Assembly (NCBI RefSeq): GCF_025506355.1
Contig: NZ_JANZYP010000082.1
Span: 1 to 39,997, forward strand
Direction: 5' to 3'
From: Sphaerisporangium corydalis
Lineage (GTDB): Bacteria > Actinomycetota > Actinomycetes > Streptosporangiales > Streptosporangiaceae
Length of the DNA: 39,997 nucleotides
Below, in pieces: positions 1 through 39,997 of this stretch (the first letter of the stretch is position 1; each line of letters opens with the position of its first letter). The notes under the pieces were generated by a model. The model was given only the letters and a program-made list of their open reading frames with translations. It searched no databases and was not told where the DNA came from. A program made the translations under genes and the position numbers.

Positions 1-438
1 GGTTCTCGGGGGGCGGCGGAGGCGGAGGAGGGGGCGGAGGGTGAGGGCGAGGCCCACGAGCAGGAGGGCCGCGATGATCACCCACTCGTTGGAGCCGCCG
101 GGGCCGTACACGTGGCCGAGACGGCCGGTGTCGAACGCCGGGGACGTGGCCCCCGGGGTGAACGTCGACCGCTCGCTGCCGTAGAACCCGATCCCCTCGC
201 GGACGACCGCGGCGTCGTCGGAGCGGAAGTCCCCGACCCAGGAGCACTGCTCGTGCCCGGGGTGCTCGACGCAGTCGAGCCGCTGCGCCGTGAAGGTGCC
301 CTGCACGCCGTCGGCGCGCAGGGCCGCGATGGCCGGCCCCGCGTTCTGCGCCGACAGGAAGATGAACAGCAGCCCGCCCAGGGCGAGCGCGATGTCGAAC
401 GCGCTGACCCGGCGTGACGGCGTGCCGGACGGCTGCAC
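1..438 (-). CDS. Putative two-TM membrane protein, 3' end outside window
   Basis: The frame is open from a GTG at 438 to the window edge (146 codons, no stop), so the C-terminus is missing. An in-frame TAG lies just upstream and GTG is the only start between them; AAGGGGG sits at good spacing before it. The protein has a short basic N-terminus, a hydrophobic helix (about residues 14-30), an exported loop of roughly 85 residues with two cysteines (C56 and C65, possible disulfide), a second helix (about 118-134) and an arginine/proline-rich tail. It begins 15 bases after the stop of the aldehyde dehydrogenase gene and is probably cotranscribed with it. I do not recognise the family and assign no function. 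Confidence 0.7.
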   Translation of the reverse strand, partial: MQPSGTPSRRVSAFDIALALGGLLFIFLSAQNAGPAIAALRADGVQGTFTAQRLDCVEHPGHEQCSWVGDFRSDDAAVVREGIGFYGSERSTFTPGATSPAFDTGRLGHVYGPGGSNEWVIIAALLLVGLALTLRPLLRLRRPPRT

Positions 439-453
439 GCGTACCCCCTTCGC

Positions 454-1860
454 CTACAACTGCAGGGACTTGACCTCGAAGTACTCCTCCAGCCCGAACT
501 CTCCGAGTTCGCGGCCGTTCCCGGACTGCTTGTAGCCGCCGAACGGCGCCGACGGGTTGAACCGGCCGCCGTTGATCGCGACCTGGCCGGTGCGCAGCCG
601 GCGCGCGACCGCCACCGCCTTCTCCTCGCTGCCGGCCCAGACCGCGCCCGCCAGACCGTAGGGGGTGCCGTTGGCGATGTCCACCGCCTCGTCCTCAGAG
701 GTGTAGGGGATGATCGACAGCACCGGGCCGAAGATCTCCTCCTGTTCGATCGCCATCCCGGGGGCGACGCCCGCGAAGACGGTCGGCTCGACGTAGAAGC
801 CACGGTCGAGCGGCCGGTCGGCGCCGCCCGCGACCAGGCGGGCGCCCTCTTCCTGGCCCCGGTTGATGTAGCGGACGACGCGGTCGCGCTGGGCGGCCGA
901 CACCAGGGGGCCGAGCCGCGTGGCCTCGTCGAAGGGGTCGCCGACGGTGTAAGCGGAGGCGGCCGACACCGATCGCCTGACCGCTTCGTCGTACTGGTCG
1001 CGGTGGACGAGCATGCGCGTCCAAGCGGAGCAGGTCTGGCCCGAGTTGATGAACGCGTTCGCCACCCCGGACTTCACCGCCGCCGGCAGATCGGCGTCGG
1101 GCAGGATGATGTTGGCCGATTTGCCGCCGAGCTCCAGCGCCACGCGCTTGACCGACCCGGCGGCCAGCTCCGACACGCGCCTGCCCGCCTGGGTGGACCC
1201 GGTGAAGGACACCATGTCGACGTCCGGGTGGGCGGCGATCGCCTCCCCCACGACCGGCCCGTACCCGCTGACCATGTTGAAGACGCCGGCGGGCAGCCCC
1301 ACCTCGTGCAGGATCTCGGCGAGCGCGTACGCGGCGAGCGGCGCGACCTCGCTCGGCTTGAGCACGACCGTGCAGCCGGCCGCGAGCGCGGGCGCGACCT
1401 TGCACACGACCTGGTGGAGCGGGTAGTTCCACGGGGTGATCGCGCCCACGACGCCGACGGGCTCGCGCAGGATCAGGGAGTTGCCGACGCGCCGCTCGGT
1501 CTCGCCGTGCTCGGCCGCGAGCCGGGCGTAGTCGGCGAGGACGCCGGCGGGCATGAGCGTCTGCACCCTCAGGGCCAGCGAATATGGGGCGCCCATGTCG
1601 AGCGCGATGGTGCGCGCGACCTCCTTGGCCCGGTCCTTCAGCAGGTCGGCGGCGGACTGGAGGATCTTGCCCCGTTCGGTGGCCGCCGTGCCCGCCCACG
1701 CGGGGAAGGCCGAACGCGCCGCCGACACCGCCCTGTCGACGTCCTCGGCCGACCCGGCGGGCACCCGGTCCAGCACCTCTTCGGTGGCGGGGTTGACGAC
1801 GTCGATGCCCTCGGCGGAGGAGGACGGGAGCCAGGCTCCCTGCACGTAGAGGTGACGCAT
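454..1860 (-). CDS. NAD(P)-dependent aldehyde dehydrogenase family protein
   Basis: The 468-aa protein has the full ALDH superfamily pattern: PWNYP with N145 (oxyanion hole), ELGGKSA with the general base E243, GQTC with the catalytic cysteine C277, the FTGST cofactor segment near 219-223 and EEIFGPV near the C-terminal third. It should oxidise an aldehyde to the acid in the cytoplasm; the substrate cannot be told from sequence. The ATG at 1860 is chosen because AAGGA lies about 9 bases upstream and the protein then starts in the usual ALDH way ([10 protein letters not shown]); an upstream in-frame extension to 1923 is arginine-rich and not family-like. A small membrane protein gene follows after 15 bases. 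Confidence 0.93.
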
Positions 1861-2131
1861 GCGCTCGGTCCTTCGCGCGGAGTGCCCGGCGGCGAGGCCG
1901 CGCCGCCGGGGGTGTCCGTGCACCGCCCGGCGCGCGTCCAGAGGATGTGGTCCCGCGCGGTCGCCAGCATCCTGTCGCCTTGTGGATCGACAGTACGGTC
2001 AAGCTAGGAACGGCTTGAGTTGACCATGACCGTCCGCAAGGTCGCAAGCTCCGGACGGCGACGGGTCCGTGACCGGGCGTTCCACCCTGGCCGGTCTCCG
2101 GACGAAGACGGAGGCCCGGGTGGCCCGGCGG

Positions 2132-2779
2132 TCAGTCGAAGATCGGGTCGCGGGTGCGGGAGCGCTTGAGCTCGAAGAACCCGTCGGTGCGCGCGACCAG
2201 CAGTACGCCGTCCCAGAGCTTGCCCGCGTCCTCGCCCTTGGGCGCCGGGGAGATCACCGGGCCGAAGAAGGCGACGCCGTCGATGGCGATGACGGGCGTG
2301 CCGACCTCCTGGCCGACCAGCTCGATGCCCTTGTTGTGCGAGCGGCGTACGGCGTCGTCGAACTCGGTGGAGTCGGCGGCGGCGGCGAGCTGCGGGTCGA
2401 GGCCGGCGGCCTCCAGGCCTTCGGTGAGCACCGCGCGGATGGCCGCGGCCTGGTCGAACTCCTGCTCGGGGTCGCTCGGCTGGAGGCGGCGCTGGTTGTG
2501 GATGCGCGTGCCCAGCTCGGTGTAGAGACCGCCCAGGACGTCATCGCCGTACTTCTCGGCGGCGGCCTGCAGCACGCGGACCGGCCCCATGGCGTTCTGG
2601 AGCATCTCCCGGTAGGCCTCAGGGATGTCCTTGTCCTCGTTGAGCACGGCGAGGCTCATGATGTGCCAGCGTGGCTCGACGGGCCGTACCTTCCGCACTT
2701 CCAGCACCCAGCGGGACGTCATCCACGCCCACGGGCAGAACGGGTCGAACCAGAAGTCCACCGGGGTTCGTTCAGTCAT
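2132..2779 (-). CDS. DsbA-like mycothiol-dependent nitroreductase homologue (Rv2466c type)
   Basis: The 215-aa thioredoxin-fold protein closely follows Mycobacterium tuberculosis Rv2466c, a mycothiol-dependent reductase of the DsbA/FrnE class: N-terminal FWFDPFCPWAWMTSRW, then RIHNQ, GTPVIAIDGVAFFGPV (cis-proline region) and the C-terminal ELKRSRT. The active-site motif is C15-P-W-A18; Rv2466c has CPWC, so the second (resolving) cysteine is absent while the first is kept. This suggests a monothiol mechanism with mycothiol as resolving partner (inference). Predicted to be cytoplasmic, in redox or xenobiotic defence. GGGAAG precedes the ATG. It is divergent from pepN. Confidence 0.88.
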   Translation of the reverse strand: MTERTPVDFWFDPFCPWAWMTSRWVLEVRKVRPVEPRWHIMSLAVLNEDKDIPEAYREMLQNAMGPVRVLQAAAEKYGDDVLGGLYTELGTRIHNQRRLQPSDPEQEFDQAAAIRAVLTEGLEAAGLDPQLAAAADSTEFDDAVRRSHNKGIELVGQEVGTPVIAIDGVAFFGPVISPAPKGEDAGKLWDGVLLVARTDGFFELKRSRTRDPIFD

Positions 2780-3178
2780 GGCCAGCTTCCCTGTTCATGG
2801 TCGCGACAAATGATTCCAATGCCACGCAGCCACAACCCGCGCCGGCGCGGGTTATATTCCGCATTCTCGAAGAAGGCCGGGCGGCCCCCGGTGGACGCGG
2901 CCGGGTGTGCGCAGCGGCCCCACGTGTCCCGCCCGCCCCGTTCCCCGCCTTGATCGGGAGGCCGGGGTACCCCCTTAGGGGTCTGGCAAGATTGCGGACT
3001 TTTGTCATGCTCATTCTGCCCGGGAATGCGGTGTGTCGCCGCCCTCGCCGCCTCGCGCGGCGAGCCTTTCGAGCCCGGGCACGGATCGGTTCCGGTGCGG
3101 CATTACAGCGCCCGACGTGGCAGGATTCAGGCATCCCTCTCGCGAAGGGGCGGGGGAGAGCCGTGATGAGGAGCGCAT
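2780..3178. promoter_or_regulatory. Divergent intergenic region between nitroreductase homologue and pepN
   Basis: A 399-base gap with no credible gene. It holds a perfect 20-bp palindrome (2834-2853) beside AT-rich TATATT, a small ACCCC/GGGGT hairpin near 2970, and the ribosome binding site of pepN (AGGAG at 3167-3172). Promoters for both divergent genes must lie here; I cannot fix a convincing -35/-10 pair for either. Confidence 0.5.
2834..2853. promoter_or_regulatory. Perfect 20-bp palindrome, operator candidate
   Basis: AACCCGCGCC followed directly by its reverse complement, with no spacer. It overlaps TATATT (2853-2858), and on the minus strand TATAAC (2851-2856) could be the -10 of the nitroreductase homologue. 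The position in the divergent gap suggests a dimeric repressor site; the protein is unknown. Confidence 0.4.
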
Positions 3179-5746
3179 GTGGCAGGCAACCTGACCCGTG
3201 ACGAAGCCCGGGAGCGGGCCCGACTGCTGAAGGTGGACGCATACTCGGTCGAGCTCGACCTCACAGAAGGCGACGAGCGGTTCGAAAGCATCACCACCGT
3301 CCGATTCTCCTGTGCCGAGCCCGGCGCGACCACCTTCATCGACCTGGCCGAGGCGAAGATCCGCAAGGCCGTCCTGAACGGTGCGGAGATCGACGTGAGC
3401 GCCTACGACCTGGAGACGGGCCGGCTGCCCCTTTCCGGTCTCGCGGGCACCAACGAGCTCCGCGTCGACGCCGACTGCGCCTACATGCGCAGCGGTGAGG
3501 GCCTCCACCGGTTCGTCGACCCGGTCGACCAGCACGTCTACCTGCACTCGCAGTTCGAGACCGCAGACGCGCACCGCATGTACGCCTGCTTCGACCAGCC
3601 CGACCTCAAGGCGGCCTTCGAGCTGACCGTGCTGGCGCCCTCCGACTGGGAGGTCATCTCCAACGCCGCCGCGGACGCGGCGGACGAGCTGGAGGAGCAC
3701 CACGGGCGGCACGGCACGCTGCAGACCGCCAAGCGCTGGCACTTCCCGCCCACGCCGGTGCTCTCGACCTACATCACGGCCCTGATCGCCGGGCCGTACG
3801 CGGTGGTGCGCGACGAGCACGACGGCATCCCGCTGGGGGTCTTCTGCCGCGCCTCCTTGGCCGAGCACCTCGACGGCGACAACATCTTCGAGGTCACCAA
3901 GCAGGGCTTCGACTTCTTCCACCGGGTCTTCGGCATCCGGTACCCCTTCGGGAAGTACGACCAGATCTTCGTCCCGGAGTTCAACGCGGGCGCGATGGAG
4001 AACGCCGGCGCGGTGACGTTCCTGGAGGACTACATCTTCCGCTCCCGCGTCACCGACGCGGTGGTGGAGCGCAGGGCCGAGACGATCCTGCACGAGATGG
4101 CGCACATGTGGTTCGGCGACCTGGTCACCATGCGCTGGTGGGACGACCTGTGGCTGAACGAGTCGTTCGCCACCTACATGTCGATCCTGTGCCAGGCCGA
4201 GGCGACCCGCTGGGGCCAGACGGCGTGGACCACGTTCGCCAACGTGGAGAAGTCCTGGGCCTACCGGCAGGACCAGCTCCCCTCCACCCACCCCATCGCG
4301 GCCGACATCCCCGACATGCAGGCCGTCGAGGTCAACTTCGACGGCATCACCTACGCCAAGGGCGCCGCGGTGCTCAAGCAGCTCGTGGCCTACGTCGGGC
4401 TCGACAACTTCCTTGCCGGGGTCCGCGACTACTTCGGTGAGCACGCCTGGGGCAACACCGAGCTGAAGGACCTGCTGTCCGCCCTGGAGCGCACGTCGGG
4501 CCGCGACCTGTCGTCCTGGTCGAAGGAGTGGCTGGAGACCGCCTGGGTCAACACGCTGCGCCCGTCGTTCACGGTGGACCCCGAGGGCCGTTTCCTGCAC
4601 TTCGAGGTCGTCCAGGAGGCCCCGGCCGACTATCCGACCCTGCGGTCCCACCGCATCGCCATCGGCCTGTACTCCCGGGTCGACGGCGCGCTGGTGCGGG
4701 TCAAGCGGGTCGAGATGGACATCGTCGGCGCCCGCACGGCGGTCACGGAGCTGACCGGCGAGGTCCAGCCCGACCTGATCCTGCTCAACGACGACGACCT
4801 GACGTACACCAAGATCCGCCTCGACGAGCGGTCGTTGCGCACCCTGGTGGACGGCGGCATCGCCGACTTCACCGACCCGCTGCCGCGCGCCCTGTGCTGG
4901 GCCGCCGCCTGGGACATGACGCGCGACGCCGAGATGACCACCCGCGACTACGTGCGCCTGGTCATCGCCGGGGTGCACTCCGTGACCGACATGACGGTGC
5001 TGCAGACGATGCTGCGCCAGGCGCGCGTCTCGGCGCAGCAGTACGGCGACCCCGCGTGGCGCGAGACCGGCCTGGCCGAGCTGTCGGCGGCCCTGCGCGG
5101 CCTGATCGCCTCGGCGGCGCCCGGGTCCGACCACCAGCTCGCCTTCGTCAACGCCTTCACCGCGGGCGCCACCTCCCCCGGCGACCTGGCCTTCGTCCAG
5201 GCGATCCTGGACGGCACCTCGGTCCCCGAGGGCCTGACGGTGGACGCCGACCTGCGCTGGACGCTGATCCACGCGCTGGTGTCGGGCGGCGTGCTGTCGG
5301 GCGAGGACATCGCGGCGGAGCTGCGCCGCGACGCGACCGCCACCGGCGAGCGGTCGGCGGCGCTGTGCCAGGCGACGATCCCCACGGCCGAGAGCAAGGC
5401 CGAGGCGTGGGCGGCGATCACCGGCGGCACGCTGAGCGGCGCGGTCCTGCGCTCGACGATCGTCGGGTTCATGGACCCCCACCACGTCGACCTGCTCCGC
5501 CCGTACGGCGAGCGGTTCTTCGACGAGGTCGGCCGCATCTACAAGAGCTGGACCTCCGACAGCGCCCAGCGCTTCGCGACGGGGTGCTACCCGGCGCTGC
5601 TGATCGACGCCGCCACGGTGGCGAGGACGCAGGACTACATCTCCTCCTCCGCGCCCCCGAACGCGCTGCGCCGCCTCCTGCTGGAGGGTGCCGACGGCAT
5701 CAGCCGCGCGCTGCGTGCCCGGGCCAAGGACACCTCGGCCGTCTGA
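3179..5746 (+). CDS. pepN: Aminopeptidase N (M1 family zinc metallopeptidase)
   Basis: The 855-aa cytosolic M1 peptidase removes N-terminal residues from peptides. It has the exopeptidase signature GAMEN (271-275) and the zinc site H305-E-x-x-H309 followed after 18 residues by E328. The N-terminal domain (to about 200) is the beta-rich M1 fold, and the C-terminal half (from about 500) is the ERAP1-like helical domain; the length fits actinobacterial PepN. The start is the GTG at 3179, behind AGGAG at 3167-3172; an ATG overlapping it at 3177 is out of frame. A strong hairpin about 90 bases past the stop ends the transcript. Confidence 0.97.
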   Translation: MAGNLTRDEARERARLLKVDAYSVELDLTEGDERFESITTVRFSCAEPGATTFIDLAEAKIRKAVLNGAEIDVSAYDLETGRLPLSGLAGTNELRVDADCAYMRSGEGLHRFVDPVDQHVYLHSQFETADAHRMYACFDQPDLKAAFELTVLAPSDWEVISNAAADAADELEEHHGRHGTLQTAKRWHFPPTPVLSTYITALIAGPYAVVRDEHDGIPLGVFCRASLAEHLDGDNIFEVTKQGFDFFHRVFGIRYPFGKYDQIFVPEFNAGAMENAGAVTFLEDYIFRSRVTDAVVERRAETILHEMAHMWFGDLVTMRWWDDLWLNESFATYMSILCQAEATRWGQTAWTTFANVEKSWAYRQDQLPSTHPIAADIPDMQAVEVNFDGITYAKGAAVLKQLVAYVGLDNFLAGVRDYFGEHAWGNTELKDLLSALERTSGRDLSSWSKEWLETAWVNTLRPSFTVDPEGRFLHFEVVQEAPADYPTLRSHRIAIGLYSRVDGALVRVKRVEMDIVGARTAVTELTGEVQPDLILLNDDDLTYTKIRLDERSLRTLVDGGIADFTDPLPRALCWAAAWDMTRDAEMTTRDYVRLVIAGVHSVTDMTVLQTMLRQARVSAQQYGDPAWRETGLAELSAALRGLIASAAPGSDHQLAFVNAFTAGATSPGDLAFVQAILDGTSVPEGLTVDADLRWTLIHALVSGGVLSGEDIAAELRRDATATGERSAALCQATIPTAESKAEAWAAITGGTLSGAVLRSTIVGFMDPHHVDLLRPYGERFFDEVGRIYKSWTSDSAQRFATGCYPALLIDAATVARTQDYISSSAPPNALRRLLLEGADGISRALRARAKDTSAV

Positions 5747-5835
5747 GGCCCCATCTCGTCCCATCCCGCAGGCCCGGCCGGGCCCCATGGCGCCCGTGCC
5801 GGCCTGCCCCGCCCGAGGTACACCCTCCTTGAGGC

Positions 5836-5881
5836 CCGGCCCGCCTGATGTTCAAGTCCGGTTGAACGTCAGGCGGGCCGG
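5836..5881 (+). terminator. Factor-independent-like terminator after pepN
   Basis: Twenty-bp stem (5836-5855 with 5862-5881, complete apart from one G-U pair) and a 6-base loop. No real U-tract follows, as is common for actinomycete terminators. The rest of the 328-base gap (5747-6074) holds only the lemA promoter. Confidence 0.8.
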
Positions 5882-6013
5882 TCGGCTTTCCAGACCCGCC
5901 GCTATTCCGGGCCGGTTCGCTTCCCCGTTCTCCCGGCCGCGCGGTCATCAGCGCACTGTAAGCCCGTTGCAAGCAGTTCACGGTGGTATGTCCCCATGGC
6001 TCGACAGCGAGCG

Positions 6014-6042
6014 TTTACAGCGGGCCACCCCAGGTCTACTGT
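6014..6042 (+). promoter_or_regulatory. Probable promoter of the lemA cluster
   Basis: TTTACA (6014-6019), a 17-base spacer and TACTGT (6037-6042) resemble a vegetative sigma-70 promoter. A start near 6049 would give a leader of about 25 bases carrying GGGAGG before the TTG start. Confidence 0.5.
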
Positions 6043-6074
6043 GCGCGCTGTCACCGCAAGTCCGGGAGGCCCCC

Positions 6075-6626
6075 TTGATCACCCTCGTCGTCGTCGGCGT
6101 ACTCGCCCTGATCCTCATCCTCGTCGTCGTCTCGACCTACAACGGGCTGGTCCGCAGGCGGGGGGCGGTGGACAACGCCTGGGCCCAGATCGACGTGCAG
6201 CTCAAGCGCCGCCACGACCTCATCCCCAACCTCGTCGAGACCGTGAAGGGGTACGCCTCCCACGAGCGCCAGACCCTGGAGGCCGTCGTGGCGGCCCGAG
6301 GGCAGGCCGTCGCCGCCCAGGGCCCGCACGACCAGGCCGCGGCGGAGAACGCCCTCTCAGGCGCGCTGAAGAGCCTTTTCGCCCTCTCCGAGGCCTACCC
6401 CGACCTGAAGGCCAACCAGAACTTCGCGGCGCTCCAGGAGGAGCTGGCCTCCAGCGAGAACCGCATCGCCTACTCGCGCCAGTACTACAACGACGCCGTG
6501 CTGGCCTACAACAACGGCATCCAGACCGTCCCGTCGAACGTCGTGGCGGGGATGACCGGCTTCCGGCAGCGCGAGTACTTCCAGGCGCCCGGCGAGGAGC
6601 GCGGCCCGGTCCAGGTCCGGTTCTGA
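6075..6626 (+). CDS. LemA family protein
   Basis: The 183-aa protein has one N-terminal membrane helix (about 2-20) followed by the conserved LemA segment VQLKRRHDLIPNLV (41-54) and a long alpha-helical domain outside or at the membrane, ending with the usual YNNGIQTVPSNVVA and FxAP-type motifs. The start is the TTG at 6075, with GGGAGG at 6064-6069; a longer in-frame opening to 5688 runs through the terminator and promoter and is rejected. The molecular role of LemA proteins is not settled. It is 12 bases upstream of a DUF2207-like membrane protein, a recurrent partnership in bacteria, so the two probably act together in the envelope. Confidence 0.92.
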   Translation: MITLVVVGVLALILILVVVSTYNGLVRRRGAVDNAWAQIDVQLKRRHDLIPNLVETVKGYASHERQTLEAVVAARGQAVAAQGPHDQAAAENALSGALKSLFALSEAYPDLKANQNFAALQEELASSENRIAYSRQYYNDAVLAYNNGIQTVPSNVVAGMTGFRQREYFQAPGEERGPVQVRF

Positions 6627-6638
6627 CCCCCCAGTGCG

Positions 6639-8492
6639 ATGATCTACCTTCTTGTCACGGCGGCCGCGCTCGGCCTGTGGCTGCTGCTGCTCACCATGCT
6701 GGCCTTCGCCACGCGCAACCCCGACGTCGACCCCGGCCCGCCCACCGGCGAGCTCCGTGAGGAGTCCCCCGCGCTGGTGGACCTGATCACCGGCAACTGG
6801 CGCCTCTGCGACGAGGCCGCCGCGGCCACTCTGCTCGACCTCGCGGCCAAGGGCGCGGTCCAGATCGAGGAGATCGGCCCGGAGCTGTCCCTGGTCCGCG
6901 TGCGCGAGCCCCGCACCCCCCTCTCGTCGTACGAGCGGATGGTCCACGAGCACGTACGGGCGCTGGCCACCGACGGTGTGGTGGCGACCGGCGCGCTCGC
7001 CGAGGGCGCGAGGAACCTCGGCCGCTGGTGGAAGAGCTTCAGGAAGAAGGTGATCGCCGAGGCGCGGGAGAAGGGCCTGTCACGGGCCCGCTGGAGCACG
7101 GCCCAGGCCACGCTGCTCACGGCCGCCGCCGCCGTGCCCGCGATCGCCGCCGGCATCTCCGTGGCCGCCACCGCGAAACCGGGCGACAGGGGCAGCGGAT
7201 TCGGGGCGGCCATCTTCGGCTTCGCGGTGCTGGTCGGGCTGATGGGCCGGCTGAACGGCGAACGCGGTACGGCCGAGGGCGCCAGGGTGGCGGGCTACTG
7301 GATGGGCGTGCGCGCTCACCTGGGCGCCGGCCAGGGGTTCGCCGAGCAGCCGGCGGCGGGCGTCACGATCTGGGGCCGGCACCTCGCCTACGCGGCCGCC
7401 CTCGGGCTGGCCAGGCGGGCGGTGACCAGTCTGCCGATCAGCGTCCCCGCCGACGACAGGCGCGCCTGGTCGGACTACGGCGGTATGTGGCACGTGGTCA
7501 ACGTGCGCTACCCCCGCCGGCTGATGTGGGGGCGCCCGCCCCTGACGATGATCCTGCGCGGCCTCGTCGCGGGCCTCTTCACCGGGTTCTGGCTCTGGTT
7601 GCTCGGGATCGTCGCCCACGCCGTGCTGGGCTGGCCCGAGGCGCTGGTCATGCCGGTCGCCTACCTGGGGGCGGCCACCGCGGCGGGCGTGCCGATCGCC
7701 TTCGCCATCGCGGACCTGACCACCAGGACGGAGGTGGAGGGCCAGATCGTCCGGCTGCGCGCCTTCCAGACCGGCAGCGACGGCAACGACAACCCGAAGT
7801 ACGCCTACTGGGTGGCGCTGGACGACGGCCACACGCGTGACGTGAAAGCCCTCGGCATCGGGGAGGCACAGTGGGGCACCCTGGCCGAGGGCGACCGGGT
7901 CAGGGCGCGCGCCGGCCGCAGGCTCGGCTGGGTCGAGGAGATCGAGATCCTCGGCCGCTCACGGCACCGGGACGCCTCGACCTACAACGACACCGGCGAG
8001 CATCTGCTGAACGCCCCCGAGAACCTCGGCGAGGTGCCGATCCTCCCGGCACGCATCACGGCGGCGACGGCGGATGGCGGGCCGGCGGGGCTGGTCACGG
8101 CGGCCGATCTTCGGAGGGTGTTCGGCATCGAGGTGGGGCCCGCCGGGCCGTACCCGGACGCGCTGCCCACGCCCGCGTGGCTGTCGGTGCGGTCCTGCCG
8201 CTACCGCACCACCGCCGGGACCCCGGTGACCGTGGACGTGCACGCCGCGTCCGGGGCGCGGAGCGGCTACCTGGTGGTCCTCGGGCACCTGCTGACCCGC
8301 GTCGAGGGCCGTGAGGTCGCCGGGGTGGGCGGCGGCGCCATGCTCTACCCGGGGGTGGTGGCCGCGCGCACCGGCCAGGGGACGTTCGCGATCCACGTGC
8401 ACTCCCCCGCGGGCCCGCCGCCGCCGGACACCCTCGTGGACCTGGCGCGTACGGCCGCCGCACGCATGGAAGGCCGTTCGCCGGTGGCGTGA
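6639..8492 (+). CDS. DUF2207-like integral membrane protein
   Basis: A 617-aa membrane protein encoded 12 bases after lemA. Visible parts: an N-terminal helix (1-22), a soluble region with a winged-helix-like stretch (about 48-130: LVDLITGNWRLCDEAAAATLLDLAAKG in pieces), a hydrophobic pair (about 155-205), another pair (about 305-360), then a soluble C-terminal half with a beta-rich segment (VEGQIVRLRAF, ~365-450) and a final domain of about 140 residues. The DUF2207 assignment rests on the topology and the LemA linkage, not a clear motif. Function unknown; envelope role inferred from the cluster. Confidence 0.7.
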   Translation: MIYLLVTAAALGLWLLLLTMLAFATRNPDVDPGPPTGELREESPALVDLITGNWRLCDEAAAATLLDLAAKGAVQIEEIGPELSLVRVREPRTPLSSYERMVHEHVRALATDGVVATGALAEGARNLGRWWKSFRKKVIAEAREKGLSRARWSTAQATLLTAAAAVPAIAAGISVAATAKPGDRGSGFGAAIFGFAVLVGLMGRLNGERGTAEGARVAGYWMGVRAHLGAGQGFAEQPAAGVTIWGRHLAYAAALGLARRAVTSLPISVPADDRRAWSDYGGMWHVVNVRYPRRLMWGRPPLTMILRGLVAGLFTGFWLWLLGIVAHAVLGWPEALVMPVAYLGAATAAGVPIAFAIADLTTRTEVEGQIVRLRAFQTGSDGNDNPKYAYWVALDDGHTRDVKALGIGEAQWGTLAEGDRVRARAGRRLGWVEEIEILGRSRHRDASTYNDTGEHLLNAPENLGEVPILPARITAATADGGPAGLVTAADLRRVFGIEVGPAGPYPDALPTPAWLSVRSCRYRTTAGTPVTVDVHAASGARSGYLVVLGHLLTRVEGREVAGVGGGAMLYPGVVAARTGQGTFAIHVHSPAGPPPPDTLVDLARTAAARMEGRSPVA

Positions 8493-8504
8493 GAGGGTGT
8501 CCAG

Positions 8505-9497
8505 GTGGAATCGCCCCTCGATCTTCTCACCGAGCTCGCCAGCCGGTACGCTTTCGCCGACCTGGGCGCCCTGGCGCCGATGGTCGTGCCCGAGGCCGTG
8601 CTCATCCCGGCGCTGTGCGAGTTCGGCCAGCGGTTGCTCACGCTCGACGCCGAGGACTTCGCCACCGAGGTCGACGCGAAGGCCGTCCCCAGTGCCCTGC
8701 GCCGCCGGGCACGCGACTGCCACATGCCGCAGACCCCCCGCGAGCAGCCGCGCGGCGCCCTCGCCTCGCTGCGGCCCGCCTACGGGCTGCTCCTTGAGGT
8801 GATCCGCATCCGCTGGGAGCGGCGCGAGCTCAGCTCGCTGATGGCCGCCGTGCACATCGCCGGGGAGTACCTCCCGCTGCTGGCATTCGAGAGCGTGCTC
8901 GGCCACGCGGGGGACCCGGCGCGCTGGCCTGCGGGGTTACGCGCCGAGGGCAGCAGGTTCGGGGCGATCGGCGACCGGGAGTGCGACCACACCAAGTCCG
9001 AGAAGTCGGCGGCCGAGCGCACGCTGCGGGTGGCCCAGGAGCCGCCCGAGGGGTGGCGGGCCTACTTCGACCGCCAGCACAGCCAGCTCGCCGGGGCGAT
9101 GGCGACGTGCGTGGCCAAGTGCCGCCGGCCGTGCACGGCGATGGACTGGGTGCCGGCCGAGGCCCGCGAGAGCCTGGCGATGCGCTGCAAGGTCGCGCTG
9201 GCGTTCGCCGACACCCCGGTGATCCGGCTGCGGCACGCGGCGCCGGTGGGTCACGGGTTCGGCGTCCCGTCCCCCGAGGAGGTGCTGGACGCCTGGGCGC
9301 GCAGCCGGGCGCACCTCGACAAGAACGTCGTCGGGGCGAGCGCCTCCCGCGACGACGGGTTCCCGCTGCCGGGGCTGCCCAGCCTCTTCTCGGCCATCGC
9401 GGGCGCGCCGATCGAGCCCGCCACGCTGCTGGCCGACGTCGCCGGCCACCTGGTCGCGCTGCTCGGCAGGCCGGCGGTGCGCGCCGCCCAGGTGTGA
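8505..9497 (+). CDS. Conserved-looking hypothetical protein, end of lemA cluster
   Basis: A 330-aa, mainly alpha-helical soluble protein with no signal peptide or membrane helix. The GTG start at 8505 lies 13 bases after the previous stop and follows AGAGGG, so it belongs to the lemA transcript. Two features stand out: a histidine/cysteine-containing stretch CVAKCRRPCTAMDW (around 203-216) that could bind metal, and a charged DRECDHTKSEKSAAE segment before it. I do not recognise the family. Codon use matches its neighbours, so it looks like a real gene. Confidence 0.75.
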   Translation: MESPLDLLTELASRYAFADLGALAPMVVPEAVLIPALCEFGQRLLTLDAEDFATEVDAKAVPSALRRRARDCHMPQTPREQPRGALASLRPAYGLLLEVIRIRWERRELSSLMAAVHIAGEYLPLLAFESVLGHAGDPARWPAGLRAEGSRFGAIGDRECDHTKSEKSAAERTLRVAQEPPEGWRAYFDRQHSQLAGAMATCVAKCRRPCTAMDWVPAEARESLAMRCKVALAFADTPVIRLRHAAPVGHGFGVPSPEEVLDAWARSRAHLDKNVVGASASRDDGFPLPGLPSLFSAIAGAPIEPATLLADVAGHLVALLGRPAVRAAQV

Positions 9498-9551
9498 CCG
9501 GCGGTCACCCGCGCCCAAGGCGGAAGGTCACCGCCGACGAGGGTCGAAAGG

Positions 9552-10970
9552 TCACCAGATGGCGGGGCGGCGCTCACCCCAGAACCCGCCGACGGCCGCC
9601 TCGACCTGGGCCGACAGCGAGATGAGCGTGGACTCGTCACCGAACCGCCCGGCCAGCATGACGCCGATGGGCAGCCCCGCGTCCGTCCAGTGCAGGGGGA
9701 GGTTGACGGCGGGCTGGCCGCTGACGTTGTAGACGGCGGCGAAGGGGGCGAACCGCTCCATGCGCCGGAAGGTCTCCTCGGGGTCGTCCACGTCCTCGAA
9801 CCAGCCGACGGGCACGGGCGGCAGGGTGACGGTCGGGGACAGGATCGCGTCGTACTCGTTCATCACCAGGAAGCCGAAGCGGGTGGCCGTCTGCAGCGTG
9901 GCCTGGGCCTGGAGGAAGGCGGGCGCGGTGGTGGCGAAGCCGCGCTCGCGCAGCCACCGCGTCAGGGGCCGCAGCCTCGGCTCCAGCGACGGGTCCACCG
10001 GGTGCATGCAGGCGAAGCAGAACCACAGCTTCTCGAACTCGCCGACGATGGAGGGGTCGAACGGCGCGGGCATGTCGACGATCTCGTGGCCGAGCGACTC
10101 CAGCAGCGCCGAGGCCTTCTCGTACGCCGCGAGGACGTCCGGGTGCACCTCCGCGCCGGGCACGACGGGGGTGACGTTCCTGCCGATGCGCAGCCGTCCC
10201 GGTTCGCGGGTGACCGCTTCGGTGAAGCCCACGGGGGTCGGCGGGGCGACGTACAGGTCGCCGGGCTGGTTGTGGGCCATCACTTCGAGGAGCGCGGCGG
10301 CGTCGGCGACCGTGCGGGCGATCGGGCCGTTGGTGGACAGGCCGGCCAGGTCGGGGATGATCGGCGCGAAGGAGATGCGGCCCCGGGTCGGCTTGATGCC
10401 GAACAGGCCGCAGACCGAGGCGGGGATCCGGATGGAGCCGGCCCCGTCGCTGCCCTGCGCGGCGGGCGCGAGCCCGGCCGCGACCGCCGCGGCGGCACCC
10501 CCACTCGAACCGCCGGCCGAGCGGGTCAGGTCCCAGGGGGTGCGTGAGGGGGGTGACACGGAGGTCTCGGTGTAGCAGGGCAGGCCGAACTCGGGGGTGG
10601 CGGTCTTGCCGAGCATGATGGTCCCGGCGTCGCTCAGCCGGTCGACCACGCTGTCGCTCACGGGCGCGACGAAGCCCTCGTAGGTGGCGGAGCCGAACAT
10701 GATCGGGACGTCTTTGACGAGGTTGAGATCCTTGATCGGGATGGGCACCCCGAGCAGCGGCGGCGGATCCCCGCCCTGGAGGATCAGGGCCTCGGCCTGT
10801 CGTGCCTGGTCGAGGGCTCGGTCGGCGGTGATCGTGACGAAGGCCCCGACCTCGGGGTCGAGCCGTTCGATGCGTTCCAGGTAGTGCTTGGTGACCTCTA
10901 CCGGGGACAGCTCCCGGGATCGCACGGCCTGCGCCTGCTCCAGGGCTGTAAGATCATGTATGTGCGCCAC
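9552..10970 (-). CDS. Amidase (amidase signature family)
   Basis: The 472-aa enzyme has the Ser-cisSer-Lys triad of the amidase signature family: K80 in PIPIKD, S155 in GGSSGG and the nucleophile S179 in GSDGAGSIRIPAS. It hydrolyses amide bonds; the substrate could be an aliphatic or aryl amide, a 6-aminohexanoate-like compound or similar. The C-terminal half lacks features of GatA and there are no gatB or gatC genes nearby, so it is not the amidotransferase subunit. The GTG start at 10970 is preceded by GGAAG. It converges with the lemA cluster and is divergent from the NERD gene. Confidence 0.92.
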   Translation of the reverse strand: MAHIHDLTALEQAQAVRSRELSPVEVTKHYLERIERLDPEVGAFVTITADRALDQARQAEALILQGGDPPPLLGVPIPIKDLNLVKDVPIMFGSATYEGFVAPVSDSVVDRLSDAGTIMLGKTATPEFGLPCYTETSVSPPSRTPWDLTRSAGGSSGGAAAAVAAGLAPAAQGSDGAGSIRIPASVCGLFGIKPTRGRISFAPIIPDLAGLSTNGPIARTVADAAALLEVMAHNQPGDLYVAPPTPVGFTEAVTREPGRLRIGRNVTPVVPGAEVHPDVLAAYEKASALLESLGHEIVDMPAPFDPSIVGEFEKLWFCFACMHPVDPSLEPRLRPLTRWLRERGFATTAPAFLQAQATLQTATRFGFLVMNEYDAILSPTVTLPPVPVGWFEDVDDPEETFRRMERFAPFAAVYNVSGQPAVNLPLHWTDAGLPIGVMLAGRFGDESTLISLSAQVEAAVGGFWGERRPAIW

Positions 10971-11115
10971 GCTTCCGCACAGTAGGGCCTGCGACCGTGA
11001 GTTATCTAGAGAGAAAAGGGTTAGATACCCGGCTTTTCACCCTACGAAGCGGGAATGCACGGCCACAAAAATGTGAACTAGCCAACACTAGGCACGCCCT
11101 TGGGCGTCAACTACC

Positions 11116-11943
11116 GTGAGTTACGTGGATTCCGGTCTAGACCCTGATGACGGTCACAATACGTCACCCATTTGGGTGAGTGAGCGCCCCTCGGAGCCGA
11201 AATCTCGGCCCCCGGCCCCTGAGGCGACTTACGCGCCAGTGGAACGCGCGTCCTTGCTCGGCCTGCTTCAGCAGCCCAGATACCGTCATCTACGGCTGCG
11301 TGCGCTCATCGCGGCCGGTGCGGGGCTGGTCGTCGGCATCCCCATGTGGAGCTGGCGGCTCGGCCTGGTCGCGGCGATCATCGCCGCCATCGCCGACACC
11401 GTCTACCGTGCCCGCACGGTCTCCTCGGTCGCTCCGTGGCGCCGCGCCTCGGCCGCCGAGCGGCGCACCGAGGCCCAGCTGAGGAAGCTGGAGCGCAACG
11501 GGTACCTCACGCTGCACGCCCGGGCCATCCCCGACAGCGACGCGCAGATCGACCATCTCGTGGTCGGCCCGACCGGGGTGTACGCCGTCGACTCGGAGAA
11601 ATGGGACAAGAGGCTCCCGGTCCGCGTCCAGTCCCACCGCAAGCTGTTCCACGGCCCGTTCAACCAGAAGCCCCGTCTCGACGAGGCCCGGTGGGAGGCG
11701 TCCCAGGCCAGCGAGCTGATCACCAGAGAGCTCGGCCACGAGATCACCGTCGTGCCGTCGCTGGCGATCTACGGGCCGGCGATCCCCTGGAAGATCCTCA
11801 ACATCCGCGAGGTCGACGTCTTCGACGGGAGCCGCGTGCGCAAGTGGATCACCAACAGGGAACGTTCCCTCACCGTCGAGGAGATCGAGGAGATCCACGC
11901 GGCGGCTGAGCAGGTCCTGCCGGCGCGCTATCCCGAGAACTGA
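11116..11943 (+). CDS. Membrane-anchored NERD-domain protein
   Basis: The 275-aa protein has a proline-rich cytoplasmic head (1-45), two membrane helices (about 62-78 and 82-98) and a NERD (nuclease-related) domain from about 113 to 215. The core [21 protein letters not shown] region (143-163) keeps the IDHxVVGPxGVxxxDxK pattern, with D146, the acidic pair around D159-E161 and K162 as likely active-site residues. NERD domains are predicted nucleases related to the restriction-endonuclease fold; here it would act at the inner face of the membrane. The GTG start has no clear Shine-Dalgarno; translation may be leaderless, or a start may lie slightly downstream (GTG at 11125). Confidence 0.85.
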
Positions 11944-12014
11944 CCGTCGAGAAGGTCCTTCGGGGTTCTCGTCACCGTCCACCACTGCCCCCGGGAATCC
12001 CGAAGGATCCAGTC

Positions 12015-12033
12015 CGTCCCGGCGGGCGGGACG
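12015..12033 (+). terminator. Hairpin after the NERD gene
   Basis: CGTCCCG and CGGGACG form a 7-bp stem with a 5-base loop, about 70 bases after the NERD stop. There is no U-tract, so termination is only plausible. Confidence 0.4.
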
Positions 12034-12185
12034 AACCCCAGAAGGCGGTCCGTGCGCCGCCGTCGCGGCTCCGGGCCCATGGTGACGCGGGGGCGGCGAC
12101 GTCCACGCTGTGGACCGAGTGTCTCGCCAGGCGGGCGGGGGCCGTACCATTTGAAGACTCAGCGTCGTCGGATGGGAGAACGGTC

Positions 12186-14027
12186 ATGCCGGCCCTCAGA
12201 TCTCGTACGGTCACCCACGGCAGGAACATGGCCGGGGCCCGGGCCCTGCTCCGCGCCACCGGTGTGGCGGGCGAGGACTTCGGGAAGCCGATCATCGCGG
12301 TGGCCAACAGCTTCACCCAGTTCGTCCCCGGCCACGTCCACCTCCGCGAGGTGGCCGAGGTGGTCGCGGGCGGCGTCCGCGAGGCGGGCGGGATCCCGCG
12401 CGAGTTCAACACCATCGCCGTCGACGACGGCATCGCCATGGGCCACGGCGGCATGCTCTACTCCCTGCCCTCCCGCGAGCTGATCGCCGACGCGGTGGAG
12501 TACATGGTCAACGCCCACTGCGCCGACGCGCTGATCTGCGTCTCCAACTGCGACAAGATCACGCCCGGCATGCTACTGGCGGCGTTTCGGCTGAACATCC
12601 CGACCCTGTTCGTGTCCGGCGGTCCCATGGAGGCGGGCAAGACCCCGCAGGGCCGCAAGCTCGACCTGATCGACCCCATGATCGCCGCCGCGGACGAGAG
12701 CGTCTCCGACGCCGAGCTGCTGGAGATGGAGGAGAACGCCTGCCCGACCTGCGGATCGTGCAGCGGCATGTTCACCGCCAACTCCATGAACTGCCTGGCC
12801 GAGGCGATCGGCCTCGGGATGCCGGGCAACGGCACCACGCTCGCCACCCACAAGGCCCGCAAGGCGCTGTTCGAGCGGGCGGGCCGCCAGGTCGTCGAGA
12901 TCACCAAGCGCTACTACGAGAACGACGACGAGTCGGTGCTCCCCCGCAACATCGCCACCCGGGACGCCTTCGAGAACGCCATGGCGCTCGACGTCGCCAT
13001 GGGCGGCTCCACCAACACGATCCTCCACCTGCTGGCGGCGGCCAGGGAGGCCGGGGTCGACTTCGGCCTGAAGGAGATCAACGAGGTCTCCCTGCGGGTG
13101 CCGTGCCTGTGCAAGGTCGCCCCCGCCACGGCGAAGTACCACGTGGAGGACGTCCACCGCGCCGGCGGCATCCCGGCCATCCTCGGCGAGCTCGACCGCG
13201 CGGGGCTGCTCAACCGCGACACCCACAGCGTCCACGCGTCGTCCCTCACCGAGTTCCTCAACGCCTGGGACCCCATGTCCCCCGGCGTGACCGAGGAGGC
13301 GCTGGAGCTGTGGCACGCCGCGCCCGGCAACGTGCGCACGGTCAAGGCCTACTCCCAGAACGCCCAGTGGGAGTCCCTGGACCTCGACCGCGCCGAGGGC
13401 TGCATCCGCGACTTCGAGCACGCGTACACCCGGGACGGCGGCCTGGCCGTGCTCTACGGCAACATCGCCCCCGAGGGCTGCATCGTCAAGACGGCGGGCG
13501 TCGACGAGTCGGTGTGGAGGTTCAGCGGCCCGGCCGTGGTGTTCGAGTCGCAGGAGGACGCGGTCGAGGGCATCCTCGGCAACAAGGTCACCGCCGGCGA
13601 CGTCGTGGTCATCCGCTACGAGGGGCCCAAGGGCGGGCCGGGGATGCAGGAGATGCTCTACCCCACGAGCTTCCTCAAGGGCAGAGGGCTCGGCAAGGCG
13701 TGCGCGCTGGTCACCGACGGCCGGTTCTCCGGCGGCACCTCCGGGCTGTCCATCGGGCACGCCTCACCGGAGGCGGCCGAGGGCGGCGTCATCGCCCTGG
13801 TCGAGAACGGCGACCTGATCGAGATCGACATCCCCGGGCGGGCCATCGAGCTGAAGGTCTCCGAGGGCGACCTGGCCGCGCGGCGCGAGCGGCTGCTGGC
13901 CGACCTCGGCAGCTACCGGCCGCGCGACCGCGAGCGCGCGGTCAGCGTGGCCCTGCAGGCCTATGCCGCCCTGACCACCTCCGCCTCCACCGGCGCCTCC
14001 CGCGACCTGTCCCAGCTCTCTCGCTGA
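12186..14027 (+). CDS. ilvD: Dihydroxy-acid dehydratase
   Basis: The 613-aa enzyme dehydrates 2,3-dihydroxy-isovalerate and its 3-methylvalerate homologue to the keto acids of valine and isoleucine synthesis. It is collinear with the roughly 616-aa E. coli type: [13 protein letters not shown] near 41-53, the Fe-S cysteine segment SNCDKITPG (C122), [10 protein letters not shown] (C186, C189, C192) and the C-terminal [15 protein letters not shown] glycine stands at the position that is cysteine in the [2Fe-2S] sub-type, so a [4Fe-4S] cluster is likely. GGGAG lies about 9 bases before the ATG. No other ilv gene is in the window. Confidence 0.97.
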
Positions 14028-14176
14028 CCACGGCCCTCTCCGGGTCGGGCGGGCGACCGGCCCGACCCGGCGGGGTGGCGTGGAGGACAGGGAGACCTCA
14101 CCTCACGGTCAAGGACAGTCGCCTTCCGGATGGGTCTTTCAAGATCTGGTGTTCGAAAAATGTCGGTGTCGAGACG

Positions 14177-14182
14177 TAGAAT
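14177..14182 (+). promoter_or_regulatory. -10 box of a probable leaderless transcript (WYL gene)
   Basis: TAGAAT lies 6 bases before the ATG at 14189, so transcription should begin at or next to the start codon. There is no Shine-Dalgarno, which agrees. A weak TTCGAA (14152-14157) may be the -35. Confidence 0.5.
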
Positions 14183-14188
14183 TCAGGT

Positions 14189-14713
14189 ATGGCCAACGTC
14201 ACCACGCCGCTCCTGACGACCGCCGAAATCGCCGCTCTCGCGCTGTCGCTCGCCCATCTCGGAGAAGGCCCGCAGGCGATCACCGCCCGCCGGGGCCTGC
14301 GCGCCGTGTTCGACAACCTCGACCTCGGTGACGACGTCGTCACCGCCACCCTCGACACCCTCACCACTCCGCTTCCGCCCGAGGTGGCCCGCCGCGCCCG
14401 CATGATCGCGGGCGCGGTGACCGGCCGTCAGGTCGTGCGGCTGCACTACCGCGACGCCGGCGGGCACGTCACCTCGCGTGACGTCGAGCCGGTCACCTGC
14501 CTGGTCCACCGTGATCACTGGTACCTGGTGGGGTGGTGCCGCACCAAGGCCGGTATCCGCGCGTTCCGTTTCGACCGCATCGTCGCGGTCGAGCCGACGC
14601 TGGTGCCCGCGCGCCCGCACCGCGCCGAGCGCTACCTGCCCTTCCAGCGCAGAAAGGCCCCCGAGCAGCACACCCAGACCCGCCTGCCCATCCCCGCCCG
14701 CCGCTCCGCATAG
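14189..14713 (+). CDS. WYL-domain protein lacking a DNA-binding domain
   Basis: The 174-aa protein has a helical N-terminus (TTAEIAALALSLAHLG, 10-24) like the linker that follows the winged helix in WYL regulators, then a WYL domain (about 77-138) with H110-W-Y-L113 and RFDRIVAVEP. WYL domains sense small ligands or nucleic acid. The usual helix-turn-helix before the linker is missing: only 161 bases separate it from ilvD, and none of the frames there encodes one. It may modulate another regulator, or be a decayed regulator; the intact frame favours a functional stand-alone sensor. The transcript ends at a hairpin just after the stop. Confidence 0.85.
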   Translation: MANVTTPLLTTAEIAALALSLAHLGEGPQAITARRGLRAVFDNLDLGDDVVTATLDTLTTPLPPEVARRARMIAGAVTGRQVVRLHYRDAGGHVTSRDVEPVTCLVHRDHWYLVGWCRTKAGIRAFRFDRIVAVEPTLVPARPHRAERYLPFQRRKAPEQHTQTRLPIPARRSA

Positions 14714-14740
14714 CTCCCGCGGGTCATCCCACCTCGGGAA

Positions 14741-14765
14741 GGGGGTACGGCGACGTCGTACCCCC
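14741..14765. terminator. Shared terminator between convergent WYL gene and fmdB-type operon
   Basis: Nine-bp perfect stem (GGGGGTACG / CGTACCCCC) with a 7-base loop, between convergent genes. Confidence 0.65.
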
Positions 14766-14779
14766 GGCCGAGGGGCGGG

Positions 14780-14992
14780 TCAGGAGCAGCAGCCGCCGCC
14801 GCAGCAACCCCCGCCTCCGCCGCCGGAGGGGCGGGGGGCCGAGGCGCCGCCGGTGACGGCGACCGTGGACAGGAGCTTCACCGTGTCGTCGTGGCCGTCG
14901 GGGCAGACGGCCGCCTCGCCCGAGGCGGACATGGGCCGGGACAGCTCGAACGTGGACCCGCAGGAGCGGCAGCGGAAGTCATAACGAGGCAT
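14780..14992 (-). CDS. FmdB family zinc-ribbon protein with Cys-rich tail
   Basis: A 70-aa protein that begins MPRYDFRC and has the FmdB zinc-ribbon: C8-x-x-C11 and, as second knuckle, C30-P-D-G-H34 in place of the usual CPxC. The C-terminus is glycine-rich with two cysteine pairs (C63-C64, C68-C69), a possible metal site. Start at 14992; a longer opening to 15187 is an overlap with the GNAT gene and rejected. It lies 4 bases after the GNAT stop and is the last gene of the HNH-GNAT-FmdB operon. The biological role of this family is unknown. Confidence 0.85.
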   Translation of the reverse strand: MPRYDFRCRSCGSTFELSRPMSASGEAAVCPDGHDDTVKLLSTVAVTGGASAPRPSGGGGGGCCGGGCCS

Positions 14993-14996
14993 GCCA

Positions 14997-15836
14997 TCAG
15001 GGTACGGCGTGCCGCGCCCCGAAACGGATCCGCGAGAAATCCGCGACCGGCCGGTAGCCGATCGCCTGGTACACCATGTTGCTCCGGGGGCCGGCGAGGT
15101 CGGCGAACAGGAGCACCTGCTCGGCCCCGTCCGCCAGGGCCTTGCGCGACACGGCCAGGGCGACCGCCGCCCCGTACCCGTGGCCACGATGGACCTCGGG
15201 AGTATAGACCGGGGCGACCCTGGACATCTTCTCGATGGGCGAGGAGGCGCCGGCGAGGGCGACCGGCCGGTCCCGGACCTGCCAGATCATCAGTTCCGCG
15301 TGGCCGAGCCGGTCCTCGACGAGCGGGGTCGGGTCACGGCCGTCGTCCACCCCGGCGTCGCGGCGGAACCGCCGGTACCACTCGACCACCAGGTCGAGGT
15401 CGGCGGCCCCGGCCACGCGGGGCTCGCCCGACGGCTGGGGATCGGGCCGCGCGTAGGCGCTCAGCCGGTAGAGACGCTCGTCGACCCGGCCGATCTCGGG
15501 CTGGCCCCACGCGGCGGCGAAGGTCTGCGCCAGCGTGCCGGGGCCGACCACCGAGGCCAGCGGCCTCCCCTGCGCGGCGAGATCGCGGGCGAGCCGCTCG
15601 ATCGCGTGCGGCGGGGACTTCGCCAGCAGCAGAGGGTAGGGCGGCACCCGGCTCGCGGCGCCGCCCACCTCTCCGTCCTCGGTCCACCAGGCGAAGAACG
15701 CGCCATCGGCCACCGGCCCGCGCAGGGAGTGGTCGAGCACGGTGAGCGGCACCGTGTTCAGCGCCGGATCACGACGTAACCATGCCTCCACCGCGTCGGC
15801 GTAGGCTCCGATGTCCTCGGTGAAGGTCCAGGTCAC
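14997..15836 (-). CDS. GNAT family N-acetyltransferase (two-domain)
   Basis: The 279-aa protein has an acetyl-CoA-binding motif R217-G-H-G220-Y-G222 in the C-terminal GNAT domain (about 140-279) and a degenerate GNAT-like N-terminal half, the arrangement of tandem GNAT proteins. It transfers an acetyl group to an unknown amine. The GTG start at 15836 overlaps the TGA of the HNH gene (GTGA), so translation is coupled. The family-like sequence begins exactly there (VTWTFTED). Confidence 0.87.
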   Translation of the reverse strand: MTWTFTEDIGAYADAVEAWLRRDPALNTVPLTVLDHSLRGPVADGAFFAWWTEDGEVGGAASRVPPYPLLLAKSPPHAIERLARDLAAQGRPLASVVGPGTLAQTFAAAWGQPEIGRVDERLYRLSAYARPDPQPSGEPRVAGAADLDLVVEWYRRFRRDAGVDDGRDPTPLVEDRLGHAELMIWQVRDRPVALAGASSPIEKMSRVAPVYTPEVHRGHGYGAAVALAVSRKALADGAEQVLLFADLAGPRSNMVYQAIGYRPVADFSRIRFGARHAVP

Positions 15837-16342
15837 GCCGCCGTCTCCGCCAGGTAGGGCGCCCACTGGGGGTCGCCGTCGAACTGGGCGCCGATGAGCC
15901 GCCAGTGGACGCCGTGCGGCACGACCGGGGCGACGCGCAGCGACCACCCGATCTCCTCCAGCAGCCGATCGGCCTTGCGGTGATTGCAGGGCATACAGGA
16001 TGCGACGCAGTTCTCCCAGGTGTGCAGCCCCCCTCGGGAGCGGGGCAGCACGTGGTCGATGGTCTCTGCCCGCTGGCCGCAGTAGGCACAGCGGTAGTCG
16101 TCCCTGCGCATGAGGGCGGCCCGCGTCAGCGGGATCCGCGACCGATAGGGGATGCGGATGTACCGTCTCAGCCGGATGACCGAGGGCACGTCCACGGTGC
16201 GCGAGGCCGAGCGCAGCACGGCGCCCCTGCCATCGCGGTGTACGACGTCCGCCTTCTCCCTGATCACGAGCACCACGGCACGGTGCAGGTTGAGGGTGGT
16301 CAGCGGTTCGAAAGTTGCGTTCAGCAGCAGGACCTGGCGCAT
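15833..16342 (-). CDS. HNH endonuclease family protein
   Basis: The 169-aa protein has the zinc-bound HNH beta-beta-alpha fold: C85-x-x-C88, D96-H97, N111, C116-x-x-C119 and N120-H121. It is the common actinobacterial stand-alone HNH protein starting MRQVLLLNATFEPL. It should be a metal-dependent nuclease acting in the cytoplasm; whether it serves repair, defence or something else is not known. The start is the ATG at 16342 with GGAAAGG upstream; a longer opening to 16534 runs through the promoter. First gene of the operon with GNAT and FmdB-type genes. Confidence 0.9.
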   Translation of the reverse strand: MRQVLLLNATFEPLTTLNLHRAVVLVIREKADVVHRDGRGAVLRSASRTVDVPSVIRLRRYIRIPYRSRIPLTRAALMRRDDYRCAYCGQRAETIDHVLPRSRGGLHTWENCVASCMPCNHRKADRLLEEIGWSLRVAPVVPHGVHWRLIGAQFDGDPQWAPYLAETAA

Positions 16343-16369
16343 CAGCGGGCCTTTCCCGCCGTGCACGAC

Positions 16370-16401
16370 ATCGTAGTTAGGGATGTGCCGAGGCACATCC
16401 C
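16370..16401 (-). promoter_or_regulatory. HNH operon promoter with inverted repeat over the -35 region
   Basis: A -10 (TACGAT, minus strand, 16370-16375) puts the start near 16363. Directly upstream lies a perfect inverted repeat GGGATGTGCC / GGCACATCCC (10-bp arms, 2-base spacer, 16380-16401) that would cover the -35, typical of a repressor operator. Confidence 0.45.
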
Positions 16402-16712
16402 GGCTTGCGGCCCGTCGTCTTGGGCCCCGGATGCTTCCGTCACGTGGACCTCCGCAGGACGGCCCAGCGGATGGGTTCCACGGCACCGCCCTCCAGCAAG
16501 TGTGGCCTCTCGGCCGACCCTCCCGCCACCCCAATTAACGGTCGTGTCGTCCAGACCCCGCCTTCCGGTTTATGTCCGGTTAACCCCGCTTAGCAAACCT
16601 ATTGGGGAAAGATCACTCTTGGCGGGCGTGATCTGCCCCGTCCGCCACAAGCGAAGGGCTTGCCAAAACGATGTCCCTCGATCGGTAACGGTGGTGCCAT
16701 AAGCTCGCTTAC
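16402..16712. promoter_or_regulatory. Rest of divergent gap; promoter of prolyl oligopeptidase
   Basis: No gene. A dyad AGATCAC (16610-16616) / GTGATCT (16628-16634), flanked by GGGG and CCCC, lies about 80 bases before the peptidase gene. TAAGCT at 16700-16705 is a likely -10 only 7 bases before the ATG, so this message also looks leaderless. Confidence 0.45.
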
Positions 16713-18785
16713 ATGACGCGAGAGCCGTATCCGAACGCACGCCGTGACGACGTGGTGGACGACTACCACGGCACGCCGGTGCCCGATCCGTACCGCTGGC
16801 TGGAGGACGCCGACCAGCCCGAGTCCAAGGAATGGCTCGACGCCCAGAGTGATCTGTTCACCAAGGCGATGGGCGCGTCACCCATGCGCGAGGGCTTCCG
16901 CGACCGCGTCGCCGAGCTGGTGCGGTCGGGCTCGGTCGGCGCCCCGGCGTGGCGGGGCGACCGGCGCTTCTTCATGCGCCGCACCCCCGACCAGGAGCAC
17001 GCCGTCCTGTACACCGCCGACCCCGACGGCACCGAGCACGCCCTGCTCGACCCCATGGCGATGGACCCCTCCGGCCTGACCACGGTGGACTCCTGGCAGC
17101 CCGACAAGGAGGGCCGGCGGCTCGCCTACCAGATCTCCGTCGGCGGGGACGAGGAGTCCCAGCTCCACGTCGTCGACGTCGAGACGGGCGAGCGGCGCGA
17201 CGGGCCGATCGACCGGTGCCGCTACTCCCCCATCGCCTGGCTCCCCGGCGGCGAGGCGTTCTACTACGTGCGCAGGCTCCCGGCCGACCAGGTCCCGAAG
17301 GGCGAGGACCAGTATCACCGCCGCGTCTACCTCCACCGCCTCGGCACCCCCACCGACCAGGACGTGCTGATCTTCGGCGAGGGCCGGGAGAAGACCAACT
17401 ACTACGGCGTCTCGGTCTCCAGGGACGGCCGGTGGCTGTCGATCTCGGCCTCCCGGGGCACCGCCCCCCGCAACGACCTGTGGACCGCCGACCTCCTCGC
17501 GTCCTCCCTGGAGGCGCCCGAGCTGGTCAGCGTCCAGCAGGACGTGGACGCGCAGACCGGCCTGCTGTTCGGGCGCGACGGCCTGCTGTACGTCTTCACC
17601 GACCGTGACGCCCCGCGCTGCCGTGTCTGCGTGACCTCCCCCGAGCTCCCGCAGCACGAGAACTGGCGCGATCTCATCCCCGAGGACCCCGAGGCGGTGC
17701 TGTCCGACTTCGCGATCCTGGACGACCTCGAACGCCCGGTGATGCTCGTCGGATGGACGCGGCACGCCATCAGCGAGATCTCCGTCCACGACCTGGCCAC
17801 CGGCGAGAAGATCGGCGAGGTGCCCACCCCCGGCCTCGGCACGATCGGCGGCATCACCGAGCGGCCCGAGGGCGGCCACGAGGCCTGGTTCGGGTACACC
17901 GACAACGCCAGCCCGCCGAGCATCCAGAGGTACGACGCCCGCACCGGCGAGACCACTTTGTGGGCCGCGTCGCCCGGCGCCGTGGAAGTGCCCGAGATCA
18001 CCACCGAGCAGGTCGTCTACCGCTCCGCCGACGGCACCGAAGTCCACATGATCGTGATCTCGCAGCCCGGCACCGGCCCCCGGCCGACGATCCTGTACGG
18101 CTACGGCGGCTTCGGCGTCTCCATGACCCCGGGCTTCTCCGCCGGCACCCTGTCGTGGGTGGAGGCGGGCGGCGTCTACGCGGTCGCGCAGCTGCGCGGC
18201 GGCGGCGAGCAGGGCGAGGAGTGGCATCGCGCGGGCATGCTCGGCGACAAGCAGAACGTCTTCGACGACCTGCACGCCGCGGCCGAGCATCTGATCGCCA
18301 CCGGCGTGACCACACCCGGCCAGCTCGCGATCTCCGGGGGGTCGAACGGCGGCCTGCTGGTCGGCGCCGCGCTCGTCCAGCGGCCCGACCTGTACGCGGC
18401 GGTGGCCTGCGCGGCGCCGCTGCTCGACATGATCAGGTACGAGAAGTTCGGCCTCGGTGCCACGTGGAACGTCGAGTACGGCTCGGCGGACGACCCTGAG
18501 GGGTTCTCCTGGCTGTGGGAGTACTCCCCCTACCACCACGTGCGCGAGGGGGTCGCCTATCCGGCGACGCTGTTCCTGGTCTTCGGCTCCGACACCCGCG
18601 TGCACCCGCTGCACGCCTGGAAGATGGCCGCGGCGCTCCAGCACGCCCAGACGGCGGACGACCGGCCGATCCTGCTGCGCAACGAGAGCGAGGTCGGCCA
18701 CGGGGCGCGGGCGGTCAGCCGCTCGGTCGAGCTCATGGCCGACCAGCTCGCGTTCCTCGCCCAGCACACCGGCCTCACCGGCTGA
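16713..18785 (+). CDS. Prolyl oligopeptidase (S9A family)
   Basis: The 690-aa serine peptidase cuts short peptides after proline. It begins with the S9A N-terminal segment (YPNARRDDVVDDYHGTPVPDPYRWLED in parts), has a beta-propeller (about 70-400) that gates access, and an alpha/beta-hydrolase domain with S544 in GGSNGG, D627 in SDTRV and H663 in GHG as catalytic triad. Full length for the family; no signal peptide, so cytoplasmic. The ATG at 16713 has no Shine-Dalgarno but a -10 seven bases upstream. Converges with purU. Confidence 0.95.
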   Translation: MTREPYPNARRDDVVDDYHGTPVPDPYRWLEDADQPESKEWLDAQSDLFTKAMGASPMREGFRDRVAELVRSGSVGAPAWRGDRRFFMRRTPDQEHAVLYTADPDGTEHALLDPMAMDPSGLTTVDSWQPDKEGRRLAYQISVGGDEESQLHVVDVETGERRDGPIDRCRYSPIAWLPGGEAFYYVRRLPADQVPKGEDQYHRRVYLHRLGTPTDQDVLIFGEGREKTNYYGVSVSRDGRWLSISASRGTAPRNDLWTADLLASSLEAPELVSVQQDVDAQTGLLFGRDGLLYVFTDRDAPRCRVCVTSPELPQHENWRDLIPEDPEAVLSDFAILDDLERPVMLVGWTRHAISEISVHDLATGEKIGEVPTPGLGTIGGITERPEGGHEAWFGYTDNASPPSIQRYDARTGETTLWAASPGAVEVPEITTEQVVYRSADGTEVHMIVISQPGTGPRPTILYGYGGFGVSMTPGFSAGTLSWVEAGGVYAVAQLRGGGEQGEEWHRAGMLGDKQNVFDDLHAAAEHLIATGVTTPGQLAISGGSNGGLLVGAALVQRPDLYAAVACAAPLLDMIRYEKFGLGATWNVEYGSADDPEGFSWLWEYSPYHHVREGVAYPATLFLVFGSDTRVHPLHAWKMAAALQHAQTADDRPILLRNESEVGHGARAVSRSVELMADQLAFLAQHTGLTG

Positions 18786-18789
18786 CCCC

Positions 18790-18816
18790 GCCCCTCGCCC
18801 GCGCGTGGTGAGGGGC
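18790..18816. terminator. Hairpin between convergent prolyl oligopeptidase and purU
   Basis: GCCCCTC / GAGGGGC, 7-bp stem with a 13-base loop, in the 54-base convergent gap. Confidence 0.4.
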
Positions 18817-18839
18817 GCGCCCGTGCCGAAGGAGACGTG

Positions 18840-19688
18840 CTAGCGCGGGAAGACGATCGTCTTGTGGCCGTCGAGCAGGACGCGCTGCTCGGCGTGCCAG
18901 CGCACGGCCCGGGACAGCGCGAGGCGCTCGACGTCGCGGCCCATGGCGGCGAGGTCCTCGGGCGAGTGGGTGTGGTTGACCCGGGCGACCTCCTGCTCGA
19001 TGATCGGCCCCTCGTCGAGGTCGGCCGTCACGTAGTGCGCGGTCGCCCCGATCAGCTTCACGCCGCGCGAGTGCGCCTGGTGGTACGGCTTGGCGCCCTT
19101 GAAGGACGGCAGGAAGGAGTGGTGAATGTTGATCACCTTGCCGGACAGCTTGGAGCACAGGTCCTCGGAGAGCACCTGCATGTAGCGGGCCAGCACGACC
19201 AGGTCGGCCCGGTAGTGCTCCACCAGCGTGAGCACCTCCGCCTCCTGGCGCGGCTTGGTCTCCGGGGTCACCGGCAGGTGGTGGTAGTCGATGCCGTACG
19301 ACTGGGTGAGGGGCCGCAGGTCGGGGTGGTTGGAGACCACGCCGACGATCTCGATGTCCAGCAGCCCCGACCGCTCGCGGTAGAGCAGGTCGTTCAGGCA
19401 GTGGCCGAGCTTGCTCACCATCACCAGCACCCTCGGCCTGACCGCCAGGTCGTGCAGCCGGAACTCCATCGCGAACTCCGGGGCCAGCGCGGCGAAGCCC
19501 GCCCGCAGCTCGTCCTCCACGAGGCTCGCGGTGAACTGGACGCGCATGAAGAAGCGCCCGGCGACCGGGTCGCCGAACTGGTGGCTCTCGGTGATGTTGC
19601 ACCCCCGCGCGGCCAGCAGCCCGGACACCGCCGCCACCACTCCGGGCCGGTCCGGGCAGGACAGGGTCAGCACATAGTCCGAGCTCAT
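18840..19688 (-). CDS. purU: Formyltetrahydrofolate deformylase
   Basis: The 282-aa enzyme hydrolyses 10-formyltetrahydrofolate to tetrahydrofolate and formate, balancing the one-carbon pool. It has an N-terminal ACT domain (about 5-80, LSCPDRPGVVAAVSGLL) and a C-terminal formyltransferase-fold domain with N187-x-H189 and D225 (ADLDEGPIIEQ), the catalytic set of this fold. The start is the ATG at 19688, behind GAGGGGAAG; a longer opening to 19841 is not family-like. Length and domain order are those of PurU. Confidence 0.96.
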   Translation of the reverse strand: MSSDYVLTLSCPDRPGVVAAVSGLLAARGCNITESHQFGDPVAGRFFMRVQFTASLVEDELRAGFAALAPEFAMEFRLHDLAVRPRVLVMVSKLGHCLNDLLYRERSGLLDIEIVGVVSNHPDLRPLTQSYGIDYHHLPVTPETKPRQEAEVLTLVEHYRADLVVLARYMQVLSEDLCSKLSGKVINIHHSFLPSFKGAKPYHQAHSRGVKLIGATAHYVTADLDEGPIIEQEVARVNHTHSPEDLAAMGRDVERLALSRAVRWHAEQRVLLDGHKTIVFPR

Positions 19689-19903
19689 CGACTTCCCCTC
19701 TTCGCTCGCGTTGAGGCAGATTACCGCTCCGGACCGGCCGTCCGGCCCTTCCTTCCGCAGGTCGCGCCAACTACTTCGCGGCCGCCCCTGCGGCGTCGCC
19801 ACGACGGCCGGGCGCCGATCGCCGGGTTCGCGGCGGTGCACTCACCGGGCGGACGAGAGGGGGAAGTACAGTGGCGCCCGGATGAGCGGAGAGGAGCCGG
19901 CGG

Positions 19904-20353
19904 GTGCTGAAGTGGGACACATTGTCACCGGGTGAGAAGCGGGCGGCCGTCGCGCTGGCGGCCATGCTCCCAGGCTACGTGAACGCCGTGTTCGTGGCGG
20001 AGCACCTGGCCGAGGCCATCGCCTGGCAGCGTGGCGAGCTGACCGACCAGGAACTGAGCGAGCAGACGGGCTGGACGCTCAACGCCACACCGGAGCAGTA
20101 CGCGGACATGGCGCTCAAGTCGGCCGAGGAGGCCGGTGTCGACCCGGTGGAGTGGCTCGACGCGATGAAGGGCGCCTACGAGGAACAGCGTGCGATCGCG
20201 GCAGAGCTGCAGGAGCAGAGCATGCACCAGACGGCCCGCCGTCCCGACGAGTTCTGGCAGATCATCAACGCGAACTCCTGGCCGGAGGGCCTGGAGGACC
20301 AGGCCACCGAGCCGTCCAAGAAGCCCGAGGACCCTGAGGACCAGCGCCCTTGA
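19904..20353 (+). CDS. Hypothetical soluble protein
   Basis: A 149-aa acidic, helical protein that starts at a GTG with GGAG about 8 bases upstream. It has no membrane segment or recognisable motif. The C-terminal 25 residues are rich in E, P, K and D and probably disordered. It lies 64 bases upstream of the Nudix gene in the same direction, possibly cotranscribed. Function not assigned. Confidence 0.65.
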   Translation: MLKWDTLSPGEKRAAVALAAMLPGYVNAVFVAEHLAEAIAWQRGELTDQELSEQTGWTLNATPEQYADMALKSAEEAGVDPVEWLDAMKGAYEEQRAIAAELQEQSMHQTARRPDEFWQIINANSWPEGLEDQATEPSKKPEDPEDQRP

Positions 20354-20417
20354 GCATCGAGCCGCTGAGGAGCCCTGAGATGCCGGAAGGGCCTGCCCTG
20401 ACGCCGCGGAGAAGATC

Positions 20418-20900
20418 ATGACGGTGACCAGCGACCGGCCGGCGGCCCGGGTGGTCGGCCTGGACGGGCACGGGCGGGTGCTGCTCCTGCACTGGCGGGA
20501 TCCGATCGCCGGCGTGGACTTCTGGGAGCCGCCGGGCGGCGGGATCGAGCCGGGAGAGACCCCGCTCGCGGCGGCGCGGCGCGAGCTGATGGAGGAGACC
20601 GGCCTCCCGGGGGACGCGGTGACCGACCGGTGGGTCCCGGTGCACCGCGACTTCCACTGGCTGGGCGTCCACTATGTGAAGGTCGAGCCGTTCTACCTCG
20701 CCCGCTTCGCCGGGACCCCCGGCGTCCTGCCCGTCGCGATGACCGGCGAGGAGGACGCCACCTACCTCGGCCACGGCTGGTTCTCCCCCGGCGAGCTGGC
20801 CTCCATCACGGTCGACCCCGCCACCATGGCCGAGGTGCTCACCCACCTTCTCGAAGCCGAGCGGTCGAACGGCCACAAGGCCGAGGGGCACGAGGGCTAG
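20418..20900 (+). CDS. Nudix hydrolase
   Basis: The 160-aa protein carries a complete Nudix box at residues 41-63 (G41-x5-E47-x7-R55-E-L-x-E-E60-x-G-L63) after the WEPPGGGIEPGE segment. It should hydrolyse a nucleoside diphosphate linked to another moiety, using Mg2+ or Mn2+; the substrate is not predictable. The ATG at 20418 follows GGAGAAG. It converges with the TPR protein gene with only 31 bases between stops. Confidence 0.93.
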   Translation: MTVTSDRPAARVVGLDGHGRVLLLHWRDPIAGVDFWEPPGGGIEPGETPLAAARRELMEETGLPGDAVTDRWVPVHRDFHWLGVHYVKVEPFYLARFAGTPGVLPVAMTGEEDATYLGHGWFSPGELASITVDPATMAEVLTHLLEAERSNGHKAEGHEG

Positions 20901-20931
20901 AGCGTCCGGCCACAGGGGCGTCAGGGCGTGA

Positions 20932-22956
20932 TCATGGCTCGTCCGCCATGTCCTGCAGCGCCTGAACGACGTCGGGATCGCCGGGGTCCAGGGCGTGGGC
21001 GCGGCGGAGGTCGTCCCGGGCCTCGCCGAGCCTGCCGAGGTCCCTGAGGGCGATCGCCCGGTTGAAGTACAGGACCGCGCTCTCGTCCAGCTCGATCGCC
21101 CGCGTCAGGTCCGCGACGGCGCCGAGCGGATCCCCCGTCTCGTACAGCAGGCTCGCGCGGCTCGCCCAGGCCGGCACCAGGCTCGGAGCGCCGGAGATCG
21201 CCACGTCGAACGCCGCCCTGGCCTCCTCGGCATGCCCCGCGGCGGCCTCGAGCTGGCCGAGCACGCACGAAAGGTGCGGGTTCGCGGGGGCCAGGGCCAG
21301 CCCCGCGTCCACGTCCGCCCGCGCCCGATCGTCCAGCCCGAACTGGACGAGCAGGCCCGCGCGGTTGATGTAGGCGTCCAGGTAGCCCGGGTCGAGCTCC
21401 ACCACGTGGTCCAGGTCGGCCATGGCGCCGTCGAGATCTCCCAAGGCGAGCAGGAGCTGGGCCCGGTTGTAGTAGCCCTCCGACAGCGGCGGGCTGAGGC
21501 GGATCGCGCTCTCGTAGTCGGCGAGCGCCTCCTCGGGCCGGCCCATCTGGAACAGCAGGTTGCCCCGGTCGAGGTAGTAGTCGGGGTAGGAGGGGTCCAT
21601 CGCGATGGCGGCGTCCAGGTCGGCCCGCGCCTCCTCGGGCAGGCCGATCAGCCCGAGGAGCTGGGCGCGGTTGGCGCGAAGGATCATGCGGTGGATGAGG
21701 TGCCGTTCGGGGAGCAGGTCGGAGTCGGCGAGCTCGATGGCCGACTGGACCAGGGACAGCGCCTGGTCGACGTGGCCGCCGCGCATCTCGATGAGCGCCT
21801 TGCCGTTGAGGTCGAAGCCCAGCTTGAAGGCGCGTACGGCCCGGTCGGGCAGCAGGTCCGAGATGGCGATGGCCTCGTTGATCCACCCCAGGGCCCGGCC
21901 GAGGTCGCGCCGGGCGGGGTCGGGATGGCGCGCGTCGAGCATGGCGGTCCCGTACGCGGCGGCGGAGTGGACCTCGGCGTCCAGGCTGAGGCGGCGGGCG
22001 CGTTCGTACAGCTCACGCGCCTCGTCCCTGCGGCCGAGCCCGGCCAGGGCGGTCGCCGTGGCCTGGGTGAGGTTCCACCACCGGCCGGCCGAGGGGGCGG
22101 CCAGCCGCAGGCCGCGCAGCCCGAGGTCGACGGCCGCCTCCAGGAACCCCTCCCGCATGCAGTGGTCGAGCGCGGCCCAGAGGGCCTCGACGCCCTGGCC
22201 CGAGGGGTCGCTGCCGTGCTCCCGGTGGTAGGGGATCGCGCCGTAGGCGAAAGAGGTGCCGCACTCCAGCTCGCCGGCCCGCCGGTCGTGCAGGCGGGCG
22301 CGTCGCTCGGAGGGCAGCGCGCGGTACGCGGCGACCGCCAGGGGATCGTCCAGGGTGCCGTCGGAGTCGATATAGGCCTCCGCGAGGCCTTCCGGATCCG
22401 CCGGAGCCGCTGATTCGGACTTTATGTAGTGGCCGGCGAATAATTCACCGGGCGCGTCACTGGAGCAGGCCACAATGGTCAGCAGCCCGGGGTCCAATCG
22501 GCGGGCGAGTGTGGCGATGAGCTCACGATCGGTCCCGTCGGCCTCGTGCACGTTGTCGATCACCAGAGCCTGGGGGGCCACCCCGCAGTCGCGGATGAAC
22601 TCGGTGATCCCGTTGGCGATCCGCAGGGTGCGTCCGGGAGCGGGCACGAGGATGCGTTCTTCCTCGGGAAGCCGCGCGGCGAGCTGCTCCCGCCGGGGCG
22701 GCACCCGCTCGCGAAGATCGGGTGCCGCCGCTCTGATCTCGATGTCGTGCTCCGCGACCACGTCAGGCAGGCGTTCCAGCGCCGCGGGCACCACCGCGCG
22801 CAGGAGGGACCCGCCGAAGGTGTACGGCCCCCGCAGGCGACGGTGGGCGTCGAAGACGGGGGCCGGCCACACGGGGAGACCCATGCCGGCGAGCGCGTTC
22901 AGGCGGTCCCCCGAACGCCCGCCCCAGAGCCAAAGGTGATCAGGGCACGGGGTCAC
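20932..22956 (-). CDS. Degenerate NTPase-like TPR protein, coupled to a 24-aa peptide gene
   Basis: A 674-aa protein in two parts. The N-terminal 170 residues look like a signalling-type NTPase: a segment RRLRGPYTFGGSLLRA (39-54) sits where a P-loop would be but has no GxxxxGK[S/T], and LVIDNVHEAD (131-140) resembles Walker B. From about 410 to 670 there are at least six tetratricopeptide repeats (for example RGNLLFQMGRPEEALADYESA), with more degenerate helical repeats before them. It is probably a soluble scaffold or peptide sensor. The GTG start overlaps the TGA of the peptide gene (GTGA), so translation is coupled. Function unknown. Confidence 0.8.
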   Translation of the reverse strand: MTPCPDHLWLWGGRSGDRLNALAGMGLPVWPAPVFDAHRRLRGPYTFGGSLLRAVVPAALERLPDVVAEHDIEIRAAAPDLRERVPPRREQLAARLPEEERILVPAPGRTLRIANGITEFIRDCGVAPQALVIDNVHEADGTDRELIATLARRLDPGLLTIVACSSDAPGELFAGHYIKSESAAPADPEGLAEAYIDSDGTLDDPLAVAAYRALPSERRARLHDRRAGELECGTSFAYGAIPYHREHGSDPSGQGVEALWAALDHCMREGFLEAAVDLGLRGLRLAAPSAGRWWNLTQATATALAGLGRRDEARELYERARRLSLDAEVHSAAAYGTAMLDARHPDPARRDLGRALGWINEAIAISDLLPDRAVRAFKLGFDLNGKALIEMRGGHVDQALSLVQSAIELADSDLLPERHLIHRMILRANRAQLLGLIGLPEEARADLDAAIAMDPSYPDYYLDRGNLLFQMGRPEEALADYESAIRLSPPLSEGYYNRAQLLLALGDLDGAMADLDHVVELDPGYLDAYINRAGLLVQFGLDDRARADVDAGLALAPANPHLSCVLGQLEAAAGHAEEARAAFDVAISGAPSLVPAWASRASLLYETGDPLGAVADLTRAIELDESAVLYFNRAIALRDLGRLGEARDDLRRAHALDPGDPDVVQALQDMADEP

Positions 22957-23027
22957 CCCTTGTGGATCGCGCTGGCCGTCCCGGTCAGGTGCACCATGCC
23001 AGGCTTGCGGACGATGATCTTCTTCAT
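22953..23027 (-). CDS. 24-aa peptide gene upstream of the TPR protein
   Basis: ATG at 23027, 24 codons, TGA at 22953-22955. The peptide begins MKKIIVRKPG, has a middle MVHLTGTASA and ends IHKG; it is basic, has no cysteine and no signal peptide. Evidence that it is translated: a consensus AGGAGG with 7-base spacing, the GTGA overlap with the TPR gene, and its own promoter-like sequence (23065-23092). It is too short for homology statistics. It could be a precursor peptide, an intracellular signal, a toxin or a leader peptide controlling the TPR gene. Confidence 0.7.
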   Translation of the reverse strand: MKKIIVRKPGMVHLTGTASAIHKG

Positions 23028-23064
23028 CGCTTGCCCTCCTCGGGTCTTCAGCTACAAAGACCTA

Positions 23065-23092
23065 ATTATTCGGACAAATCGACAATCCGCAA
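23065..23092 (-). promoter_or_regulatory. Probable promoter of the peptide-TPR operon
   Basis: TTGCGG (23087-23092), 16-base spacer and AATAAT (23065-23070) read on the minus strand, in an AT-rich island (about 23045-23145) that stands out from its surroundings. The predicted leader is about 30 bases. Confidence 0.5.
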
Positions 23093-23134
23093 GCATGGCC
23101 CTGGATTACATCACCTTAAGTGGATATATTGCTT

Positions 23135-23632
23135 CTAACGGGTGAGTTGCGATGAAGGCTGGCCTATCAGCTGCTTCTCTCCGTAAACTACGACAAGTCC
23201 TCCTCTCTCCTCTCTCCGTACTTCGCGCCAGCCGTACTTCCGGTACAGCTCCAGTGCGGCGCCCTGTCCGAGCGTGGTGTCGCCACGGAGCGCGCGATAT
23301 CCGAGTTTCGTCGCGGCCTCCTCAAGAGCGTCCAGGATCAGGGTGCCGAACCCCCTCCGCTGGAAGTCGGGATGAACACGCAGGCGGCACAGCTCCGCCG
23401 TGTCGTCGTCCATTCTCCGGAGCCCGCCCATGGCGATCACACCGGAATCGCCGACCTCGCCGACCAGGAACTCGCCCCGGTCGGCCAGATAGACCTGATT
23501 GATGCGCGGGATGTCGTCCTCGTAATAGACCCCGTCCCCTTCTGTGATTCCGACCTGTGCGAGGCACGTGCGGTGCAACTCCCAGACGGCTTTCTGATCT
23601 GACCACCGATACCGCCTGAGCAGCAGCGTCAT
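23135..23632 (-). CDS. GNAT family N-acetyltransferase
   Basis: The 165-aa protein has the standard GNAT order with the acetyl-CoA signature Q91-R-R-G94-F-G96 after LCRLRVHPDF. The substrate is unknown. The ATG at 23632 overlaps the TGA of the XRE-TPR gene (ATGA), so the two are translationally coupled and likely functionally linked. A longer opening to 23716 lies inside the regulator gene and is rejected. The peptide-TPR promoter follows about 45 bases after the stop. Confidence 0.92.
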   Translation of the reverse strand: MTLLLRRYRWSDQKAVWELHRTCLAQVGITEGDGVYYEDDIPRINQVYLADRGEFLVGEVGDSGVIAMGGLRRMDDDTAELCRLRVHPDFQRRGFGTLILDALEEAATKLGYRALRGDTTLGQGAALELYRKYGWREVRREERGGLVVVYGEKQLIGQPSSQLTR

Positions 23633-25188
23633 GCATCGCCCTCCGGCGCCGAGTTCTCCGGAGCCGGCGTGGCGATGAGCTCCATGTATTCCGGAAGTCC
23701 GGATATCTCTCCGCATTTAGCCCGGATCGCCTTGCCGAGGTCGACCGCCCGGCGGGTGATGATGTCGGTCCGGAAACCCGGGCCGACCCGTTTCACCGCC
23801 GCGCTGCCCATTCTCAGCGCCTCGGAGCCGTCACCTTCGAGCAGCCTGCACTGCGCCTGGTCGAACCGGATGAGGGTCTGGTCGAGCAGGTCGCCGTCGT
23901 ACTTCTCCAGCGCCTGCTCCAGGATCAGGTCGGCCTCGATCGTCTGGCCGAGCCGGGTGAGCGCGTCGCCCTGGTGGAAGTAGAGCTGGCGCTCGGTGTA
24001 GCCGAAGACCGTGTCCTCCTGCTGGGCGGGGCTCATCTGGGCGAACGCGGCCCGCGCCCGCGCCAGCGCCCGCTTGGCCTGGTCGACGACGTCCTTCTTT
24101 CCTCCTGAGTGGGCGAGCATGGACAACGCCCGCGCCTCCACCACCGGGGCCATGGCCTTGGCGGCGCACGGGGTCTGCCCGGCGAGGTCGCGGCTCTTCT
24201 TGGCGAGGTTCAGCGCTTCCCGGGGATCGCCGTAGAAGAGGGGGACGAGGGCCTCACGAGCCGTGACCCAGGCGCGCAGCGCCCGGTCCCCGGTCTCGTC
24301 GGCCGCCGTGCGTGACGTACGGAAGAACGCCCTGGCCATCCGCTGGTCACCGAGATCGATCATGATGATCCCGGCCAGGCCGGAGAGCCTGGCGGCCAGG
24401 GCGCAGAGCCGTTCCTGGAGATCGATGGGCTGGTGGTGCCCCATGGCCTGGCGGACCGTGCTGAACTCCAGGAGCACATCGCAGAGCTGCCGCATCGGCG
24501 GGGTGTTCATGTACTGCCGGCCGAAAGACGCCGCCGATTCCTCCCAGTGGTCCAGCATGGCCGGTGAAACGGTGGTCGACACGAGGGTCTCGTCCATGCG
24601 CCGGCGGATACTGTCGGCCGCGCCGAGCATCGACTCGTTCATCGGCACGGTCGTGCCGGCGATGAGTAGCAGCAGCGTTCTACGTAACACGTTCTCGTCC
24701 TCCTCACCCCCATCCGCAGAGGGGTCGCTGAGCGGCTTGATGAACAGCTCGCGCGAATCGGGGGGACTGTCGGGTTGGACCTCGCCGAGGCCGCCCCGGA
24801 CGACGCCCGGCATCCGGTGGCCGTGGCCACAGATGCACGGGCCGTCGTATCCGAGGGCGACCGGCTCTACCCGGTAGACGGAACAGAGGTAGTGGAGATA
24901 CTCCGGACCGGGGCGCTTCAGCCCGCTCTCGTAAGCGCTCAGAAGCGTTTCGCCGATTCCGGGCATCGGTTTACCGTCGCGTTCGAACAAGGCACGCACC
25001 TGTTCGATGACATCGGCAAGAGCGATGCCAAGCGCAAGGCGGTGGGATTTGATTCGTGTTGTCCCAAATTGGGGACCACACTCCTCAAAAACCTCCTCGG
25101 CGATTCGCGGCGCACTGCGCCCGACCGCCAGACCGCGCGCCCGGGTTCGCCGAGCCAACTCCGTTTCCTTGTGCTGTCTGCCGGACAT
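23629..25188 (-). CDS. XRE-type helix-turn-helix regulator with C-terminal TPR-like repeats
   Basis: A 519-aa protein. Residues about 45-114 form an XRE/Cro HTH of the actinomycete kind (IKSHRLALGIALADVIEQ, then LLSAYESGLKRPGPEYL as recognition part and YRVEPVALGYD). A hydrophobic stretch lies near 170-185, and from about 250 to 500 the sequence is made of helical pairs of TPR type. HTH plus TPR is the build of RRNPP peptide-responsive regulators, but also of many actinomycete orphans, so peptide sensing is only a possibility. The start is the ATG at 25188 with GAGGGG upstream. Divergent from a small gene across a palindrome it may bind. Confidence 0.88.
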   Translation of the reverse strand: MSGRQHKETELARRTRARGLAVGRSAPRIAEEVFEECGPQFGTTRIKSHRLALGIALADVIEQVRALFERDGKPMPGIGETLLSAYESGLKRPGPEYLHYLCSVYRVEPVALGYDGPCICGHGHRMPGVVRGGLGEVQPDSPPDSRELFIKPLSDPSADGGEEDENVLRRTLLLLIAGTTVPMNESMLGAADSIRRRMDETLVSTTVSPAMLDHWEESAASFGRQYMNTPPMRQLCDVLLEFSTVRQAMGHHQPIDLQERLCALAARLSGLAGIIMIDLGDQRMARAFFRTSRTAADETGDRALRAWVTAREALVPLFYGDPREALNLAKKSRDLAGQTPCAAKAMAPVVEARALSMLAHSGGKKDVVDQAKRALARARAAFAQMSPAQQEDTVFGYTERQLYFHQGDALTRLGQTIEADLILEQALEKYDGDLLDQTLIRFDQAQCRLLEGDGSEALRMGSAAVKRVGPGFRTDIITRRAVDLGKAIRAKCGEISGLPEYMELIATPAPENSAPEGDA

Positions 25189-25511
25189 ACCGGCCCCTCT
25201 CTTGTGGCCAGCCGCTCGTCCTGGTCTGCTATCCGACCGGTCCCACCTGCGCTGACGCAACACTGTCCGGGATACGCTGCGTCTATTGAGAATGATGGAC
25301 CAGTTATGACCAGGCGTGAAAGGACGATAGTCACTGCTGACATAGAATCGTCCCCCGCCGGGGACGTTCTTTCAACCCAGTTGAAATATCAGCCCACCTA
25401 CGCTGCGTCGGACCTTCGTTGACCCCATCGGCACCGGTGGGTCAGATTTGGCCAACCAGCCCCGATTCACCGGCATCATCGCCGTCGGGTCGGTCTAGAG
25501 GAAGGCTCGAA
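25189..25511. promoter_or_regulatory. Divergent control region of the XRE-TPR regulator
   Basis: No gene is supported here. The gap contains a 7-bp hairpin CGTCCCC / GGGGACG (25349-25366, loop CGCC) followed by TTCTTTC, a perfect palindrome TTTCAAC-CCA-GTTGAAA (25370-25386), and TAGAAT (25343-25348), a possible -10 for the rightward gene. The in-frame sequence from 25419 to 25511 is not protein-like. Confidence 0.5.
25370..25386. promoter_or_regulatory. 17-bp palindrome, candidate operator
   Basis: TTTCAAC and GTTGAAA, 7-bp arms with a 3-base spacer, between divergent regulator and small gene. It fits autoregulation by the adjacent XRE protein. Confidence 0.45.
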
Positions 25512-25781
25512 GTGAACGACGGCTTCCAGCACTTGGAACGACTGGTCGACGAGCTCGACGCTCGGGGGCTGCTCGCCCGGGTGGTGCACACGCAGTCCGG
25601 ACGGGCGTTCGTCCGGGTGATCAATCCGAACGCCACCAGCCTCGCCGAGAACGTCACGTGCCGGCCGCAGGCGACCCCCGCCTATTACTGGTGGTCGTGG
25701 GGAGAGCGCATGCACCAGGTCGATGATCCGGCGGGAGCCGCGACCAAGGTCGCCCGAGTACTGGCCGCGGTGAGCGAGTAA
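25512..25781 (+). CDS. Small hypothetical protein divergent from the XRE-TPR gene
   Basis: An 89-aa soluble protein from a GTG at 25512 with GAGGAAGG about 6 bases upstream. It has a helical start (LERLVDELDARGLLARVV), a beta strand region (FVRVINPNAT) and a YYWWSWGERM core; the tryptophan/tyrosine cluster suggests a compact alpha-beta fold. An upstream ATG (25419) would add a low-complexity Pro/Ser segment without an SD and is rejected. I do not recognise a named family. Its place opposite an XRE regulator suggests common control. Confidence 0.7.
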   Translation: MNDGFQHLERLVDELDARGLLARVVHTQSGRAFVRVINPNATSLAENVTCRPQATPAYYWWSWGERMHQVDDPAGAATKVARVLAAVSE

Positions 25782-26225
25782 GACACAGAAGGGACGCGGT
25801 GCAGCGCAGTCACCGTGTCCATCCGTGTCCACCGCGGCTTTCCGGAGCCGGCGGGGTGTCCGGTGCGGAGCGTCCGGGCCTGTGGAGACACAGCGCCAGG
25901 GCGCTGGGCACCCCGTCGGCTCCGCACATGACAGCCATCGGGTCAGGATCGGTTTTCCGGTCCGATGGTGATCGGGGAGATTCCCCGATCGGGTACGGGG
26001 TGGGACACGCTTCCGGGTGCGTGTCCCACTCCGGGCGGTTCGTCACCGGGGTGCCTTGGGCCCGCCCTCCGCGGCCCCGGGCCAGGGCACTCCCGTCTTC
26101 CCCGGCGTGATGTGGCGGCGGCCGGGCAGGTCGGCGAAGTCAGTTCGGTCAAGTACCGTTCCGTCTAGGTCAAGCACCGATAATTGTCTTCGCCGACCGG
26201 CCCGATCCGAAGGGGATTCTTCCGC
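25782..26225. promoter_or_regulatory. Gap with tandem hairpins before the MscS gene
   Basis: No gene. Two strong inverted repeats follow each other: GATCGGGGA / TCCCCGATC (25970-25990, 3-base spacer) and GTGGGACACGC / GCGTGTCCCAC (26000-26029, 8-base loop). A weaker GTGCC/GGCAC structure lies near 26051-26090. GATAAT (26179-26184) is a probable -10 of the MscS gene. Confidence 0.5.
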
Positions 26226-27236
26226 GTGTTCCTGTTCGTCCTAGGCCCCACCCCGACTCCGACCCCGACCCCCACTGGTCTCACCGACCTCGCGACCCAG
26301 GCCGCAGATGCCGTGATGACCACGTGCGGCGGCGACGGCGGCAGGGACGACGTGCTCTGCGTTCTCCTGTCGAACGCCCTGCCGCCGACCTGGGCGTCGC
26401 CGGTGGCCTGGGTCATCAGCCTGATCCTCATCGTGCTGGCCGCGCTCTTCGTGCGCGCGATCCTGCACCGGCTGATCGAACGGGTGATCCGGCGCGCGGC
26501 GGACGGCGTCATGCCCGAGCGCCTCCGCGTCAGGTCCCCCACGATGTTCGACGGCACCTCGGCCGTGCTGAGCGAGCGCCGGCGCCAGCGGGCCCAGACG
26601 CTGGGCTCGGTGCTCAGCAGCCTGCTCTCCATAGTGATCTTCGGCACGGCCGCGCTGATGATCCTCGGCCGCTTCGGGATGGACCTGGCCCCCGTCCTCA
26701 CCAGCGTCGGCATCCTCGGAGTCGCCGTCGGCTTCGGCGCCCAGGAACTGGTCAAGGACTTCATCGCCGGCATGTTCATGCTGATGGAGGACCAGTACGG
26801 GGTGGGCGACCTGATCGACACCGGTGCGGCCGTCGGCACCGTCGAGGCCGTCACGCTGCGCATCACCCGCCTGCGCGACGCCGACGGCCGGGTCTGGTAC
26901 GTACGCAACGGCACCATCACGCGCATCGGCAACGAGTCCCAGGGCTGGTCGCGCGCCCTGGTGGACATCCCGGTGGCCTACGACGCCGACATCTCCAGGA
27001 TCCGCGCCCTGCTCAAGGAGATCGCGGCCGACATCTGGGACGACTCCGACTTCCGCGACGTCGCGATCGTCGAGGAACCCCAGGTCTACGGGCTGGAGCA
27101 GATCTCCGACAAGGCGATGATCTTCAGGATCACCGTCAAGACCGTCCCGGCCAAGCAGGCCGAGGTGGCGCGGGAGCTGCGCATGCGCGTCAAGTCCGCC
27201 CTCGACCTGGCCGGCATCGCGCTGGCCGGGGTCTGA
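26226..27236 (+). CDS. MscS-family mechanosensitive ion channel
   Basis: The 336-aa membrane protein has a short Pro-Thr repeat at its N-terminus, helices at about 60-80 and 128-148, and the MscS pore helix [21 protein letters not shown] (about 159-179), followed by the beta and alpha-beta cytoplasmic domains. It would release solutes on hypo-osmotic shock. The GTG at 26226 is chosen, with AAGGGG upstream, because a -10 (GATAAT, 26179-26184) places transcription start near 26191, downstream of an alternative in-frame TTG at 26184. It is followed after 14 bases by glbO. Confidence 0.9.
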
Positions 27237-27250
27237 GTAGGCTGAAGGAC

Positions 27251-27640
27251 GTGTCCGCTACTCCTCCGGAATCCATGTCCTTCTACGACGCCGTGGGCGG
27301 CTCGGAGGCCTTCGAGCGCCTCGTGCACCGCTTCTACCAAGGCGTCGCGGAGGATCCGCTGCTGCGCCCGCTCTACCCCGAGGAGGACCTCACCGGGGCC
27401 GAGGAACGGCTGCGCATGTTCCTGATCCAGTACTGGGGCGGCCCGAACACCTACGGGCAGCGGCGCGGGCATCCCCGGCTGCGCATGCGGCACGCGCCGT
27501 TCGTCATCGGCGAGGCCGAGCGCGACGCGTGGCTGCGGCACATGAAGGACGCGGTGGAGTCCCTGGAGCTGCCCGAGGACCTCGAGGCCAAGCTCTGGAA
27601 CTACCTCGTGTACGCGGCCCAAAGCCTCCTCAACGCATAA
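27251..27640 (+). CDS. glbO: Group 2 truncated haemoglobin (GlbO type)
   Basis: The 129-aa haem protein aligns with M. tuberculosis GlbO: proximal H81 (RMRHAPF), Tyr B10 = Y29, Tyr CD1 = Y42 and Trp G8 = W94, all conserved. Such proteins bind O2 and are linked to respiration, NO or peroxide chemistry. The GTG at 27251 gives the family length, but its GAAGGA is very close; ATG at 27275 is an alternative. It lies 14 bases after the MscS gene, so they probably share a transcript. Confidence 0.95.
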
Positions 27641-27670
27641 CCCCCCCGCGCGAGGGGCAGCCAAGGACAT

Positions 27671-29215
27671 GTGACTAGCTCCCCTTGGTGGCGTGACGCC
27701 GTCGTTTACGAGATCTACGTTCGCAGCTTCGCCGACGCCTCGGGAGACGGCGTCGGCGACCTCCAGGGGATCCGTTCCCGCCTGCCCTACCTCGCGGAGC
27801 TGGGCGTGGACGCGGTCTGGCTGACGCCCTTCCAACCCTCTCCCATGGCCGACGGCGGCTACGACGTCGCCGACTACCGCGACGTCGAACCACTGTTCGG
27901 CACCCTCGCCGACTTCGACGCCCTGGTCACCGACGCCCACGCCCACGGCCTGCGGCTGATCGTGGACATCGTGCCCAACCACAGCTCCTCGGCGCACGCC
28001 TGGTTCAAGGCGGCCCTGGCGGCGGCGCCGGGCAGCCCCGAGCGTGACCGCTACATCTTCAGGGACGGCGAGAAGCCGCCGAACAACTGGACGTCGGTGT
28101 TCAGCGGCCCGGCCTGGACCCGGCTCCCGGACGGCCAGTGGTACCTCCACCTTTTCGCCCCGGAGCAGCCGGACTTCAACTGGCGCAACCCCGAGGTTCA
28201 TGAGGAGTTCCTGGACGTCCTGAGGTTCTGGCTCGACCGAGGGGTGGACGGGTTCCGCATCGACGTCGCGATGGGCCTGTACAAGGACGCCGGCCTCGCG
28301 GACGTCCCTCCCTCGGGCGAGGGGTTCATGTCCCGGTCGCCCATCTGGAGCCGGCCCGAGGTGCACGAGGTCTACCGCGAGTGGCGCAAGGTCCTGGACT
28401 CCTACCCCGGGGACCGCTCGGCCGTGGGCGAGGTGTGGACCGACACCCCCGAGGACCTGGCGCTCTACGTGCGGCCCGACGAGCTGCATCAGAGCTTCAA
28501 CTTCGCCTGGCTGGAGGCGCCCTGGTCCGCGACGGCGTTCCGCAAGATCATCGATGACACGCTCGCCGCGGTCACGGCGCCGACCTGGGTGCTGTCCAAC
28601 CACGACGTGATCCGGCACGTCACCCGGTACGGCGAAGGCTCCCTGGACCCGGACGCCGGGCTCGCGCGCGGGCGCGCCGCTCTCCTCGCGATGCTCGCCC
28701 TGCCCGGGTCGGCGTACCTCTACCAAGGGGAGGAACTGGGGCTTCCTGAGGTGAAGGACCTTCCCGCGGAGGCGCGGCAGGACCCGATCTTCATTAGGTC
28801 CCACGGCGAGCTCCCCGGACGGGACGGATGCCGGGTGCCGATTCCCTGGTCCGGCACGGCCGCGCCGTTCGGGTTCTCCCCCGAGGGCGGGCATCCGTGG
28901 CTGCCCCAGCCGGCCGGCTGGGCCGCGCTCACCGCCGAGCACCAGGAGGGCGACCCCGCCTCGACGCTGTCGTTCTACCGGCGGGCGCTGGCGCTGCGCC
29001 GGTCACTGCGGGCGTCCCTGCCCGGCACTGTCACCTGGCTCGACGCTCCCGGCGACGCGCTGGTGTTCTCCCGGGGCGAGCTGACGTGCGCGATCAACTG
29101 CGGTACGACGCCCGTGCCGCTGCCGCCCCACGCGGGGCTGCTCATCTCCAGCGGCGGGCCCGACGAGACCACCCTGGCCCCCGACACGGCCGTCTGGCTC
29201 CGCACCGCCCCCTGA
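27671..29215 (+). CDS. GH13 alpha-glucosidase-type glycoside hydrolase
   Basis: A 514-aa cytoplasmic enzyme of the oligo-1,6-glucosidase / alpha-glucosidase branch of GH13: WWRDAVVYEIYVRSF at the N-terminus, DIVPNHSS (region I), GFRIDVA with nucleophile D198 (II), VGEVW with acid/base E254 (III) and SNHD with D312 (IV). It should hydrolyse alpha-glucosides such as maltose or isomaltose; exact specificity is not evident. The GTG at 27671 follows AAGGA and lies 30 bases after glbO. Confidence 0.94.
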   Translation: MTSSPWWRDAVVYEIYVRSFADASGDGVGDLQGIRSRLPYLAELGVDAVWLTPFQPSPMADGGYDVADYRDVEPLFGTLADFDALVTDAHAHGLRLIVDIVPNHSSSAHAWFKAALAAAPGSPERDRYIFRDGEKPPNNWTSVFSGPAWTRLPDGQWYLHLFAPEQPDFNWRNPEVHEEFLDVLRFWLDRGVDGFRIDVAMGLYKDAGLADVPPSGEGFMSRSPIWSRPEVHEVYREWRKVLDSYPGDRSAVGEVWTDTPEDLALYVRPDELHQSFNFAWLEAPWSATAFRKIIDDTLAAVTAPTWVLSNHDVIRHVTRYGEGSLDPDAGLARGRAALLAMLALPGSAYLYQGEELGLPEVKDLPAEARQDPIFIRSHGELPGRDGCRVPIPWSGTAAPFGFSPEGGHPWLPQPAGWAALTAEHQEGDPASTLSFYRRALALRRSLRASLPGTVTWLDAPGDALVFSRGELTCAINCGTTPVPLPPHAGLLISSGGPDETTLAPDTAVWLRTAP

Positions 29216-29344
29216 CCCTGGTCGCCTGGTTCCGCCGACCGGCGCGATCCCCGGGCCGTCGCCTGATCGCCGGGTCGTCTTCCGGCGTCTCCGCCGACCG
29301 GCGCCGTCCCCGGGTCATCACGCCGCCTAGTCCGGCGAAACGGC

Positions 29345-29377
29345 AGGGCGGGCACTCTTCGGCAGAGTGCCCGCCCT
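29345..29377. terminator. Bidirectional terminator between GH13 gene and ettA
   Basis: Perfect 14-bp stem AGGGCGGGCACTCT / AGAGTGCCCGCCCT with the tetraloop-like TCGGC loop, placed between two convergent genes. On the minus strand a short T-run (GCCGTTTCG) follows. Confidence 0.85.
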
Positions 29378-29407
29378 GGCGGTGTCATTGATCAGCCCGC
29401 TCGCCGA

Positions 29408-31072
<1,665 letters not shown>

Positions 31073-31082
31073 GCTCCTAAGA

Positions 31083-32387
31083 CTAGGGGATAGCGCCGTC
31101 GGAGTTGTCCGCTCGCGCCCGGGGCGGAGGCGCCGGGGCCACCGGCAGGCAGATGCGGTCGCGTCCCAGCTCCTTGGCCCGGTAGAGCGCCAGATCGGCC
31201 GCCGCGAGCAGCTCGATGAGGTCGTCACCGTGAACGGTCATGATGGCGACGCCGGCCGAGATCGTCACCGAGATCATCGCCTCGTCCACCGGGATGGCCA
31301 TTCTGCCGACGCGGGTGCGCAGGCGCTCGGCGACCCTGCGGGCCTCGCCGACGTCGGCGCGTGGCAGCAGCACCACGAACTCCTCGCCGCCGAACCGGCC
31401 CACGACGTCGTAGTCACGGAGCTGGCTGCGCAGGGCGGTGGCGACGCCCGCGAGGACCTGGTCGCCGACCAGGTGGCCGTAGGTGTCGTTGACCCGCTTG
31501 AAATGGTCGATGTCCACGATCAGCAGGGCGAGCGTCTCGCCCGTGCGGCGGGCCCGGACGATCTCGGTGTCGGCCTCGCGCTGCCAGGCCGTCGCGTTGA
31601 GCAGACCGGTCTTGGCGTCCATGCGGGCGGCGGCCTTGAGCTGGGCGTGCAGCAGGCTGCGCTGCAGGAGCACCACCGGTGGAAGCGTCAGCACCAGCAG
31701 GACGGGGCTCAGGCCGCAGGTGATGGCCACCAGGACGCCGAGGCACAGCTCGACCACGTCGAGCAGGACCCGCTCGCGGTCCCACAGGACGTCGCGCCAG
31801 CGGGTGTCGGGGTCGGCCATGTGGAGCGCGATGGCGATCAGGGCGGTGTTGAGCACGGTGAAGGACACCGCGCACGCCACCGCCAGCGCCAGCGGGCCCC
31901 CCGACCCGAGCGCCTGGCCCGTCGGGTCCTTCACCCCGGCGTGGAAGACCACCGAGGCGACACCGGCCGCCAGCCCGATCGCGGCCGAGCTGAACACGCG
32001 CCGGTAGAGCACCGTCGCCCTGACCCGGATCTGCAGTAGGAACTGCAGCGGCAGGGGCGCCAGCAGCGCGTAGACCGGCGGGAGCAGTAAGGCGACGGGA
32101 AGCCACCAGGCCGAGAGCAGGTCGCGGGAGACCCCGGCCGGCATGCCGAGGCGACGGGTCGCCTCGATGCAGACCGCTCCGCAGGCCATCAGCGCCACGA
32201 ACGTCAGCAGCTCCGACCAGCGGAACACGGTCGAGACGCCGAGGTACCCCACAGCGCCCACCGCGAGCCCCACGGTCGCGCACAGATAGAGGACCAGAGC
32301 GGTGGGCTGTGCCAGCAGCGGCCATCGGTCGGCTAGCGGAAGCATGCCGACGCGTGACTCGACCGCGATTTCACCGGACGCCGTCAT
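31083..32387 (-). CDS. Membrane diguanylate cyclase (GGDEF domain)
   Basis: A 434-aa protein with about six to eight membrane helices (roughly 25-255) and a cytoplasmic GGDEF domain (about 255-415). The active site is GGEEF (333-337), an accepted active variant, and an inhibitory-site motif RDYD (324-327) lies five residues before it, so c-di-GMP synthesis with product inhibition is expected. No EAL domain is present. The ATG at 32387 is chosen with GGGGGA 5 bases upstream; GTG at 32390 and TTG at 32399 are alternatives. Followed after 10 bases by ettA. Confidence 0.93.
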   Translation of the reverse strand: MTASGEIAVESRVGMLPLADRWPLLAQPTALVLYLCATVGLAVGAVGYLGVSTVFRWSELLTFVALMACGAVCIEATRRLGMPAGVSRDLLSAWWLPVALLLPPVYALLAPLPLQFLLQIRVRATVLYRRVFSSAAIGLAAGVASVVFHAGVKDPTGQALGSGGPLALAVACAVSFTVLNTALIAIALHMADPDTRWRDVLWDRERVLLDVVELCLGVLVAITCGLSPVLLVLTLPPVVLLQRSLLHAQLKAAARMDAKTGLLNATAWQREADTEIVRARRTGETLALLIVDIDHFKRVNDTYGHLVGDQVLAGVATALRSQLRDYDVVGRFGGEEFVVLLPRADVGEARRVAERLRTRVGRMAIPVDEAMISVTISAGVAIMTVHGDDLIELLAAADLALYRAKELGRDRICLPVAPAPPPRARADNSDGAIP

Positions 32388-32432
32388 CACATCCCCCAAC
32401 GCTCACATCCGTGCGGACGGTTCGTTGTATCG

Positions 32433-32460
32433 ACTCTACGTCTCACGATGTGTAACACAA
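32433..32460 (-). promoter_or_regulatory. Probable promoter of the GGDEF-ettA operon
   Basis: Minus strand TTGTGT (32455-32460), 16-base spacer and TAGAGT (32433-32438, four of six bases of the -10 consensus). The predicted leader is about 40 bases. Confidence 0.45.
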
Positions 32461-32584
32461 TAGTCGCAGAGTGTGCGGCACGCGACGGGAACCGCTACGT
32501 TGAGCACCCGGACCATCTCGGTCCGTTGACCCAACCATGACCGCCCCGCCCTGGGCGGCCCCTTTCCCAGAAAGGAGCGCCCCC

Positions 32585-32608
32585 GTGCGAGGCATCATCT
32601 GGACCTGA
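32585..32608 (+). CDS. Seven-codon ORF with a good ribosome binding site
   Basis: GTG-CGA-GGC-ATC-ATC-TGG-ACC-TGA (MRGIIWT) with AAGGAG 7 bases upstream and a short CCTTT/AAAGG hairpin around the SD. No longer reading frame continues from it. It may be a leader peptide, the remains of a gene start, or chance. It is on the strand opposite to all neighbours; nothing follows for over 7 kb on that strand. Confidence 0.3.
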   Translation: MRGIIWT

Positions 32609-32652
32609 TCACCCGCACACCCCACCACCCTCCCAACCCCTCACCCCAAAAA

Positions 32653-32785
32653 CCACTCCCCACTCCCCACTCCTCGTTCGCCACTCCCCACTCACCACTC
32701 GCCACTCCCCACTCGCCACTCCTCGTTCGCCACTCCCCACTCGCCACTCCTCGTTCGCCACTCCCGCCTCCCCGCTCCCCGCCCG
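32653..32785. repeat. Heptanucleotide tandem repeat (19 units)
   Basis: Nineteen consecutive 7-bp units of CCACTCC with variants CCACTCG and TCGTTCG; the last three units are degenerate. TCGTTCG recurs in a 28-bp higher-order pattern (CCACTCC-TCGTTCG-CCACTCC-CCACTCG). It is in noncoding DNA between the SSB gene and the GGDEF gene; surrounding DNA (32610-33025) is C-rich with no gene. Confidence 0.95.
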
Positions 32786-32913
32786 ACCACCCTCAGCCCA
32801 TCCCCACCCGACCCCCTCCAACCCGGCGGCAGCCAGGTCGGCCAGCGACGCTCATCGACCCCACCGCTCAACCCATCGCCCCCCACGTCTACCCACCCAG
32901 CTCATCACCCCGC

Positions 32914-33008
32914 GACGCCGAACCCCCAGAACCCATACGTCCCCCCGGGCAGTCGGTCGCCGGGTCGACAGCGTCGGGACGCCGAACCCCCAGAGCCCAA
33001 ACGTCCCC
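32914..33008. repeat. 31-bp direct repeat pair downstream of the SSB gene
   Basis: 32914-32944 and 32978-33008 are identical at 29 of 31 positions (GACGCCGAACCCCCAGA core and ACGTCCCC end), 64 bp apart. The second copy ends 18 bases before the SSB stop. Confidence 0.9.
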
Positions 33009-33025
33009 ACGTGGGAAAAGCCGTC

Positions 33026-34510
33026 TCAGGCGGCGACACGTTCGGCGGTCTCGGGTTTCGCGTCTGTCTTGGCCCCTGTCTTCGCTCTCGCGCCCGGCTT
33101 GGCGGTGGTCGTGGCTCCCGTTTTCGTCTTTCCCTTGGCCTTGGCCCGCGTTTGCGACTCCTCGGACGCCTGCTCCTGTGGTTCGGAGTTCGCGCCGACC
33201 GCACCATCCCCACGGCGCTCAGCGAGAAGACCCCCTCCGTCCTTGTCGACAAACATGGTCTTCGCTCGCCCTGATCTGCGGGAGGGAAGATCGGTCACGG
33301 TCCTTGATTCCTTGCGAATGGGAAGATCCCCCACCTCCCCCGCGCCGTCGACGGAGAGCACGGTTGCGTCCTCTCGTCCGTCAGGAAGCAGGCCCGGCGA
33401 GTGCTCGGCAGTGTCGGATGGAGGACTGGACGCGTGTTCTGGTCGGCGGGGAGAAAGAGGGGTGACGTCGCCCGAGGTCCTGGAGGAAGGAGACGGCAGG
33501 TCTGCCAGCGAGGGGTCGAGCATGGCGGTCGAATCCGCTGACGAGAGGGCTGAAGCACCGATCAGGCTCGTAGGTGGGAGGCCACTGCCAGATGGACCTG
33601 TCGATTCCGCAGGTGAGAAACCATCGCCGGAAGGAACGGTCGATTCCGGCGATGAGAGACCACCGCCAGAAGGAACGGTCGGATCCACAGGTGAGAGATC
33701 ACTGCTTGAGGGACCGGTTGGATCCACAGGCGAGAATCCACCGCCGGAAGGAGCGGCCGGATCCGCGGGTGAGAAACCGCCGTGAGAAGGAGCGGCCGGA
33801 TCCGCAGGCGAGAAACCACCGTGAGAAGGAGCGGCCGGATCCGCAAGTGTGCGGGCGCTTCCGGAAGGAGCGGTTGCGTGCGCGAATGATAGGCCGCCGG
33901 AAGGAGCGGTTGGTTGCGCAGGTGATAGGCCGCTGGAAAGGTTGGTCGGATCCGCAGGTGGGAGGCCTGGAAAGCCGGTCGGCTCGGACGGTGGGAAGGT
34001 TGAAAGGGACGGATATGTCGATGGCGGGGCGGGGAGGGCTGCTGCGGACGGGGCCAGGGGATCGGCGGGCTGGCCGGCCATTTCCCAGTCTTGGGTGCTC
34101 ATGTCGAGCCGCCGGCGCGCGTCCTCGTCGGCGGCCGAGGCGGGCAGGCCTCGCTGGGCCCTTTCGAACCTGCTCAAGCCACGTCTCAGGTCGTGGCCGA
34201 CTGCGATCGCCTCGACCTCGGCGAGGAAGCGGCGTTCGCCCTCGCGCTCGTAGGAACGGATTCGAAGCTTGCCATGGACCACGATCGGCTGGCCGAGCTT
34301 GATCGACTGGGCGACATTCTCGGCCAGGGCGCGGTAACAACGGACGGCGTAGAACGTCGTCTCACCGTCATGCCACGATTGAGATGACTTGTCGAACACG
34401 CGCCGCGTTGAGGCAAGGCGTAGCGACGTGACGCGCAAACCGTCGTTGAAGCTGTATTGCCGGGGCTCGGCGGAGACGTTTCCGATCAGCGTGATGTAGA
34501 TGTCGTTCAT
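33026..34510 (-). CDS. SSB paralogue with long repeat tail and basic C-terminus
   Basis: A 494-aa protein. Residues about 1-108 form a single-stranded DNA-binding OB domain (MNDIYITLIGNVS..., RVTSLRLASTRR, TTFYAVRCYRALAENV, IVVHGKLRIRSY). The rest is unusual: a linker, about ten 13-residue repeats (180-312, type GGFSPADPAAPSG), a Ser/Pro/Asp-rich stretch, and a basic Lys/Ala/Thr end (454-494, 11 K/R to 3 D/E) instead of the acidic DDDIPF tip of canonical SSB, so it should not recruit partners in the usual way. The ATG at 34510 has GGGAG at -8; a longer opening to 34690 runs over the DnaA boxes and is rejected. Confidence 0.88.
   Translation of the reverse strand: MNDIYITLIGNVSAEPRQYSFNDGLRVTSLRLASTRRVFDKSSQSWHDGETTFYAVRCYRALAENVAQSIKLGQPIVVHGKLRIRSYEREGERRFLAEVEAIAVGHDLRRGLSRFERAQRGLPASAADEDARRRLDMSTQDWEMAGQPADPLAPSAAALPAPPSTYPSLSTFPPSEPTGFPGLPPADPTNLSSGLSPAQPTAPSGGLSFAHATAPSGSARTLADPAAPSHGGFSPADPAAPSHGGFSPADPAAPSGGGFSPVDPTGPSSSDLSPVDPTVPSGGGLSSPESTVPSGDGFSPAESTGPSGSGLPPTSLIGASALSSADSTAMLDPSLADLPSPSSRTSGDVTPLSPRRPEHASSPPSDTAEHSPGLLPDGREDATVLSVDGAGEVGDLPIRKESRTVTDLPSRRSGRAKTMFVDKDGGGLLAERRGDGAVGANSEPQEQASEESQTRAKAKGKTKTGATTTAKPGARAKTGAKTDAKPETAERVAA
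33570..33970 (-). repeat. 39-bp coding repeats in the SSB tail
   Basis: About ten imperfect in-frame copies of a 39-bp unit, each coding 13 residues. The copies at about 33745-33840 are nearly identical, which indicates recent expansion. Confidence 0.85.
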
Positions 34511-34604
34511 CGTGTCTCCCATGGCGAGCCAGCGGACGGTCTCCGCCGACGTGGAGACCAGCTTGTCCGACCTCTTCTCCCTCGAAATTTGCCGAACTCG
34601 ATTC

Positions 34605-34613
34605 TGTGGATAT
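34605..34613 (-). promoter_or_regulatory. DnaA box-like site 1
   Basis: ATATCCACA on the minus strand, one mismatch to TTATCCACA; 95 bases upstream of the SSB start. Confidence 0.55.
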
Positions 34614-34635
34614 CTCGCCACCCGGGACGACCCGC

Positions 34636-34644
34636 TGTGGATAA
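34636..34644 (-). promoter_or_regulatory. DnaA box 2 (perfect)
   Basis: TTATCCACA on the minus strand, a perfect match to the DnaA-box consensus, 31 bp (about three helical turns) from site 1 and in the same orientation. Confidence 0.7.
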
Positions 34645-34764
34645 CCCGATAGCAGCCACTCCCCTGGAAGCCAATCTCATTGATGACCAAGAGCGAGTAG
34701 TCAAGGCCGGGTCGAGCTCGCTGGGCGTCGAACTTGCCGGGCGCGTTGTTGCCGAGAGGCGGAA

Positions 34765-35386
34765 GGGCCGGGAGGCTCCTGGAAATACTGCCCGAGCCGA
34801 AGGCGAGGACCTTTCCAGGTCGGCCCCCGTAGATCGGCGCCGGATTCGCCGTACCACGACCCGCCGCATCGGCGCCTACTGAAGAACCACGTGGGGACAG
34901 CGGAAGATGCGCGCCGGACGGCGCGCGGGCACGTGCGGGTGCGCCCAGGGCCGGTGCGTAGGGAATGGAGGCGCCAAGTGCGGGTGCGCCCGGGGGGTGC
35001 TGTGTTCGGGGGCGTCCGGAAGGAGGGCGGGCAGGTTCGAGTTGCTCGGAGGTGGTGCGTCCGAAAGGAGCGTGGCAGGGGCGGGCGGGGGCCGGGAGGC
35101 TTCTGGGAATACTGCCCGAGCCGAAGGCGAGGACCTTTTCAGGTCGGCCCCCGTAGATCGGCGCCGGATTCGCCGTACCACGACCCGCCGCGTCGGCGCC
35201 TACTAAAGGACCACGTGGGGGCAGGGGAAGACGCGCGCCGGACGGCGCGCGGGCACGTGCGGGTGCGCCCAGGGGCCGGTGCGTAGGAATGGAGGCGCCA
35301 AGTTCGGGTGCGCCCGGGGGTGGTGTGTCCGAGGGGTGCGTCCGGAAGGAGGGCGGGTAGGGCGGAAAAGGGCTGGGAGGCTTCTT
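34765..35386. repeat. Direct repeat of about 324 bp, two copies plus a stub
   Basis: Copy 1 is 34765-35088 and copy 2 begins at 35089; about 270 bases of each match closely with scattered substitutions. Copy 2 is shortened near its right end, and the first 16 or so bases of a third copy (35371-35386) run into the stop codon of the GTPase gene. Each full copy has a GCGCGCCG/CGGCGCGC hairpin (34909-34926; 35233-35250) and a CCACGTGG site. No transposase gene or terminal inverted repeats are seen. Confidence 0.9.
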
Positions 35387-37040
35387 AGGGGTGGGGGCGG
35401 GTTGTGGTCAGGGCGGCGAAGAAGTCGTTGTAGCGGCGGAGTTCTTGTTCGACCGGTTGGACGACCATGTCCTTGGAGACGGCGGAGATGCGGCGGCGCA
35501 TCTCGCGTTCGAGCTGGTCGCGTTCCTTGCCCGCGCCGAGGACCACGAAGTTGCGGCTGGCGATGGCCGAGAGCAGTCCCAGCCCCAGCACGCTGATCAT
35601 CATCAGCCCCAGCCAGGGCAGCGCCGACACGTCCCCGAGCAGGTCGGAGGGCTGCCGGCCGATCTTGAATACGCCGTACAGCAGTATCGCGCCGGCCCAG
35701 CCGACGCCGGCGACGAACAACACCACCAGGAAGTACTGCCAGATCTTCAGCAGCCACCACCATCCGGGCACCCGGTCCAGGCGGGGGGCGATCTCGCTCA
35801 GTTCCCCGGACAGGACCTGCGGCAACCGGCTGAGCTGGGAGCGTGCCGCGTCGCGGACACCGTTCTGCCAGGCCTCGGGCATCTGGGCGCTCAGGCCGTC
35901 GCCGAGGGCCTGCACGGCGTTCTCCACCTCGGCGGGCTGCGCGCTCACCGACGCCGCGGTGACCGCCTTGATCTCGTCGCGCAGGTTGCCGAGACGCAGG
36001 CTGTTCAGCGGGTCGGGCCGGAGCCGGGCCGCCCAGCGCGCGTACGGCCAGCCGACCCAGTCCATGGAGCGCACGCCGTAGACGTTCTCCATGGCCTCCC
36101 CCACGGCCGGGACGCCGACCGCGTCGCACAGCGCGTCGGTCAGCCCTTCCTGCCGGGCGAGGTCCACAGTGGGCTGGACGGTCAGGGCGTCGCGCGCGGG
36201 AAGGACCTTGGTGAGCTTGGCCATGATGCGGTCGAGGTCGGCCTCGAGGCGCTGGATGGCGGCCCGCCGGTAGGCGACCGACTCCGCGAGCACGCTCTTG
36301 AGGCTGTTGACCCCCCGGCCCGTGGTCGCCGACGTGGGCACGATGCGGGGGTGCTGTACGCCCTCCCGCTTGAGCAGGTCGGACAGGTCGACGACGCACT
36401 CGGCGAGTTCCTCGGGCGCCAGGCGGTCGGCCTGGTTGAGCGCGAACACGGTGACCGCCTCGTGCCCCGCCAGCTCGGCGACGTACTTGCGGTGCGTGGC
36501 CGCGTCGGCGTACTTCTGGGGGTCGAGCACCCAGACGATCAGGTCGGCCACCTGGATCAGCCGGTCGGCCTCGTGGTCGGTGAGGGCGCGGATCGAGTCG
36601 TGGTCGGGCAGGTCGAGCAGGATCAGGCCGTGGAGCTGGGTCTCCCCCCGGTCCAGGGCGCTCGCGCGGGCGAAGCGGTGCCGCCACTGGATCTGCAGCC
36701 AGTCGAGAAGCGGCCCGGCCCCGTCGAGACCCCACACGCACGCGTGGGTGCGCGCGGTGGTCGGCCGGCGGACGCCCGTCGGCGACAGTTCGAGCCCGGA
36801 GATGCGGTTGAACAGGGAGGATTTACCGCTGCCCGTGCCGCCGGCCAGGGCCACGACGGTGTGGTCGCCCGAGAGCTTGAGGCGGTCGCCCGCGCGGAGC
36901 AGGAGCTGCCCGGCCTCGGCGATCAGGGCGGGATCGACCCTCCCGGGGCCGAGTTCCACGATCTTGGCCAGGGCCGATAGACGGTAGCCCAGGTCGTTGC
37001 GCGTTTCCATCGTGCCGGCTCGCACGCCGCTGACACTCAT
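35385..37040 (-). CDS. Dynamin-like GTPase with C-terminal membrane helices
   Basis: A 551-aa YfjP/dynamin-related GTPase: P-loop GGTGSGKSS (67-75), switch DLPD (143-146) and NQAD (202-205). A helical middle follows, then a hydrophobic hairpin (about 424-458 and 474-495) that anchors it in the membrane, and a C-terminal coiled segment. Such pairs are inferred to act in membrane remodelling or membrane stress. The ATG at 37040 overlaps the stop of the upstream GTPase (ATGA), so the two proteins are made together and probably form a heteromeric pair, as in other bacterial tandem dynamins. Confidence 0.9.
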   Translation of the reverse strand: MSVSGVRAGTMETRNDLGYRLSALAKIVELGPGRVDPALIAEAGQLLLRAGDRLKLSGDHTVVALAGGTGSGKSSLFNRISGLELSPTGVRRPTTARTHACVWGLDGAGPLLDWLQIQWRHRFARASALDRGETQLHGLILLDLPDHDSIRALTDHEADRLIQVADLIVWVLDPQKYADAATHRKYVAELAGHEAVTVFALNQADRLAPEELAECVVDLSDLLKREGVQHPRIVPTSATTGRGVNSLKSVLAESVAYRRAAIQRLEADLDRIMAKLTKVLPARDALTVQPTVDLARQEGLTDALCDAVGVPAVGEAMENVYGVRSMDWVGWPYARWAARLRPDPLNSLRLGNLRDEIKAVTAASVSAQPAEVENAVQALGDGLSAQMPEAWQNGVRDAARSQLSRLPQVLSGELSEIAPRLDRVPGWWWLLKIWQYFLVVLFVAGVGWAGAILLYGVFKIGRQPSDLLGDVSALPWLGLMMISVLGLGLLSAIASRNFVVLGAGKERDQLEREMRRRISAVSKDMVVQPVEQELRRYNDFFAALTTTRPHP

Positions 37041-39997
37041 CGGGCGACCTCAAGGTTGTACGTTGCCTGGTAGAGCCGCTTGGCGGCGGCCTCGTCGGGG
37101 ATCCCGGCCTCGTCGAGCACCTGGACGTATCTGAGCGTCTCCTCGTCGAAGAGGACGCTGATGCGGGCCCGCAGGTCGCTGCGCGCCCGCGTGCCGATGT
37201 TGCGCAGCGAGTCGGCGCCGAGCACTCCGCGCAGCAGCCGCTCGGGCAGGGTTCCGGTGCCGGAGGACGCCGCGACGTCGGAACTTCCGTAGCCGAGCAG
37301 TCCGATCATGAAGACCAGGGCGAGCGACTCCTCGTCGAACGCGACCACCTTGGCCACCGAGCGCTTGGTCACCGCGCCCGAACGGATCAACGCGACGACG
37401 TGCTCCTGCCAGGCTCCGACCGTGCGGCCGACCCGGCGGACGAACTCGTCCGACGGGCGGCCGAGGCCCTGCCCGGTGGCCAGGCCGTCGCCGACGCCGT
37501 CACGCTGCCGCCATCGGGCGACGACCTCCTCGGCGGCCCGCTGGCCGGCGGAGACGATCACCGATTCGAGCCCGGAACGCAGGGCCGCCTTGAAGGCGCG
37601 CAACCGCGCGGGGGCCTGCTGGGTGGTCTTGGTGGCCAGGCGGCCGGGACGGCGCAGGTGCAGGGTCTTCATCAGGTCGCCCGAGCCCGCGAAGTCCTGC
37701 CAGCGGGCGAGTACCTCACCGCGCAGCAGTGACCCGTCGCTCGTCGCCTGGTCGATCTCGGCCATCGCGCCCATGTACGCGGCATCCACGTCGGTGCGCA
37801 ACTCCGCCCGGAAGGCCACCTGGGCCTCGAGGTGCCGCGCGAGGGCGGGGATCCGGCCGCGGAAGCTGTTCAGGACCCCGTCCAGGGTCGCGTCCACCGC
37901 CTGCGAGCGACGCTGATCGTCCACGGACAGCTCGGTCAGCCACATGCGCAGGTCGGCGACGTCGCCTTCGGGGAGGCGTCCCGCGGTGACGGTGGACTCG
38001 TTGATGACGAACCGCTCGACGTCACCGAGGCCGTACTCCTGGAGCATCCGGTGGAAGTGCTTGTCGATCACCTCGCGCGACCTTTCGGGCACGCGGGAGA
38101 GCACGATCGCGAGACGGGCGCCGCGTTCCTTGGCCAGTCGCAGCAGGTTCCAGGCGGGCGCGTCGGCGTACCGGGTGGCGGTCGTGACGAACACCCACAG
38201 GTCGGCGGCGTCGAGCATCCGATGGGCGATCTCGTGGTGGGTCTCCACCACCGAGTCGATGTCGGGGGTGTCGAGCAGGGCCACGCCCGGGGGGAGCCGC
38301 TCGGAGGAGGCGAGGACGAGCTGGTCGAGGGTGCCGTCCGGGCCGGGACGGTCGACCCGGATCATGGCGCCCAGCACGTCGCCCTTGGCGAACCATTCGC
38401 GGTCGTCGGGGTGGCAGGCCAGGACGGGTGTGCCGGTCGTGGGGCGCCGTACGCCGGTGGCGCTGACCTTGGCGGCGGCGAGGGTGTTGACCAGCGTCGA
38501 CTTGCCCGCTCCGGTGGAACCGACCACGACGACGAGCGCGGGCGCGGTGCTCATGTGCACGCGCGGGATCACGTAGTCCTCGAGCTGGGCGAGGATGTCG
38601 ACCTGGGCCTTGCGTGCCTCCTGGACCCCGGGCACGTCCAGGCCGAGCCGCAGGCCGGTGACGCTGTCCTTGAGGTTCGACAGGGCGACGGTCAGCGCCC
38701 GCGAGACGGGCTTGGGCAACGGCACTTCGCGTACGCGCTCGTGGGTCCGGAAGAGGTCGTCTCCGGTTTCGGCGGAATCGTCTGCCGTCCGTGCCGGCCC
38801 GGCAGGGTCCCAGATGCTTCGCGGAGGCGGCGCACCCTGATCGCCCCGTTGGGGGGCCTCGGACGCTTCCGCTCTCGCCGAAGTCGGCTGAGGGGCCACC
38901 GGAGTCACCGGAGCGAAGGGGTTGAAGGACCCTTCTTCGGACACGGGCCCAGGGTCGCGAACGTCCGCGATGTCCGCCGCATCCGGTGCGCCCGCGAGGT
39001 CCTGCGCGTTCGTCAGGTCCTGCGCGTTCACGAAGTCCTGTGCGTTGGCGAGGTCTTGTGCGTCCAAGTGGTCCGGCTCGTCCGCGACGTCCGGCGCGTC
39101 CGAAGGGACGTCCTCCGAGACGTCCTGGGGATCGGGAAAGACGTCCTCGGACACGGGCTGGACGTCCTCAGGCACGGCCGGGACGTCCTCGGACCCCGCC
39201 GAGACGTCTTTCCGAACGTCCGAGACGTCCGGTGACGCGGGTGGGACGTCCTCGGGCGAGGACGAGACGTCCGCCTGGTCGACGGGGAAGTCCTGGGACT
39301 CTCGAAGGACGTCCTCGGACTCGGACGGAAGGTCTCGGGCCCAGGCAGGGAGAGGGGAGAAGTCGGTAATGCCCTCGGTGGTGCCGGAATCGTCCGGGGA
39401 CTCGGACAGGTTGTCCTCAGACTCGGACGGAAGGTCCCGGGCCCAAGCAGGGAGGGGGGAAAAGTCGGTGATTCCCTCGGCGGTGCCGGAATCGTCCGGG
39501 GACTCGGACCGGGCGCCCTCGGGCACGGCCGAACCGTCCCGCAGATCCGCAGGGACGTCCGTGGACTCGGATGAGCCGTCCCGCAGATCCGCAGGGACGT
39601 CCGTGGACTCGGCAGAGACGTTCTCGGACGCGGACGGGACGTCTTCGGACGCGGGTGGGACGTCCGGCGTCTGAGCGGGGACGTCTCGCGATCCGGGAAA
39701 GCCACCTTCGGACGCTGCGGATTCCGGTGGTGGGGCGGACGGGGTCAGGCGGGGCTTGAAGGCGTCGAAGCCGGCGAGGTCGCCGTCGCTCTTCGGCCCG
39801 CCGAGGGGCCACGCGCCGGGGCGCCCCGCCACGACACGATCGGGGCCGACGGCACGCTTAGGCAGGGCACCCGGCGCGGCGCCACTACCCGGGGTGGTAC
39901 GAGGCGTGGTGGGGTCGCCGCCTGGAGTGGTGCCGGCGGCGGGGGGCGTGGTGGGGGCGCTGCCTGGGGTGCCAGGCGTGGGTGTGGGAGGGGGCGG
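37037..39997 (-). CDS. Large dynamin-family GTPase with repetitive acidic N-terminal arm, 5' end outside window
   Basis: The frame is open to the window edge (986 codons seen), so the true start is unknown; a GTG at 39832 has no SD and the sequence before it is a Pro/Thr-rich stretch in the same frame. The first ~390 residues after that GTG are low-complexity and acidic, rich in E/D-V-P/S units (EDVPPASPDV type), with a 34-residue and a 14-residue duplication. The GTPase domain follows with VGSTGAGKST (near 38,510), LLDTPDIDS (near 38,270) and the helical stalk. No long membrane helix is seen except a short hydrophobic patch near the end. Coupled to the second GTPase gene. Confidence 0.88.
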   Translation of the reverse strand, partial: PPPPTPTPGTPGSAPTTPPAAGTTPGGDPTTPRTTPGSGAAPGALPKRAVGPDRVVAGRPGAWPLGGPKSDGDLAGFDAFKPRLTPSAPPPESAASEGGFPGSRDVPAQTPDVPPASEDVPSASENVSAESTDVPADLRDGSSESTDVPADLRDGSAVPEGARSESPDDSGTAEGITDFSPLPAWARDLPSESEDNLSESPDDSGTTEGITDFSPLPAWARDLPSESEDVLRESQDFPVDQADVSSSPEDVPPASPDVSDVRKDVSAGSEDVPAVPEDVQPVSEDVFPDPQDVSEDVPSDAPDVADEPDHLDAQDLANAQDFVNAQDLTNAQDLAGAPDAADIADVRDPGPVSEEGSFNPFAPVTPVAPQPTSARAEASEAPQRGDQGAPPPRSIWDPAGPARTADDSAETGDDLFRTHERVREVPLPKPVSRALTVALSNLKDSVTGLRLGLDVPGVQEARKAQVDILAQLEDYVIPRVHMSTAPALVVVVGSTGAGKSTLVNTLAAAKVSATGVRRPTTGTPVLACHPDDREWFAKGDVLGAMIRVDRPGPDGTLDQLVLASSERLPPGVALLDTPDIDSVVETHHEIAHRMLDAADLWVFVTTATRYADAPAWNLLRLAKERGARLAIVLSRVPERSREVIDKHFHRMLQEYGLGDVERFVINESTVTAGRLPEGDVADLRMWLTELSVDDQRRSQAVDATLDGVLNSFRGRIPALARHLEAQVAFRAELRTDVDAAYMGAMAEIDQATSDGSLLRGEVLARWQDFAGSGDLMKTLHLRRPGRLATKTTQQAPARLRAFKAALRSGLESVIVSAGQRAAEEVVARWRQRDGVGDGLATGQGLGRPSDEFVRRVGRTVGAWQEHVVALIRSGAVTKRSVAKVVAFDEESLALVFMIGLLGYGSSDVAASSGTGTLPERLLRGVLGADSLRNIGTRARSDLRARISVLFDEETLRYVQVLDEAGIPDEAAAKRLYQATYNLEVAR
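39323..39526 (-). repeat. 102-bp tandem duplication in the GTPase arm
   Basis: Two adjacent 102-bp copies (34 codons) with few differences; they encode the segment ESPDDSGT...SPLPAWARDLPSESED. A further 42-bp (14-codon) duplication lies at 39534-39617. Confidence 0.9.

Follow-up and report, generated by a model that had tools for sequence, protein, structure and literature searches.

Results

A 24-codon gene of Sphaerisporangium corydalis encodes a peptide that is under purifying selection and whose stop codon overlaps the start of the gene for a 674-aa pseudo-NTPase/TPR protein. Judging from sequence comparisons, this pair looks like the remnant of a peptide-natural-product cassette after loss of its processing protease. 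Both genes lie on the minus strand of the window, i.e. the whole stretch of 39,997 nucleotides that was analysed. The features are as follows.

20418..20900, plus strand: NUDIX-like gene beyond the TPR gene (named by eye), clustering with genes of 14 of 45 TPR loci
20932..22956, minus strand: 674-aa pseudo-NTPase/TPR protein (Pfam, alignment; model mean pLDDT 94.6, pTM 0.91)
20941..22086, minus strand: TPR superhelix, residues about 291-672 (Pfam, model)
22537..22566, minus strand: Walker-B-like stretch, residues 131-140, within LVIDNVHEAD and inside a weak AAA_16 match
22816..22851, minus strand: near-invariant DAHRRLRGPYT region, residues 36-47, at the presumed place of a P-loop
22953..22956, minus strand: GTGA overlap of peptide stop and TPR start (TPR GTG at 22956-22954)
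22953..23027, minus strand: gene for the 24-aa peptide MKKIIVRKPGMVHLTGTASAIHKG plus TGA (ATG 23027-23025, stop TGA 22955-22953)
23035..23040, minus strand: Shine-Dalgarno AGGAGG, 7 nt 5' of the peptide ATG (read directly, aligned among relatives)
23065..23092, minus strand: promoter-like pair TTGCGG (23092-23087), N16, AATAAT (23070-23065), by eye
23135..23716, minus strand: GNAT acetyltransferase, upstream context, with a relative at the same place in 21 of 45 loci
23629..25263, minus strand: NsdA-family TPR-like regulator, conserved upstream neighbour (NF053720, 132.3 bits against a cut-off of 75)

The peptide gene is conserved and under selection

The 24-codon gene, the AGGAGG, the promoter-like pair and the stop/start overlap described in the initial annotation are all present. 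Visual inspection of 18 aligned upstream regions showed a TTG...AATA-like pair in most of them, though not, for example, in L086. The window peptide combines a leader-type MKKIxVRKPGxxxLxG with the tail SAIHKG. No Pfam or NCBIfam model matched it, and inspection of its 24 aa revealed no signal peptide, as had been noted initially, which would still allow export of the SHP type. The host genome holds a single significant copy (E 8.2e-11); no significant paralogue was found there, the second match having an E value of 2.5.

Searching genome contigs with the window TPR protein as query yielded 45 TPR loci, 44 of which carry a related short ORF upstream of the TPR gene. In a second locus set (L077-L105) the count was 28 of 29, of which 27 were found by script, while the L092 copy, lying past the locus edge, was read in L115. 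The two exceptions, L023 and L098, have a TPR gene and no recognisable peptide. The overlap with the TPR start was observed in all 50 solo copies (GTGA in 47, CTGA in two, ATGA in one) but does not extend to related peptides elsewhere, which lie 70-170 nt 5' of the TPR gene, or 1.3-1.8 kb away with a protease gene in between.

The 50 solo copies comprise 46 distinct DNA sequences and 31 distinct peptides. Over codons 2-22, with stop-containing pairs skipped, we obtained pS 0.51, pN 0.158 and pN/pS 0.31 in frame, whereas the same columns read in frames +1 and +2 gave pS of 0.17 and 0.21 and pN of 0.26 and 0.25, hence pN/pS above 1. Four codons each are used for P9 and G16, two residues that vary little or not at all. 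The tail is fixed as IHKG, once LHKG, and is devoid of Cys, in agreement with the initial description of the peptide. Its final codons CAC AAG GGG hardly vary, a constancy that may be partly tied to the overlap with the TPR start. Because a related ORF stands beside 44 of 45 TPR relatives and pN/pS is 0.31 in frame only, the peptide gene is not a chance ORF, an explanation ruled out by the codon pattern together with the linkage to the TPR gene. Both the conserved upstream ORF and the selection anticipated by the initial annotation were thus found, and neither a general absence of the ORF nor a synonymous-site pattern pointing to neutrality was observed.

The TPR protein has no P-loop

Pfam matched TPR_2 to the 674-aa protein (E 1.7e-33) and AAA_16 weakly to residues 82-157 (E 2.5e-4, 22.0 bits against a curated cut-off of 32.6). 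The Walker-B-like LVIDNVHEAD, the TPR array and the missing P-loop that had been read from the sequence were all confirmed. The place expected for the latter reads DAHRRLRGPYT, of which H38, R39, R40, G43, P44, Y45 and T46 are kept in at least 90% of 82 aligned relatives. The VIA listing, obtained with the whole protein as query, gave no clear match over the N-terminal 240 residues. The relatives range from 569 to 770 aa. The Nonomuraea proteins (L024-L040) are the shorter ones, of about 569 aa, and lack ~100 residues where the NTPase-like part joins the TPRs; a DMT-like transporter (named by eye) lies upstream of their genes.

Peptide and TPR genes are linked across the family

We scanned 150 genomes of the host's family, using thresholds of E<=0.05 for the peptide and E<=1e-60 for the TPR protein. 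The peptide was detected in 64 genomes and the TPR protein in 71, all 64 lying within those 71, and 73 of the 83 peptide matches are located within 1.5 kb 5' of a same-strand TPR match. Relatedness among these genomes keeps the counts from being independent trials. Among the ten remaining matches, the TPR gene runs off the contig end in one (L167), and in another (L166) 400 bases separate the match from a contig end. The other eight are lone peptides, with no TPR-family match (E<=1e-15) within about 6 kb (roughly 12 kb fetched each), in genomes that carry a TPR gene elsewhere. In four of them (L165, L168, L169, L170) the peptide comes after the NsdA-type regulator that also precedes it in the window, with a NUDIX or purU-like gene following in three of the four, as near the window pair, and two (L172, L173) follow an FtsY-like gene, which is the place of the TPR gene in L023 and L045. 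As a weak gauge of selection after the loss, lone peptides gave pN/pS values of 0.35 (4 sequences) and 0.41 (6), which mostly reflect history before TPR loss, and their C-termini are altered in L168 and L174. Their occurrence in TPR-bearing genomes only fits action in trans and, equally, neutralisation by the TPR protein. Seven genomes have a TPR match but no peptide match (G021, G023, G035, G335, G368, G391, G401); at the loci examined they carry a divergent or cassette-type peptide. At L182, L183 and L184, TPR proteins of a divergent subgroup (~40% identity) are adjoined by a different peptide, MRKMTVRRK...SGARRLWIEWCW.

The same leader occurs in three-gene cassettes

The leader MKKIxVRKxGxVRLT is also found in Streptomycetaceae, Ktedonobacter and others, where the precursor gene adjoins that of an RRE-containing protein. 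The order leader peptide, RRE-site-2-protease (RRE-S2P) gene, TPR gene was observed in 19 of 19 close-relative loci, a count from which distant RRE-S2P matches (E 1e-23 to 1e-57) were left out. In models, the second protein, which displays an HExxH motif and an S2P fold, combines a RiPP recognition element with a site-2 protease in one chain. Within the 45-locus set RRE-S2P matches are restricted to L022, L041, L043, L044 and L046, and no RRE protein lies beside the window peptide. RRE-S2P and TPR are the only families recurring broadly among cassette neighbours, nine of which, scanned at three loci, were an FMN oxidoreductase, an AspRS-type protein, SARP, ROK, ACC subunits, LuxR, a beta-propeller and one unmatched protein. 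NCBIfam left five peptides, two RRE-S2P proteins and relatives unmatched, and Pfam returned only a weak M50 match.

Cassette peptide cores are rich in Cys and Tyr, and H22 of the solo peptide aligns with a Tyr of the cassette peptides. An unusual core was seen at L057/L116 of genome G049 (ACYCYGCCCCGG), and two tandem peptide genes at L041 (4076 and 4238) are near-identical, only the C-terminal tail differing. A divergently transcribed SARP-type regulator adjoins the peptide or RRE-S2P gene at L108-L112, L115 and L118. Some distant RRE-S2P genes are preceded by short KIxIRRxE-type ORFs with an RBS (L058, L063, L069, L070, L124, L131; e.g. MKITIRRLEKIETTAACPIHGDC, MKKLVVRKLEPIKTSANADCVPAAA), perhaps a second, larger peptide family; at three distant RRE-S2P loci (L117-L119) the 18-kb or 14-kb neighbourhoods contained no clustered TPR relative. 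A complete cassette was not found in the host genome, where the only candidate was a divergent RRE-S2P relative on another contig (L047, G000:C76:25139; 35% over residues 25-242), split into overlapping frames of 217 and 200 aa, possibly by a frameshift or sequencing error, and without any peptide detected by regex.

Protease-less TPR proteins form one clade

In a tree of 73 TPR proteins (quick method, midpoint-rooted, long branches flagged), the 57 protease-less ones, including that of the window, form one clade with support 100 next to 16 cassette proteins. The clade comprises 48 proteins with HKG-ending peptides, 7 with KH/RH-type peptides and 2 without a peptide. Given the midpoint root, the protease gene was lost once, and the overlap then evolved in the HKG group. 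The proposal that the peptide is a precursor or ligand for the TPR protein stands as the best reading. As a refinement, the pair would go back to a RiPP-like cassette of three genes, of which the one for the RRE-site-2 protease is missing here.

Comparison with described systems

Neither the peptide-TPR layout nor the cassette is described in Pfam, NCBIfam or the literature searched, to which most subscription papers did not belong, and six leader strings matched nothing in that literature. The comparisons below draw on excerpts of the cited papers. RRE-site-2 proteases are already known from daptides, which differ in all class-defining enzymes. Daptides have short precursors, occur in actinobacteria and carry an RRE N-terminally fused to the intramembrane site-2 protease MpaP (PMC10036551); this architecture is the sole feature common to them and the cassettes, and the window pair does not have it. 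They ubiquitously encode DUF-RRE, oxidative decarboxylase, aminotransferase and methyltransferase, and their C-terminal Thr is modified (PMC10036551), whereas none of the class-defining enzymes was seen among the cassette neighbours examined, the cassette leader differs and, unlike for cassettes, the excerpts mention no TPR partner. Epipeptides (EpeP) and pearlins (TglG, TmoG) share with the cassettes a short precursor and a membrane M50 protease that processes it (PMC10885120), but no radical SAM gene or PEARL was recognised by eye in the fetched neighbourhoods, and the window pair contains no M50 gene. TMcins have an S2P-like protease, with no RRE or TPR mentioned in the excerpts (PMC13252029), and those of two RRE surveys mention no TPR (PMC12710340, PMC7470986).

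RRNPP systems, including Rap-Phr (PMC10075063) and the leaderless LCP-RopB (PMC10518010), likewise have a peptide gene adjoining that of a TPR superhelix protein. Their receptors measure 250-500 aa and their propeptides are mostly SEC-exported (PMC10075063), whereas members of the window family, at 569-770 aa (674 aa in the window), exceed this size, have a pseudo-NTPase N-terminus, a RiPP-type leader and no signal peptide by inspection, and belong to Actinomycetota and Chloroflexota. STAND ATPases with a TPR sensor (PMC6468293) also have an NTPase-like N-terminus followed by TPRs; of the P-loop and Walker B that characterise STAND NTPases, the window protein has only the Walker-B-like stretch, its AAA_16 match is below the cut-off, a Pfam scan showed no effector domain, and a peptide is co-encoded. 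The likeness to peptide-holding TPRs is generic, which counts against the peptide-binding reading.

Discussion

The best reading, to which we give about an even chance, is that what was once a RiPP-type precursor now serves the TPR protein as a partner that is not exported. The pair would be a vertically inherited, pared-down form of a RiPP-like cassette of precursor, RRE-site-2 protease and TPR protein; the protease gene has gone, and translation of the TPR protein is coupled to that of the peptide. Since a signal peptide is absent and no export or processing gene adjoins the pair, the peptide is proposed to remain cytoplasmic. The TPR superhelix may bind it via the conserved leader and/or the IHKG tail, and the peptide could play a regulatory role as a ligand or co-subunit, small and genetically encoded, that sets the state of a P-loop-less STAND-like protein. 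We favour such an intracellular partner because the leader is kept without an RRE, the tail is fixed, the two genes are linked by translational coupling and the neighbourhood offers no gene for export or processing. Computation shows the peptide family, its selection, the genetic linkage, the make-up of the cassettes and the nesting of protease-less TPR proteins; binding, intracellular location and a regulatory role are inferred. Against this reading speak L023 and L098, TPR loci with no recognisable peptide, and the eight lone peptides, although TPR genes occur elsewhere in the genomes of the latter; the relatedness behind the linkage counts, the HKG codons partly bound by the overlap and the limits of the tree weigh on it as well. 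More tentatively, and at somewhat less than an even chance, the MKKIxVRKxGxVRLT peptides of Actinomycetota and Chloroflexota would be an unrecognised family whose cassettes constitute a new RiPP class and which, in one lineage, gave rise to an unmodified intracellular cofactor of the P-loop-less STAND-like TPR protein, able to act in trans, as copies of the peptide persist with no TPR gene nearby.

It seems rather unlikely that the peptide is instead a true RiPP whose modification or cleavage, or both, relies on enzymes from other loci, and that the TPR protein serves as a chaperone, an immunity factor or a scaffold for biosynthesis. The leader shared with RRE-S2P cassettes, the Cys/Tyr-rich cores of the latter and the divergent RRE-S2P genes of several relatives and, split over two frames, of the host would agree with it, but G010 keeps the pair without an RRE-S2P match, the solo tail is fixed and Cys-free rather than variable, and cassette neighbourhoods share no modification enzyme family beyond RRE-S2P and TPR. 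It is improbable that the peptide, carried or buffered by the TPR protein in an RRNPP-like logic, acts as a signal for the adjoining NsdA-family HTH/TPR-like regulator. This regulator neighbours the window pair on its upstream side, has counterparts at 36 of the 45 TPR loci and still stands beside the four lone peptides that follow it where the TPR gene is missing. It is, however, absent beside the peptide in cassettes and at FtsY-side sites, the synteny perhaps reflects mere vertical inheritance, and the peptide has no secretion signal.

A toxin-antitoxin-like pair, in which the TPR protein neutralises a basic toxic peptide, could explain why none of the 150 genomes has the peptide without a TPR gene, lone-peptide cases included, and translational coupling would keep the ratio. 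The conserved chromosomal site of the solo pair across the family and the strong conservation of the whole peptide, leader included, make this distinctly improbable. The initial annotation had also considered an upstream coupling ORF. That the short ORF serves only to couple translation or to attenuate the TPR gene would suit the GTGA overlap of most solo copies. We regard this as very improbable, since related peptides occur without overlap, separated by the protease gene, or alone, the nearest 6 kb or so being free of TPR genes, and since P9 and G16 are conserved through four codons each.

The peptide is below the usual gene-caller length but conserved among antibiotic producers of one family. 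Should the preferred reading hold, the RiPP-like classes would gain one whose hallmarks are an RRE-site-2 protease and a TPR protein, and the pair would provide a worked case of a natural-product precursor that, without its processing enzyme, became part of a core-genome peptide-protein pair. The role of a RiPP leader once the RRE has been lost is thereby made a testable question.
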